From: Clostridia bacterium
GTDB lineage: Bacteria; Bacillota; Clostridia; Peptostreptococcales; Acidaminobacteraceae
NCBI GenBank assembly: GCA_016938815.1
Contig: JAFGTX010000195.1
Coordinates: forward strand, 1-56,181
Direction: 5' to 3'
DNA: 56,181 bases
The notes beneath the pieces are model-generated. The model ran no database searches and had not been told where the DNA came from. It saw only the letters and a program-made list of their open reading frames with translations. The number at the start of each line of letters is the position of its first letter. Position 1 is the first letter of the stretch. Position numbers and translations under genes: made by a program. This document shows, piece after piece, positions 1 to 56,181 of this stretch.

Positions 1-827
1 ACAATGATACGATCAGGCCGCATCCGCAAGGCCGTCTTAATGAGATTGGCAATAGAAATCTCGCCCGCGCCTTCCAGATTTGCCTCACGCTTTTCTAGGG
101 ATACCACATTATCAATGCCTTTAATGGTGATCTCCGCACTATCTTCAATGGTAATAATCCTTTCCCTAGCATCGATTTCTTGGCAAAGGGCATTGAGAAG
201 CGTGGTCTTACCCGACCCCGTGCCGCCGGAAATGAAGATATTTTTCCTATCACTGATGGCCTGTTTCAGAAATGCCATCTCTTCCTTAGAAACACTACCC
301 TTTTCACAAAGATCTTCCAGACTGTAGACTGTCTTGCCAAACTTTCGGATAGTGAGTATTGGTCCATTCAAAGCGACTGGATTCAAAACGATATTGACCC
401 TTGAACCATCGGATAAACGCGCATCAACAATCGGTGAAGAAAAATCCACTTTTCTATTCACGTCTGCAGCGATCCTATGTATCAAAGCCTTATAATGGCT
501 ATCCTTATAAAACTGCGTCCGCGTTTTTTCAATAATCCCACGACGCTCTATAAAGATATGGTCATACCCATTACACATAATCTCTGTCACGCTTTCATCA
601 TCTAGATAGGGTTGTAGGACATCATAAGCGCACATCCTATGGAATATGATCTGAGCGATTTCGCCTTTTTCCACTAAAGAATGCTTACTGAGTATGGGCA
701 ACTGGAAAACCGTGGCCTCAATCAAGGTCTGCATTTCATCAGATGGCACATGTGACTTCATAGAAATCTGATCGACAATTTGGTCTATCGCCGAATCCAA
801 GATGTCAGTAGATATTTGCTTGTCCAT
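1..827 (-). CDS. cpaF: CpaF/TadA-like secretion ATPase (partial, C-terminus outside window)
   Basis: This is the hexameric motor ATPase of Tad/Flp pilus assembly (type II/IV secretion ATPase superfamily), which acts at the cytoplasmic face of the membrane. The visible 275 residues show the N-terminal domain (SVTEIMCNGYDHIFIE, INVERTED-type contact region), then Walker A SGGTGSGKTT, the Asp-box ITIEDSAE and the ALRMRPDRIIV segment where the window cuts the gene. The catalytic Glu/Walker B region and C-terminus lie before position 1. The start ATG at 827 has an AAGGG-type ribosome binding site and overlaps the end of the upstream tadZ-like gene by 43 bp, so translation is probably coupled. Family assignment is firm; the exact system (Flp pilus versus another Tad secretion apparatus) cannot be told without the downstream genes. 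Confidence 0.9.
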   Translation of the reverse strand, partial: MDKQISTDILDSAIDQIVDQISMKSHVPSDEMQTLIEATVFQLPILSKHSLVEKGEIAQIIFHRMCAYDVLQPYLDDESVTEIMCNGYDHIFIERRGIIEKTRTQFYKDSHYKALIHRIAADVNRKVDFSSPIVDARLSDGSRVNIVLNPVALNGPILTIRKFGKTVYSLEDLCEKGSVSKEEMAFLKQAISDRKNIFISGGTGSGKTTLLNALCQEIDARERIITIEDSAEITIKGIDNVVSLEKREANLEGAGEISIANLIKTALRMRPDRII

Positions 828-1741
828 TCTTTTAGCCCTTTCTTGCAATCTATACTGTCGTATAGAGGTATGCTGAAACCTTCTGACGTACTGGTGCCAC
901 TATTCTTATTCTGAATCAAATAAAAACCGCGCTCGCTGCCAATAAGTTGCTGATATTTTTCCTGCCACGACTCAATTTGTTCCCGTGTATGTCGTTGATC
1001 TGCCACCAATAGCCGATAAGTTGCATACTGCAAAATCACCTGTAGCTGTTCACCATAATGCCATGGTGATTCTATGATGACCCATCGATCCTCTATCACG
1101 GAAATCATCCACTCCATGAGCCCCTTGAGTACTGCTGGTGTGAGATAAAGGCAGTCTTCAGGAGATTTAAGACCCGCATTCAATTTCAGCTTGGTTGAAC
1201 GAAGCCCGTCTTTGGCTGCCGCTGTAATGGCCATCGGCACAGAACCATGTTGATGCAAATAATAGACAATCAACGACAAATCCAAGTCGTTATGCGACTC
1301 CATGACATAAGATGCAAAAGAAATCAAAAGGCTACCCTTTCCCAGTGTTTCCGCACCATCACATAGTCCAGCTGCAAGTGCACTTTTTCCAGTGCCACCA
1401 GACATCGAGAAAATCGTTGCCATCATCTGTTGCTGAGGTCCTTTCTTTTCATCCAAAAGTTGACTCAAAATATGACTTGCTTTCGAATGTCTACTAATGC
1501 AACCTTCATGCATACTTTCTTTTTTATTGCCCATGACCAGTCTATACAACCTTCGGTCCTGATACAGCAATTTCTCATAGCGTTCTTCATCCACCAACAG
1601 ATAATCATAGGCATAAGCGCCTATTTCCTGAACCTCCGTTAAAAGATGCACTATGGCTCTATTCTCTATCTCTGCATACCTCTTAAGACCCAAAGCAAAG
1701 CTTTGACAATGATCTAATATTAAAATTACATTTTTTGACAT
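785..1741 (-). CDS. TadZ/CpaE-like pilus assembly ATPase
   Basis: A 318-residue protein with an N-terminal receiver-like region (about 1-95, without an obvious phosphoacceptor pattern) and a ParA/MinD-type P-loop domain whose Walker A reads SMSGGTGKSALAAGL at about residue 113. The signature lysine normally found at the start of the deviant Walker A (KGGxGK) is Met/Ser here, while the second lysine is kept. In Tad loci such proteins (TadZ/CpaE) localise the pilus machine at the pole. It is the first gene of the operon, directly followed by cpaF with a 43-bp overlap, and has a good AGAGGTG ribosome binding site. The C-terminal half is divergent, so the name rests on domain type plus context. 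Confidence 0.75.
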   Translation of the reverse strand: MSKNVILILDHCQSFALGLKRYAEIENRAIVHLLTEVQEIGAYAYDYLLVDEERYEKLLYQDRRLYRLVMGNKKESMHEGCISRHSKASHILSQLLDEKKGPQQQMMATIFSMSGGTGKSALAAGLCDGAETLGKGSLLISFASYVMESHNDLDLSLIVYYLHQHGSVPMAITAAAKDGLRSTKLKLNAGLKSPEDCLYLTPAVLKGLMEWMISVIEDRWVIIESPWHYGEQLQVILQYATYRLLVADQRHTREQIESWQEKYQQLIGSERGFYLIQNKNSGTSTSEGFSIPLYDSIDCKKGLKEWTSKYLLTSWIRR

Positions 1742-1758
1742 TTTTCACCTCTGAGTCT

Positions 1759-1786
1759 ATTTTACTATTTTTACATTATTTGTCAA
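1759..1786 (-). promoter_or_regulatory. Sigma-A-type promoter of tadZ-cpaF
   Basis: On the minus strand TTGACA (1781-1786) and TAAAAT (1759-1764) are separated by 16 bp, about 20 bp upstream of the tadZ-like start codon. The -35 abuts the U-tract of the preceding oxaloacetate decarboxylase terminator, so the Tad operon starts afresh here. Confidence 0.65.
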
Positions 1787-1788
1787 TC

Positions 1789-1833
1789 TTAAAACAAAAG
1801 GAAACCAGTCTGAATATTTCAAACTGGTTCCAA
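1789..1833 (-). terminator. Rho-independent terminator after oxaloacetate decarboxylase subunit
   Basis: A hairpin with arms around 1800-1815 and 1819-1832 (ACCAGTTTGAA / TTCAGACTGGT, three-base loop) is followed on the minus strand by CCTTTTGTTTT. It lies 43 bp after the stop codon of the gene at 1876-3273. Confidence 0.8.
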
Positions 1834-1875
1834 GGTAAAGGTTTCGTGAAGAAACAACAATGCAATTTTTTTGTC

Positions 1876-3273
1876 TTAAACAGGATGTACACGCTCTTCT
1901 ACTTGTACCATCGTGCCATCAATCTTGTAACGTTCCGCTTGTCTGTACTTAAAGAACTCAATTGCCGGTTGTGGGAATAAAATATAAGACAATAGATCCT
2001 CTGGTTCTTCAAAGAACTCTGCCATATTTTCTTTCTCAGCTTCAAGCATTGGTTCAAGTAAATCCGCAGGGCGACAAGTTATTTGTGCTTCGTCACCGAT
2101 AATTTTCTTAACGATTTCTTCTTTAATTTCTACAGTTGGTTTGCCGTACATGCCTTTTACATAAGCTTTGACTTCTTTAGGCACCATTTTGTAACGTTCT
2201 CCAGTTACAACATTTAGTACCGCCTGAGTACCTACGATTTGACTGGTTGGTGTCACTAGTGGTGGATAACCTAAATCTTCTCTCACTCTAGGAACTTCCT
2301 TAAGCACTTCTTCGAATTTATCCAATGCATTTTGCATTTTAAGCTGAGAAACCAAATTGGATAGCATGCCACCTGGCACTTGATATACCAGTGTATTGAT
2401 GTCAACACCAAGTACTTTGCTGTCTAGAAGGCCGCTTTCGATAGACTTCTCTCTGATCTTATTGAAGTACGATGAAATGCTGTTCAATTTTTTCAAATCA
2501 AGGCCTGTATCATACTGACTACCTTGGAGCGTTGCAATCAACGACTCTGTCGGTGGTTGAGACGTACCTAGGGCAAATGGTGAAATTGCCGTATCGATAA
2601 TATCTACGCCCGCTTCAATACCCTTAAGGTAAGTCATGCTTGCAAGACCACTTGTTGCGTGAGAATGCAACTCCAGCGGCACCGATGTGTTTTCTTTGAT
2701 TGCTTTTACCAATTCATAAGCGTAATAAGGTGTCAATAAACCTGACATATCCTTGATAGCAATCGAATCCGCACCCATCGATTCCATCTCTTTTGCTAAA
2801 TTAACAAACGTTTCTGTCGTATGCGCTGGACTGATTGTATATGAAATCGCCGCTTGCGCATGACCACCTGCTGCCTTAGTCGCTTCCAAAGCCACTCTCA
2901 AATTTCTCGTATCGTTTAACGCATCAAAAATTCTAATGATGTCAATACCATTGCCAACAGAACGCTTAACGAACTCTTTAACAACATCATCTGGGTAATG
3001 CTTGTATCCTAAGATGTTTTGTCCTCTAAGCAACATCTGCAATTTAGTGTTCTTCATGTATTTTCTGATTAATCTCAATCGTTCCCATGGATTTTCATAT
3101 AAAAATCTGAGTGAAGCATCAAACGTCGCACCGCCCCACATTTCTACCGCATGGTAACCGATTGCATCCATTTCTTCTAATATAGGAATCATCTCTTCAG
3201 TTGATAATCGGGTTGCTATCAACGACTGATGACCATCTCTTAGCACCGTTTCCGTTATCTTTACTTTAGACAT
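1876..3273 (-). CDS. oadA: Oxaloacetate decarboxylase alpha / pyruvate carboxylase subunit B, biotin domain absent
   Basis: A carboxyltransferase subunit that moves a carboxyl group between oxaloacetate/pyruvate and a biotin carrier. The N-terminus TETVLRDGHQSLIATR is the signature of the DRE-TIM (HMGL-like) barrel; AIKDMSG carries the lysine that is carbamylated in the family and ELHSHATSG supplies metal-binding histidines. After the barrel (about 1-280) comes the conserved PYC/OADA domain to residue 465. Full-length OadA proteins run to nearly 600 residues with a C-terminal biotinyl domain; here the protein stops before it and no AMKM motif is present, so a separate biotin carrier must exist elsewhere. 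It is monocistronic and divergent from an Lrp-type regulator. A methylmalonyl-CoA carboxyltransferase 5S role is the alternative. Confidence 0.88.
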   Translation of the reverse strand: MSKVKITETVLRDGHQSLIATRLSTEEMIPILEEMDAIGYHAVEMWGGATFDASLRFLYENPWERLRLIRKYMKNTKLQMLLRGQNILGYKHYPDDVVKEFVKRSVGNGIDIIRIFDALNDTRNLRVALEATKAAGGHAQAAISYTISPAHTTETFVNLAKEMESMGADSIAIKDMSGLLTPYYAYELVKAIKENTSVPLELHSHATSGLASMTYLKGIEAGVDIIDTAISPFALGTSQPPTESLIATLQGSQYDTGLDLKKLNSISSYFNKIREKSIESGLLDSKVLGVDINTLVYQVPGGMLSNLVSQLKMQNALDKFEEVLKEVPRVREDLGYPPLVTPTSQIVGTQAVLNVVTGERYKMVPKEVKAYVKGMYGKPTVEIKEEIVKKIIGDEAQITCRPADLLEPMLEAEKENMAEFFEEPEDLLSYILFPQPAIEFFKYRQAERYKIDGTMVQVEERVHPV

Positions 3274-3312
3274 ATCAATACCTCCTGATTTATTAATACC
3301 CTCTGTATATTT

Positions 3313-3364
3313 ATTCTATCACCGGGCAAAAACAGTGTACATGACACAAAAAAGGTGTTATGAT
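3313..3364. promoter_or_regulatory. Overlapping divergent promoters oadA / lrp with one shared -35
   Basis: The palindromic hexamer TGTACA (3336-3341) lies exactly 17 bp from TATGAT (3359-3364, plus strand, toward the Lrp gene) and exactly 17 bp from TAGAAT (3313-3318, minus strand, toward oadA). Each promoter has four of six -35 matches. The segment also carries GTGT-ACATG-ACAC dyad symmetry (3335-3347), a plausible operator for the adjacent regulator. Confidence 0.5.
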
Positions 3365-3424
3365 AAATTGTGTTAAATAAAAAAGATATTTAGTAAGAAC
3401 TACTTAAATAAAAAAGGAGGTTTC

Positions 3425-3856
3425 ATGGATACTACTGACTATAAAATATTAGAAGCGCTGCAGAAAGATGGACGTATTTCAATGAAAGACCTTGGACAAT
3501 TAGTTGCATTAACACCACCGGCCGTTTCAGAACGGGTACGTCGTTTAGAAGAAAGCGGCGTGATTGAAGGCTACAAAGCCGTTGTAAATCCACTACGTCT
3601 CGGCAAATTAGTTAAAGCCATCATTAACGTAGAGATGAAAGTTCAGGTGCATAAACAATTCTTGGATCTTGCAAAATCTGAAAATGCCATTATAGAATGT
3701 CATCATATGACAGGGGATGACTGCATGACCATCACGGTTGTTGTAGAAAATACCATTGAGTTGGAAAGGTTGCTGGATAAGATTCAGAAAGTCGGCAACA
3801 CAAGAACATCTATTGTTTTATCCAGTCCCATCTTAAACAAGCCGATATTACCATAA
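3425..3856 (+). CDS. Lrp/AsnC family transcriptional regulator
   Basis: A 143-residue DNA-binding regulator. Residues 1-60 form the AsnC-type helix-turn-helix (DYKILEALQKDGRISMKDLG then TPPAVSERVRRLEESGVI), and about 65-140 form the RAM ligand-binding/dimerisation domain (HHMTGDDCMTITVVVEN). The length is typical of the family, and a strong AAGGAGG ribosome binding site sits 6 bp before the ATG. It is divergent from the oxaloacetate decarboxylase subunit and shares its promoter region, so it may regulate that gene and itself in response to an amino acid; the ligand cannot be read from sequence. Confidence 0.93.
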   Translation: MDTTDYKILEALQKDGRISMKDLGQLVALTPPAVSERVRRLEESGVIEGYKAVVNPLRLGKLVKAIINVEMKVQVHKQFLDLAKSENAIIECHHMTGDDCMTITVVVENTIELERLLDKIQKVGNTRTSIVLSSPILNKPILP

Positions 3857-3889
3857 AAAAAACGCTGGTTATGTTGTACCAGCGTTTTT
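3857..3889. terminator. Bidirectional terminator between lrp and yitT
   Basis: The stem AACGCTGGT / ACCAGCGTT (3861-3869 and 3878-3886) with an 8-base loop is flanked by A6 on the left and T5 on the right. It can therefore end transcription of both convergent genes. Confidence 0.88.
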
Positions 3890-3914
3890 ATATTGCCTAA
3901 TTGTCTTTTTTACT

Positions 3915-4811
3915 CTATTCGTTGAGTAGTAAATTATCAAACCCAACACCCATGCCCCATACAGAAGCAATGGCCGTCACAGTAACAAACGCATTTTGAT
4001 CCACTTTCGCTATTTTTTGTCTAATCAACATGGATTCACGTCTTGAACAAACCGTTACCAATTTAATGCGTTCTAAATTCGAATATGCTCCAACAATATT
4101 GTATTTCGTGATACCTCTATGAATATCATTGAGGATAAAATCTTCAATCGCTTCTTCCTTATCACTGATAATCTCCAGCTTCAGCAGGTTGTTACCAAAT
4201 CCGTATAGAATGACTTCCATACTTTTAATGAAGACCACTTGTGTCACAATCGCATAAAGTGCCGTCTGTAAGTTGAACACGACTATAGATAAAACAATAA
4301 CCGTAATGTCTAAAACCGCCACCAACTGACTGATAGACATAAAAGGAAAAACCTTAATGTGTAGTACTTTAGCGATGGTATCCGTACCACCGGAAGAAAA
4401 TCCGCGTTTCAGGAAAAATCCTGCACCTGCACCGGCGATAATACCATAATAGATGGAAGAAAGAAACATATCCCCATCTGTAAAGTTGAATTTTCCGCTG
4501 AACAGGTGTTCAAAGGAAATCAGAAATGCCGGCAATACAAGGGACAAAATGACAATCTTCTTAACCTCCTCCTTGCCTAACATCAGGTATGTGAACATCA
4601 ATACCAGCAAGGACATACCATAATAAATAATAGTATATGGGATCCCAATAAATTTTTCAACAACAATTGAAAAACCCGTGATACCACCTGTAATTAAATG
4701 ATTCGGCTTTAAAATCACCGTGATTGCAAATGACAACAAAACACAGCCAATGATAATATATAAAGCATCTATAATATGTTTGGCCCAAATACGTTCCAAT
4801 TTCTCTTTCAT
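3915..4811 (-). CDS. YitT family membrane protein (copy 1)
   Basis: A 298-residue integral membrane protein with about five to six hydrophobic segments in the first 200 residues (family DUF161), with typical motifs LKPNHLITGGITGFSI and RGFSSGGTDTIAKVL, followed by a soluble DUF2179 domain (KLVTVCSRRESMLIRQKI). Its biochemical role is unknown; it is annotated as a possible transporter. The start is placed at the internal ATG at 4811, because GGAGGG lies 7 bp upstream of it and nothing comparable precedes the longer reading at 4847. It lies downstream of cysE but has its own good promoter. A second, diverged copy lies at 9824-10693. Confidence 0.85.
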   Translation of the reverse strand: MKEKLERIWAKHIIDALYIIIGCVLLSFAITVILKPNHLITGGITGFSIVVEKFIGIPYTIIYYGMSLLVLMFTYLMLGKEEVKKIVILSLVLPAFLISFEHLFSGKFNFTDGDMFLSSIYYGIIAGAGAGFFLKRGFSSGGTDTIAKVLHIKVFPFMSISQLVAVLDITVIVLSIVVFNLQTALYAIVTQVVFIKSMEVILYGFGNNLLKLEIISDKEEAIEDFILNDIHRGITKYNIVGAYSNLERIKLVTVCSRRESMLIRQKIAKVDQNAFVTVTAIASVWGMGVGFDNLLLNE

Positions 4812-4852
4812 AGCATTACCCTCCAAGCTATATCGTTTTGAAAACAAGATTC

Positions 4853-4881
4853 ATATTAACATAGTCGCTTACAAGGGTCAA
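4853..4881 (-). promoter_or_regulatory. Promoter of yitT copy 1
   Basis: On the minus strand TTGACC (4876-4881), a 17-bp spacer and TAATAT (4853-4858) lie in the 92-bp gap between cysE and the yitT start. This allows expression independent of the upstream T-box. Confidence 0.65.
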
Positions 4882-4903
4882 CAGTTATTTCGTTAATTTA
4901 GGA

Positions 4904-5485
4904 TTAAATTACCATTTCGTTATAAATCTCTGTAATACCAGTGGTTCGCTCAATAGAATCCTTAATTTGTTCCGTCTTGAAAGGCAAGGTTTTTGCCTTG
5001 TAACCCACCGTTGTGGAGTCCTTTTCCGTATTTTTTAGAACTACACTGCCTGCACCAATTTTACTACCCTTTGCAATGGTAATAGGTCCAAGTACCTTGG
5101 CACCGGCACCAATAACAACGTCGTCTTCAAGCGTCGGATGTCGTTTTCCGACATCTTTACCCGTACCACCAAGGGTCACGCCTTGATAAATGGTAACATC
5201 GTCACCGATGATGGTCGTTTCGCCAATGACCACGCCCATACCATGATCTATGAAGAAACGTCTTCCGATCGTTGCACCTGGATGAATTTCAATGCCTGTC
5301 AGAAACCGAGCGAACTGAGATAAAAATCTTGCCATAAAAAAGGCATTGTGTCGATATAGCCAGTTTGCCGCTCTATAAAAAGCCATTGCATGTACTGTCG
5401 GGTAGAGTAGGATCACTTCTACATACGACCGAGCCGCTGGATCATTCTTCAAAATATTATCTAAATACGCTTTCATCTGTTTCAT
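4904..5485 (-). CDS. cysE: Serine O-acetyltransferase
   Basis: This enzyme acetylates L-serine with acetyl-CoA to O-acetylserine, the first committed step of cysteine synthesis in the cytoplasm. It has 193 residues, the short form usual in Firmicutes: an N-terminal helical part (VEVILLYPTVHAMAFYRAAN) followed by the left-handed parallel beta-helix hexapeptide repeats from about residue 65 (IHPGATIGRRFFIDHGMGVV, IYQGVTLGGTGK, RHPTLEDDVVIGAGAKVLG). The His of FIDHG and the Asp of the preceding region are catalytic in the family. The start has a GGGGAGGG ribosome binding site. It follows cysK by 29 bp and shares the cysteine T-box leader. Confidence 0.95.
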   Translation of the reverse strand: MKQMKAYLDNILKNDPAARSYVEVILLYPTVHAMAFYRAANWLYRHNAFFMARFLSQFARFLTGIEIHPGATIGRRFFIDHGMGVVIGETTIIGDDVTIYQGVTLGGTGKDVGKRHPTLEDDVVIGAGAKVLGPITIAKGSKIGAGSVVLKNTEKDSTTVGYKAKTLPFKTEQIKDSIERTTGITEIYNEMVI

Positions 5486-5514
5486 AACACCCTCCCCTTA
5501 AAACTTGATGCCCA

Positions 5515-6426
5515 CTAATAATACAGTCCCATAGAAATATACTTACTGCCACTATCCGGTGCAACCGTCACCACTTTTTTTCCTTTGCCGAGGCGCTTAG
5601 CTATTTCGATAGCTGCCACTACATTAGCCGCAGATGAAATGCCGACAAAAAGGCCTTCACTGTTCAGTAATGTCTTTGTCATCACCTTGGCATCTTCACT
5701 GGCAACTTCCATAATCTCGTCAATGACTTCTCTATTCAATATAGCTGGAGCGAATCCTGCGCCAATGCCTTGAATACTATGAGCACCAATTTCTCCACCA
5801 GAGAGTATATTGGATTCTTTCGGTTCTACACCTACTATCAAAACTTCTTTCAACTCTTCCTTAAGACGCTTGCCTGTGCCCGATATGGTACCTCCAGTGC
5901 CAATGCCTGCAACAAAAGCATCGATTTTTCCAATTTGCTTAAGAAGTTCAGGACCAGTACCATAGTAATGCGCTTTTACATTACTTTGATTGACGAATTG
6001 ACCCGGTTGATAATAATGCTCATTTTCCGCTACCAATCGATCTGCTTCCTCAATCGCACCTTTCATACCAAGTTTACCGTCGGTCAAAACCAGTTCGGCA
6101 CCATATGATCTGATAAGATTGCGACGTTCAGCACTCATGCTGTCCGGCATAACAATCTTGACATCATAGCCTTTTATTTTGCCGATCATCGCCAAAGCGA
6201 TACCCGTATTACCGCTAGTCGGTTCAACGATAACGCTGCCTTCTACCAAATCACCACGTTCTTCTGCATCCACAATCATCTGATATGCCGCTCTATCCTT
6301 AATACTGCCTGCCGGGTTAAAGCTTTCTAATTTAATATAAATATCCGCCATATCTTCTGACGTTAACTTTACTAATCTCACAATCGGTGTATTGCCAATC
6401 AATTCTAAAGCATTCTGTTTAATCAT
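5515..6426 (-). CDS. cysK: Cysteine synthase A (O-acetylserine sulfhydrylase)
   Basis: A PLP enzyme that makes cysteine from O-acetylserine and sulfide. Its 303 residues match the family length. The PLP lysine is K43 in PAGSIKDRA, the substrate loop is PTSGNTGIALA at about 70, and the PLP phosphate site is GIGTGGTISGTG at about 176. The C-terminal DSGSKYISMGLY is typical. Together with cysE it can form the cysteine synthase complex. An AAGGAG motif precedes the ATG, and the gene starts 26 bp after the T-box terminator stem. Confidence is very high. Confidence 0.96.
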   Translation of the reverse strand: MIKQNALELIGNTPIVRLVKLTSEDMADIYIKLESFNPAGSIKDRAAYQMIVDAEERGDLVEGSVIVEPTSGNTGIALAMIGKIKGYDVKIVMPDSMSAERRNLIRSYGAELVLTDGKLGMKGAIEEADRLVAENEHYYQPGQFVNQSNVKAHYYGTGPELLKQIGKIDAFVAGIGTGGTISGTGKRLKEELKEVLIVGVEPKESNILSGGEIGAHSIQGIGAGFAPAILNREVIDEIMEVASEDAKVMTKTLLNSEGLFVGISSAANVVAAIEIAKRLGKGKKVVTVAPDSGSKYISMGLYY

Positions 6427-6440
6427 CCTTCTTCTCCTTT

Positions 6441-6484
6441 TAAAAACAAAAAACTCCGCCTCTAATATACATTAGAGACGGAGT
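6441..6484 (-). terminator. T-box regulated intrinsic terminator
   Basis: The stem ACTCCGTCTCTAAT / ATTAGAGGCGGAGT (6453-6484) has a four-base loop and is followed on the minus strand by TTTTTTGTTTTT. The 5' arm overlaps the antiterminator pairing region. Confidence 0.9.
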
Positions 6485-6726
6485 ATATACTCCGCGGTTC
6501 CACTCTAGTTAATCTCACGATTCCCTCATCGAGTACTGACATACTCTATCTCTATAACGGGAGAACCCGGCACAGCCTACTGTTATTTCGGTGCGCTACT
6601 CCAAAGGGCACTTCCCCAACATCCTCTAAAAGACTTTCACCAACCGTCTTCTCTCTCAATAGACAATCAAGGGTACTTTCCTTCTTCCTCGTAATTCCTA
6701 CTAAAATACTATGAATTATTTTGCTT
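6441..6726 (-). ncRNA. T-box riboswitch leader, cysteine (specifier UGC)
   Basis: On the minus strand the leader shows the hallmark T-box sequence TGGAACCGCGG (6492-6502). The Stem I region has AGTA on its 5' side and GGAAG-TGC-C on its 3' side, so the predicted specifier codon is UGC (Cys) at 6608-6610. A Stem III-like element (CAGTAG...CCGGG...CCCGTTATAG) follows. A strong terminator hairpin (6453-6484) with a T-tract competes with the antiterminator that includes the T-box sequence. Uncharged tRNA-Cys is expected to pair with the specifier and the T-box bulge and allow read-through into cysK-cysE. This element fills nearly the whole 344-bp gap between the BTAD gene and cysK. Confidence 0.93.
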
Positions 6727-6732
6727 GTACTT

Positions 6733-6761
6733 ATAATACGTGAGACACTTAAAATTGTCAA
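6733..6761 (-). promoter_or_regulatory. Promoter of the cysK-cysE T-box transcript
   Basis: A consensus TTGACA (6756-6761), a 17-bp spacer and TATTAT (6733-6738) lie on the minus strand just after the stop codon of the BTAD regulator. The predicted transcript start is near 6726. Confidence 0.85.
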
Positions 6762-6770
6762 CCCATTTTT

Positions 6771-9700
6771 CTAATTTTTTTTCATTCTCAACAAATATTC
6801 TTTTTCATAACCGTCATAACTACGCTCATAATGGGCAATTCCCGCCTCGATATACTCATTGAGCTTTTTTTCAAAAACAGAATGGAACAATGCCTTAATC
6901 TGATGATTCTGATTATAATTTGTATATATCTCACATTTCACACGATACATGAAGCCCATCTCATAAGGATTGCGTATTTTCAAGGCATATTTGATGCCAT
7001 TATCATAATGGGCAAGTGCCTCTTCCATTAAACCTTCCCTTAAAGCGACCAGCACCAATACGTTTTCCGCCACAGAACGACGCCAGGAAATCCCAGTGAA
7101 GTTGAAGATTTCAATCGCCTTTTTAGCATTCACTTTGGCCTCGTCCAACTTATCCAATTCGAAAAGCGTTTTAGCATAGTTGGTGTAGAAGGTCGATAGA
7201 CTATTGATAATACCGTGCTTATCGCTAATAGCAATCGCTTTTTCAAAGTAACCGCGTGCTTCTTCAAAGGCACGTTTGCTCCTATGAAGTTCTCCCATGT
7301 AGTTATAGACCACAGCAATATTGACATCCTTCAGATATGGGGACTGATCGCTTGCCTCCACTAAGGCAATAGACTGATTCAAATACTCGAGGCTCTGATC
7401 GAAATCTTTAATCAGCAGATAATAGAGCCCTTGAAGGCGCATTACGGTACCATACTTTTCGCTTAAGTCTACCTTTTGAATAATTCCTAAACTTTGGTCG
7501 ATGAGATGCTTCATCTTTTCAAGATCATTGGTCTGAATGCATAAATAGATTTGTTGCAAATAGCAGTTCATCATGTACTTATAATTACCCGTTTGATAAC
7601 ACAGGTTCAGCGCTTTCTCGATGCTTTCAAAGCCCTTGTCGTAAAGGCCCTCTCTAATATAGTAACGCCCCTTGATATGATAGAACTCCAATATGATTTC
7701 CTTACTCTCGTCAGTAGACAAATCAATGACGTCAAATTTATCAATGGTTTCCTCTATATCCTTAATTAATTCCATAGTCATATCGTTAGAAATAACCATA
7801 CTAGCCTTGTCATTATCGCCCAAATGATGATTCTCTGGAATCAGTTCATGGCTGAAATCCAAGTAGGTATGGGCGTTGTTGATTTTGTAGCGGATGCTCT
7901 TCAGTAAATTACCGCCTTTGGAATAATTATAAATTAGATAGGGATAGATCAGTCGATCCTTGACTTCACCCGTTAAATTTTGCTCCAGCAGATCCGCGAT
8001 TTTTAGATGAAAAATACGTTTCGCCGTTGTAGACTGGTTTCTATAGAGGTATTCTCTAATTTTATTATGGATAAATTGATAATTCAAACGTCCGTTTTGT
8101 TCTACTTCCCGAATCAGATTGCGGCGTTTTAAATCTTCAATCAACTCAATCAATTCGAATTCATTCTTGGAACTGACACGATTAAGCAATTCAAACGGAA
8201 TTTCATCAAAAAACATGGACATGATGTTAAGGAGTTTTTTTCCCTCTTCACCCACCTCCATAATTCGACTGCGCAGCAGGTCACGCATGCCATCCAAAAC
8301 ATCTGGCAAGGCCCTGCCTTCCTTCAGATTTTTGACATACTCCACCATGAAGCCTGTATTGCCTTCCGTTTCCTTGTATATTTTCTGTTTTACATCCTCA
8401 GTAACAGCCTTCGGCATGACGGACTCGATGTAATCTCCTACTTCTGATTCTGTAAAACGATCCAAATGCAGTTCCGACACCGGATGTGTCCGATTGACCA
8501 CCATGATAAAATCATCAATGTACTCCGAATGACCTAAACGCAAAGTAGCTATGACAACAACACTGGCAATGCGGCAGCGTATGAGTACACCTTTCAGCAA
8601 ATCCATGCTGAGACGGTCCATCCACTGTAAATCCTCCAGTCCGATAACAATTTTTTTATAACTGCTGATGTAATCAAATAAGTTGACCACGGCATCTTCG
8701 ATCTCAGGATACTTTAAGACGTCCGTTTGTTCCTTGAGTAGGAAAGACCCCAACTCTTCTTCGTTCTTGAAATTCGGAAAAACAGTACGAATAGTCTTAG
8801 TCCAGTTGTCTGGCAGCTCAATATGCTCTTTGACGATGTAGCTGCTGATAGCATCCAGAATTTTCGACCAAGGTTTTAGATAATAATGGGGTTCCATCTG
8901 ATAGGACTGACTTTCCACCAATAAAACCTCATTTCTTATGCTCTTTAAAAACTCGTCCTTCAATCGGGTTTTACCGATGCCCGCTTCGCCTTTAATCAAA
9001 ATCATATCGTTCTGGGAACCCATCCGATAAATATTCATCAATTTTTTCAGCTGACTTTCTCGACCAAAAAAAGCATCCTGAATCACATCAACATCTTCTT
9101 GTTTCGCATCCTTTTCAAGTAAGAGTCTTCTATAAAGTTCTTCCGTCTGAGCATCTGGACTGATGCCTAATTCCGTATCCAGGAGTTCCACTAAAACACG
9201 GTAAAGATCAATACCTTTGTTGTAACGGCGCTCCTTCTGATACATTCTCATCAATTCACGATAATAAGGCTCGTTATACGGATCGTGTTCTATCAACAAC
9301 TTTAAATATTTTTTTTCTTCCCGCACATCTTCTAGGGTCAAATGATATTGGTATTTTTCAACGAGCCAATCACTATAAAAACCTTGATACTGATTACGTT
9401 TCATTGTAATCCAGTCATCAAATTCTTCTGCGTTCTTCACGTGAAAGTCCCTTAAAAAATCCAGTTTAAGCACTTTCTCAGAAAGGGTTTCCGCATCTGA
9501 GGGCAAATCTGTAATGAGCTTCAACTCAGAGTTGATCGTGATGACCTGATCGTTTATGAATTCAATCAAATCCACATCGACAAATGATTTCAACTTATAC
9601 AAAGCATTTCTAAGGTTTTTACGCCCCGTTTGCTCACCCTTGTCACACCACAATAAATTCACAAGCTCAGTTCGCTCTGCCTTTTTGTAGTATCCAACGT

Positions 9701-9803
9701 AAAAAACCAGAGCCTCCAGCTTCTTCATAGGAAACTTAATCGGTACATTATTATATTCGATGGTCGGTACGCCAAAATATTTTATTTTTAATGTATTCTC
9801 CAT
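6771..9803 (-). CDS. Large BTAD/AAA ATPase/TPR transcriptional regulator (SARP-MalT-like)
   Basis: A cytoplasmic regulator of about 1,010 residues. Residues 1-95 look like an OmpR-type winged helix (LKIKYFGVPTIEYNNVPIKF, then LVNLLWCDKGEQTGRKNLRN), and about 100-240 form a bacterial transcriptional activator domain with TPR-like helices (DPYNEPYYRELMRMYQ). An AAA/STAND ATPase follows, with Walker A IKGEAGIGKTRL at about 270 and Walker B KIVIGLEDLQWMD at about 390. The C-terminal third is helical TPR repeats (for example YNYMGELHRSKRAFEEARGY). The ATG at 9803 is preferred because a beta strand follows at once; a GTG at 9821 is possible but lacks a ribosome binding site. It lies 20 bp after yitT copy 2 and is probably co-transcribed. 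Target and signal are unknown. Confidence 0.85.
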   Translation of the reverse strand: MENTLKIKYFGVPTIEYNNVPIKFPMKKLEALVFYVGYYKKAERTELVNLLWCDKGEQTGRKNLRNALYKLKSFVDVDLIEFINDQVITINSELKLITDLPSDAETLSEKVLKLDFLRDFHVKNAEEFDDWITMKRNQYQGFYSDWLVEKYQYHLTLEDVREEKKYLKLLIEHDPYNEPYYRELMRMYQKERRYNKGIDLYRVLVELLDTELGISPDAQTEELYRRLLLEKDAKQEDVDVIQDAFFGRESQLKKLMNIYRMGSQNDMILIKGEAGIGKTRLKDEFLKSIRNEVLLVESQSYQMEPHYYLKPWSKILDAISSYIVKEHIELPDNWTKTIRTVFPNFKNEEELGSFLLKEQTDVLKYPEIEDAVVNLFDYISSYKKIVIGLEDLQWMDRLSMDLLKGVLIRCRIASVVVIATLRLGHSEYIDDFIMVVNRTHPVSELHLDRFTESEVGDYIESVMPKAVTEDVKQKIYKETEGNTGFMVEYVKNLKEGRALPDVLDGMRDLLRSRIMEVGEEGKKLLNIMSMFFDEIPFELLNRVSSKNEFELIELIEDLKRRNLIREVEQNGRLNYQFIHNKIREYLYRNQSTTAKRIFHLKIADLLEQNLTGEVKDRLIYPYLIYNYSKGGNLLKSIRYKINNAHTYLDFSHELIPENHHLGDNDKASMVISNDMTMELIKDIEETIDKFDVIDLSTDESKEIILEFYHIKGRYYIREGLYDKGFESIEKALNLCYQTGNYKYMMNCYLQQIYLCIQTNDLEKMKHLIDQSLGIIQKVDLSEKYGTVMRLQGLYYLLIKDFDQSLEYLNQSIALVEASDQSPYLKDVNIAVVYNYMGELHRSKRAFEEARGYFEKAIAISDKHGIINSLSTFYTNYAKTLFELDKLDEAKVNAKKAIEIFNFTGISWRRSVAENVLVLVALREGLMEEALAHYDNGIKYALKIRNPYEMGFMYRVKCEIYTNYNQNHQIKALFHSVFEKKLNEYIEAGIAHYERSYDGYEKEYLLRMKKN

Positions 9804-9823
9804 AACCTTATCCACTTTCACTT

Positions 9824-10693
9824 TTAAAATGCTGACTGTTTAAATCCTTTGCCCTGCACTTCAGAAACATCCACTACTGAAATAAAGGCATGAGGATCCG
9901 TAGCAATAATGGTATTCTTCATGCTGGCAAGCTGTCTCGAAGTCACTGTGCAATAGAGCACCTGACGTTCTGCCCCAGTGTAAGCACCTTCTCCAGACAG
10001 TATGGTAATACCTCGACGTGTATTGGCCATCATAGCATCAGCACAAGCCCGTCCCTGATCCGTAACAATTAATAACATCTTTTTGCGATCCAAGCCATCC
10101 AAGATCAAGTTCAATACCGAAGAGCCGATATACATAGAAATCAAGGTATAAACCGCCAACTCTAGAGAATTGATAAAAGTACCAATGCTGACGACGACAA
10201 TGTTGATGCCGAACATCAACTTGTATATTTCTATGGAATACTTTTGCTTCAATACAATGGATACGATGTCACTACCGCCAAGAGACGCCCTTTGCCTGAA
10301 TATAATGCCGTTGCCTATGCCATTTAAAACGCCACCTAATATACAGGAAGCCAGTAAATCCTCTACATAAAGATAGGACTGAAGTGGTTTCGTCAAACTG
10401 AGCAAAAATGAGAACATAAGCATGCCCATCATACTGATTAAAACAAACTCAAGGTCTACCTTTTTAAAACCCAGATAAAACACAGGAATATTAAGGGCAA
10501 TGATCATAAGTCCCGGTGCGATACCTGTAATATAGTATGCCAGCAGGGCCAAACCCGAAACGCCACCTGATAACAGGTGATGTGGTGTAATGAAAATATT
10601 AATCCCAATTGCTAAAATCAAACTGCCTAAAGCGATAAAAGGTATTCGCTTAAAAAAATCTTTAATAAGAGGTTCCTTGCGATTCTTCATCAT
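9824..10693 (-). CDS. YitT family membrane protein (copy 2)
   Basis: A second YitT paralogue of about 289 residues with the same architecture as copy 1: hydrophobic segments (FIALGSLILAIGINIFITPH, LISMMGMLMFSFLLSL) in a DUF161 region carrying HHLLSGGVSGLALL and RASLGGSDIVSIVL, then a DUF2179 domain (QVLYCTVTSRQLASMKNTII). The longest reading begins at 10744, but TATAAT at 10749-10754 would place the transcript start at that codon. The ATG at 10693, with GGAG 9 bp upstream, is therefore preferred. It is the first gene of a two-gene unit with the BTAD regulator, which suggests that the membrane protein and the regulator share a pathway (inference). Confidence 0.85.
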   Translation of the reverse strand: MMKNRKEPLIKDFFKRIPFIALGSLILAIGINIFITPHHLLSGGVSGLALLAYYITGIAPGLMIIALNIPVFYLGFKKVDLEFVLISMMGMLMFSFLLSLTKPLQSYLYVEDLLASCILGGVLNGIGNGIIFRQRASLGGSDIVSIVLKQKYSIEIYKLMFGINIVVVSIGTFINSLELAVYTLISMYIGSSVLNLILDGLDRKKMLLIVTDQGRACADAMMANTRRGITILSGEGAYTGAERQVLYCTVTSRQLASMKNTIIATDPHAFISVVDVSEVQGKGFKQSAF

Positions 10694-10748
10694 AGTTGTT
10701 ATCTCCACATTCTTAAAGTTAATGAACTCAAGACTTTCATTCACTTCT

Positions 10749-10754
10749 ATTATA
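10749..10754 (-). promoter_or_regulatory. -10 element upstream of yitT copy 2
   Basis: A consensus TATAAT lies on the minus strand about 55 bp upstream of the preferred start. A -35 is weak (TGTTAC at 17 bp). It is useful mainly because it argues for the internal start codon. Confidence 0.45.
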
Positions 10755-10840
10755 AAGGTTTTTATTTATCCGTAACAGAACTAATCAAAAAACTTTCATG
10801 TTTTAATAGCATGTAACAAGAAACAATCTTCTTCAATCAC

Positions 10841-10870
10841 ATAAAAAAACGAGGCCTTTCAGCCTCGTTT
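10841..10870 (-). terminator. Terminator of hutU-ftcD
   Basis: The stem AAACGAGGC / GCCTCGTTT (10847-10870) with a 6-base loop is followed on the minus strand by a T-tract. It starts 10 bp after the stop codon of the formimidoyltransferase gene. Confidence 0.9.
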
Positions 10871-10879
10871 CTGTTTTGG

Positions 10880-11779
10880 TTATTCCATTAAATGTGTTTC
10901 TAAAACTTGTTCCATCGAGAAAGCTTCAATGCCCATATAGTACTCAGCACACATTGTAAGCGCTTCCATTGGACATAATCCGATAAGTTCTGAACCAACA
11001 ATCGGAACCCCCCATCTCTTCGCTTCTGCTCTGATGAGTTCAACCACTCTGTATAGTGGCGTCTTTTGGTAGTTAGTCATGTTCATAGATACTTGAACAA
11101 TGCCGCGCTCTTCTAAAGCAACACCCATACCTTTACAGTATCTAAGACCACCACCGATATGGCGAACTGATTTTGCAATTTTGTCAGCAATTTCCAAATT
11201 ATCTGTACCTAAGTTAACGTTGAATGCGACAAGTGGCATTCTAGCACCAACAGCCGTAACACCTGCAGTACCAACAGTAGTAGGACCGAAATCCGGTTTC
11301 CATGTTGGATCTTGAAGTTTTTCAGCCATCCCTTCGTATTGACCTTTTCTTACTGTTGCAAGGTTTTTTCTATCTGCACAAGTTGCTGCATCTTCGTATA
11401 AGAAAATTGGTAAATTGAATTTTTCAGATGCTTCTTTAGCAGTTGCTACCGCTGCTTCAATAGCATCTTCTGTTGTTGCGTTTTTTACTGGGATGAACGG
11501 TACAACGTCAGTTGCGCCCATTCTTGGATGTTGTCCTTCGTGTTTTGTCATATCGATGAGTTCTGCTGCAACGCCCATTGCCGCTACTACAGCAGCTTGA
11601 AGTGGTGCAGGTTCACCAACAAGTGTCACTACCGAACGGTTATGGTCTTCATCTGAAGAGTAGTCCAGTAATTTCACGCCTTCTTTGCCTCTAAAACAAT
11701 CAACAATTTTTTCAATCTTATCTTTATCTCTACCTTCACTGAAGTTAGGTACGCATTGTAATAATTTTTTTACTGACAT
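10880..11779 (-). CDS. ftcD: Glutamate formimidoyltransferase
   Basis: This enzyme transfers the formimino group of N-formimino-L-glutamate to tetrahydrofolate in histidine degradation. The 299-residue protein is the transferase module only (QCVPNFSEGRD at the N-terminus, HPRMGATDVVPFIPV around residue 82, FNVNLGTDN, ELIGLCPMEAL near the C-terminus). The cyclodeaminase half of the mammalian bifunctional protein is absent, so a separate FchA would be needed. It follows hutU by 13 bp in one operon. Confidence 0.94.
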   Translation of the reverse strand: MSVKKLLQCVPNFSEGRDKDKIEKIVDCFRGKEGVKLLDYSSDEDHNRSVVTLVGEPAPLQAAVVAAMGVAAELIDMTKHEGQHPRMGATDVVPFIPVKNATTEDAIEAAVATAKEASEKFNLPIFLYEDAATCADRKNLATVRKGQYEGMAEKLQDPTWKPDFGPTTVGTAGVTAVGARMPLVAFNVNLGTDNLEIADKIAKSVRHIGGGLRYCKGMGVALEERGIVQVSMNMTNYQKTPLYRVVELIRAEAKRWGVPIVGSELIGLCPMEALTMCAEYYMGIEAFSMEQVLETHLME

Positions 11780-11792
11780 AGTAATCCTCCGC

Positions 11793-13838
11793 CTATTTGC
11801 CTGATTTTGACCAATTCTTTTCTACTAGAGATTTAACCAAATCTTCTTTAGGAATGAATGGAATTGAAATATAGTCTTGACCGCCTCTGATTTTGTTGTA
11901 CTCGATAGATGTTTCTATCGCGTTTTCATTTCTAGCCCAAGCTCTTCTTGAAACGCCGTTCATAACATCCCATGGCATTGCACGTTTGATAATCGCATCA
12001 ATACGCGCACTACCGTCTAATACAAGACCAAAGCCACCATTGATTACTTTACCGATACCAACGCCACCACCATTATGAAGAGCAACTAAACTCATACCTC
12101 TAGCCGCGTCCCCTGCAAATGAATGTGTTGCCATTTCAGCCATAATATTTGAACCATCTTTGATGTTTGATGTCTCTCTAAAAGGAGAGTCCGTTCCACC
12201 AGTATCATGATGATCTCTACCTAACATAACTGGTCCGATTTCGCCCTTTCTAACCATTTCATTGAATTTAAGCGCAATGTTCATTCTACCCATCGCATCT
12301 TGGTATAGGATTCTCGCCTGCGTACCAACGACAAGTTTGTTCTTGAATGCGTCTCTAATCCAAATGTAGTTATCACGATCTTGGAATCGTCTGTCAGGGT
12401 CGATGCAAGACATCGCCGCATGGTCTGTTTTTAGCAAGTCTTCTTCTTTACCGCTTAAACATACCCATCTGAATGGACCATAACCATAGTCGAACAATAC
12501 CGGACCCATAATGTCTTCTACATAAGATGGGTAGATAAATCCGTCTAATTCATTGATACCATTTTTACAGATTTCCTGAACGCCTGCGTCATAAACCGCT
12601 TTCATAAATGAGTTGCCGTAATCAAAGAAGTAAACGCCTCTGCTTACTAATATCTTGATTACTTGGTAATGCTTCCGTAAAGTTTCATTGACAAGTTCGA
12701 TAAATTTAGGCTTATCGGTACCTAGTAACTCCGTACGCTCTTCAAAAGTGATACCAGCCGGACAGTATCCACCATCGTATACCGCGTGACATGAAGTCTG
12801 ATCTGACAATAAGTCAATATGGATATTATTTTCAGCTGCATATTCTAATAAATCCACTATATTTCCGTGAAATGCAATTGCATGACCTTCCCCTTTGTCC
12901 ATGTAATTTTGCGCATTTTCGAAAGCTTCTTTTGGTGTTCTCGCAACAGATGAAACCCATCCTTGCGTATATCTTGTTTCAATTCTTGAGTAGTCAACTT
13001 CTGCAACGATACCAACACCGTTTGCGATTTCAACCGCTTTACCTTGAGCACCACTCATGCCACCAAGACCAGATGTTACAAACAATCTGCCTTTTAAATC
13101 TTGATCTTCTGGAATACCAAGTTTTGAACGGCCTGCATTAAGGATCGTACTGTATGTTCCATGAACAATACCTTGAGGTCCGATATACATCCAGCCACCA
13201 GCTGTCATTTGACCATAGTTGGCTACACCAATAGCTGCTGCCCTATGCCAGTCTTCTTGGTTATCAAACATACCAATCATAAGACCATTTGTCAGCATAA
13301 CTCTCGGCGCTTCTGGTGATGATTTAAAAAGACCTCTTGGGTTACCTGAATCAATAACCAATGTTTGATCTTCCGTCATCACTTCAAGGTAACGTTTGAT
13401 CATCCAGTATTGCATCCAGTTTTGGCACACTTGACCCGTCTCACCATAAGTAACCAACTCATATGGATAAAGTGCGATATCAAAGTCCAGATTGTTGTCA
13501 ATCATAACTTGGAATGCACGCCCTTCTGTTGTACGAGCTGTGTACTCATCGATAGCTTTACCTTTTAAGTTGCCTTGTGGTCTAAAACGATAGCCATAAA
13601 TTCTTCCACGCGTCAATAACTCGTCAAGGAATTCAGGCGCTAGCGTCTCATGCCATTCCTCAGGAATGTAACGCAGAGCATTTTTAAGAGCGAGTTCTGT
13701 ATCTGATTTTGAAAGGTTAAACTCTCTCTTTGGCGCTCTACGGATACCTTCTACAAATGTAGGCATTTCAGGCAACGTAGGAAAAACATCTGTCAACTTC
13801 ACCCTTAAGGCATCTGCAATTTGCTTGTTTGTAATCAT
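11793..13838 (-). CDS. hutU: Urocanate hydratase
   Basis: An NAD-dependent hydratase that converts urocanate to imidazolonepropionate, the second step of histidine degradation. At 681 residues it belongs to the longer class rather than the ~555-residue Bacillus/Pseudomonas class. Diagnostic segments are FVTSGLGGMSGAQGKA (NAD-binding glycine motif, about residue 255), DQTSCHAVYDGGYCPAG, GRDHHDTGGTDSPFRET and the C-terminal VALHNGGGVGIGK. The start has an AGAGGAG ribosome binding site. HutH and HutI are not in the window; the operon contains only hutU and ftcD. Confidence 0.95.
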   Translation of the reverse strand: MITNKQIADALRVKLTDVFPTLPEMPTFVEGIRRAPKREFNLSKSDTELALKNALRYIPEEWHETLAPEFLDELLTRGRIYGYRFRPQGNLKGKAIDEYTARTTEGRAFQVMIDNNLDFDIALYPYELVTYGETGQVCQNWMQYWMIKRYLEVMTEDQTLVIDSGNPRGLFKSSPEAPRVMLTNGLMIGMFDNQEDWHRAAAIGVANYGQMTAGGWMYIGPQGIVHGTYSTILNAGRSKLGIPEDQDLKGRLFVTSGLGGMSGAQGKAVEIANGVGIVAEVDYSRIETRYTQGWVSSVARTPKEAFENAQNYMDKGEGHAIAFHGNIVDLLEYAAENNIHIDLLSDQTSCHAVYDGGYCPAGITFEERTELLGTDKPKFIELVNETLRKHYQVIKILVSRGVYFFDYGNSFMKAVYDAGVQEICKNGINELDGFIYPSYVEDIMGPVLFDYGYGPFRWVCLSGKEEDLLKTDHAAMSCIDPDRRFQDRDNYIWIRDAFKNKLVVGTQARILYQDAMGRMNIALKFNEMVRKGEIGPVMLGRDHHDTGGTDSPFRETSNIKDGSNIMAEMATHSFAGDAARGMSLVALHNGGGVGIGKVINGGFGLVLDGSARIDAIIKRAMPWDVMNGVSRRAWARNENAIETSIEYNKIRGGQDYISIPFIPKEDLVKSLVEKNWSKSGK

Positions 13839-13872
13839 ATGTGTTCTCCTCTCATTTGAACTTCTTGTTTAA

Positions 13873-13934
13873 AGTATATCCCGCCATCCGTCACCAAAAC
13901 GTCACTAAAATGATCTTTTAAAAAAATTAGTGAC
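13873..13934 (-). promoter_or_regulatory. hutU promoter region with 11-bp direct repeats and an inverted repeat
   Basis: On the minus strand TATACT (13873-13878) has no recognisable -35. Ten base pairs upstream lie two tandem 11-bp repeats, on the plus strand CGTCACCAAAA (13889-13899) and CGTCACTAAAA (13900-13910), one helical turn apart. The second repeat also forms a perfect 8-bp inverted repeat, GTCACTAA / TTAGTGAC (13901-13908 and 13927-13934). The pattern suggests activator binding on one face of the helix. Confidence 0.55.
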
Positions 13935-14053
13935 ACTTTTGTTAGAAAATTCTTTCGACTCAGTTTATTTTCAACAACATGAAGGGCTTCAAAAATGTTA
14001 CACTGATGTCAAAAGCGGGTACACATATTATTGAATTGAATGCGAGGTGACCT

Positions 14054-14818
14054 ATGCAAGTATTATGTATATTGGATTCTATCGACTTGTTAAAGAAAAT
14101 TAAACACAGTTGCCAAGGCAGTGCTTTTGTCTTTAAAACCGTAACACCGATGGATAATATCAACGATTATTGTAATCAGCTGAAGCCCGATGCCATTATT
14201 ATGCAAGATCAATATGACGACGTCTCAGTAACCTTTCTTACTAAAAGCTTAAGCCAAAATCCCCGTTTTAACACAAGCATTAAAATCCTTGTTGCAAAAG
14301 ATGATATGGTAGTCACCCAGCTCATGGATTTTGCTACTCAGCATCAGATGCTTCTCGTCGATGAACACGCCTTGAACGACGATTTTTGCGCCAAGATGAC
14401 GGCTATGGTCGAGGAACAAAGAGATGATACACCTATCAAGCCATCCCATCTGGAGAGAATTAAGCAAATCCTTTATGTTTCGGACAACCGCTTCATGCAC
14501 ATTATTATAAAGGATGCTTTTCTTAATAACGCCATCGAACTCATCGACGCCTACGACGCGGACGAAGCAATCGAAAAGCTCAAAACCCACTTGCCGGATT
14601 TGGTAATGACTGACATCGATATTCCAGGACTTTCCGGTATAGACCTATGCAAGTCCATCAAACACAGTGCGGCGCTCAGTCACATTCCTGTCGTCATTTA
14701 CTCCAGCTATGAAAAAGATGAAGTCTGGGAGGCATGCAGCAAAGTTGGTGCTTCTGATTATTTTGAAAAGAACATCAATCCAAAAGATTTGGTAATCAAA
14801 TTAAAAAGCTACCTATAA
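14054..14818 (+). CDS. Double-receiver response regulator-like protein
   Basis: A 254-residue protein without an output domain. Residues 1-118 resemble a receiver fold but lack the usual acidic cluster and phosphoacceptor context (DAIIMQDQYDD), so this half is degenerate. Residues 135-254 form a clear receiver: MTDIDIPGLSG holds the phosphoacceptor Asp, VVIYSSYE the Thr/Ser position, and ASDYFEKN the conserved-Lys region (KN instead of KP). It is convergent with the che operon and separated from it by one bidirectional terminator. It probably takes part in phosphorelay with the hybrid kinase or CheA (inference). An AGGTGA ribosome binding site is present. Confidence 0.75.
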   Translation: MQVLCILDSIDLLKKIKHSCQGSAFVFKTVTPMDNINDYCNQLKPDAIIMQDQYDDVSVTFLTKSLSQNPRFNTSIKILVAKDDMVVTQLMDFATQHQMLLVDEHALNDDFCAKMTAMVEEQRDDTPIKPSHLERIKQILYVSDNRFMHIIIKDAFLNNAIELIDAYDADEAIEKLKTHLPDLVMTDIDIPGLSGIDLCKSIKHSAALSHIPVVIYSSYEKDEVWEACSKVGASDYFEKNINPKDLVIKLKSYL

Positions 14819-14821
14819 TAA

Positions 14822-14868
14822 AAGCTGTTACGTGAGTCTTACAACTCCGTAACAGCTTCACTATTTTT
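14822..14868. terminator. Bidirectional terminator at the end of the che operon
   Basis: The perfect arms AAGCTGTTACG / CGTAACAGCTT (14822-14832 and 14848-14858) are followed by T6 on the plus strand and preceded by an A-rich stretch that gives a T-run on the minus strand. Confidence 0.85.
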
Positions 14869-14871
14869 TGC

Positions 14872-15288
14872 TCAATTCTCAATTAGTCCTAATTTGCCCA
14901 TGACATTAATGAACTTATCGATGTCAATCGGCTTGACCGCATAGGCTTCTGAACCACTATCGAAAGAACCCATGACCTTTTCTGTATCGTTAAGTGCCGT
15001 TGTCATAATAATTTTTGCGCGCTTGTCTTTTGGTACTTCACGTTCCTCTTCGAGCAACCTAATCGTCTTCAGTGCTTTTACGCCATCCACTTCAGGCATC
15101 ATGATATCAAGACATATGAGATCATAATATTCCTTCTCATCAAGAGCCATCATGAACACTTCAATAGCTTCCATTCCGTCGACAGTAATGTCACATTCAC
15201 CATAATTGGAAAGAAACTTGTACAAAAACTTTCTGCTGACATAATCATCTTCCGCTATCAAAATCTTCATCTTATTTTTCTTTTTCAT
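14872..15288 (-). CDS. CheY-like single-domain response regulator
   Basis: A 138-residue stand-alone receiver. ILIAEDDYVSRKFL provides the acidic pair, LDIMMPEVDG the phosphoacceptor Asp (about D60), MTTALND the Thr, and AYAVKPID the conserved Lys. The start ATG has GGAG 7 bp upstream and lies 10 bp after the hybrid kinase. It is the last gene of the chemosensory operon. It may be the diffusible output of CheA or of the hybrid kinase; the insertion between helix and strand (EEEREVPKDKRAK) resembles RRs that work with hybrid kinases more than flagellar CheY. Confidence 0.88.
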   Translation of the reverse strand: MKKKNKMKILIAEDDYVSRKFLYKFLSNYGECDITVDGMEAIEVFMMALDEKEYYDLICLDIMMPEVDGVKALKTIRLLEEEREVPKDKRAKIIMTTALNDTEKVMGSFDSGSEAYAVKPIDIDKFINVMGKLGLIEN

Positions 15289-15298
15289 TGTTTCACTC

Positions 15299-17629
15299 CT
15301 ATCTTTCGAAATTAAAGCATGCCTTTAACTCTTTATAAAGGGATATCACTTTCTCAATGTCGCCTCGCCTTGTAGCAAGTTCCAGTTTAAATGTCAGTTT
15401 TCGCTCTTCAGCATAGCCATACTCGGCGAGTATCGTCTTGAGTCGATGCGCTGCTGATTCAATGGTGTCAAAATTATGTTCCCGCAAACCTTCCTCTATG
15501 GTCCTAAAAAACTTGAGTAGTCTTCCAAAGAAGGCCTTATCTGCTTCATTATCATTGGAAAGATACACTCTTGAATGTTTGTTTTCACGAGTAACACGTT
15601 CTAAAATATTATGAATTTCATTATTTGGATCTTTACCCCAGCCTTCTACATGATTGATATTTCTCATAATCACCTCGAAAAATTTAGTGAGGTCGATTGG
15701 CTTGGATATGTAGTCATCCATGCCTTCTTCGATGAAACGTTCTTCATCACCTGCAATGGCATAGGCCGTCAGCGCAATAATCGGTGTATAGATACCTCGA
15801 TCTCTACACTGTTTTTTTATCAGTTTTGAAGCCTTAATGCCGTCCATTTCCGGCATTTGTATATCCATAAGAATAAGATCAAAATTAGCTTCCTTAAATA
15901 TTTCAACCGCTTCTTTACCATTGGTCGCAATGGTAACCAGATGATTCTGTTTTTCAAGTATCTTTCGCGTCATCTTCCGATTAACCAAATCGTCTTCCAC
16001 CAGCAAAATATTAAGCTGCCTATCCATTTGCGGCACCTGAATCTGAATACGATCGGAATTAACCACCTTTTCTACGTTGGACGCTTTCATCGGAATCGAA
16101 AAACTGAAAACAGAACCTTGGCCTAGCACACTATTCACTTCTATGACACCGTCCATTTGACGAATCAAGCCCTTGGTAATCGCCAACCCAAGACCGGTGC
16201 CACCATATTTTCTGGTAATCGACCCATCCACCTGATGAAAACTTTCAAACATTTTGGACTGTTCTTCTTTCGGTATCCCTATGCCCGTATCTCTTACCGA
16301 ACACCTAAGTTCCATCAACTCATTTTTCATTTCAATGGTTGCAAAATTAACATACACACCACCAGCTTCGGTAAATTTAATGGCATTGTACACCAGATTA
16401 TTTAGAATTTGACTAATTCTTCCTGGATCACCCACCAACTTTTGCTGAAGGTTAGAAGCATAGCTGACCTCCATTTCGATGTTCTTTTGGTCTGCGATGA
16501 CCACCAAGGGGTTGATGGTTCGGGTCACCAATTCTTTTAGGTCGAATTCCATCTTTTCCAATTCAATTTTCCCAGCTTCAATTTTCGAAAAATCAAGAAT
16601 GCTATTGATAATGCCCAGCAGAGAGACAGCACTGTTTTTTACCATGGTCATATTCTCTCTTTGTTCATCCGTCAATTTATCCATGAGGGTAATATTGGTC
16701 ATCCCTATGATGCCGTTCATAGGTGTTCGTATTTCATGACTCATATTAGCTAAAAACTCACTTTTTGATTTCGATGCACTAACAGCCTCTTCTTTTGATT
16801 TTTCCAATTCTTTCTTATAACGCTCTTCCTCCGTCACATCTCGAATAACATAAACAATGGTTCTTCTTCTATTTTCATCATCCACCACAGAACCATTGGC
16901 CTCTACCCAGATAGTCTGACCATCCATCCTTATGAGACGAATACGCGTAGTAAAATTTTCTCGTGTCTTTAAACGTTTTCTAAATGAGGATTCCACCATC
17001 ATCAGGTCATCCTTATAAACGTAATCCATAAAATGTTTTCCTACCACGTCCGAAGGAGAATACCCCAACAAGGTCCAGCAAGAAGGTGTTACAAATTCAA
17101 TGACACCCTGATTGTCCACTTGGGTAATAGTATCCGTCATATTGTCAGTAATCAATCTCAGGCGTCGTTCATTGCGAATTAAATTCTTTGCCAACTCCCT
17201 ATTTAAGGTCACATCTTCGATAACGATAAGTGCATGCAATTCATCGTTCAAAACCATTGGCACTGCACTGATTTTCAACCAAACATGGCAGGTATCATAA
17301 TCATCATCCTTGTAATTGAATAGAAATTCTACACCATTCACCTTGATGCCCTGTATCAAAACATTATCTACAGCATTCTTGAAAACGCAGCTCTCACACA
17401 TTTCAGTCTGACTACAACCTTCTGTAGAGCCTATGAAATTAACGCATCCAAAAGATTCGCCAATCCTTTTTCCGATACTGTCTTCAACAGATACAAAGAA
17501 GATATCCGCCGCCGCAGCGTTCATGTTGACAATTTTGTAATTCTTGTCAACCGTCAGCATGCCCTGAGGTGCATAATCGAAAAGCACTTTGAAATTGTCG
17601 TGATTCACCTCAGTCATTCGCTGATTCAT
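15299..17629 (-). CDS. Hybrid sensor histidine kinase (PAS-PAS-HK-REC-HPt)
   Basis: A soluble 776-residue hybrid kinase with no membrane segment. PAS1 (about 10-145) carries four cysteines, C62-x9-C72-x5-C78-x2-C81. PAS2 (about 150-270) contains FVTPSCWTLLGYSPSDVVGK. The HisKA H-box EFLANMSHEIRTPMNG lies near 295, and the ATPase domain (NLVYNAIKFT, DTGIGIP, GGTGLGLAI) lies at 400-515. A receiver (MDIQMPEMDG) lies at about 540-655, and a C-terminal helical domain with AAHRLKTILAEYG looks like an HPt. It lies between cheB and the receiver gene and is co-transcribed with them. The ATG at 17629 was kept, although an ATG four codons later is better spaced from AAGG. Confidence 0.9.
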   Translation of the reverse strand: MNQRMTEVNHDNFKVLFDYAPQGMLTVDKNYKIVNMNAAAADIFFVSVEDSIGKRIGESFGCVNFIGSTEGCSQTEMCESCVFKNAVDNVLIQGIKVNGVEFLFNYKDDDYDTCHVWLKISAVPMVLNDELHALIVIEDVTLNRELAKNLIRNERRLRLITDNMTDTITQVDNQGVIEFVTPSCWTLLGYSPSDVVGKHFMDYVYKDDLMMVESSFRKRLKTRENFTTRIRLIRMDGQTIWVEANGSVVDDENRRRTIVYVIRDVTEEERYKKELEKSKEEAVSASKSKSEFLANMSHEIRTPMNGIIGMTNITLMDKLTDEQRENMTMVKNSAVSLLGIINSILDFSKIEAGKIELEKMEFDLKELVTRTINPLVVIADQKNIEMEVSYASNLQQKLVGDPGRISQILNNLVYNAIKFTEAGGVYVNFATIEMKNELMELRCSVRDTGIGIPKEEQSKMFESFHQVDGSITRKYGGTGLGLAITKGLIRQMDGVIEVNSVLGQGSVFSFSIPMKASNVEKVVNSDRIQIQVPQMDRQLNILLVEDDLVNRKMTRKILEKQNHLVTIATNGKEAVEIFKEANFDLILMDIQMPEMDGIKASKLIKKQCRDRGIYTPIIALTAYAIAGDEERFIEEGMDDYISKPIDLTKFFEVIMRNINHVEGWGKDPNNEIHNILERVTRENKHSRVYLSNDNEADKAFFGRLLKFFRTIEEGLREHNFDTIESAAHRLKTILAEYGYAEERKLTFKLELATRRGDIEKVISLYKELKACFNFER

Positions 17630-17645
17630 CCTTAATCACCACACC

Positions 17646-18662
17646 TTATAACAATGATATAATCTTTCGAGAAATTTCTCCTAACGGCAATTGGTACTTT
17701 ACAGCACCTAGTTCATACGCAGCACGCGGCATCCCATAGACAATGGATGTTTGTTCATCCTGACCTATTGTAATACCGTTGGCATCGCTTATTTTCTTCA
17801 ATCCGTCTGCGCCATCTCGCCCCATACCAGTTAGCAGTACAGCAATCACACCCGTGCTGTTGAGCTTAGAAACTGAGGTGAACAGTACATCGACAGACGG
17901 ACAATGTCCACTGACTTTTTCACCTTTATAGCATTTAACAAAATATCGGCCACCCTTTTTATGGACTTCCATTTGATGATCACCAGGCGCAATCAGTACA
18001 CGTCCAGATAAAATCTCGTCACCATCCTCAGCTTCTTTAACGGTCGCCGGACAATTCAAATTTAGTCGTTGTGCATACATATTCGTAAATACTGGTGGCA
18101 TATGCTGCACAATAACCACCCCAGGAATGTCCTTAGGAAATTTTGAGATGACCTCAAAAATAGCCTCAGTTCCTCCTGTCGATGCACCAATAGCGATAAT
18201 ACTATTTTCTACTTTATGTGATACACCATGTACTTCCTGCTTGTTATGTTTGATTTTCTTTCTTTCAACATTGACCGTGGAAGCAATCTTTACTTTATGT
18301 TTTAATTCATCAATCATCTGTTGCATAGCATCTGGGTCCTTTCGATCTGGCTTTCCGACAAATTCTACGGCACCAGCTTCCAGGGCTTGAAACACAGAAT
18401 CGTTAACGCCACTAACAACTACTGTAGGTAACGGATACTGAGGTAGCAGCCGCTTCAGAAACTCTATGCCATTCATCTTCGGCATATTCACATCAAGAGT
18501 CATGACATCCGGTCGAAGTTCTATGATTTTATCTCTCGCCATATAAGGGTCTGATGCATATCCGACCACCTCTATTTGTTCGTCGGTTTCCATGCCCTTG
18601 ATCAATACTTCCCGAAAGAGCATGCTGTCATCCACCACAAGTAATCTAATTGTCTTCTTCAC
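17646..18662 (-). CDS. cheB: CheB protein-glutamate methylesterase
   Basis: A phosphorylation-activated methylesterase/deamidase of chemoreceptors, part of adaptation. The receiver domain (1-120) has VVDDS and MTLDVNMPKMNG, followed by a linker. The catalytic domain (about 155-335) contains the Ser in GASTGG, the His in QHMPP and the Asp in GMGRDGADG. The start is GTG at 18662, one base after the cheR stop codon, which implies translational coupling. At 338 residues it has typical length. Confidence 0.95.
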   Translation of the reverse strand: MKKTIRLLVVDDSMLFREVLIKGMETDEQIEVVGYASDPYMARDKIIELRPDVMTLDVNMPKMNGIEFLKRLLPQYPLPTVVVSGVNDSVFQALEAGAVEFVGKPDRKDPDAMQQMIDELKHKVKIASTVNVERKKIKHNKQEVHGVSHKVENSIIAIGASTGGTEAIFEVISKFPKDIPGVVIVQHMPPVFTNMYAQRLNLNCPATVKEAEDGDEILSGRVLIAPGDHQMEVHKKGGRYFVKCYKGEKVSGHCPSVDVLFTSVSKLNSTGVIAVLLTGMGRDGADGLKKISDANGITIGQDEQTSIVYGMPRAAYELGAVKYQLPLGEISRKIISLL

Positions 18663-18663
18663 C

Positions 18664-19482
18664 CTACTTACATCCCTTTCTATAGATTGCAGGTTTTACG
18701 TATTCAAAATTGGTCTTATTTCTATCCAAAGTTTCTGAATGGCCTATAAAAAGATAGCCGCCATCCTCTAGTTGGTCATAAAATTTAGCCGCCAACTGAT
18801 GTTTGAAGTCATTATCAAAGTAAATCATGACATTTCTACAGAATATCAAATGGAATTTTTTTCTGAATGGAAATTGATTCATCAAGTTCAAACGCCTAAA
18901 TAGAACTTCATCTCGCAGACGCTTCTTAACGACATAATGGTCCCCCACACCCTTATCAAAATATTTTCTAATCCATTCATCCGGTGCCGTCTTCAAGTCC
19001 TCTTCTGGAAAAGCGCCTTCTTTTGCCTTATGCAAAATATCCATGGAAATGTCCGTAGCCAAAATGGTAGTATCCCAAAATCTTTTCTGAGTGCCCAGAT
19101 AATCTTCCACCGTCATCGCTATAGAATAGGCTTCAGCACCATTTGAACAGCCTGCACTCCATATTCGCAAATCCTTGGATCCATATTCGAATTTTTCTAT
19201 ATATGGCAATACTTCTGATTTCATAAACTCAAAATGATGGGCTTCGCGATTAACAAAAGTATGATTTGTAGTAATACGATTTAAAAACTCTACCGTCAAA
19301 TCACCTGCCATATCGTTCCGCATCATTTCAAAATAGTCGCCATAGCTCTTCACGTCGTATTTGTCAAAAATAAAATTCAATCGTGTTGCGACAAGCATTT
19401 TTTTCTTATCGGTCAAGTTAATACCGTACCGACTTCGAACAAAGGTCGATATTTCATCAAACTCTTTATCTGTTAACTGCAT
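18664..19482 (-). CDS. cheR: CheR chemoreceptor methyltransferase
   Basis: A SAM-dependent methyltransferase that methylates receptor glutamates. It has an N-terminal helical domain (LTDKEFDEISTFVRSRYGI), then the SAM-binding core WSAGCSNGAEAYSIAM and the IFCRNVMIYFD motif, ending with FIGHSE. The ATG at 19482 is preferred over a GTG at 19494 because AAGGTGG is correctly spaced from the ATG. The protein has about 272 residues. Confidence 0.94.
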   Translation of the reverse strand: MQLTDKEFDEISTFVRSRYGINLTDKKKMLVATRLNFIFDKYDVKSYGDYFEMMRNDMAGDLTVEFLNRITTNHTFVNREAHHFEFMKSEVLPYIEKFEYGSKDLRIWSAGCSNGAEAYSIAMTVEDYLGTQKRFWDTTILATDISMDILHKAKEGAFPEEDLKTAPDEWIRKYFDKGVGDHYVVKKRLRDEVLFRRLNLMNQFPFRKKFHLIFCRNVMIYFDNDFKHQLAAKFYDQLEDGGYLFIGHSETLDRNKTNFEYVKPAIYRKGCK

Positions 19483-19508
19483 ATGCTCACCCACCTTTAT
19501 GTCACAGC

Positions 19509-19997
19509 TTACGCTTCCTCTACTTCCTCACTCAAATGACTCAATGCTTCAATCTGCTCATAATTCAACAGCTTATTGCAATCTAAGAGCATGGCAATTT
19601 CATTGTTGATTTTACCAATGCCTGAAATATAATGGCTCTGGTATTCACCCGAAAACCTCGGTGGTTCCGCAATTTGATCTTCGTCAATATCCAACACTTC
19701 TACCACTCTATCGACGATAACGCCAACGGATGTATTTTGCATATTCAAGACGACGATACAGGTTCTATCATCATATTCCCTTGATTCTTTTTTGAATCGG
19801 GCGCGGACATCCATGGTAGGAATGATTTTGCCCCTTAGGTTGATCACACCCTTTATGTAATCCGGTTGCTCCGGTACCAGGGTAATATCCTGAATACCGA
19901 TAATGTCGTCCACATGTTTGATGTCTAAACCAAACACTTCCTTATCTACGCTAAACGTAAGGTATTTGTTACTCTTTACAGCTTTCTCCTCGTTCAT
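19509..19997 (-). CDS. cheW: CheW coupling protein
   Basis: A 162-residue single CheW domain that links CheA to receptors: YLTFSVDKEVFGLDIKHVDD, IKGVINLRGKIIPTMDVRAR and VIVDRVVEVLDI are typical. An AAGGAG ribosome binding site lies 6 bp before the start. It lies between cheA (10-bp gap) and cheR in the same operon. Confidence 0.95.
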   Translation of the reverse strand: MNEEKAVKSNKYLTFSVDKEVFGLDIKHVDDIIGIQDITLVPEQPDYIKGVINLRGKIIPTMDVRARFKKESREYDDRTCIVVLNMQNTSVGVIVDRVVEVLDIDEDQIAEPPRFSGEYQSHYISGIGKINNEIAMLLDCNKLLNYEQIEALSHLSEEVEEA

Positions 19998-20007
19998 AGT
20001 CTTCTCC

Positions 20008-22119
20008 TTATATCTCGTGAATCATTTCCGATGGATCCAAAATCAAGCTGATTCGACCATCACCCAATAACGTACATCCCGATATGCCGTTGACCTTGGT
20101 AAGAAACTTGGATAGACTCTTGACGACCACTTGTTGCTCACCAATAATTTCATCTGCAAATATACAGAATTCCTTCCCATCCGATTCTAGCATAATGATG
20201 ATGCCATCGTTGACGGATTGGTATTTAGAGGCGATGTTATACCGATCATATAATTTAATGATTGGATAGCACTGACCTCTAACCATCACCATCATGTGTC
20301 CATCAGGATCTGTAACGATGTTATTCTTTTCCGCTTTAAAGGATTCCTTGATGGAAATAATCGGAACCGTAAAGCTGGAATGACCTACACGAAGCAACAT
20401 GCCATCAATAATTGCCAATGTCAGAGGAATTCTAATCGCAAATTCAGTGCCGATACCTTCTGTGCTGTTAACGACAACGTTACCGCCCAATTTTTGAATG
20501 TTTTTCTGTACGACATCTAGGCCAACCCCGCGCCCGGAAAATTCGGTCACCTGTTCTTTGGTAGAAAAACCCGGTTTGAAAATCATACCGTAGACTTCCT
20601 GGTCAGTATATTCATGAGGCTCTTTTCTAAGAAGATCCCGCGATAAAGCTTTTTCTAAAATCCGTTCTCGGTTGAGACCCTTACCATCATCCTTGACGAT
20701 GATCCAGACGTCGCCACCTGCGTGCTTCGCTTCAAGGGTTACCGTGCCTTTTTCAGGCTTGCCCGAATCGATCCGCTCTGCCGGAGACTCGATGCCATGG
20801 TCAATAGAGTTGCGGATAATATGCATCAAAGGATCGCCAATATGCTCAATAACGTTTTTATCGACTTCCGTATGTTCACCGATGATGGTCAATTCAACAT
20901 TCTTACCGATCTTTTTCTTCATGTCGCGCACAATACGGTTCATTTTCTGGAAGGTCAGTGATAAGGGCACCATTCTTATGGACATGACCACATCTTGAAG
21001 TTCATTAATGATAAATCGATGCTGTCTCACCGACTTCTCGAAGCTTTCCAGCTTTAAGCCCTGCAAATCCGTATTTCTTGTCACCATAGATTCTGAAACC
21101 ACCAGTTCTCCGACCAAGTCCAATAGTTGATCGATTCTGGAGATACCCACGTTAATGTATTTTTCATTGCTTGTCTTTTTAGATTTTTCTTTGGATTTCT
21201 TGCCATCGTCAGAAACCGTCTCGCCAGATACCTCTTTCTTTTCTTCCGGTTCCGGTAGAGAAACTTCCTTGATAACACCGTCAAAGAGGTCTTTGTATTC
21301 GTAAAAGACGGACATCTCTATTTCTTCGATATCAACGGAACGCATAGACGATACCGACTCGAAAAACTGGTTCATAGAGTCCATCGCATATTCACTGCAA
21401 AGGTAGGCTTGAAAGCCCTCATTTCTGATTTCTTCGTCATGATTTTCTTCAACGATATTTTTAGGAAAATGGAAAATATCATCGCATACATCTTTCAATT
21501 TATGCACGACAGAAAACGCACGCACGCTTTCCATTTGGCAGTCTTCTTCAAATAATATTTTTATATGGTAGTAGTGGTGATCATCGGTTGTTTTAGGTTT
21601 GTTGGATGAATTGGCTTCTTTTTGAGGTGCGATATAATATTTTTGATTTTCAGTCGATGCCTTAGATGCTTCTTCCTTAGAATTCTGTGGCGCTACAGCC
21701 CCACCGTCATTCATGAATTTTATAGACTCCAAGTAATCACGAATTTCTTTCTTGAGTTCATCGGAATCTCCGTTGGAACCATCTCCTGATTCAATGGACT
21801 CCACTTCCGCTTTAAAAAAATCGATTGCCTCAAGCACTAGGTCCGTTACTTTTGAATAGTTCACCTCTTTTGGCTTTTCTTTTCTTAAATAATCATATAG
21901 ATCTTCGACCGCATGGGCTAGATTCGATATGGCCTCAAACATCATCATCATCGAATTGCCCTTAATCGTATGCATATGACGAAAGATCTCATCGATGTCC
22001 TCATCCAATGTATTTTCGTTTTCACTGTTCATAACCAGTTGCTCCAAACGGTTGATCATTTGGTTCATTTCCACGATATACATTTCCAGCATTGGTTCAT
22101 TTGCAAATACATCCGACAT
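20008..22119 (-). CDS. cheA: CheA chemotaxis histidine kinase
   Basis: The central kinase of the chemosensory array, 703 residues. P1 (HPt) at 1-125 carries the phosphorylated His in RHMHTIKGNS (about H50). A P2-like domain lies at about 185-280. P3 dimerisation starts near 335 (VGISRIDQLLDLVGELVVSE). The P4 ATPase contains HIIRNSIDHGIE, KDDGKGL and GRGVGLDVV. P5, a CheW-like domain, occupies the last 140 residues. The linkers at 130-185 and 280-330 are charged and low in complexity. It is the first gene of the operon, with an excellent GGAGGTGA ribosome binding site. Confidence 0.95.
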   Translation of the reverse strand: MSDVFANEPMLEMYIVEMNQMINRLEQLVMNSENENTLDEDIDEIFRHMHTIKGNSMMMMFEAISNLAHAVEDLYDYLRKEKPKEVNYSKVTDLVLEAIDFFKAEVESIESGDGSNGDSDELKKEIRDYLESIKFMNDGGAVAPQNSKEEASKASTENQKYYIAPQKEANSSNKPKTTDDHHYYHIKILFEEDCQMESVRAFSVVHKLKDVCDDIFHFPKNIVEENHDEEIRNEGFQAYLCSEYAMDSMNQFFESVSSMRSVDIEEIEMSVFYEYKDLFDGVIKEVSLPEPEEKKEVSGETVSDDGKKSKEKSKKTSNEKYINVGISRIDQLLDLVGELVVSESMVTRNTDLQGLKLESFEKSVRQHRFIINELQDVVMSIRMVPLSLTFQKMNRIVRDMKKKIGKNVELTIIGEHTEVDKNVIEHIGDPLMHIIRNSIDHGIESPAERIDSGKPEKGTVTLEAKHAGGDVWIIVKDDGKGLNRERILEKALSRDLLRKEPHEYTDQEVYGMIFKPGFSTKEQVTEFSGRGVGLDVVQKNIQKLGGNVVVNSTEGIGTEFAIRIPLTLAIIDGMLLRVGHSSFTVPIISIKESFKAEKNNIVTDPDGHMMVMVRGQCYPIIKLYDRYNIASKYQSVNDGIIIMLESDGKEFCIFADEIIGEQQVVVKSLSKFLTKVNGISGCTLLGDGRISLILDPSEMIHEI

Positions 22120-22145
22120 TATCTCACCTCCGTTAATTCATAAAC

Positions 22146-22175
22146 CTTATACCCTAGTTCCATTATTGTATTCAA
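22146..22175 (-). promoter_or_regulatory. Putative promoter of the che operon
   Basis: On the minus strand TTGAAT (22170-22175), an 18-bp spacer and TATAAG (22146-22151) lie 27 bp before the cheA start. No flagellar sigma-D-type sequence was recognised. Confidence 0.5.
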
Positions 22176-22205
22176 AATTTTTACATGTATTCCGCTATTC
22201 TACTT

Positions 22206-22249
22206 ATAAAAAAAGTGCGCTACAGTATCCATAAACATACTAGCGCACT
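22206..22249 (-). terminator. Terminator of the glycogen operon (after pullulanase)
   Basis: The arms AGTGCGCTA / TAGCGCACT (22214-22222 and 22241-22249) are extended by AGTAT / ATACT, with a T-run on the minus strand. It lies just after the pullulanase stop codon. Confidence 0.85.
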
Positions 22250-22256
22250 CATGATT

Positions 22257-24086
22257 TTATATTTTCCTTTTCAAAATCACCGTCTGATAAGCAGGCAGTT
22301 CAACGACTTTTCTCACAGTCTTTTCATGCTGGGCACTCTCAAAACATTTTCCGTCACAAACCACTTCGTAGTCATAGGGCTCTAAAACCTCTTCATGGCT
22401 AACGTCACATCCATTGTGGTAAATGAAAATAATTTCCTCACGCACACGATCTTCAATACGCATGATAATAACGCCGCGATCATCGATTTGGACATCCGTA
22501 CAGTCTCTAATCTTGTCAAAGTCGATCTCTTGATAGACAAAGGTATCTCTTCTGAATGCAATCAAACGTTTGATATAAAGCCTTAAATCACTATTGAAGT
22601 CGGCCAAAGACCAGTCATAAGCATTGATATCATCCCCCATGTTATAGGTGTTGTGATGCCCCTGCTTGGTCGTCATCATTTCAGCGCCACCCTGTATAAA
22701 AGGCAAACCCACCGACGTTAACAATATAGAAAAACATAGACCCACAATACGCTTCTTGGTTTCGTAAGGCGCATCTGGAAAGGATCTTGATATTTTATCG
22801 AATAGATTCAAATTATCATGGGAAGTCAGGTAGTTGATGCTCTCCCAAGGAAACTTGGTGTGACCAACCTTCTCCACACCATCGTAATAACTACCAAGTA
22901 AACTGTTGAGCAGAATTTTGGTATCTGTAAGGCCTCCAATATAACCTCTTTTGCCAGAATCATTGTCCCCCTTGACCATATTTCTGAAGTCATCGTTAAA
23001 ATAGCCTACATGCCCTTCTTTCATGACGCCCTTTCGAAACTGCCTTTTGTATTCTAGGGTCGAAGTGCCACCGATCCAAGGTTCACCATATAATAGCGTT
23101 TCCGAATCAACAGATTTCAGCGCCTTTTGAATATAATCCACGGTTTCTATGTCATACAGCCCCATCAGATCAAAGCGAAAACCATCAATTTGATATTCCT
23201 TCTGCCAAAACAAGAGGGAATCTATAATGAACTTTCTCACCATGGCGCGTTCGGTTGCCAGCTCATTGCCACACCCCGAACCATTGGAAAAGTCATTGAT
23301 ACCCTTCATCCGGTAAAAATAGTTAAATCCAATCCTGTTTAAATTGGAATCTTTGGATTTGTAGGTATGATTATAAACAACATCCATAATGACCCGAAGT
23401 CCTGCGCTATGGCACCGCTGAATCATCGCCTTCAGTTCTCTTATCCTAACGCAAGGGTCCATGACATCAGAAGCATAGGAGCCCTCTACAACATTGAACA
23501 ACACAGGGTCATACCCCCAATTGTAACCGTCTCCTAGTTCGTCCACCCGCGCAAAGTCAAATACAGGCATCCACTGAATATGGGTCACACCCAAATCACT
23601 TATGGTTTCTAGTAATGGCGTGGTAACCCCGTTGAAGGTCCCTTGTAGCGCATCTTCTTCATGCCATTTGACAGTCACATCTCTAACATGTGTTTCATAG
23701 ATCACCGTGTCCATCAAGTCCACATGAGGACGCAAAACACGATCCCAACCTTCTGGATCAGTTTTTGAAAGATCGATCAGGTAACCTCTTTTACTGTTTG
23801 GCGAAGAGGCCACCGCATAAGGATCTACGATTTCATGCACGGTACCATAGTGTTCTATGGAATACGTATAATACATGCCCTCTAAATTCTGAGGCATTTC
23901 GACAGACCATATACTATCTCCACCCTTTTCCAGCGGATAACTTTGACGACGCATGTCTCGCCAATCCTTATAGAGGTTTAGCGTCACTCTTGTAACATTC
24001 AAAGCCCATATTCTAAATATGGTTTTCTCGGCTTGAATCGTCACGCCAAGAGGTATACCATCATAATCGAAATGTTCTTTGTTCAT
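22257..24086 (-). CDS. pulA: Type I pullulanase (glycogen debranching)
   Basis: A GH13 enzyme that hydrolyses alpha-1,6 branch points. It has 609 residues with no signal peptide, hence cytoplasmic. The N-terminal CBM48-like beta domain (1-110) is followed by the catalytic barrel. The type I pullulanase marker YNWGYDP is at about 190. GFRFDLMG provides the nucleophile Asp, LYGEPW the acid/base Glu and LTSHDN the transition-state Asp. As last gene of the glycogen operon it would debranch limit dextrin left by GlgP. Amylopullulanases and GlgX are related alternatives, but YNWGYDP favours pullulanase. Confidence 0.9.
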   Translation of the reverse strand: MNKEHFDYDGIPLGVTIQAEKTIFRIWALNVTRVTLNLYKDWRDMRRQSYPLEKGGDSIWSVEMPQNLEGMYYTYSIEHYGTVHEIVDPYAVASSPNSKRGYLIDLSKTDPEGWDRVLRPHVDLMDTVIYETHVRDVTVKWHEEDALQGTFNGVTTPLLETISDLGVTHIQWMPVFDFARVDELGDGYNWGYDPVLFNVVEGSYASDVMDPCVRIRELKAMIQRCHSAGLRVIMDVVYNHTYKSKDSNLNRIGFNYFYRMKGINDFSNGSGCGNELATERAMVRKFIIDSLLFWQKEYQIDGFRFDLMGLYDIETVDYIQKALKSVDSETLLYGEPWIGGTSTLEYKRQFRKGVMKEGHVGYFNDDFRNMVKGDNDSGKRGYIGGLTDTKILLNSLLGSYYDGVEKVGHTKFPWESINYLTSHDNLNLFDKISRSFPDAPYETKKRIVGLCFSILLTSVGLPFIQGGAEMMTTKQGHHNTYNMGDDINAYDWSLADFNSDLRLYIKRLIAFRRDTFVYQEIDFDKIRDCTDVQIDDRGVIIMRIEDRVREEIIFIYHNGCDVSHEEVLEPYDYEVVCDGKCFESAQHEKTVRKVVELPAYQTVILKRKI

Positions 24087-24103
24087 GTCCTACACCTCAC
24101 CAA

Positions 24104-26521
24104 CTACTTCATTACTCTATCCACAGACCATATGCCTGCCGCATACTCCTGAATGGTTCGATCACTTGAAAAAATGCCTGAACAAGCGATATTGGTCAGT
24201 GCCATCTTGAGCCAACGCGTCTGGTCCATATAAGCTCTACCGATTCTATCCTGAGCAGCTACATAAGCATTGAAGTCCTCTAAAACAAAAAACTCGTCAT
24301 TGTATAACAGTGATTCTCTGATAATCCTAAACTCATCCAAATTGTCATGATAAGTCCCATCTACCAGTTGATCCACCACCCTTTTGATTCGCAAATCACT
24401 TTCGTAGCAAGATAAAGAATCAAAAGTCTGTTCGCTATAGAGCTTATAAACCTGATCGTCGGTCAAACCAAAAATAAAAATATTATCGTCTCCGACCTCG
24501 TTCAGTATTTCTATATTAGCCCCATCTTTTGTGGCGATAGTCACTGCGCCATTCATCATGAATTTCATGTTGCCAGTACCGGACGCCTCTTTTGTCGTCG
24601 TCGAAATCTGTTCACTGATGTCCGCGGCGGGAATAAGGATCTCAGCCAAGGAGACACCATAGTTCGGCAAGAAGACAACCTTCAATTTGTCCTTAACCCG
24701 TTCATCATTGTTAATTTTATCCGCTACGCTATTGATCAACTTAATGGTTTGCTTGGCCATATGATAACTCGGCGCCGCCTTCGCAGCAAAGATGAAAGTT
24801 CGACTCGGAATGTCCAAATCAGGATTGTCCAACAAGGAATTGTACAAATGCATGATATGGAGTATATTCAAGGTCTGTCTTTTATACTCATGGAGCCGCT
24901 TGGCTTGAACATCATAGATAGAATTTCTATCGATGATGATGCCCAGTTCCTCTTCAATATAGTCTGCCAATTGATTCTTGTTGATCTGCTTCACTGCATC
25001 GATACGTGCAAGAATCTTCTCGTCATTGACGTAATTCAACATTTTTCTCAGTTCCATGGTATCAGAAAGCCAACGCTCACCAATGGTATCATCCAACAAT
25101 TCTGCCAAATTCGGATTGGCATTAAGTAGCCATCTCCTGTGTGTGATGCCGTTGGTTTTATTGTTGAATTTACTTGGATACAATTCATAGAAATTCTTCA
25201 GTTCTCTGTGCTTAAGTATTTCCGTATGAAGTTTTGCAACACCGTTAACGCTATAAGAGCCCACAATCGCCAGATAGGCCATGCGAATCATGCCATTGGA
25301 AATAATCGCCATATCGCTGATCTTTTGTTCTCCATAGCCTTTCTGTAGGAGTTCTTCACAAAAACGCCTATTGATTTCTTCAACAATCATATAGATTCTA
25401 GGCAAAAGTTCCTTAAAAAGATCCACTGACCATTGCTCTAAGGCTTCCGACATAATGGTGTGATTGGTATAGCTCATCACCTTTGTGGTAATGTTCCATG
25501 CCTCATCCCACCCCATCCCATCTCTATCCATTAAAATACGCATCATCTCCGCAATAGCAAGAGACGGATGGGTGTCGTTTATATGAATAGCCACATAATC
25601 ATAGAGGGTGTATAGATCTTTTTCTGTTCTTTTAAAGGTATTCATAATACCTTGAATGCCCGCTGATACGAAAAAGTATTCCTGCTTCAATCGCAACTTT
25701 CTACCTTCATCGTAGGAATCGTTGGGATAGAGTACCTGGGAAATGGATTCCACATCGTATTTCTGTTTGAAGGCTTCCGCATAGTCACCAGAGGAAAAAC
25801 TATGAAAGTCAAAATCACGTCGCGTAGATTCAGCACTCCAAAGGCGTAGTGTATTAACCGTGCCGTTGTGATATCCCGCTACCGGCGTATCATAAGGCAC
25901 TGCGATGACCGTATTGTAGTTTTCATGGACAAATCGAGTTTTGCCCCCGTATTCCTCCATGCGTACGTTGCCGCCAAAATGGACTTCCACCGCCCTGTCT
26001 GCTTTCTTGATTTCCCAAACATTTCGATTTTGGAGCCATTTATCCGGGAATTCTACCTGATAACCATCGACGATCTTCTGTTCAAATAGGCCATACTTGT
26101 ATCGGATACCACAGCCGTGTCCCGGAATCGAAAGTGCTGCCATGGAATCCAAAAAACACGCTGCAAGTCTTCCAAGTCCACCATTACCAAGACCCTGATC
26201 TTTTTCTACCGATGCAATTTCGTCCAGATCAAAATCCAAACCTTCAAGGGCTTCTCTAACAATCTCCGTTAAATTTTGACACTGTAAATTTCTAAGTAAA
26301 AAACGGCCTGTCAAAAATTCCATAGAAAAATAATAAACTTGTTTCACATCTCTTTCGTTATAACGCTCATTGGTTTCAATCCATTCATTGGTTAAATACT
26401 CTCTCGTCAAACTGGCTAACGCATGATATTTATCCCAGTTGGATGTTTCCTCGATTGGCTTACCACTTTTGGTCGCCAATTTTTTCAGATAGTCCTCTCT
26501 GAACTTCTCGACAGTAATCAT
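24104..26521 (-). CDS. glgP: Glycogen/starch phosphorylase
   Basis: A PLP-dependent GT35 enzyme that releases glucose-1-phosphate from glycogen. Its 805 residues match the family. The PLP-lysine motif EASGTGNMKFMMNGAVT lies near residue 650. Other signatures are GNGGLGRLAACFLDSMA at about 110 and VFLPNYGVSLAE. The ribosome binding site GGAGGTG precedes the ATG, and the gene lies only 3 bp after glgA. Confidence 0.96.
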   Translation of the reverse strand: MITVEKFREDYLKKLATKSGKPIEETSNWDKYHALASLTREYLTNEWIETNERYNERDVKQVYYFSMEFLTGRFLLRNLQCQNLTEIVREALEGLDFDLDEIASVEKDQGLGNGGLGRLAACFLDSMAALSIPGHGCGIRYKYGLFEQKIVDGYQVEFPDKWLQNRNVWEIKKADRAVEVHFGGNVRMEEYGGKTRFVHENYNTVIAVPYDTPVAGYHNGTVNTLRLWSAESTRRDFDFHSFSSGDYAEAFKQKYDVESISQVLYPNDSYDEGRKLRLKQEYFFVSAGIQGIMNTFKRTEKDLYTLYDYVAIHINDTHPSLAIAEMMRILMDRDGMGWDEAWNITTKVMSYTNHTIMSEALEQWSVDLFKELLPRIYMIVEEINRRFCEELLQKGYGEQKISDMAIISNGMIRMAYLAIVGSYSVNGVAKLHTEILKHRELKNFYELYPSKFNNKTNGITHRRWLLNANPNLAELLDDTIGERWLSDTMELRKMLNYVNDEKILARIDAVKQINKNQLADYIEEELGIIIDRNSIYDVQAKRLHEYKRQTLNILHIMHLYNSLLDNPDLDIPSRTFIFAAKAAPSYHMAKQTIKLINSVADKINNDERVKDKLKVVFLPNYGVSLAEILIPAADISEQISTTTKEASGTGNMKFMMNGAVTIATKDGANIEILNEVGDDNIFIFGLTDDQVYKLYSEQTFDSLSCYESDLRIKRVVDQLVDGTYHDNLDEFRIIRESLLYNDEFFVLEDFNAYVAAQDRIGRAYMDQTRWLKMALTNIACSGIFSSDRTIQEYAAGIWSVDRVMK

Positions 26522-26524
26522 TTT

Positions 26525-27961
26525 TTACACCTCCATTAAAGACTCATATAATTTCTTGTATGCCTCCGCCGAAGTTTTCCATGAACTGTCATACTTCATG
26601 GCAGATTTAACAAGGTTTTTCCATGCTTTCGGGTCATGGTATACATCTAGTGCCTTTTGAATGGCAAAGAACATCTCATGGGCACTGTAGGTGCCAAAAC
26701 TGAAGCCATTCCCCGTTTGATCGTATTTGTTATAAGGCGTTACGGTATCTTTCAAGCCACCTGTTTCCCTAACAATCGGCACCGTCCCATACCGCATCGC
26801 AATTTGTTGACTTAAACCGCATGGTTCAAATTTGGATGGCATCAAGAGCATATCGGCACCACCATAGATCTCATGCGCCCACTGATCGCTAAAGGTCAAA
26901 TGCACCGAAAATTTATCCGGATACTCCACCTGCTTTCTGGCAAAAAACTCTTCATATTTCGGATGGCCCACGCCAAGTACCATCAACTGAATATCTTCAT
27001 GAATCAACTCCTCAAAGATGCCCATAATCAAATCCAAACCCTTCATCTCATCCAATCGCGTTACGATTGCAATCAAAGGTGTATCCTCTTTGACCGGAAG
27101 ACCCGATTTTTGTTGCAAGTAGGCCTTGTTTTCCGCTTTGCCTTTCAAGGACCTCAAGTTATAATTGGCCTGCAATTTAGGATCCTTGTTTGGATCGTAC
27201 AAGTCCCTATCAATGCCATTCAGTATGCCATATATCTTATGGGACCTTGCGCTGATGATCTCATGCAGTCCTTCTCCGAAAAATTCCGTCATGATTTCCT
27301 TAGAGTAAGTTGGACTCACCGTATTCACGATGTTGGCCCGCTCGATGCCGCCTTTAAGGAAGTTAATGGCCCCTTTGTAGCTGAGGGCTTCATCCGCATG
27401 ATAGGAATGCCCTAAACTCAACACGTCGCCCATGAATTTTTTGTCAAAGACGCCTTGGAATCTCAAATTGTGTATTGTCAACATGGTTTTCATATAGGGT
27501 ACAATAGGATGGTCATAATACTGGTCTCTCATAAGCACCGGAATCACCGATGTATGCCAGTCGTTCAAATGGATGATATCCGGCTTGAAGTCCTCCATAT
27601 GCACCGTCGCTTCCAAAACCGCCTTGGAAAAGAAAGCGAAGCGCTCACCATCATCAAAGTGCCCATAAAGGCTATCTCTTTTAAAATAATATTCATTGTC
27701 TATAAAATAATAAGGAATATCATTATGTTCCAGTTTACTCAGCCCTGCGTACTGATTGCGCCATCCCACCGCCACGTTGAAGGTCGCAATCTGTTCCTCA
27801 CGTTCAGCGAATTCAGCTGCCATTCTAAAGGATTTTGAGGTTATAACGCGCACATCCACGCCTAGGCTTCTAAGCGCTCTTGGTAGTGAATAACTTACAT
27901 CTGCAAGACCGCCCGTTTTCGTAAATGGTACAACTTCTGTAGTCACAAATAATACGTTCAT
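26525..27961 (-). CDS. glgA: Glycogen synthase (ADP-glucose)
   Basis: A GT5 glucosyltransferase that extends alpha-1,4-glucan from ADP-glucose. The N-terminal TTEVVPFTKTGGLADV is the ADP-glucose motif. HLNDWHTSVIPVLM and the C-terminal LMPSKFEPCGLSQ are also diagnostic. The 478-residue length is normal. It lies 11 bp after glgD, with an AGGAGG ribosome binding site. Confidence 0.96.
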   Translation of the reverse strand: MNVLFVTTEVVPFTKTGGLADVSYSLPRALRSLGVDVRVITSKSFRMAAEFAEREEQIATFNVAVGWRNQYAGLSKLEHNDIPYYFIDNEYYFKRDSLYGHFDDGERFAFFSKAVLEATVHMEDFKPDIIHLNDWHTSVIPVLMRDQYYDHPIVPYMKTMLTIHNLRFQGVFDKKFMGDVLSLGHSYHADEALSYKGAINFLKGGIERANIVNTVSPTYSKEIMTEFFGEGLHEIISARSHKIYGILNGIDRDLYDPNKDPKLQANYNLRSLKGKAENKAYLQQKSGLPVKEDTPLIAIVTRLDEMKGLDLIMGIFEELIHEDIQLMVLGVGHPKYEEFFARKQVEYPDKFSVHLTFSDQWAHEIYGGADMLLMPSKFEPCGLSQQIAMRYGTVPIVRETGGLKDTVTPYNKYDQTGNGFSFGTYSAHEMFFAIQKALDVYHDPKAWKNLVKSAMKYDSSWKTSAEAYKKLYESLMEV

Positions 27962-27972
27962 TTCTTCCTCCT

Positions 27973-29088
27973 CTAGAGTACGGCGTTCTTCTTAACGACA
28001 TAGGGATGATTGATGTCGCCATTCAGATGTTTTTCCGCTGAAACGGTAACATTCTTATCTATAATCATATAATTCAAATTCGAAGTTTTTGAGATATTGG
28101 CATTTTGCAGAATGATGCTATTCTTAATCACGGCACCTTCTTCTACAGTCACACCCCGTGCAATCACCGAATTTATGACAGTGCCCTTTATGATGCATCC
28201 ACTGCCAATCAGTGCATTTTGCACAACAGCCGTATTGGCGTATTTCGCTGGTGGTTCGTTTTTAACTTTGGTGTAGACACGTCTTTCTCCCCTAAATAGC
28301 TCGGAATAGATATCTGGTTGAAGCATGTCCATACTCGCTCTGTAATAATTGGTCAGGCTATTCACACAGGCAACGTAGCCATAGTGACGGTATCCATACA
28401 CTTTCATATTTCCCAATCGATTAAATATGCATTGTTTCAAATGATCTGCATCCCCAGACTGAATCGCATCCTCAATAATTTCAATGAGCAATTCACGTTT
28501 TATAAGATACATTTCAAGAGAAATATCAACTTCATTGGTATTGTTCATATTCTTTCCAATGCTGTGAATTTCATGGTTATTATCCACCAACACCGTATCG
28601 CAATGTATAAAATTGCTGCCATTCATCACTTTGGAATAGACAATGGTTATATCCGCACCCTTTTCCTCATGGTACCTAAGCATATTCTCATAATCTACCG
28701 AAGCCACCATGTAACTTCTGCTCATCGCAACATATTCCTGAGTCGATATATTCAAATAATCCAAATGATCTTTGAAGATTTCAATATCACCTTTACGTTG
28801 TACGATATCCTGAGATGAAACATCTGGATGGAAAACGAATAAACCATCTTTATTCCTGTTCAAGTCCCATGGTTTACCGCTTCCTAAATGGTCCATGAGA
28901 GACCTTGTTTTGCCTTGGGTAACAATAGCCACATTGTCAATTCTACTGTTGACCATATTGGACAAGGCAAAGTCAATCAATCGATACCTTCCCGCAAAAG
29001 GCAGTGAACCAATCGACCGGTTGAGTGTCAATTCTTTGATGTATTCCGTTCTTTCACTTAAATTTATAATGCCCATCATTCTTTTCAT
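27973..29088 (-). CDS. glgD: GlgD subunit of glucose-1-phosphate adenylyltransferase
   Basis: A homologue of GlgC that pairs with it in Firmicutes as a regulatory or stimulatory subunit. Its 371 residues contain the nucleotidyltransferase fold (GSLPFAGRYRLIDFALSN) and a C-terminal left-handed beta-helix (GSGCIIKGTVINSVIARG). The N-terminal GGxGxRL pyrophosphorylase loop that GlgC has is replaced by a stretch without it, as expected for GlgD. It follows glgC by 9 bp. Confidence 0.94.
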   Translation of the reverse strand: MKRMMGIINLSERTEYIKELTLNRSIGSLPFAGRYRLIDFALSNMVNSRIDNVAIVTQGKTRSLMDHLGSGKPWDLNRNKDGLFVFHPDVSSQDIVQRKGDIEIFKDHLDYLNISTQEYVAMSRSYMVASVDYENMLRYHEEKGADITIVYSKVMNGSNFIHCDTVLVDNNHEIHSIGKNMNNTNEVDISLEMYLIKRELLIEIIEDAIQSGDADHLKQCIFNRLGNMKVYGYRHYGYVACVNSLTNYYRASMDMLQPDIYSELFRGERRVYTKVKNEPPAKYANTAVVQNALIGSGCIIKGTVINSVIARGVTVEEGAVIKNSIILQNANISKTSNLNYMIIDKNVTVSAEKHLNGDINHPYVVKKNAVL

Positions 29089-29097
29089 AACTGCCTC

Positions 29098-30219
29098 CTA
29101 TGACTCAACAACTAAAATTTCCTCTCGAGTGCCTTTGATGACCTTGCCAGATTTTATTACGACATTCTCCATGACAATGGCATTTTCCAGTGTGACCTTT
29201 TCGCCTATTTCCACACCCTCCATCAGCACCGATGATTGAACGACTGAGTCTCTACCTATTTTTACCTTCGGAGACAGCACACAATTATTCACGCTGCCTT
29301 CAATCATACAACCATCATTGACCAGTGTATCGTGTACGATGGCATGAGGTCCAATGTACTGAGCCGGACTAATGGTACTTGGAGAATAGTAGCGCCATTT
29401 CTTATCGTAGATGTCAAAAGGCGTGTCCTCTCTCAATAAATCCATATTGGCTTCCCATAAAGAATTCACCGTACCGACATCTTTCCAGTAACCATCAAAC
29501 CTATACGCCGCAACCGTAAAGTTTCCATGCACCATCTTTGGAATAATATTCTTACCAAAATCATTGTCCGATTCCGGGTTGTTCTCATCTTGAATCAGTT
29601 GCGTCCTAAGGACCGACCATTTAAAAATGTATATGCCCATCGAAGCCAAATTACTTTTTGGAACAGGTGGTTTTTCTTCAAAATCTATAATCGTATCCGT
29701 ATCGTCCGCCGTAAGAATACCAAATCTAGAGGCTTCTTCAATCGGTATCGGTTTTACCGCGATGGTCAAATCTGCCGCCATGTTCACATGCTGCTTAAGC
29801 ATTTTTCCATAATCCATGCCATAAATATGATCGCCAGACAAGATCAGTACATATTCGGGATTGTACATATCGATAAAATGGATATTCTCATAAATGGCAT
29901 TTGCCGTCCCCTTGTACCACCGTCCACCATTCACAGTCATGTAAGGCGGTAAGATCTTAACACCGCCATGCTGTCTATCCAAATCCCAAGGTGAACCAAT
30001 ACCGATATGATTATTCAACACGTAGGGTTGATACTGGGTCAAGACACCTACAGTATCTATACCTGAATTGGTACAATTACTCAGTGTAAAATCGATTATC
30101 CTATACTTACCGCCAAAAGGCACTGCAGGCTTGGCCACATGCTGTGTCAATGCCTTTAGTCGAGAACCCTGACCTCCTGCCAGTATCATTGCAATCATTT
30201 CTTTTTTAAATTGACTCAT
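29098..30219 (-). CDS. glgC: Glucose-1-phosphate adenylyltransferase, catalytic subunit
   Basis: This enzyme makes ADP-glucose from glucose-1-phosphate and ATP, the committed step of glycogen synthesis. Residues 10-25 carry [16 protein letters not shown], and [25 protein letters not shown] and GYWKDVGTV are all present. The beta-helix domain is at the C-terminus. It has 373 residues, an AGGAGG ribosome binding site and an 8-bp gap after glgB. Confidence 0.96.
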
Positions 30220-30227
30220 AGGACCTC

Positions 30228-32099
30228 CTAATTTTTTGAAAACTTGTAATATAACGTTGTAAGAGGTGGCAAAGTAATGGTAATGGTTTGCTCGAAATTA
30301 TGAGTTAATCTGCTGCTGGTTATAACCCTCTCACGCGTTCCTGTCTCTACATCAGAAAAGCATTTTTCACTTGAATCCAAAATGCGTTCATAAGCACCCT
30401 TCATCGGTACGCCGATATCGTATGTATCAAAATAATGGGTACCAAAGTTGCATATGACAATGATATGATTTTCTTTCTTTTCCCCCTTCCTCAAAAATGA
30501 AATGACACTATAATCATGATTTTCATGATCTATCCATTGAAACGTTCTTGGTTGATGATCCAACGCATATAAGGCCGATTCTTCTTTGTAAACTTGGTTC
30601 ATCGTCTTCATAAACTGCTGGGCGCCTCGGTGTAGCGGATACTCCAGCAAAAACCAGTCCAGTGGACGCTCGTAATTCCATTCGATAAACTGGGCCAGTT
30701 CACTCCCCATAAATAGGAGTTTTTTCCCCGGATGGGCATACATATAAGCGATGAACATCCTAAGATTGGCAAATTTTTCTTCATAGCTGCCTGGCATTTT
30801 ATCCAGAAGCGATTTCTTACCATGCACCACCTCATCGTGTGAAATCGGAAGAATGAACTGTTCGGAAAAAGCATACATCAAAGAAAACGTGATTAGGTTC
30901 TGATGATGCTTTCGATAAATGGTATCCATCGACATATACTTCAGCATGTCGTTCATCCATCCCATGTTCCACTTGTAATTAAAGCCCAGTCCGCCATCGT
31001 AGACAGGCCCCGTAACCATAGGCCACGCCGAGGACTCTTCTGCAATCATCAGGACATCCGGATAATATTTAAAAACCGCCTTGTTTAAGGACTGGATAAA
31101 ATTTACCCCTGGCGGATAAACCTCTTCACGCCTGCCCTCTCTCGGGTCATAAAGCATGAATGCGACGGCATCGACTCTCAGCCCATCAATATGGAATTCT
31201 TCAAAGAAGAACAGCGCATTTGAAATTAAAAAGGACCTCACACCACCCTTGGTATAGTCGAAGTGTCGCGTGCCCCACTGGGCATTTTCTGCAAGGTCTT
31301 CATATTCATGTTCAAAGAGTGGTTGACCGTCAAAATTCTGTAGACCGTGTTCATCCTTGCAAAAATGACAGGGCACCCAGTCCAAAATGACGCCGATGTT
31401 GTTCTGGTGACAGTGGTTCACAAAATACTTGAAATCTTCTGGCGTGCCATATCGGCTGGTTATGCCGTAGTAGCCCGTCTGCTGATAGCCCCAGGAACCA
31501 TCAAAGGGATGTTCACTGATTGGCAATAGCTCAATATGAGAGTATCCCATTTCCGTAACATATGGTACAATGGCTTGCGCCAAGTCACGATAGTTTGGAT
31601 AAGGCATACTGCCATCATGCTTCCACGAAGATAGATGCAACTCATAGATATTCATCGGCTCATGAAAATGCCGCGTCTTCTTTCTCTTATTAAGCCAACG
31701 TTTGTCAGCCCAAGGGAATTTTTTCTCCCGGTACAAGCGGGTTGCCGTACCTGGCTTATGCTCAAAACTTCGACCAAAAGGATCCGACTTGTAAATAATC
31801 CTTCCATCTGCCGTATGTATCCTGTATTTATACAATTGGTTTTCTTGAAGCGCAGCAAACAGACCTGCCCAAACGCCAGTGCGTCCATCTTTTTCAAGAG
31901 GATAGTCATCGCCCATCCACTCATTAAACGCTCCAACCAGATAGACCGCTTTCGCCGAAGGCGCCCAGACAACAAAGCGGACCTTGCTCTCCTGCTTCTT
32001 CTCCAAGAAATGCGCGCCAAAGGTTTTGTAGCTGTAATAATTTTCACCTTGATTAAATAGGTAGACTGCTTCAGATGCTTCCTTAAAAAATCTCTTCAT
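30228..32099 (-). CDS. glgB: 1,4-alpha-glucan branching enzyme
   Basis: A GH13 enzyme that introduces alpha-1,6 branches. Residues about 20-120 are the CBM48 module ([20 protein letters not shown]), followed by the barrel with [30 protein letters not shown] (nucleophile Asp), LMIAEESS (acid/base Glu) and [15 protein letters not shown]. It has 623 residues, the usual size for Firmicutes. It is the first gene of the six-gene glycogen operon, with AAGGAG before the ATG. Confidence 0.96.
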
Positions 32100-32180
32100 C
32101 TTTTCTCCTTGCTACTTTTTCTCTTCTTCTTAAGTACCCATTTAAAACCATTACTAAAGCTAAAATTTGTAAATTTTTCA

Positions 32181-32194
32181 CGGAAACGTTTTCT
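32181..32194. promoter_or_regulatory. Candidate cre (CcpA) site upstream of glgB
   Basis: The near-palindrome AGAAAACGTTTCCG (minus strand), centred about 88 bp upstream of the glgB start, matches the core of the Firmicute catabolite-responsive element TGNAARCGNTTNCA except at its outer positions. No confident -10/-35 pair was found in the same 105 bp. Confidence 0.4.
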
Positions 32195-32204
32195 TTTTTT
32201 GCAA

Positions 32205-32259
32205 TAAAAAAAAACGACCTCCTAAAAGTTAGATTTTAAGGTCTAACTTCTAGGGGTCG
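32205..32259 (-). terminator. Terminator of degV
   Basis: A long hairpin (32215-32233 with 32241-32259; CGACC...AGTTAGA / TCTAACTT...GGTCG, one bulge) is followed on the minus strand by a run of nine T. It begins 18 bp after the degV stop. Confidence 0.9.
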
Positions 32260-32276
32260 GTTCAGTGCTCACTCTC

Positions 32277-33245
32277 TTATCGTTTATTCAACATATTGTA
32301 TTTTTGCATCATTTCTAGCATTTCATCTTTTTTTTTCAATAGGGCATGCATCTCGTTGTAAATCAAGCCATCATGACGATGACCTTTCTCTATGAAGAAC
32401 ATGGAAAGCCCGCCAAGACCAACATGTGTTCCTACCGAAACACCCATCTGCATGATAAAAATATCCCCCTTGAAATCCGTTTCATTGAGGATTTTCACTT
32501 TTAAATTTTCCGCTACGGCCATATCCGAAGAATATCCGATGATGATAAAAGTCGTCAATTCCTTATCAACGCGATTTTCAAATTCCGATATATAATGCGC
32601 CAACACCTTTTTGTGTCCACGTTCTTTGGCTACAATCGCACCTTTACCATTTCTCATGGACATAATCGGCTTGATCCTTAGTAGTTTGCCGATCATAGCA
32701 CTGGCATTGGTCAATCTACCGCTTCGAATGAGGTTATCGAGATCGTCCACTGAAAGAAAATGCTTTACATTTGTCTTATAAGTTTCATTGAAATCTACCA
32801 ATTCTTGGAATGTCGCACCCCTTTCTAAGAGTCTCGCACTTTTAAGTACTAAATAGCCACTGCCATGGCTCATGCACTTTGAATCCACAATATGGATTTT
32901 CACTGTTGATTCCGGATAATTATCATAAAAATAGTCTCTGGCAATGGTAGCAGACTGATAGGCGCCACTTGTACCGCTGGACATACAAATACACAAAAAC
33001 TCGTCATAACCTTCCTCAATACCCGCCTCGATAATATTATAATACTCCGTAGGACTTGGCATCGCTGTTGTCGGCAATGTTTCCATACTCATCATTCTTC
33101 TGTAAAATTCGTCTGGCTGAATATCGATCCTGTCTTTATAAACTTTATCATCCAAAGTTATGGTCAAAGGTGCAATACCGATGTTGTACTGCTTGATCAC
33201 CTCGTCAGATAAGTCGCAAGTTGAATCGGCTAGAATTTTAATCAT
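32277..33245 (-). CDS. DegV family fatty-acid-binding protein
   Basis: A 322-residue EDD-fold protein. Family members bind a fatty acid and can serve as FakB-type partners of the fatty acid kinase FakA. KILADSTCDLSDEVI at the start, LPTTAMPSPTEYYN at about 60 and CICMSSGTSGAYQSA at about 90 are the conserved ligand-site motifs. The ATG at 33245 is chosen because GGAGG lies 8 bp upstream; an upstream TTG would extend it by five residues. It is a single gene between two terminators. Confidence 0.92.
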   Translation of the reverse strand: MIKILADSTCDLSDEVIKQYNIGIAPLTITLDDKVYKDRIDIQPDEFYRRMMSMETLPTTAMPSPTEYYNIIEAGIEEGYDEFLCICMSSGTSGAYQSATIARDYFYDNYPESTVKIHIVDSKCMSHGSGYLVLKSARLLERGATFQELVDFNETYKTNVKHFLSVDDLDNLIRSGRLTNASAMIGKLLRIKPIMSMRNGKGAIVAKERGHKKVLAHYISEFENRVDKELTTFIIIGYSSDMAVAENLKVKILNETDFKGDIFIMQMGVSVGTHVGLGGLSMFFIEKGHRHDGLIYNEMHALLKKKDEMLEMMQKYNMLNKR

Positions 33246-33334
33246 GTAGGTTGCCTCCAATCTAAACTTAGCGTCTTAAAACGCATCTAATGCCTCTATT
33301 ATACCCCATTTCAACATTCCGATACAATTGCAAT

Positions 33335-33362
33335 AAAAAAAGATAGCACAGGCTACCTTTTT
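33335..33362. terminator. Terminator after the Crp/Fnr gene
   Basis: An imperfect hairpin (AAAAGATAGC / GCTACCTTTT, four-base loop ACAG, one mismatch) has A-run and T-run flanks. It lies 8 bp after the stop codon. Confidence 0.65.
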
Positions 33363-33370
33363 CGATTCAT

Positions 33371-34090
33371 TTACATCAATTCACGTAAAGCGCTTTTGCT
33401 TTTAATCAAAATACGCTTCGTACCAATCAACTTAATCAATCCCATTTCTTCGAACAATTTTAGTTTTCTCGTAACGGTTTCTCTGGCAATACCTGCATAA
33501 CTCCCCATCTCTTCTCTATTGATGGTCAAACTGAGCAAAATACCCTGATCCGTTTTTTCACCAAAATCCTTCATCAGGTTTAGAAGCAAGCCAGCCACTT
33601 TAGCATCAGAACTATTGGTGCTCAAACGCTCCACCAAACTTTCTGCCTTTCTAATTCGTTCGTAGGCCTTTTCAAGTACTTTAAGTGTAATTTCTGGATG
33701 CGCTAGGATAATACTATCAAACGCACTTTTTTCAAGGGTGCTAATCGATGTATCCTCTAAAGCTTCCGCGTCAAAATCAAATTCATCTTCCTTCAGAAGG
33801 TTGAATCCGCCAATGAAGTCTCCATCTGCCAGAATATAAATGATCTGTTCTCTCCCATCAATGGTGTTTTTATAAATTTTCATTTTTCCGCTACAGACAA
33901 TATACAATCTGTCCGCTTTTTCACCTCTAGAAAAAATCTTTTCACCTTTTTTATATTCAATCGTATGGACACCCTTTGAGATTTCATGAAGCATCATCTC
34001 ATCCAAGCTGGATAGCAAAGGAATTTTGCCCATACAAAAATCGCGTTCACATTCACTGCACATATTTTTATACAACTTACAACTTACCAT
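33371..34090 (-). CDS. Crp/Fnr family regulator with N-terminal cysteine cluster
   Basis: About 239 residues. The N-terminus has four cysteines, C4-x6-C11-x2-C14-x4-C19, of the kind that bind an iron-sulfur cluster in FNR-like sensors. A cyclic-nucleotide-binding-like beta barrel (IFSRGEKADRLYIVCSGKMK) and a long dimer helix follow. The C-terminal helix-turn-helix has the recognition helix GIARETVTRKLKLFEE. RETVxR is the CRP type (TGTG half-sites), unlike VETISR of E. coli FNR. The ATG at 34090 is favoured by AAAGGTGA upstream; a GTG at 34108 would add six residues. It lies next to pflA/pflB, whose promoter bears a matching palindrome. Confidence 0.9.
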   Translation of the reverse strand: MVSCKLYKNMCSECERDFCMGKIPLLSSLDEMMLHEISKGVHTIEYKKGEKIFSRGEKADRLYIVCSGKMKIYKNTIDGREQIIYILADGDFIGGFNLLKEDEFDFDAEALEDTSISTLEKSAFDSIILAHPEITLKVLEKAYERIRKAESLVERLSTNSSDAKVAGLLLNLMKDFGEKTDQGILLSLTINREEMGSYAGIARETVTRKLKLFEEMGLIKLIGTKRILIKSKSALRELM

Positions 34091-34151
34091 TTGTTCACCT
34101 TTATCCACTTTCTAAATTGTGCAGATGACGACCTTTCGTCTTGCTAAAGCA

Positions 34152-34179
34152 TTAGCGTTATGAAAATTCATAACGCTAA
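34152..34179. repeat. 28-bp perfect palindrome between pflA and the Crp/Fnr gene
   Basis: Two perfect 13-bp arms, TTAGCGTTATGAA and TTCATAACGCTAA, are separated by AA. A terminator would need a T-tract, which is missing on both strands, so an operator or a processing/termination site of another kind is possible. It lies 5 bp after the pflA stop codon. Confidence 0.7.
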
Positions 34180-34183
34180 AATA

Positions 34184-34951
34184 TTAAACCGCACTTCTTC
34201 TGCTAATAGTTTTTCTGTCTTGTGATTTACTGTCTTCCAGCAAACCTCTAATATACGATTCATAAAACTTTGCTGCTTCTGTATCCATTTCCGGTATATC
34301 TGCCATCGGGTCTACCATGCCCAATTGCGTATACTTCTCGACACCTAGCTTATGATACGGTAAAATCTCGATTTTTTCAACCAGTTTTGCGTATTTCTCA
34401 ATGTGATGGAATAATTGATCCATACTCTCCTTAGAATCCGTCAACCCTGGCACCATCACATGTCGTAGCCATAATTTCACCTTATGCTCCTCAAGATATG
34501 ACAAAAACTTCAATAGCCCGTTCATACTTTTGCCTACCAATTTCTTGTGGGCAAGGTCATCATAATGCTTGATATCCAGCAATACTAAATCGACTAGAGG
34601 CAATAAAGCCTTATAATAGCTTTCATCACCATAACCACTAGTGTCCAAGGCAACATGGATACCTTCCGCTTTTAGTGCTTTAATAGCTTCAATCAAAAAT
34701 GCACTTTGCAAAAGCGGTTCTCCACCGGAAAAAGTCACACCACCACCTGAAACGTCATAATATCTTTTATAGCGCTTGATAAAGTTCACCAGTTCAGAAA
34801 CGGTGTAACTTTTGCCACCACCACAATTCTGTGTATCAGGGTTGTGGCAGTAAGCGCATTTAAGTGGACAGCCTTTTAAAAAGACCACTGTCCGAATGCC
34901 CGGTCCATCGACGAGGCCCATGGTTTCAATCGAGTGAATGTTTCCTGTCAT
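34184..34951 (-). CDS. pflA: Pyruvate formate-lyase activating enzyme
   Basis: A radical SAM enzyme that installs the glycyl radical on PflB. It has 255 residues. The cluster motif C-x3-C-x2-C is in GCPLKCAYCHNP at about residue 28, and GGGVTFSGGEPLLQ is the glycine-rich SAM segment. It starts 2 bp after the pflB stop codon, so the two are co-translated. Confidence 0.96.
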   Translation of the reverse strand: MTGNIHSIETMGLVDGPGIRTVVFLKGCPLKCAYCHNPDTQNCGGGKSYTVSELVNFIKRYKRYYDVSGGGVTFSGGEPLLQSAFLIEAIKALKAEGIHVALDTSGYGDESYYKALLPLVDLVLLDIKHYDDLAHKKLVGKSMNGLLKFLSYLEEHKVKLWLRHVMVPGLTDSKESMDQLFHHIEKYAKLVEKIEILPYHKLGVEKYTQLGMVDPMADIPEMDTEAAKFYESYIRGLLEDSKSQDRKTISRRSAV

Positions 34952-34953
34952 TT

Positions 34954-37203
34954 TTATGCCCTTTCATGGAATGTTCTAGAAATAACATCCCTCTTTTGCT
35001 CCTCTGTCAGTCTATTGAAGTGTACGGCATAACCCGATACACGAATCGTTAATGTTGGATATTTTTCCGGATGTGCCATAGCGTCAATCAAGAGGCTTCT
35101 GTTGAAGACATTGACGTTCAAGTGGAAAGCACCATTTCCGAAATAGCCATTCATAATGGATACAAGATTGTTGACCCTTGTATCAACTTCTTTCCCAAGT
35201 GCGTCCGGCACAATGGAGAAAGTATTTGAAATACCATCTTGGCAAATGTCCTTGTATGGCAATTTTGCCACTGAGTTGAGCGATGCTAACGCACCGTTGA
35301 CATCACGGCCATGCATTGGGTTAGCACCTGGTGCAAATGGTTCGCCGAATTTACGGCCATCCGGTGTACTACCTGTTTTCTTCCCATAAACCACGTTTGA
35401 TGTAATCGTCAATACAGAAAGTGAATGTAAGGCACCTCTGTATGTCGGATGCATTTTCAAGTTGTTGCTGAATTCTGTTACCGCTTCAATCGCTAAAGAA
35501 TCCACTGCGTCATCATCGTTACCGAATTTAGGGAAATCACCCTCAATATCAAAATCGACAGCAATACCATCTTCATTTCTAATCGCAGTCACCTTCGCAT
35601 ATTTCATAGCACTCTTGGAGTCGGCAATAATAGAAACGCCCGCTACACCAAATGCCATATAACGTTTGACGATGCTATCATGAAGCGCCATTTGTCCTGC
35701 CTCATAAGCATATTTGTCGTGCATATAATGAATCGTGTTCATCGTATCTACATAAAGGCCTGCTAAATAATCTAACACCTTACTGAAATTGGTCATAACC
35801 TCTTTGTAATCGAGCACATCGCTCTTAAGGGCCGGAATACCATCAACCACTTTAACCGGTTTACCATTTTTGTCTTTCTTCACTTCGTCATATCCGCCGT
35901 TGATTGCGTATAGAAGTGCCTTTGGCAAGTTGGCTCTCGCGCCAAAAAACTGCATCGCTTGGCCGATTTCCATTGCAGATACACAACACGCAATACCGTA
36001 GTCGTCACCGTAAAGTGGACGCATCAAGTCATCGTTTTCGTACTGGATGGCGCCTGTTGCAATCGACATTTTACCACAGTATTTTTTGAAGCCTTCCGGC
36101 AACGACTCTGCCCAAAGTACCGTCATGTTCGGCTCTGGTGCGGCACCTAAATTCGTCAATGTATGCAGGAATCTGAACGTCGTCTTTGTAACCAACGTTC
36201 TACCGTCTTGACCCATACCACCTAGAGCCTCTGTGATCCAGTTTGGATCACCTGCAAACAATTCATCGTACTCAGGCGTTCTTAAATGTCTCACCAACCT
36301 CAATTTGATCACCAATTGGTCAATAAGTTCTTGTGCCGTTTCTTCTGTCAAAATGCCTGACTCAAGATCCCTTTCAATGTAGATATCTAAAAATGCCGTA
36401 TTACGGCCAAGTGACATGGCTGCGCCATTGTTTTCTTTTACCGCTGCCAAGTAACCAAAATAGAAGAATTGAACAGCTTCTGCCGCATTCTTCGCTGGTT
36501 TTGAGATATCGACGCCATAGCTAGCAGCCATTGCCTTAATCTCAAGTAAAGCTCTCAATTGCATTTTTACTTCTTCGCGAAGCTGGATACGCTCTTCTAC
36601 AGCAGCACCTTTCAACACCGTTACAAGGTCATGTTGCTTTTGTGCATAAAGATAATCAATACCGTATAATGCAATTCTTCTGTAATCGCCAATGATTCTT
36701 CCTCTACCGTAAGCATCAGGCAGACCCGTCAATAAGCCTACGGTTCTCGCCGTCATCATTTCAGTCGTATAGGCATCGAAAACACCTTCGTTATGTGTCT
36801 TTCTAAAGCCTTTGAAAGCGGCTTCCAGTCTTTCGTCCATCGTTGCGCCATAAGCATCTAGTGAACCTTCTACCATACGGTAGCCCCCAAAAGGATTCAC
36901 AATACGCTTAAGTGGCTTATCTGTCTGTAAACCGAAAATTTTCTCTTCTTCTTTCAAAATATAACCCGGCTTGTAGTTGTTTATACCGGAAAAAATCGTC
37001 GTATCAATTTCAACTTGACCATGCTTTATTTCAGAAGTAATCAACGCTTCCGCCGATTCCCATACCGTCTTGCTGCTTGCGGTGATATCCGCTAAGAAGC
37101 TCTCATCGCCTTCGTATGGTTTGTAGTTTTTCTGAATAAAATCTCGCACATTGATTGTTTCATTCCATGATCCCGTTGTAAACTTTTCATATGCAGTACT
37201 CAT
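34954..37203 (-). CDS. pflB: Pyruvate formate-lyase (formate acetyltransferase)
   Basis: A glycyl radical enzyme that cleaves pyruvate with CoA to acetyl-CoA and formate under anaerobic conditions. Its 749 residues are standard. The catalytic cysteine pair lies in [12 protein letters not shown] (about 405-406), and the radical glycine in [10 protein letters not shown] close to the C-terminus (about 722). The ribosome binding site AAGGAG lies 7 bp before the ATG. The promoter region carries a Crp/Fnr-type palindrome. Confidence 0.97.
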
Positions 37204-37251
37204 TTATTTTCTCCTTTATGTCAAACAGTTATTGTTTATTATTCGAAACTC

Positions 37252-37298
37252 ATTATAGACGTTCGCCAGACAATAAAATGTGATTGAACGCACATTTT
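37252..37298 (-). promoter_or_regulatory. pflB promoter with Crp/Fnr-type operator near -41.5
   Basis: On the minus strand the -10 is TATAAT (37252-37257). The perfect inverted repeat AAAATGTG / CACATTTT (37275-37282 and 37291-37298, 8-bp spacer) is centred at 37286.5. With a start predicted 7 bp after the -10 (about 37245), the centre lies at -41.5, the classic class II activator position. A canonical -35 is missing, as expected for activator-dependent promoters. Confidence 0.75.
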
Positions 37299-37302
37299 GA
37301 CA

Positions 37303-37320
37303 AATATTTTTAAAAATATT
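37303..37320. repeat. 18-bp AT palindrome in the pflB/yibE intergenic region
   Basis: AATATTTTTAAAAATATT is a perfect palindrome of A/T only, 5 bp beyond the pflB operator. It could be an operator or simply a flexible AT-rich tract. Confidence 0.4.
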
Positions 37321-37352
37321 ATTAACTTTTATTAAAAAATATTCCTTTTCGC

Positions 37353-37358
37353 TATAAT
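37353..37358 (+). promoter_or_regulatory. -10 element of the yibE/F gene
   Basis: TATAAT lies 60 bp upstream of the preferred start, without a clear -35. Confidence 0.4.
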
Positions 37359-37418
37359 AATTGTTCTCAATAAGGTAAAATGATAACTGAAATTACGCAT
37401 ATAAAGAGGAGACGAATT

Positions 37419-38663
37419 ATGAAAAAACACCTATTAATGTTACTAACCCTTGTAACATTGCTATCCACCCTTTCCTTTGGAGAAACCGTATCCGATACCG
37501 ATATCTCTGAATACAACACCGATATGACCAGTTCTGAATACAGCACATCAGAAGATACGATGTACTCTTCGCAAGGTGACTTAGTCGATCAAGAGTTTGT
37601 CACAACCTATGAGCATGGAGAAATTATCCAAGTGGAAGATAGAGTCTCAGAAGGTGATTACTCTTACGAATACCAACAATGTGTCGTCCAAATCGTGAGC
37701 GGTACATACGCAGGTGATATTGTTGAAATCGAAAATGCATTCTCCGAAAATGAATTTTATAATATTCGTGTCAAAGCCGGCGATCCAGTTATACTCTGTA
37801 TCGATGATTACGGTACGACAAAAGAAGTGAACATTGCAGACCACTCCAGACAGCATCTACTGCTGGGGCTGATCATTATCTTCTTACTGACGCTTGTCAT
37901 TGTAGGTCGATTAAAGGGTTTCAAATCAGTCATCACCATCTCTTTAACAATTTGGCTCATTTATAAGGTTCTTTTACCTGGGATGCTCGCAGGCAAAAAT
38001 CCCTTGTTCCTGACCATCATCATCGCAACGGTCATCACTTTTGCAACGATACTTATTGTTTCCGGCTTTCATACAAAGAGTTTCTCAGCTATCATAGGAA
38101 CGCTCTTTGGTGTCGTTATGGCAGGTGCCATTTCTATCATCGCAGGTAATATGGTAAAACTTACAGGCTTATCTTCACACGAAGCGGCCATGTTACTCTA
38201 TTTGCCTCAAAACATCACCTTTAACTATAAGGATTTGCTGTTTTCAGGTATTTTGCTGGGTGCGCTTGGCGCTGTGATGGATGTCGCTATGAGTATAGCT
38301 TCCTCTACCCAAGAAATTTACAATGCCAATCCAAACGTATCCAGTCGCCAGCTTTTTAACTCTGCGATGACTGTAGGGCAGGATATCATGGGTACCATGT
38401 CCAATACCCTGATTTTGGCGTATACAGGTAGTTCTATCCCTTTGCTTTTAATATTCCTCGCCTATGAAACGCCATCCATTGTTATGTTCAACATGGACTT
38501 AATTGCTACAGAAATCGTGCGTTCACTTGCTGGCAGTATCGGATTGATTCTAACTATTCCGATTACAGGTCTTATCTCCATCATTTTGATACGTAGCGTT
38601 CAATACCAGCATGATCATTTAGGTCACGTTGAAAATCAAACAGAAGAGAAAATCACTTTATAA
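37419..38663 (+). CDS. YibE/F family multi-pass membrane protein
   Basis: A 414-residue protein. A signal peptide (KKHLLMLLTLVTLLSTLSFG) is followed by an acidic Ser/Thr-rich extracytoplasmic stretch and a small beta-rich domain (EIIQVEDRVSEGDYSYEYQQ). About seven to eight membrane helices follow from residue 145 (LLLGLIIIFLLTLVIVGRLK). The block LGALGAVMDVAMSIASS is the conserved YibE/F motif. Function is unknown in the family. The ATG at 37419 is chosen because GAGGAG precedes it and the signal peptide then starts at residue 2; an ATG at 37380 would add 13 residues ahead of it. Confidence 0.85.
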   Translation: MKKHLLMLLTLVTLLSTLSFGETVSDTDISEYNTDMTSSEYSTSEDTMYSSQGDLVDQEFVTTYEHGEIIQVEDRVSEGDYSYEYQQCVVQIVSGTYAGDIVEIENAFSENEFYNIRVKAGDPVILCIDDYGTTKEVNIADHSRQHLLLGLIIIFLLTLVIVGRLKGFKSVITISLTIWLIYKVLLPGMLAGKNPLFLTIIIATVITFATILIVSGFHTKSFSAIIGTLFGVVMAGAISIIAGNMVKLTGLSSHEAAMLLYLPQNITFNYKDLLFSGILLGALGAVMDVAMSIASSTQEIYNANPNVSSRQLFNSAMTVGQDIMGTMSNTLILAYTGSSIPLLLIFLAYETPSIVMFNMDLIATEIVRSLAGSIGLILTIPITGLISIILIRSVQYQHDHLGHVENQTEEKITL

Positions 38664-38702
38664 AAAATGGCTGAATACCTAGAAAGGTATTCAGCCATTT
38701 TA
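38664..38702. terminator. Bidirectional terminator yibE/F versus G3E GTPase
   Basis: The perfect stem AAAATGGCTGAATACCT / AGGTATTCAGCCATTTT with tetraloop AGAA lies between the convergent genes and has A and T flanks. Confidence 0.92.
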
Positions 38703-38721
38703 TTTTCATCAACTTCTGTTT

Positions 38722-39657
38722 CTAATTTCTCAACTTGTACGAGGCATTGACATGGGTTTCCCACAAATCGACAATCGGTCTTATAATTTGTGGCCCAATC
38801 TTTGAAAGAATGACCAGCTGCGTTTCCTTATCCTCCGGTGCCGCCTTGTAGTCGATACGCTGGTTAACGACGTCCACCTGAATCATGCCCTTCCCGATGA
38901 CATTTAAATGACCCTTCATGCGATATGCCGAAGGACTCAATTGTTTTAAAAATGCCTCTAGTGCCTCTTCACGAACCGGTTCAAACACGCTTAAAGTCAA
39001 CGTCTTAGGCTTATTGTCCTTTTTATTGGTCGTATCATCCGATTGGATGGCCTTGCCTTTTCTGAGGTCCTGATCGAACAGGTTGAAAGGCAAGCGTCCA
39101 AATGCACCCTGCACGATTTGAATGTCCGAATTATGATCTTGGATTCTTTCAGCAACCGCATGAATCGTCTCCTCATCAACCAAATCATTTTTACTGATGA
39201 CTGCCAAATGACTAAATTTTATTTGGCGATTCATGGCTTCAATATCCTGTGACTGCTCCAAGAAATTCGGCGCATCTACGACACAAATGGAACCTCTGTA
39301 ATTATATCTCTCGCCAACAAGGGTTGCTGTCATCTCTAAGAGGTCCCCAATATTTGAAGGGTCGGCAAGTCCTGATCCTTCTACAAAAATGGCATCAAGG
39401 GGCTTATCCGCCATATCCTTTAGACTTTCAATAAAGGACAATTTCAAACAATCGCAGAAGATCGATCCACGGTTGATTTCGATCAGTTCCGCTGAACGAT
39501 CAGAGACCAAACCACCATCAATGCCTGTCTTACCAAACTCATTCATAATAACGCCAATTTTTCGATTTTCACTTAATTTTAGGATTTCCTTAAGAACTGT
39601 CGTCTTGCCTGCACCTAAGAAACCTGTTAGTAGATATAAATCAATTTGTTTTTCCAT
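38722..39657 (-). CDS. CobW/P47K-type G3E GTPase
   Basis: A 311-residue putative metal chaperone or insertase GTPase. Walker A is GFLGAGKTTVL at about 12-22, followed by GVIMNEFGKTGIDGG (switch region). The family metal motif CxCC appears as FCDCLK (C-x-C only) at about 68-70. The segment VEGSGLADPS is the G3E signature, and SKNDLVD the guanine-specificity motif. The C-terminal 90 residues form a CobW_C domain. It lies 71 bp after a MerR regulator on the same strand; the substrate metal is unknown. Confidence 0.88.
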   Translation of the reverse strand: MEKQIDLYLLTGFLGAGKTTVLKEILKLSENRKIGVIMNEFGKTGIDGGLVSDRSAELIEINRGSIFCDCLKLSFIESLKDMADKPLDAIFVEGSGLADPSNIGDLLEMTATLVGERYNYRGSICVVDAPNFLEQSQDIEAMNRQIKFSHLAVISKNDLVDEETIHAVAERIQDHNSDIQIVQGAFGRLPFNLFDQDLRKGKAIQSDDTTNKKDNKPKTLTLSVFEPVREEALEAFLKQLSPSAYRMKGHLNVIGKGMIQVDVVNQRIDYKAAPEDKETQLVILSKIGPQIIRPIVDLWETHVNASYKLRN

Positions 39658-39728
39658 CCTAATGCACCTCTACTTATTATAATTGATATGCGTTCTTTGA
39701 AGTCTAACCTGATGACAACCCGCTATTT

Positions 39729-40538
39729 TCAGACCACCGGTATCTGTATCTCTGAAATATACTCCTCTTCCGACGAAGTAAAGCCATAATCCATAATATT
39801 TTTTTCAATAGCGTCCCCAGCAACGCGGTAGCCATGCTCATCAATCCAACTCAACATGCTGTCATATGCGTGAATGAATTCACTGTAAGGCCCTCTAAAA
39901 ATCAAGCACAAATAATCCATTTCTGGAATAATGGTAATCTGCGTCGATGGCGTATTTTCCGGTGACACAATTTCAACAAAGTATTTGTAGTTCAAATACT
40001 CCCGATTCAGTATATCTGCCATTTTCAGTGCAGTGTAAATCTGTCCTTCAATAAGCCAAGAAGAAACTTTCAAGAAAGACTCGTGGGCACTGAAGGTTCG
40101 TTTGCGTTCCGCATCATCTTCAACATTTTCAATGTCCAAGAAAACACCTTTACGCTCAGGCAGATGACAAATGCGCATTTGATCCATATACAGGGCAGAC
40201 TCATGAATAAGATTCACTTTACTAGCAATTTTCAACTTCATATTGTTGAGGTGTTCGATTTCCCGGTCGATGTCCTGTTCCTTTTTCCTCAACAACTTTA
40301 AGAGATGGTCCGTATTCTGATCGTTTAAGTATTCTTTAATGCCACCGAGAGGTATATTCAAGTTTTTCAAAAATAGTATTCTGCTCAGCAGAAAAAACTT
40401 TCGAATGCTGTAATAGCGGTATTTGTTTTTTTCGTTTTGATCCGGCTTCAGTAGATTTATCTTGTCGTAATGCCGCAAGGTATCTGCAGAAATATTGAAT
40501 ATATCCGCTAACTCACCAATTAAGAATTTATCCTTCAT
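39729..40538 (-). CDS. MerR family regulator with GyrI-like effector domain
   Basis: Residues 1-70 are the MerR winged helix (IGELADIFNISADTLRHYDK, YRYYSIRKFFLL), followed by a coiled coil (about 80-125). A GyrI-like small-molecule-binding domain to residue 269 ends in ISEIQIPV, the architecture of BmrR/TipA-type multidrug sensors. It overlaps the end of the upstream thioredoxin-like gene by 11 bp and is probably co-expressed with it. The ligand cannot be told. Confidence 0.88.
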   Translation of the reverse strand: MKDKFLIGELADIFNISADTLRHYDKINLLKPDQNEKNKYRYYSIRKFFLLSRILFLKNLNIPLGGIKEYLNDQNTDHLLKLLRKKEQDIDREIEHLNNMKLKIASKVNLIHESALYMDQMRICHLPERKGVFLDIENVEDDAERKRTFSAHESFLKVSSWLIEGQIYTALKMADILNREYLNYKYFVEIVSPENTPSTQITIIPEMDYLCLIFRGPYSEFIHAYDSMLSWIDEHGYRVAGDAIEKNIMDYGFTSSEEEYISEIQIPVV

Positions 40539-40875
40539 AGACGTCGTTTAAAATAGTGGTGATTTGCTCCTTAGTTTGTATACTCGCTGTCGCTTTAACC
40601 ACTTGACCATTCTTATAGTAGACAGTAAACGGCAAGCCTCTAAAAGTCCTACACTCCGGCAAAGACTTAATGATACCTGCTTCAGGCGAATCAAAAGCCA
40701 TGTCGTAGAATGCGACGTTTTCATATTCTGATTCTAACTCTTCCATTGTCGCATAAACAGGGATACACATAGGACCCATTCTGCCACAACAAACCATGAC
40801 ATTTTCATTTTCACTCAAAATCTGTCTCAACTCATCCGCAGTGACGATGTGTTTCAAATTTGTAGCCAATTTCAT
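40528..40875 (-). CDS. Thioredoxin-like protein with atypical active site
   Basis: A small protein (115 residues) with a thioredoxin-like order of elements: VMVCCGRMGPMCIPV, then a helix, a strand (VAFYDMAFDSP) and the cis-Pro-like segment FRGLPFTVYYKNGQVV. Instead of CGPC it shows C29-C30-x6-C37, so its redox chemistry may differ. The ATG at 40875 is chosen because AGAGG lies 8 bp upstream; a TTG at 40881 is too close to it. It is the first gene of a short unit with the MerR regulator. Confidence 0.7.
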   Translation of the reverse strand: MKLATNLKHIVTADELRQILSENENVMVCCGRMGPMCIPVYATMEELESEYENVAFYDMAFDSPEAGIIKSLPECRTFRGLPFTVYYKNGQVVKATASIQTKEQITTILNDVYEG

Positions 40876-40917
40876 AATCAAAACCTCTTTTCTTTTTTTA
40901 TATTATACCTATAATAA

Positions 40918-40950
40918 CACAAAAAAGACCCCTAGACATAGGGGCCTTTC
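40918..40950 (-). terminator. Terminator of arginase
   Basis: The stem CCCCTA / TAGGGG (40929-40934 and 40939-40944), extended by outer A-T pairs, is followed on the minus strand by TTTTTT. It lies about 20 bp after the arginase stop codon. Confidence 0.88.
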
Positions 40951-40968
40951 AAAACTCTTTTATTCAGC

Positions 40969-41865
40969 TTATAAATGTTTGAACATCCAATCCAAAAGAT
41001 TGATCGACAGATTTGCCGTTTGATCGTTCTTATCCAGCAAAACATTGAGCTCCACAAAATCCATAGATTTTACCAGTTTTGAAGTTGCAAGCATTTTTAG
41101 TGCCAATTTGGTATCGTCAACGCTTACACCGCCTGATACCGGTGTACCGGTTCCAGGCACAGCCGAAGCATCAATAAAGTCCAAATCAAAACTCAAGTGA
41201 ATATAATCGATACCCTTTGCTCGAATATCCGAAAGGACGTCGTTAATAACGGCCTCTGAGCCTCTCTCATTCATTACGTCAGCCGAATAGACATTCATAT
41301 TCAATCTTTCAATCAAGGCCACTTCACCTTCGTCAAGGTCTCTAGCACCTAGAATATAAACATTTTCAGGCTTTACTTTCTGTCCGCCAAAATAGATGTT
41401 CGTCAATTCTTCATGACCGACATTCATCGCTTTTGCCAGTGGCATACCGTGAATGTTGCCAGAACCACTTGTCTCATGGGTATTAATATCGCCATGAGCA
41501 TCCATCCAAACAACAGCAAACTCTTTCGTATTTCTGCTGACACCTGAAATACTGCCTAACCCAACCGAATGGTCGCCGCCTACAATCAATGGAAAACTGC
41601 CACTTTTAAGTGACGTGTAGACAGAGTGAGCCAAATTGGTATTCACTTCTGTAATCGCTTCAAGATATTTTAAATTATCATGGGAATAGTATTTGTTGTA
41701 CTCTTCGATTTTCGGTACGTGTATATTCCCCAAGTCAAACACCTTGTGATTGTGTTTTTCAATCACCGTCTTTAGTTGCTTGTCTCTTAGCTTGTCAGGA
41801 CCAAACTCTGGACCTCTTTTATCTGCGCCATAAAAAATCGGCACACCGATCATATTGATTTCCAT
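40969..41865 (-). CDS. rocF: Arginase
   Basis: A binuclear manganese ureohydrolase that splits arginine to ornithine and urea. It has 298 residues. Metal ligands are in GGDHSVGLG (about 97-101), WMDAHGDIN and SFDLDFIDA. VPGTGTPVSGGVS is the conserved loop, and the N-terminal GVPIFYGADKRGPEFGPDKL is of the arginase rather than the agmatinase branch. It is monocistronic. An 8-1-8 inverted repeat overlaps its likely promoter. Confidence 0.93.
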   Translation of the reverse strand: MEINMIGVPIFYGADKRGPEFGPDKLRDKQLKTVIEKHNHKVFDLGNIHVPKIEEYNKYYSHDNLKYLEAITEVNTNLAHSVYTSLKSGSFPLIVGGDHSVGLGSISGVSRNTKEFAVVWMDAHGDINTHETSGSGNIHGMPLAKAMNVGHEELTNIYFGGQKVKPENVYILGARDLDEGEVALIERLNMNVYSADVMNERGSEAVINDVLSDIRAKGIDYIHLSFDLDFIDASAVPGTGTPVSGGVSVDDTKLALKMLATSKLVKSMDFVELNVLLDKNDQTANLSINLLDWMFKHL

Positions 41866-41920
41866 ACTTTTAACCTTCCTTCACACTTGTTTTACCAAGA
41901 ATAATAACCTTCTATTAAAG

Positions 41921-41949
41921 TGTAAAGCTTGGAGTAACTCCAAGGTCAA
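41921..41949 (-). promoter_or_regulatory. Arginase promoter with operator-like inverted repeat
   Basis: On the minus strand TTGACC (41944-41949), a 17-bp spacer and a weak TTTACA (41921-41926) are seen. The spacer is filled by the perfect inverted repeat CTTGGAGT-A-ACTCCAAG (plus strand, 41928-41944). A protein bound there would compete with RNA polymerase. Confidence 0.5.
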
Positions 41950-41958
41950 GAAGAAAAT

Positions 41959-42669
41959 TTATAATTTTGAGACAATTATGTTTTTTACATCTTCCGTGAT
42001 GCGAAGCGTCTCTTTTTCAGGATAATCCTTGGAATCAATCGGCGGTGAAAAAATGACTTCCACCTTTGCCGGCTTGATTTTAAGGCTACCACTAGCCATA
42101 ATATCGACGGAACCCTTGATAGTGACCGGCACTACCGGCACACCGGATTTAGTGGCTAGTTTAAGCGCCCCTTGCTTAAACTCCAACGGTTCGCCGTCCC
42201 TTGAACGGGTCCCCTCAGGAAATACAACCATGGAAGTTCCAGCCTTCAAAAATTTAATGCCCTGATTAATCGCAATAGCGGATTGTCTCAAATTATCACG
42301 ATCCATGAAAACACAGTTGATCGCCCGCATCCACTGATTGATAATCGGCATTTTCTCCAATTCCTTTTTGGCAATAAAACCCTTAGTGCCCTTTATGTAA
42401 GTCAACAAAATCGGTATATCAAAGTTACTTTGATGATTGCCGACAAAGAGCACTGTTTGGTCCTTCGGAATATGCTCTTCTCCGATGACCGTCACTTGAC
42501 ATCCCGCCAAGCTCAATAAATTTGAAGACCAACGCGTCGCAACATCATCAATCAGCTGATTACGTGCCTCTGCTTGATCGTCAGCCGTCATGCGCTCCAC
42601 TTTGCGCAATGACGGAATCGTCCCCAGCAAACTGAGCCAAAAATAACAAAACCATATAAACGTTCTCAT
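41959..42669 (-). CDS. plsC: 1-acyl-sn-glycerol-3-phosphate acyltransferase
   Basis: A membrane-associated acyltransferase of phospholipid synthesis (lysophosphatidic to phosphatidic acid). It has 236 residues with a short hydrophobic N-terminus (TFIWFCYFWLSLLGTIP). The catalytic H-x4-D motif is in VGNHQSNFDIP at about 76-81, and the substrate motif FPEGTRSRDG lies at about 151. It follows the gene at 42688 by 18 bp on the same strand. Confidence 0.93.
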   Translation of the reverse strand: MRTFIWFCYFWLSLLGTIPSLRKVERMTADDQAEARNQLIDDVATRWSSNLLSLAGCQVTVIGEEHIPKDQTVLFVGNHQSNFDIPILLTYIKGTKGFIAKKELEKMPIINQWMRAINCVFMDRDNLRQSAIAINQGIKFLKAGTSMVVFPEGTRSRDGEPLEFKQGALKLATKSGVPVVPVTIKGSVDIMASGSLKIKPAKVEVIFSPPIDSKDYPEKETLRITEDVKNIIVSKL

Positions 42670-42687
42670 ATCAAACCTCTCTATGGT

Positions 42688-43221
42688 CTACTTAACAGCT
42701 TCTTCCAACTTCGCCACCACATATTCTTTAAGCAGCACATCACCAACTGTCACTTTATCTTCCACGTATAAATCCGGTTTCACTCTGAAGAAATTGATGA
42801 ATACTTTGTTGCCCACAATTTGATACTCTTCATGTAAACCTGGAATAAAATGCACTTCAAGAGCATCATAAGCAGTGTCATATTGATCGAGCATCGAGAT
42901 GGCATCGTCTAGATTTAAAACCTTAAGAGGTTTGATCATCATATTTGTGTACTCCAAGTCTTCCATCATCCACATGTTGTTGTTCCAGAATTTTCTCTCT
43001 CTTTTGCTATTGCTGTTCAATATTTCTCGGTTTGAAATGGCACTTAAAACTTTTCTAACGGATTCTCTGTCAAATTCTTCGTCATAAAGACACGACATTT
43101 CTTCTCTGTCCGCGATAGAATAAATATAATTTTCTCCAACTTTTTCCTTGTCATTCGTTGCTTGCCAAAAATACAGCATGCTTTCGATGACGTCCATTTT
43201 TACAGTAATGTTCTTAATCAT
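42688..43221 (-). CDS. Conserved protein of unknown function (177 aa)
   Basis: I do not assign a function. The 177-residue protein is soluble, rich in Glu, Asp, Met and Asn, and has no membrane segment or recognised catalytic motif. Its start, ITVKMDVIESMLYFWQATND, and the segment FWNNNMWMMEDLEYTNMMIK are distinctive and suggest a compact mixed alpha/beta protein. It resembles the short TDE2712-type family in memory, but that is weak. It is upstream of plsC in a two-gene unit. Confidence 0.7.
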   Translation of the reverse strand: MIKNITVKMDVIESMLYFWQATNDKEKVGENYIYSIADREEMSCLYDEEFDRESVRKVLSAISNREILNSNSKRERKFWNNNMWMMEDLEYTNMMIKPLKVLNLDDAISMLDQYDTAYDALEVHFIPGLHEEYQIVGNKVFINFFRVKPDLYVEDKVTVGDVLLKEYVVAKLEEAVK

Positions 43222-43340
43222 TTCCGCACCTCATTTTTTCTAGTCTCTCCTACATTATAATAAATAAAACACACCCTTTCTAGGTGAAAAATTAAGACAT
43301 AGTTAATAAATTGTTCACAGAAAAGATAATAATTCTATTC

Positions 43341-43346
43341 TATAAT
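43341..43346 (+). promoter_or_regulatory. -10 element of the HD-GYP gene
   Basis: TATAAT lies 42 bp upstream of the start codon; no good -35 is present at 16-18 bp. Confidence 0.4.
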
Positions 43347-43387
43347 GGGTATTGTCAGTTAAAAGAAGAAAAAGAAAGGAACAGATC

Positions 43388-45175
43388 ATGATTATCAGCA
43401 GAGTCGCACGCAGGTACAAGAAACTTTCATCAAAGCTCATTACATCCATTACAATCGCCGTCATTATTTGCTTCGGCATTTTTACATATAGCGTTACAAA
43501 GTCCCTTACCGAAGCCGAATTTCAAAGGTTTGAACAAACGACCAACATATTGAGCCAACAGATCAAACATGAAGCAGACCTTCTCGTCAGTCGGATTGAC
43601 GATGCAGCCAGCTATTATGAAGAGGCGCTGACGACAGCGACTACCGTTCAAGGTGAACGCGACGGCATCTATGAGGGACTACATTACTACAATCAATTTA
43701 CCAAAAGTATCTTCCTCATCAAATCACCTGCCAGCAATCAAATCGTAGAGTATTACAAAGAAGGAGAAGACGGCAAACTTAAAATTCTAATTCCTGATTT
43801 TGATCGCGAAGCCTTGTTGACAAGATACAACCACATTCCTTCAGGCGACACGCAATTTTTCCACTATGATAAAGATACAGGGAAGCTCTTCGCCATCAAA
43901 AAAATCCATCAGGCCTCCACTGGCGTAGAAATCTTACTGGGCATTGAACTGAATACAGCTTTTATCAATCAAATCATTGAAGAAAATAACTCAGACCTCC
44001 TAGGCAATGTAGGCATTACAACAAAAGACGGCTATATCTTTTCACATACGGATGAAAGCCTTATCGGTCAATCACTGACCGATCTGTCCATGGACTCTGA
44101 TTTCAAGAATACACTAATCGAAGCCATTGCCAATAATAAACGTCTTAAATTTTCGTTGAACAATAGTATATCTAATGTCGAAGTAGTCACCTCAGATGAT
44201 TTTACCTTCATGTACATTCCGATTCCCATTGAATCTTATAACTCATCGTGGGGCATCATTGTCGATATCAAAGACCAGATTTTAAAGGAGAGCAGTATCA
44301 AAATTGCCAAAACAATCCTTACTGGCGGTATCCTGACATTGCTCACACTGGCCTTTGTCATCAAATTTATCGTTCGCTTATCCTTGAAGCCTATCGATGC
44401 CATTATGACGGTTATGAAAGAGGTCGAAAGCGGTAATTTAGATGCCAGAACCTCTATTTCTAGTTACAATGAGATGGAGATTATCGGCAGTCAACTCAAC
44501 AATCTTCTCGACCACATGATTGAAGACCGCGCCTCTATTGTTAAGCAGAAAAACGAGATCGAAGAACTTTTTGTTGAAGTCGAAAATCTGATGCAGGAAA
44601 ATGACCGCATCTATTTTGAGACCATCAAATCCCTTGCGAAAACCATCGATGCCAAGGACCAGTACACTGGCGGGCACTGCGAACGTGTCACGGATTTCTC
44701 ACTTTACATCGGTAAAAAGATGGGCCTTTCCCAAGAAGAACTCTCGTCGCTAACTTATGCTGCCATGCTCCATGACATCGGAAAAATCGGCGTCCCTGAA
44801 TGGATCATCACAAAAGAAGGCAAACTCACCGATGAAGAATACGCTCTTATGAAGACGCATCCGGAAAAGGGTTACGAAATCCTTAAGGATATTCATTTTC
44901 TGAAAGATGCACGGTTAGGCGTGCTCCAGCATCACGAAAAGTACAATGGCACGGGTTATCCAAACGGCCTTTCCGAACGCGAGATTGACTTTAAGGCCCG
45001 CATTATTGCCATCGCAGATGCCTTTGACGCTATGACCAGCGACCGTTCTTATCGTAAGGCGCTGCCAACAGAAAACGCCCTGCAGCAATTAATCGACAAT
45101 AAAGGCATTCAATTTGATCCTGTCATGGTTGACATCCTGATTCATGGTATCAAAGAAGGGCACGTGCACGTATAA
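43388..45175 (+). CDS. Membrane-bound HD-GYP phosphodiesterase with extracytoplasmic sensor
   Basis: A 595-residue signalling protein. TM1 is at about 18-37 (LITSITIAVIICFGIFTY), followed by a dCACHE-like extracytoplasmic domain (about 40-290). TM2 is at about 295-320 (ILTGGILTLLTLAFVIKFIV), then HAMP (about 320-375), a coiled coil and the HD-GYP domain at about 410-590. The metal motif HDIGKIGVP and HHEKYNGTGYP are intact, so cyclic-di-GMP hydrolysis is expected. The ATG at 43388 with AAGGA upstream is preferred to a TTG at 43352. It is convergent with the RND pump with only 4 bp between the genes. Confidence 0.92.
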   Translation: MIISRVARRYKKLSSKLITSITIAVIICFGIFTYSVTKSLTEAEFQRFEQTTNILSQQIKHEADLLVSRIDDAASYYEEALTTATTVQGERDGIYEGLHYYNQFTKSIFLIKSPASNQIVEYYKEGEDGKLKILIPDFDREALLTRYNHIPSGDTQFFHYDKDTGKLFAIKKIHQASTGVEILLGIELNTAFINQIIEENNSDLLGNVGITTKDGYIFSHTDESLIGQSLTDLSMDSDFKNTLIEAIANNKRLKFSLNNSISNVEVVTSDDFTFMYIPIPIESYNSSWGIIVDIKDQILKESSIKIAKTILTGGILTLLTLAFVIKFIVRLSLKPIDAIMTVMKEVESGNLDARTSISSYNEMEIIGSQLNNLLDHMIEDRASIVKQKNEIEELFVEVENLMQENDRIYFETIKSLAKTIDAKDQYTGGHCERVTDFSLYIGKKMGLSQEELSSLTYAAMLHDIGKIGVPEWIITKEGKLTDEEYALMKTHPEKGYEILKDIHFLKDARLGVLQHHEKYNGTGYPNGLSEREIDFKARIIAIADAFDAMTSDRSYRKALPTENALQQLIDNKGIQFDPVMVDILIHGIKEGHVHV

Positions 45176-45179
45176 GGGC

Positions 45180-48100
45180 TTATAAAGGACTATATTTATT
45201 TTCTAATCGCTTCCAATTCATCAAAGTCGGAATGACCACCAAAGTTAAGATGGTAGACATAATAAGTCCTGCCATCAAAGTCACTGCCATTGGTGTAAAA
45301 AGATCGTTCTTCATTAAAATCAAAGGGACAAGCCCTACTGCTGTAGTTGTCGTACTCAACACAATTGGTCGCGTTCTTTGCTTTGAGGCTTCTATGCAAG
45401 CAGTCCGCAAGCATAAACCTGAAGCAGTTCCTTCATCAATATAGTCCACCAGTACGATGGCATTATTTACAACAATACCCGCCAAGCTTACAATGCCTAA
45501 AAATGCGGTAAAGGATAGACTGATGCCCGACAATGCCAACCCAAATAGCGCACCGATTACGGATAAAGGAATCGTCACCAAAATAATCAAGGTTTTAGAA
45601 AACGATTTAAACTGAATGAGCAGAATCAGGAAAATCATCGCTATAAATATAAGACCTGTGATTGCAATCTCACCAAAATTTCTATTAATAGAATCACTTT
45701 CACCTTGAAAGTCAAATTTCAGTTGCGGAAATTGTCCCGTATTCATCTTGTTTGCCAGTGACTTTTGAATTTCTACCGCACTATAGCCACTCTGTACATA
45801 GGCATTGATATTGACAACAAAGCGGCCGTCCACTTTTTTAATCATAGGACGCTCATCGTCTAGATAAAGTTCACCCAATTCTTTGATAAAATACTTTTCT
45901 CCGGTAATCGGAGATTTTATTTTGACATTTTTCAATTCAGATAATTGTTTTGCATTGCTTTCAATCTTAATATCATAATCAGCTTTGTCGGTATATAAAA
46001 TACCTGCATGACTACCATTAACCAGCATACTGAGCGTCGACTGAATTTCATAGGCACTCAATCCCCGTTGACTTGCCTTATACCGATCGATTGCCATGCT
46101 GTAAATCAAGCGTTTATCCGCAAAGTCGGATGCCACGTTCAAGGTTCCAGGAATCTCCTCTAGAAGCGATACCACATAGTCTCCAGCAGCTTTTAGTTGA
46201 TCGGTGTTGTCACCACTCACTTTAACATTGACTGGCGCACCTATTGGTTCGCCTTGTTCTAACAGCATCACTTCAATCTGACTGCCAATAACATTTTCAT
46301 CCAATCGTCGCTGCAAGTCATCCCTTAATGCCGCAAGACTTTCATAAGTTCGTCCCGAGCCTATTTGAGATTTATCAATAGTCAGCAATAACTGTGTATA
46401 GTCTTCTGAAGGAGATGCCGGATACATGGTATCGAAAAATCTAGGCATGCCATCCCCCACCATCGCTACAACCTGCTTAACGACATCACTTCCAGCGACG
46501 GTTCTACTAATCTCCTTTGCCAAATCTTCCGTGTGATCTAAATCCACCAAGCGCTCTGTCTTGGCATTAATATAGATCATGTCTGTATCCGCATAAGGAA
46601 AAAATTTGAGTCCGATTATTTGGACCAAACTTAAACTGAAAAAAAATAACAAGGTGACTCCCAATAGAATACGACCTCTATGATTTAATGCATAATCCAG
46701 TACCCCAGTCATATCCCATTTCCAAGCCTCTCTTTTCCCGCTTTCTACAAAAAAGATATGTGCCAATACCGGTGTCACAAACATGGCCACCAAATAGGAA
46801 CTAATCAAAGCCATAATAACCACTGCCGGCAAACTTACCAGATAGTCTCCCATCTCCCCCTTCAACAACAGCAAGGGCATAAATGTGCAGATAGTCGTCA
46901 AGGTAGAAGTTAGAACTGGCCGTGCAACTTCATTAACACCATCTACGCAAGCTTTGAAACGCGCTTCCCCATGATCTATTCTCACCTGTATGGCATCAGA
47001 AACAACGATAGCATTATCAACCAGCATACCGAGTGCAATAATCAGTGCTACGATGCTGATTTGATGAATTTCCAGATTAAATAGACGCATTGAGGACAGC
47101 GTGATAAATACGGATAGTGGAATTGCAACTGCTACCACCAAAGCATTTCGAAAACCCAATCCGATGAAGACAACAATAACGACCAGCACAATACCCTGCA
47201 ATAAGCTAATCATAAAGTTCCCAACTTCCCTCTCAACCGTTTTAGGTTGGAACAAGACCTTCTCCAAGTACAAATCGTTAGGCAGCGTTGAGACTATTGC
47301 ATCCAGTACTTCATCCAGCGCATGTCCGATTGGAATGATGTTGGTGTCCTCCTCAAAATAGCCGGAAAACAAGAGTGTATTTTCACCGTTATGCAGAGCT
47401 CTTATTTGATTCTTTTCAGCAATATGTATCTCACTAATATCCTTCAGTCGGGTTATGATACCAGACTCCGGCGAAATCGCTATCACGGTTTCACCTATAT
47501 CTTCCACTGCATGGTAGCCTTTTGCCACCTTTAATGGCATCTTTTCATTACCGGTAGTTACATTGCCTAAGGGTATCTCAAAATTTTCGCTATTGATCAT
47601 CTGAATCACTTGTTCATAGGATATCCTGAGGGTATTCATCTTTTGGTAATCCAGCGTCACTACAAGTTCTTGTTCCCGGTCACCTTCAAGCTCGATGCGA
47701 TTGATGCCATCAACCATCAATAATGCAGTTTTAATGCGGTCGCCATAGTCAGACAGAAGCTGGCTGTCATAATTTTCGCCATGTAAGCTCAGTATAAATC
47801 CTGCAGTTTGCATAAAATCGGTATCCACGGTTATCCTTTGACACCCCTCCGGCATACTGTCCTGCAAGGCACTCATGGCTCTACGCACTTCATCCCAACT
47901 TTTCTCATAGTCATCCGCTACTTTAACCGTATAGAAAATCACTGAAATGTTAGGCGATGAATAAGATGCTACCTCATCATATGCCTCTAGCGACATAAGC
48001 TCTTCCTCAATTTCCCGTGTAACCAGTCTTTCGACATCAGATGCCGAACCACCTGGAAATACAGTTGTAATCAATGCTGTACTAAGTTTAATAGCTGGAC

Positions 48101-48212
48101 TTTGCTGTTTGGGCAGCAAAGCATAATTCATAAGCCCTATGATCGCTAACAAAGCAACCACAAAGAGCGTTATTTTCCTTTGACAAATCAGCGCCTTTAA
48201 AATACGTGTCAT
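45180..48212 (-). CDS. RND efflux pump, inner-membrane transporter (HAE/AcrB-like)
   Basis: A 1,010-residue proton-driven exporter with twelve membrane helices in the standard 1+5+1+5 pattern and two large extracytoplasmic loops. TM1 is at about 12-32. GMLVDNAIVVSDAI in TM4 holds the proton-relay Asp, with Asn at the position that is a second Asp in AcrB. GDGMPRFFDTMYP and the second-half repeat GIVVNNAIVLVDYID are typical. The start overlaps the adaptor gene by 4 bp. No outer-membrane TolC partner is present, as usual for a monoderm. Confidence 0.93.
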   Translation of the reverse strand: MTRILKALICQRKITLFVVALLAIIGLMNYALLPKQQSPAIKLSTALITTVFPGGSASDVERLVTREIEEELMSLEAYDEVASYSSPNISVIFYTVKVADDYEKSWDEVRRAMSALQDSMPEGCQRITVDTDFMQTAGFILSLHGENYDSQLLSDYGDRIKTALLMVDGINRIELEGDREQELVVTLDYQKMNTLRISYEQVIQMINSENFEIPLGNVTTGNEKMPLKVAKGYHAVEDIGETVIAISPESGIITRLKDISEIHIAEKNQIRALHNGENTLLFSGYFEEDTNIIPIGHALDEVLDAIVSTLPNDLYLEKVLFQPKTVEREVGNFMISLLQGIVLVVIVVFIGLGFRNALVVAVAIPLSVFITLSSMRLFNLEIHQISIVALIIALGMLVDNAIVVSDAIQVRIDHGEARFKACVDGVNEVARPVLTSTLTTICTFMPLLLLKGEMGDYLVSLPAVVIMALISSYLVAMFVTPVLAHIFFVESGKREAWKWDMTGVLDYALNHRGRILLGVTLLFFFSLSLVQIIGLKFFPYADTDMIYINAKTERLVDLDHTEDLAKEISRTVAGSDVVKQVVAMVGDGMPRFFDTMYPASPSEDYTQLLLTIDKSQIGSGRTYESLAALRDDLQRRLDENVIGSQIEVMLLEQGEPIGAPVNVKVSGDNTDQLKAAGDYVVSLLEEIPGTLNVASDFADKRLIYSMAIDRYKASQRGLSAYEIQSTLSMLVNGSHAGILYTDKADYDIKIESNAKQLSELKNVKIKSPITGEKYFIKELGELYLDDERPMIKKVDGRFVVNINAYVQSGYSAVEIQKSLANKMNTGQFPQLKFDFQGESDSINRNFGEIAITGLIFIAMIFLILLIQFKSFSKTLIILVTIPLSVIGALFGLALSGISLSFTAFLGIVSLAGIVVNNAIVLVDYIDEGTASGLCLRTACIEASKQRTRPIVLSTTTTAVGLVPLILMKNDLFTPMAVTLMAGLIMSTILTLVVIPTLMNWKRLENKYSPL

Positions 48213-49318
48213 TGCATCGCCTCCTCATCTAAGAGTCTAACAATGTCGCCGTCTCGAAGCGTCGTCATCCCGCTCTTGACAATTAGCATATCGCTTTCTA
48301 ACCCCTCTACAATCGCTTCACCATCTTTGGAATTTATGATAGTCACGGGCGTCTTGTAGACTCTGTCCTCCCTAACCACATATACATAAGGCTCTTGATC
48401 CATCAGTATCGCTGACAAGGGTACCATCACACCATAATTCGAACCCGTTTTGATCGTCGCTTTTAGGACATCCCCAATCTGAAGAGCAGCGTTCGTATCC
48501 AAAAATTCTGCTTCCACTTCAAATAATTGGGTCGCCGCATCAGGACTTGTATTTATCCTGGTAATCTCGCATCGAACCTCCGCGTAGTCATCACTTACAG
48601 ATAAGACATCACCACATTGAAAGCTTTCCAATTCATCTACAGTCACACCGAAGACCACAGATTTTTCCTCAGAAGATACGATGACACCTAGCTGTCCCGT
48701 CGCTAAATATTGCTCTGCTTCTATCAAAACCGCAGAAACATAGCCACTTTCAGAAGCATAAACAGAAGTTTCGTTCAAGTTCGACAAACTGTTTTGGACC
48801 GCTAGTTCTGCAAGCGCCCATTGCTGCTTGGCACTTTCAACAGATGTAGCCGTGCTCTTTAACTTCAATTTTTCGGATTCATAAGTATTTTGTGACACCG
48901 AACCACAACCATAGAGCACTTGGATATCTTCGTATTGTTCTTTTTCGAAGGCGTAGGCCTCACTGGCCCATTGAAATTGTTCAACCGCTTGTGCATAATT
49001 TGCTTGAGCCCCTTCATACGCTCTGGTTAAATCCTCATCATTTATCTGATAGAGGCATTGCCCCACCTCTATATAATCACCTTCTTGAACATTGATGGCT
49101 TCAATTTTTCCCGGTACTTTGGGACCATAGCCAATGTCCTTTTGTGGCTGAACGATACCAAGAACATCAATCACATCATCAATGGGTCTTTCGATCGTTT
49201 TAAAAATCACTACGGCTCTTTCTTTCGTTTCCTGTGAATCTTCTGCTCTTGCCCGTGAACATCCAGATAAAAGAACAAGCACTATCAGCACATAACACAA
49301 TAGATTGTTTCTTTTCAT
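48209..49318 (-). CDS. RND periplasmic-adaptor-like lipoprotein (membrane fusion protein)
   Basis: A 369-residue adaptor. Its signal peptide ends in the lipobox LLSGC (Cys at about 20), so it is membrane-anchored. A lipoyl-type segment, GKIEAINVQEGDYIEVGQCL, flanks a coiled-coil hairpin (about 95-165). It has beta-barrel and membrane-proximal domains with LKATIKTGSNYGVMVPLSAI. It is co-translated with the transporter (4-bp overlap) and driven by the MarR-controlled promoter upstream. Confidence 0.9.
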   Translation of the reverse strand: MKRNNLLCYVLIVLVLLSGCSRARAEDSQETKERAVVIFKTIERPIDDVIDVLGIVQPQKDIGYGPKVPGKIEAINVQEGDYIEVGQCLYQINDEDLTRAYEGAQANYAQAVEQFQWASEAYAFEKEQYEDIQVLYGCGSVSQNTYESEKLKLKSTATSVESAKQQWALAELAVQNSLSNLNETSVYASESGYVSAVLIEAEQYLATGQLGVIVSSEEKSVVFGVTVDELESFQCGDVLSVSDDYAEVRCEITRINTSPDAATQLFEVEAEFLDTNAALQIGDVLKATIKTGSNYGVMVPLSAILMDQEPYVYVVREDRVYKTPVTIINSKDGEAIVEGLESDMLIVKSGMTTLRDGDIVRLLDEEAMQ

Positions 49319-49338
49319 TTTACGACCTCCTCGGTGTT

Positions 49339-49359
49339 ATTGTTTAGTTGCTAAACAAT
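49339..49359. promoter_or_regulatory. MarR-type operator O1
   Basis: A perfect inverted repeat with 9-bp arms, ATTGTTTAG-TTG-CTAAACAAT, lies 21 bp upstream of the adaptor start codon. It shares the core GTTTAG-N3-CTAAAC with O2. Confidence 0.8.
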
Positions 49360-49372
49360 GACACAAATTAAA

Positions 49373-49391
49373 AACCATCTTTCGATGGTTT
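49373..49391 (-). terminator. Attenuator-like hairpin in the efflux leader
   Basis: On the minus strand AACCATC-GAAA-GATGGTT followed by TTTAATTTG forms a short GNRA-loop hairpin with a T-rich tail between the two operators. It lies inside the predicted leader transcript, so it could attenuate the pump operon or just stabilise its 5' end. Confidence 0.45.
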
Positions 49392-49402
49392 AGTAGCTAA
49401 AC
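49388..49402. promoter_or_regulatory. MarR-type operator O2
   Basis: GTTTAG-TAG-CTAAAC (perfect 6-bp arms, near match further out) lies immediately downstream of the -10, over the predicted transcript start. It is 46 bp centre to centre from O1. Confidence 0.75.
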
Positions 49403-49412
49403 TATAATTCTA

Positions 49413-49441
49413 AAAATACACTTTTTTTATTGGCTTGTCAA
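49413..49441 (-). promoter_or_regulatory. Promoter of the efflux operon
   Basis: A consensus TTGACA (49436-49441), a 17-bp spacer and TATTTT (49413-49418) lie on the minus strand, with both MarR-type operators downstream of the -10. Binding would block initiation or early elongation. Confidence 0.75.
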
Positions 49442-49462
49442 TCTTTTTAAAAATGTAAACAA

Positions 49463-49972
49463 CTAGTCCTCCATACTGATGTCCATGATCATTTTTTCAT
49501 CCGTTATATAACGATCCAATACCTGATTTATGACCTGAAATCCCTCGATTAAGAATTGCATGTTTTCAAATGAGGCAGTATTAAGGAATTCGAACAAATC
49601 CTCATCCTTTTCTTTATGAAACGTATCATGTAAATCGTAAGCCTTCATCCCTAACGGCGTCAACACCAACATCACTTCTTTTGCATTGCCGGGTTCTTGA
49701 ACGCGCTTTACAAAGCCATTTGACTCTAGCTTACCGATTTTCTGTGATACAGCACTTTTTGTGATCCCTTGATATCTAGCAAGATCTGTCACGTTGGCAT
49801 TGGGATGTCTTCCAATCGTATCAATGAGGTGAATCTCGGCCGCCGTAAAAGATTGACCATTCACCACAAGCATATGCCGCTTCATGACTTTAAACATCTT
49901 GAACATCATTTCATTAAATTGTAATCGGAGGTGATCCTCCATCATTTTTGCTTGTTCTTTTTCTATATTCAT
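49463..49972 (-). CDS. MarR family transcriptional regulator
   Basis: A 169-residue winged-helix regulator: FTAAEIHLIDTIGRHPNANV, then YQGITKSAVSQKIGKLESNG (recognition helix) and the wing VQEPGNAKEVMLVLTPLG, flanked by dimerisation helices. It lies just upstream of the efflux promoter, on the same strand, and the two GTTTAG-N3-CTAAAC operators there are its likely targets. Its own ribosome binding site is poor, and the gene follows the kinase gene by 31 bp with no terminator, so it may be read from the kinase transcript. Confidence 0.92.
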   Translation of the reverse strand: MNIEKEQAKMMEDHLRLQFNEMMFKMFKVMKRHMLVVNGQSFTAAEIHLIDTIGRHPNANVTDLARYQGITKSAVSQKIGKLESNGFVKRVQEPGNAKEVMLVLTPLGMKAYDLHDTFHKEKDEDLFEFLNTASFENMQFLIEGFQVINQVLDRYITDEKMIMDISMED

Positions 49973-50003
49973 AAGACAAGTTTAAGCCGTCATTACAAAT
50001 ATG

Positions 50004-51893
50004 TCAAACGACATGTGCTGGCAATTCTACAACAAAGAGTACACCGACATCCACACGGTCATCATAATAGATTGTTCCAGACATAGACGAAACTATATTG
50101 TACACCGTATAAAGACCGAGCCCAATATGGCCTTTGTTCCGCTTATCGGTAATAAACGGATTAAATAAATCTTCTCCCAGACCTTTCTTTATGCCTTTAC
50201 CATCATCGGTATAACGTATGATGACTTTTTCGCCAACGCGTCTAATCTCAATGTGCACTTTACCACCCTCTAATGCATCGAAGCCATGAACAATAGAATT
50301 CTCGATCAGCTGATTGAACATTTGGAACAGATTATTCGGATCACCCTTGATATACACATCTTCAGCGCAGTCTATTGCCACTTCACAAGGGGCAACATTT
50401 GCCATAAGTAACTGAAGGTTATCCACGTATTTTTTGACAGAAAAAACTTCTTGATCACCTTCATTATACACGGTGACATGTTTAAACGCATCAATGACCT
50501 TTTCGCTCTTTTTCAAGTTGTCTATCAGCATGAGTAGGCGTTCATCCAAAAGTTTAAAGAAATGTTCTAGCGCGTCTATGCCTTTGATTTGGGGCTGATG
50601 GTGGTCAACAAAAGTATTATTTTCTTTCTGGATATAAGATGAAATCATAATTGCATTGCCAAGAGGTGTATTGATTTCATGTGCAACACCGGCAACGACG
50701 TTACCTAGAGCCGCTAGTCGTTTGGATTCCATAAGTCGCTGTTCCTGTTCGAACAGAATCTGCGTCCGCGCTGCCACACGGTGTTTAAGAATCACGATAT
50801 TACCGACAAGGAATATACCTACTAAAAGCGCTACCTGTAATACCCTTTTATGTTTTTCATAAAAGCTGAGCGGCTGATTTGAAATGATGCTTTCTGGTGG
50901 TAATTTATCGACATCCAAACCGAAACGTTCTAGCACCTCAAAATCGTACATATACTGATTGGTATCCGTCAAAGTCATATAGGTGGTGCCGTCATCCAAA
51001 AGGCCTTCAAAATAATCGGCAGCCATCTCTACCACATTGGTGCCATGACCATAACCAGAAACCATTTTTCCACCAACGACACCATATTCCCGAGTAAAAG
51101 ACCAAAGACCATAAACCGGTACTGGTGAAGCCGCAACAAGCCGTTCTGTCGTATCCTTGACCGTATAGAAAGTATTGTTCTCATCTACTGTAAAATAGGC
51201 ATAAAGCACAATAGCATTAGGATCTTCAATCTCGCTGACCGCTTTTTCAATTTCAACGAAATCCATGTGATCTAAACAAATCATTTCCAGACCTAAATTG
51301 GAATGTGCAACAGCCTCCTGAATATTCTCTCGGGTTGATTGTCCTGAAATACCGTCATCAACAACGACATAGACTTTATCTATTTCAGGATTCAAATCCA
51401 ATGCCACTTTTAAAGTTTCAATAGGTGAACCTTTTTCAATAATACCATAGACATCCCGCTCATCATCCATATTATGAGCAGCAAAACTATTAATACCACA
51501 AGCAAAAATCGGCACATCTGGAAACAATGCCTCTCGATAACGCAAAAGAAACTTAAGTGCATTATCATCCGTCGAAATAATAGCGTCAAAGGCCATGTCA
51601 CTGTATTTGAAATAATACAGCTGATACATCTGTTCAAGATAATCGTCATTGAATAAATACTTTGTATCCATATGCTCTACGCGGATTTCCGTATCTGGAA
51701 AGCGCGTATCCAGTGTATCATAGATACCGCTCAAGACCTCTTTACTCCACTGATATCGGTCATTGTATGAATTCATCACCAAAATACGTGTGACCTTATG
51801 CGGAGAATCTGGCATTGCATAGGATATACAGAATGCCCATGTCAGTATCGCTAAAAGCACTATAATAAAAATTGTTTTCTTTCGCAAAGTCAT
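50004..51893 (-). CDS. Sensor histidine kinase with ABC-substrate-binding-like sensor domain
   Basis: About 629 residues. A signal-anchor helix (about 8-26) is followed by an extracytoplasmic periplasmic-binding-like fold (about 30-325; ILVMNSYNDRYQWSKEVLSG, FDAIISTDDNALKFLL, YVVVDDGISGQ). A second helix (VLQVALLVGIFLVGNIVIL) and the kinase follow: H-box GNVVAGVAHEINTPLGN, N-box QLIENSIVHGFD, DDGKGI and GLGLYTV. The sensor resembles the ABC_sub_bind family. No response regulator is adjacent; the next gene is the MarR regulator. The ATG at 51893 with AGAGGTG upstream is preferred over the GTG at 51902. Confidence 0.88.
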   Translation of the reverse strand: MTLRKKTIFIIVLLAILTWAFCISYAMPDSPHKVTRILVMNSYNDRYQWSKEVLSGIYDTLDTRFPDTEIRVEHMDTKYLFNDDYLEQMYQLYYFKYSDMAFDAIISTDDNALKFLLRYREALFPDVPIFACGINSFAAHNMDDERDVYGIIEKGSPIETLKVALDLNPEIDKVYVVVDDGISGQSTRENIQEAVAHSNLGLEMICLDHMDFVEIEKAVSEIEDPNAIVLYAYFTVDENNTFYTVKDTTERLVAASPVPVYGLWSFTREYGVVGGKMVSGYGHGTNVVEMAADYFEGLLDDGTTYMTLTDTNQYMYDFEVLERFGLDVDKLPPESIISNQPLSFYEKHKRVLQVALLVGIFLVGNIVILKHRVAARTQILFEQEQRLMESKRLAALGNVVAGVAHEINTPLGNAIMISSYIQKENNTFVDHHQPQIKGIDALEHFFKLLDERLLMLIDNLKKSEKVIDAFKHVTVYNEGDQEVFSVKKYVDNLQLLMANVAPCEVAIDCAEDVYIKGDPNNLFQMFNQLIENSIVHGFDALEGGKVHIEIRRVGEKVIIRYTDDGKGIKKGLGEDLFNPFITDKRNKGHIGLGLYTVYNIVSSMSGTIYYDDRVDVGVLFVVELPAHVV

Positions 51894-51955
51894 AAACAAC
51901 ACCTCTGTGATTTATTACCCAAATCCATTTACTTTATCTCCTAACTAAAAAAACA

Positions 51956-51984
51956 TTGCATTATCTGAATATTCTCTATATAAT
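51956..51984 (+). promoter_or_regulatory. Promoter of serS
   Basis: TTGCAT (51956-51961), a 17-bp spacer and TATAAT (51979-51984) lie 75 bp upstream of serS. No T-box is visible in the short leader. Confidence 0.75.
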
Positions 51985-52058
51985 CGGTGTAAATATGATT
52001 CAGAGCCATTTTTGCCCGATCTATGAAATAAGCATTTTTTTAAAGAGAGGAGATACAT

Positions 52059-53342
52059 ATGATCGATATTAAATTTTTGAGAGAAAATCCCGGCATCGTC
52101 AAAGAAAACATGAAAAAGAAATTCCAAGAAGAAAAACTTGGGCTTGTCGATGAGGTCTTGGAACTGGATATTAAACGAAGAGAATCCATTACCGAAGGAG
52201 ATGAATTAAGAGCTGCTAGAAATGTCCTTTCAAAAGAGGTTGGACAATTGATGGCAAAAGGCCTTAAGGAAGAAGCTGAAGCTGTTAAGGAAAAAGTAAC
52301 AGCCAATGCCAATAGATTAAGTGAACTTGAAAACATAGGAAGAGAACTGGATGAAAAAGTTACTGAAATCATGATGAAAATACCAAATATCATCGATGAT
52401 TCTGTACCAATTGGGCGCGATGACAGCGAAAATGTCGAAGTTGAAAAATTTGGAGAACCCATTGTCCCTGATTATGAAATCCCATACCACATTGACATCA
52501 TGAAAGCATTTGGTGGCGTCGATCTCGACAGCTCGGCAAAAGTATCGGGCAACGGCTTTTATTATCTGATTGGTGACGTTGCACGACTGCATAGCGCCTT
52601 ACTATCCTATGCTAGAGACTTCATGATTGACAGAGGTTTCATTTACTGCATCCCTCCTTTTATGATTAGAAGTGATGTCGTCAAAGGCGTCATGAGTTTT
52701 GCTGAAATGGATGCCATGATGTATAAAATCGAAGGTGAAGACCTGTACCTCATCGGTACCAGCGAACACTCTATGATTGGTAAATACATCGATTCCATTG
52801 TTGAAGAAGAGTCTTTACCGCACACACTGACCAGCTACTCTCCTTGCTTTAGAAAGGAAAAAGGCGCTCACGGTATCGAAGAACGCGGCGTTTACCGCAT
52901 CCATCAATTTGAAAAACAGGAAATGATCGTCCTATGCATGCCGGAAGACAGTATGGATTGGTATCACAAATTATGGCGTAATACGGTAGATTTTTTCAGA
53001 ACCTTGGATATTCCTGTACGTACACTGGAATGCTGTTCTGGTGACCTTGCCGATCTAAAAGTCAAGTCGGTCGACGTAGAGGCATGGTCTCCTAGACAGA
53101 AAAAATACTTTGAAGTGGGCAGCTGTTCTAACCTCGGTGATGCTCAGGCAAGACGCCTCGGTATACGACGAAAAGGAGAAAGCGGCAAAGGCTTCGTGCA
53201 TACATTGAACAACACCGTTGTCGCACCACCAAGGATGCTCATCGCATTTTTGGAAAATAACCTGAAGGCAGATGGTTCTGTGGCTATTCCTGAACCCCTT
53301 CGTCCATACATGGGTATGAAAACAAAAATAGTGCCTAAGTAA
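52059..53342 (+). CDS. serS: Seryl-tRNA synthetase, divergent type
   Basis: A class II synthetase that charges tRNA-Ser. It has 427 residues with an N-terminal coiled-coil arm (about 28-105) and a catalytic core. Motif 2 reads SPCFRKEKGAHGIEERGVYR and is followed by IHQFEKQEM. Motif 3 is in VVAPPRMLIAFLENN. Common bacterial enzymes such as that of B. subtilis instead have SEAGSAGRDTRG in motif 2 and VGRTVAAILEN in motif 3, so this copy is probably a second or unusual SerRS lineage. A GGAGA-type ribosome binding site lies upstream and a strong terminator after it. It is monocistronic. Confidence 0.92.
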   Translation: MIDIKFLRENPGIVKENMKKKFQEEKLGLVDEVLELDIKRRESITEGDELRAARNVLSKEVGQLMAKGLKEEAEAVKEKVTANANRLSELENIGRELDEKVTEIMMKIPNIIDDSVPIGRDDSENVEVEKFGEPIVPDYEIPYHIDIMKAFGGVDLDSSAKVSGNGFYYLIGDVARLHSALLSYARDFMIDRGFIYCIPPFMIRSDVVKGVMSFAEMDAMMYKIEGEDLYLIGTSEHSMIGKYIDSIVEEESLPHTLTSYSPCFRKEKGAHGIEERGVYRIHQFEKQEMIVLCMPEDSMDWYHKLWRNTVDFFRTLDIPVRTLECCSGDLADLKVKSVDVEAWSPRQKKYFEVGSCSNLGDAQARRLGIRRKGESGKGFVHTLNNTVVAPPRMLIAFLENNLKADGSVAIPEPLRPYMGMKTKIVPK

Positions 53343-53363
53343 AAGAATCTCATATTAATGACC

Positions 53364-53395
53364 AACGCCCTGTCTGGACAGGGCGTTTACTTTTT
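53364..53395 (+). terminator. Terminator of serS
   Basis: The perfect stem AACGCCCTGTC / GACAGGGCGTT (53364-53387) is followed by TACTTTTT. Confidence 0.9.
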
Positions 53396-53599
53396 CCGTG
53401 GTTTATAGGCCTAACTCCAGGGTATCAAAAAAAACACAATTCGATAAAAATTTTTCTATATGGTAATGACAACATTATACCTCTAATTTATTAACCCATT
53501 CTCATTATTATCTTTTTTATGAAAGTCATATTGCTAAAACACTTATATTAACCAATTCATTTTTTATCAAAATTGTTACATAATGATATTGATATATTT

Positions 53600-53616
53600 A
53601 AAGGCCTCGAGCCTTT
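53600..53616 (+). promoter_or_regulatory. Leader hairpin just before the aspartate decarboxylase RBS
   Basis: AAAGGC-CTCGA-GCCTTT can form a 6-bp hairpin ending 7 bp before AGGAGGG. The rest of the 293-bp gap (53343-53635) is AT-rich; apart from the serS terminator I see no convincing promoter or gene in it. Confidence 0.35.
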
Positions 53617-53635
53617 CCGTTTAGGAGGGATTATT

Positions 53636-55261
53636 ATGGAGAAAAAGAGTATCCGTCGCAGGGAAATTGAGCAGGTCTATGGCAAAATTAGTCCATTTGA
53701 ACTCAAAGATAAATTGATCAGTTACGCAAAGGAAACCAAGGTCAGTGGCACCCACTCACTGCTGGATGCAGGCCGTGGTAATCCAAACTGGACAGCGGCC
53801 GCACCGCGTGAGGCTTACTACCTCTTTGGCCAGTTTGCTGTTGCAGAAACGCGGAACACATGGCATGATGGTGATTTGGCAGGTATGCCACAAAAAGAAG
53901 GCATCTACAAACGCTTCATGGAATTTTTAAATACTCATTCAGATCAAGCTGGCGTACAGTTGCTTTCTGATATTGTGCATTATGGAATCAATGTCCGCGG
54001 TTTTAAACCAGAGGCATGGGTATACGAACTCACCGATGCCATGATCGGCGACAACTACCCTTATCCAGACAGAATGCTGACTCATGTTGAAAAAGTGGTC
54101 CTTGATTACCTCGTCCATGAAGTCGGTTATTTGACTGAATCGGAAAATCCAATGAAAATTTATGCCGTTGAAGGCGCTACAGCTGCCATGTGTTATGTTT
54201 TTGATTCACTCATCGCCAACAACATTTTTGCCAAAGGCGATAAAATCGCCCTTATGACACCTATCTTCACGCCATATCTGGAAATCCCACACTTGCCGCG
54301 TTATGAATTTGAAGTTATCGAAATCGTGGCCAATGAAGTCGACAAAAACGGTAACAATACTTGGCAATTTCCAGATTCAGAAATAGATAAATTAAAGGAC
54401 CCTGAGATTAGAGCACTTTTCATCGTTAATCCAAGTAACCCACCGTCAACCGCTATGCGCAATGAAACCATCGATTATCTATCAGAAATCGTGCGCACCC
54501 ATAACCCACATCTGATGATTATTTCGGACGACGTTTATGGCACTTTCGTAGATGGTTTTAAATCGCTTATGTCGGCGCTTCCATACAATACGATTGGCGT
54601 CTATTCCTATTCCAAATATTACGGCGTCACTGGCTGGCGACTTGGGACCATTGCACTCCACGAAAATAATGTGTTTGATTACCTGCTTGGTAATCTGGAC
54701 GATAGCAGACTGGAACGGTCGAGACGACGTTATTCCGCTTTATCCGTAACCCCTGATGATATTCAATTCATAGACAGGGTTGTAGCGGATAGTCGTCAAG
54801 TTGCTTTAAATCATACAGCCGGACTATCGACACCTCAACAAGTCATGATGGCCTTCTTCTCAATCTTTTCCCTGCTGCCTGCAGGAAAAGTGTACAAAGA
54901 ACAGACAAAAGCGATTTGCCGCCGTCGCCAAAGGCTTTTATTTGACGGTCTAGGGCTGCCTGTTCCTGAAAATGCCCACGACGCAGCTTACTATACCCAA
55001 TTCGATTTGTTGCAATGGGCAAAGCAAAATTATCCAGCTGACTTTTCAGCGTATCTACAAGCCAACTATTCACCAGTGGACGTCTTGCTAAGACTGGCAG
55101 AAGCCTCTTCCATCATTCTACTCAGTGGTGGTGGCTTCAGCGGACCTGAGTGGTCTATTAGAGTATCTCTTGCAAATCTTAAGGATGAAATGTATTCTAA
55201 GATTGGCAGTGTACTAAAACTTATCTTGGAGCAATACGTTACAGAATGGCAAAGTCAATAA
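53636..55261 (+). CDS. asdA: Aspartate 4-decarboxylase (bifunctional with aspartate transaminase)
   Basis: A PLP enzyme of the aminotransferase fold that converts L-aspartate to L-alanine and CO2. Its 541 residues are distinctly longer than aspartate aminotransferases and match the AsdA family. The PLP lysine is in YSYSKYYGVTGWRLGT, LFIVNPSNPPSTAM binds cofactor/substrate, and DAGRGNPNW is close to the N-terminus. The ATG at 53636 is chosen because AGGAGGG lies 6 bp upstream; the longer reading from 53573 has no ribosome binding site. Asparaginase follows 75 bp later, which suggests an Asn-Asp-Ala pathway. Confidence 0.93.
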   Translation: MEKKSIRRREIEQVYGKISPFELKDKLISYAKETKVSGTHSLLDAGRGNPNWTAAAPREAYYLFGQFAVAETRNTWHDGDLAGMPQKEGIYKRFMEFLNTHSDQAGVQLLSDIVHYGINVRGFKPEAWVYELTDAMIGDNYPYPDRMLTHVEKVVLDYLVHEVGYLTESENPMKIYAVEGATAAMCYVFDSLIANNIFAKGDKIALMTPIFTPYLEIPHLPRYEFEVIEIVANEVDKNGNNTWQFPDSEIDKLKDPEIRALFIVNPSNPPSTAMRNETIDYLSEIVRTHNPHLMIISDDVYGTFVDGFKSLMSALPYNTIGVYSYSKYYGVTGWRLGTIALHENNVFDYLLGNLDDSRLERSRRRYSALSVTPDDIQFIDRVVADSRQVALNHTAGLSTPQQVMMAFFSIFSLLPAGKVYKEQTKAICRRRQRLLFDGLGLPVPENAHDAAYYTQFDLLQWAKQNYPADFSAYLQANYSPVDVLLRLAEASSIILLSGGGFSGPEWSIRVSLANLKDEMYSKIGSVLKLILEQYVTEWQSQ

Positions 55262-55336
55262 ATTGCTTCCAGTCATCTTGTGATGTGACCTTATATAAAA
55301 ACACTAAAAAATCTAAGTTAAAGGGGAAACTTACCT

Positions 55337-56181
55337 ATGAAAAAGAAAATTCTCATTCTAGCGACCGGTGGCACTATTGCATCCTCTGATGAGGGCAACG
55401 GTCTTGCACCTCACTACAATGTAGATGACCTACTCGCTTTTGTACCACGTGCAAGAAAAATATGCGATATCGACGGCAAAATGGTCATGAACATCGACTC
55501 CAGTAATATGACACCAAATTGCTGGGTAACCATTGCAAGCGCCATTTACGATGCCTACAACGACTACGATGGTTTTGTCATTACGCACGGCACCGATACC
55601 ATGGCCTATACATCGGCTGCCCTTACTTATATGTTGGAAGGCTTAGACAAACCAGTTATTGTAACCGGTTCGCAGTACCCTATTTCTCAGGAATTTACCG
55701 ATGCCATACTAAATTTGAACGACGCCATCCATTTTGCCTGCGAAGACATTGCCGGAGTCTTCGTCGTATTTGACGGTACACTCATCTCAGGCACTCGAGC
55801 GATGAAAGTAAAAACCAGAAGTTACGATGCCTTTGTCAGTGTCAACTTCCCACGCATTGCAGAAATAAAACACGACCGCATCCAATATAAGAAATTCGTC
55901 ATCGATCGTTTCCATCCAAACGGTTCCGAACTGATTCTTCATCCAGAAATCGATGATTCTGTGATTATTATCAAACTTTTCCCGGGTATCAATCCGAAAA
56001 TTTTTGATCACATCAAACAAAACTACAGAGGCATCATTATTGAAAGTTTCGGTATTGGTGGCATCCCTTTTGAAAATGTGGATATTGCCAGCGAAGTTGG
56101 CGACATGATACGCGAAGGCATGGCAGTCGTCATGACGACACAATGCCTCGAAGAGGGCATTGACTTCGATGTCTATGAGGT
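55337..56181 (+). CDS. L-asparaginase (partial, runs off the window)
   Basis: This enzyme hydrolyses asparagine to aspartate and ammonia. 281 residues are visible from an ATG preceded by AAGGGG. The first catalytic threonine is in ATGGTIASS at about residue 12, and the second Thr-Asp pair in THGTDTM at about 87; GSQYPISQEFTDA follows. There is no signal peptide, so it is the cytoplasmic type. It lies downstream of aspartate decarboxylase on the same strand without a terminator between them. Probably under 60 residues are missing at the C-terminus. Confidence 0.93.
   Translation, partial: MKKKILILATGGTIASSDEGNGLAPHYNVDDLLAFVPRARKICDIDGKMVMNIDSSNMTPNCWVTIASAIYDAYNDYDGFVITHGTDTMAYTSAALTYMLEGLDKPVIVTGSQYPISQEFTDAILNLNDAIHFACEDIAGVFVVFDGTLISGTRAMKVKTRSYDAFVSVNFPRIAEIKHDRIQYKKFVIDRFHPNGSELILHPEIDDSVIIIKLFPGINPKIFDHIKQNYRGIIIESFGIGGIPFENVDIASEVGDMIREGMAVVMTTQCLEEGIDFDVYE

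Follow-up and report, generated by a model that had tools for sequence, protein, structure and literature searches.

A CRP-type operator and a linked Crp/Fnr regulator as a probable iron-sulfur switch for pyruvate formate-lyase in Clostridia

The window, meaning the whole 56,181-nucleotide stretch of DNA analyzed here from a Clostridia bacterium (contig JAFGTX010000195.1), carries three consecutive minus-strand genes: pflB (34954..37203), encoding formate C-acetyltransferase (pyruvate formate-lyase, PFL); pflA (34184..34951), encoding the radical SAM pyruvate formate-lyase activating enzyme; and, as the third gene of the operon, crp (33371..34090), encoding a 239-aa regulator of the Crp/Fnr family. 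The product of pflB exceeds the TIGR01255 cut-off (1168 bits against 994) and matches PF02901 and PF01228, and that of pflA exceeds the TIGR02493 cut-off (283 bits against 232). The regulator scores above the cut-offs of PF00027 (75.5 bits) and PF13545 (55.1 bits), which places it in the Crp/Fnr superfamily, and its structure model has fold matches to CRP, FNR, and FixK2. Because the three genes share a strand and are separated by mostly short gaps, they are likely transcribed together. The 93-base gap between pflA and crp contains a perfect 12-pair hairpin that lacks a T run (34152..34179, minus strand; fold z-score, −4.28), and no terminator was called in this gap; the hairpin may determine how much regulator is made relative to enzyme.

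The gene order is widely conserved. Among 60 relatives searched, close orthologs of the regulator (55 to 68% identity) were found in 17, and in all 17 pflB and pflA directly precede the regulator gene. The same order was found in 30 of the 31 loci of named genomes with at least 54% identity, the lone exception being that of C. ganghwense (L102). The named genomes compared include Fusibacter, Acidaminobacter, Acetoanaerobium, Tindallia, Anoxynatronum, Clostridium tepidiprofundi, Tissierella, and others. No earlier description of the pflBA-crp pairing was found in openly licensed papers.

Upstream of pflB lies a perfect inverted repeat, AAAATGTG-N8-CACATTTT (37275..37298, assigned to neither strand), centered at 37286.5. 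The −10 box of the pflB promoter, TATAAT, is located on the minus strand at 37257-37252, with 29.5 bp separating its first base from the center of the repeat. With the transcription start predicted from the −10 box at 37245, the repeat is centered at about −41.5. The hexamer at −35 to −30 reads CATTTT and has no match to TTGACA. The sequence-only reading had described both an 8-bp palindrome 41.5 bp upstream of the predicted pflB start and a missing −35 box, and both descriptions were borne out. The predicted +1 base is C in the window, whereas 38 of 41 homologous promoters have a purine at this position; the true start may therefore be 37244. The zero-mismatch pattern AAATGTG-N8-CACATTT occurs once in the window and once in the 3,215,692-base genome, both matches being the repeat at 37275-37298, and the six matches with up to three mismatches in the window are at the level expected by chance (6.15).

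To characterize the operator across species, 41 pflB loci located beside a related regulator were compared, comprising the window, 3 relatives, and 37 named records. The set contains 34 distinct 16-mers, and the regulator gene is convergent in one locus (L133). The best TGTG-N8-CACA-like site was picked blind to the −10 box, and the best −10 box was then sought over 17 offsets. Although the two elements were picked separately, the offset between them was exactly 29.5 bp in 39/41 loci, while the distance from the site to the start codon varied about threefold (56 to 166 bp). GTG and TCAC were fixed in the aligned profile of the 41 footprints, a full conservation that is partly selection because the scoring favored these bases, whereas the fixed −10 offset is free of such bias; A or C follows GTG in 40/41 footprints. 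A joint search for WGTGM-N6-TCACW and a −10 box at the fixed offset recovered 41/41 regulator-adjacent pflB promoters, compared to 14/8,200 shuffled sequences, and found no such pair in 19 pflB promoters of relatives without a close or adjacent regulator ortholog. The earlier pairing of a CRP-type operator at −41.5 with the neighboring regulator is upheld by this difference (41/41 versus 0/19). Because its spacing to the −10 box is fixed while the start-codon distance varies, and because a −35 box is missing, the site is a predicted class II activator site, with the position resting on the predicted start and the offset seen in 39/41 loci. The operator and the regulator may have been inherited together as a block, which would count against the preferred reading given below. 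In six pflB promoters without a linked regulator (L198, L199, L201, L212, L213, and L214), a different inverted repeat, AGTGG-N6-CCAC, is found 108 to 223 bp before the start and is possibly the site of another regulator.

A genome scan for further copies of the palindrome near other anaerobic genes, as the sequence-only reading had proposed, did not reveal a regulon: the perfect copy is single, and the 193 matches with up to three mismatches are near background (154 for the reversed pattern). Adding the fixed −10 box made the scan specific, with 24 matches in 61 genomes compared to 2 for the reversed pattern. Thirteen of the 24 were pflB promoters. The rest comprised, among others, hcp and operons that adjoin a sister Crp/Fnr gene and encode a RIC/ScdA-like di-iron protein and a flavodiiron protein (these product names were assigned by reading translations). 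In the window's own genome, the pflB promoter and one doubtful site gave the zero-mismatch matches to the site and −10 box; the switch thus seems local, serving its own operon. The doubtful site (L153, C158:2220-2262) lies ahead of a response regulator gene, pairs TGTGAAGTTCCTCACA with an equally spaced TAAAAT box, and may be a chance match or a second target. In three relatives (L178, L184, and L190), sister Crp/Fnr regulators with an FNR-type C117 are divergent to RIC/ScdA-like/flavodiiron operons that carry the same TGTGA-N6-TCACA site and an identically spaced −10 box; these operons are a probable NO/O2 defense regulon. Elsewhere in the window's own genome, a near-perfect AAATGTGAGATATCTCATATTT palindrome (L024, C253:3455-3476) lies immediately ahead of the likely ATG start of a gene for a YeiL-like Crp/Fnr paralog, and autoregulation of this paralog is possible.

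The recognition helix of the linked regulator reads R203-E-T-V-T-R208 (33467..33484, minus strand), as previously described, and includes the equivalents of R180 and E181 of CRP-type helices. The identity of these two residues is correlated with that of operator bases 3 and 6, and the RE pair is tied to TGTGA (PMC1274295). Of the Crp/Fnr paralogs that were found in the window's own genome, none but the linked protein carries RE in its recognition helix. Given these residues, the linkage, and the co-occurrence of site and regulator, the linked Crp/Fnr protein is the likely binder of the operator.

The regulator has four N-terminal cysteines, C4, C11, C14, and C19 (codons within 34034..34081, minus strand). 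C11, C14, and C19 are nearly invariant among related regulators and form a conserved core, C11-x2-C14-x4-C19, in which, as in FNR, three N-terminal cysteines share one loop. Because this motif is nearly invariant, the N-terminal cysteines likely hold an Fe-S cluster. C4 is shifted by some positions in related regulators, or absent. The four N-terminal cysteines had been proposed as the cluster set; all are present, and the core of three stands, but C4 drifts and C66 (codon at 33893..33895, minus strand) had been overlooked. In the pfl clade, C66 is present in 31/31 proteins with N-terminal cysteines, and 29 of these 31 lack a cysteine at position 117. Outside this clade, C66 was found in 0/39 proteins with N-terminal cysteines, and the members of other clades with at least three such cysteines have Cys117 in 36/36 cases and Cys66 in none. 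Thus, C66 or C117 is present in 70/70 proteins with N-terminal cysteines, while the next most common cysteine column has 7. In an alignment with FNR and CRP references from the MG1655 record, position 117 corresponds to C122 of E. coli FNR and position 66 to FNR R72; the window protein has S117 and no cysteine after C66, hence no C-terminal cluster of the B. subtilis type. C66 would thus be the best candidate for the fourth ligand, fitting far better than C4, with C117 in this role in the sister clades.

These patterns suggest that the fourth ligand moved from C117 to C66. The deepest branch of the pfl clade (L094, C. tepidiprofundi) has both cysteines. Single-sequence structure prediction of the regulator gave no usable model (pLDDT, 39), while a 10-row model of moderate confidence (pLDDT, 74) places residue 66 in strand 61-67 and residue 117 in strand 114-120, two strands that should be adjacent in a CRP-type beta-roll. 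An independent-pair test of cysteine covariation had one usable pair, and the change to C66 is essentially one evolutionary event. The odds seem about even for a fuller history, in which a clostridial FNR lineage with CRP-type reading moved its fourth ligand from C117 to C66 on a probably neighboring strand, via a both-cysteine intermediate such as L094, while becoming a dedicated pflBA autoactivator, and some descendants then shed the N-terminal cysteines while retaining the promoter.

Ten related proteins lack the N-terminal cysteines, among them the Peptoniphilus and Fenollaria types, L106, L130, L132, and L136. Most of them also lack C66, which L132 and L150 retain. Those linked to pfl (L106, L130, L132, L136, L147, and L150) form a natural comparison set for the role of the cysteines. 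Since these cysteine-lacking regulators beside pflBA retain both the operator and its spacing, the promoter design appears to outlive loss of the cluster cysteines, and the promoter alone would be no proof of O2 sensing.

From sequence comparison of the operon, the operator, its fixed spacing, its co-occurrence with the regulator, and the conservation of the cysteines, we infer binding by the regulator, activation, a cluster, a ligand role for C66, and an O2/NO signal. With a probability of roughly 75%, the palindrome would be the only operator of a dedicated Fe-S switch for pflBA that activates its own expression. A dimer at −41.5 that replaces the −35 box is the standard class II arrangement, which makes activation the natural reading: the regulator dimer would bind TGTGM-N6-TCACA in place of the −35 box and recruit RNA polymerase to TATAAT. 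As the operon includes the regulator's gene, activation would raise its expression together with that of pflB and pflA, yielding a positive loop. Activity of the regulator would probably require an FNR-type [4Fe-4S] cluster with C11, C14, C19, and C66 as its ligands. Oxygen cleaves PFL, and PflA is a 4Fe-4S enzyme; with such a cluster, production of both would depend on anoxia and on the supply of Fe-S, so that an enzyme killed by oxygen and its Fe-S activase would be made only without oxygen (or NO) and with working Fe-S assembly.

The palindrome could instead be a site for the NADH/NAD+ repressor Rex, a gene for which (PF06971) is present in the same genome. The Rex site of S. aureus, TTGTGAA-W4-TTCACAA, contains TGTGA-N6-TCACA, and pflBA is under Rex control there (PMC2883068). 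We nevertheless consider this very improbable, since neither TGTGAA nor TTCACA, the Rex flanks, occurs in any of the 41 footprints (TGTGAA-N4-TTCACA, 0/41), the window site fails to match 5 of the 14 fixed bases of the Rex consensus, and the fixed position at −41.5 without a −35 box suits an activator. Matches to the clostridial Rex consensus were close to background in number (48 versus 41), and the site tracks the linked Crp/Fnr gene. It is similarly hard to credit that another Crp/Fnr paralog is the main occupant of the operator, with the linked protein secondary. Several such paralogs are encoded in the genome, and in relatives this type of site also serves sister regulators located next to RIC/flavodiiron genes, but no paralog found has RE in its recognition helix (in an assembly that is 94.7% complete, so that a missing paralog is conceivable), and the presence of the site follows the linked gene (41/41 versus 0/19). 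A cAMP-CRP reading was rejected because cAMP-pocket residues are missing: at the position of GEL...RSA in CRP, the window protein reads FIGGFNLLKEDEF-DFDAEA, with the contact E and R replaced.

A further alternative accepts the linked protein as the activator of pflBA but gives it a signal other than O2/NO, such as a small molecule bound in the beta-roll, or zinc or thiol/disulfide chemistry at the cysteines. The cysteine-lacking relatives that keep the operator imply that activation is possible without a cluster, disulfides could form via C4 and its shifting equivalents, and the regulator model matches CRP-type folds as well as FNR. Still, the replaced cAMP contacts and the close parallel between C-x2-C-x4-C plus one beta-roll cysteine and the C-x2-C-x5-C plus C122 of FNR make this alternative unlikely. 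The preferred reading remains the Fe-S switch, and an oxygen/redox sensor that combines CRP-like specificity with an N-terminal cluster, as the earlier reading had it, is likely, but the combination is common to a wider clostridial family.

An N-terminal cluster is in itself already known, being the classical arrangement of E. coli FNR (PMC4214427), so the contrast that the earlier reading drew with B. subtilis Fnr would not by itself make it new. A 2026 structural review places the cluster of Gram-positive FNR at the C terminus (PMC12937710). What appears to be new is that a widespread clostridial clade joins CRP-type reading to FNR-type cysteines, that this combination is dedicated to pfl, and that a ligand seems to have been relocated. 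If true, FNRs with an N-terminal cluster and CRP-type sites would be common in Clostridia, and in a broad group of strict anaerobes the pyruvate formate-lyase genes would come with a probable iron-sulfur switch protein of their own, making an oxygen/Fe-S switch that lends itself to direct testing. The natural series of C117, both, C66, and neither would represent a metal-sensing site that was moved or lost while the promoter it served stayed unchanged.

E. coli FNR acts at anaerobic promoters including pfl. The window regulator resembles it in this link, in its Crp/Fnr fold, and in its N-terminal C-x2-C-xn-C motif, but scores only 78.5 bits against the curated E. coli Fnr model NF008365 (cut-off, 228). 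FNR holds its N-terminal [4Fe-4S] by C20, C23, C29, and C122 (PMC4214427), whereas the window protein has S117 at the last position and C66 as the proposed substitute; FNR reads TTGAT-N4-ATCAA and is global, whereas the footprints here are WGTGM-N6-TCACW and the regulator is operon-bound. E. coli CRP is close in its helix (RETVGR versus RETVTR), in TGTGA-N6-TCACA, and in the class II position at −41.5, but the window protein lacks the cAMP-pocket residues of CRP and has N-terminal cysteines. The site type of B. subtilis Fnr is also TGTGA-N6-TCACA, and the window protein, like it, is a Firmicute regulator of the Crp/Fnr type with a probable redox role. However, B. subtilis Fnr uses the C-terminal cysteines C227/C230/C235 and Asp141 (PMC3520743), whereas the window protein lacks C-terminal cysteines; Crp2, an ortholog of B. 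subtilis Fnr, likewise has a CRP-like site (PMC1274295). S. aureus Rex acts at a TGTGA-N6-TCACA-containing site before pflBA (PMC2883068), as the window operator is placed, but is an unrelated repressor whose flanking AA/TT bases are absent from all 41 footprints. HcpR of Desulfovibrio, an FNR-like regulator of anaerobes, has wTGTGAnnnnnnTCACAw sites (PMC1274295) but controls hcp/frdX, whereas the window regulator is linked to pfl. Sister regulators whose genes adjoin those for RIC/flavodiiron proteins or hcp share the DNA site type of the window regulator and have C117 instead of C66.
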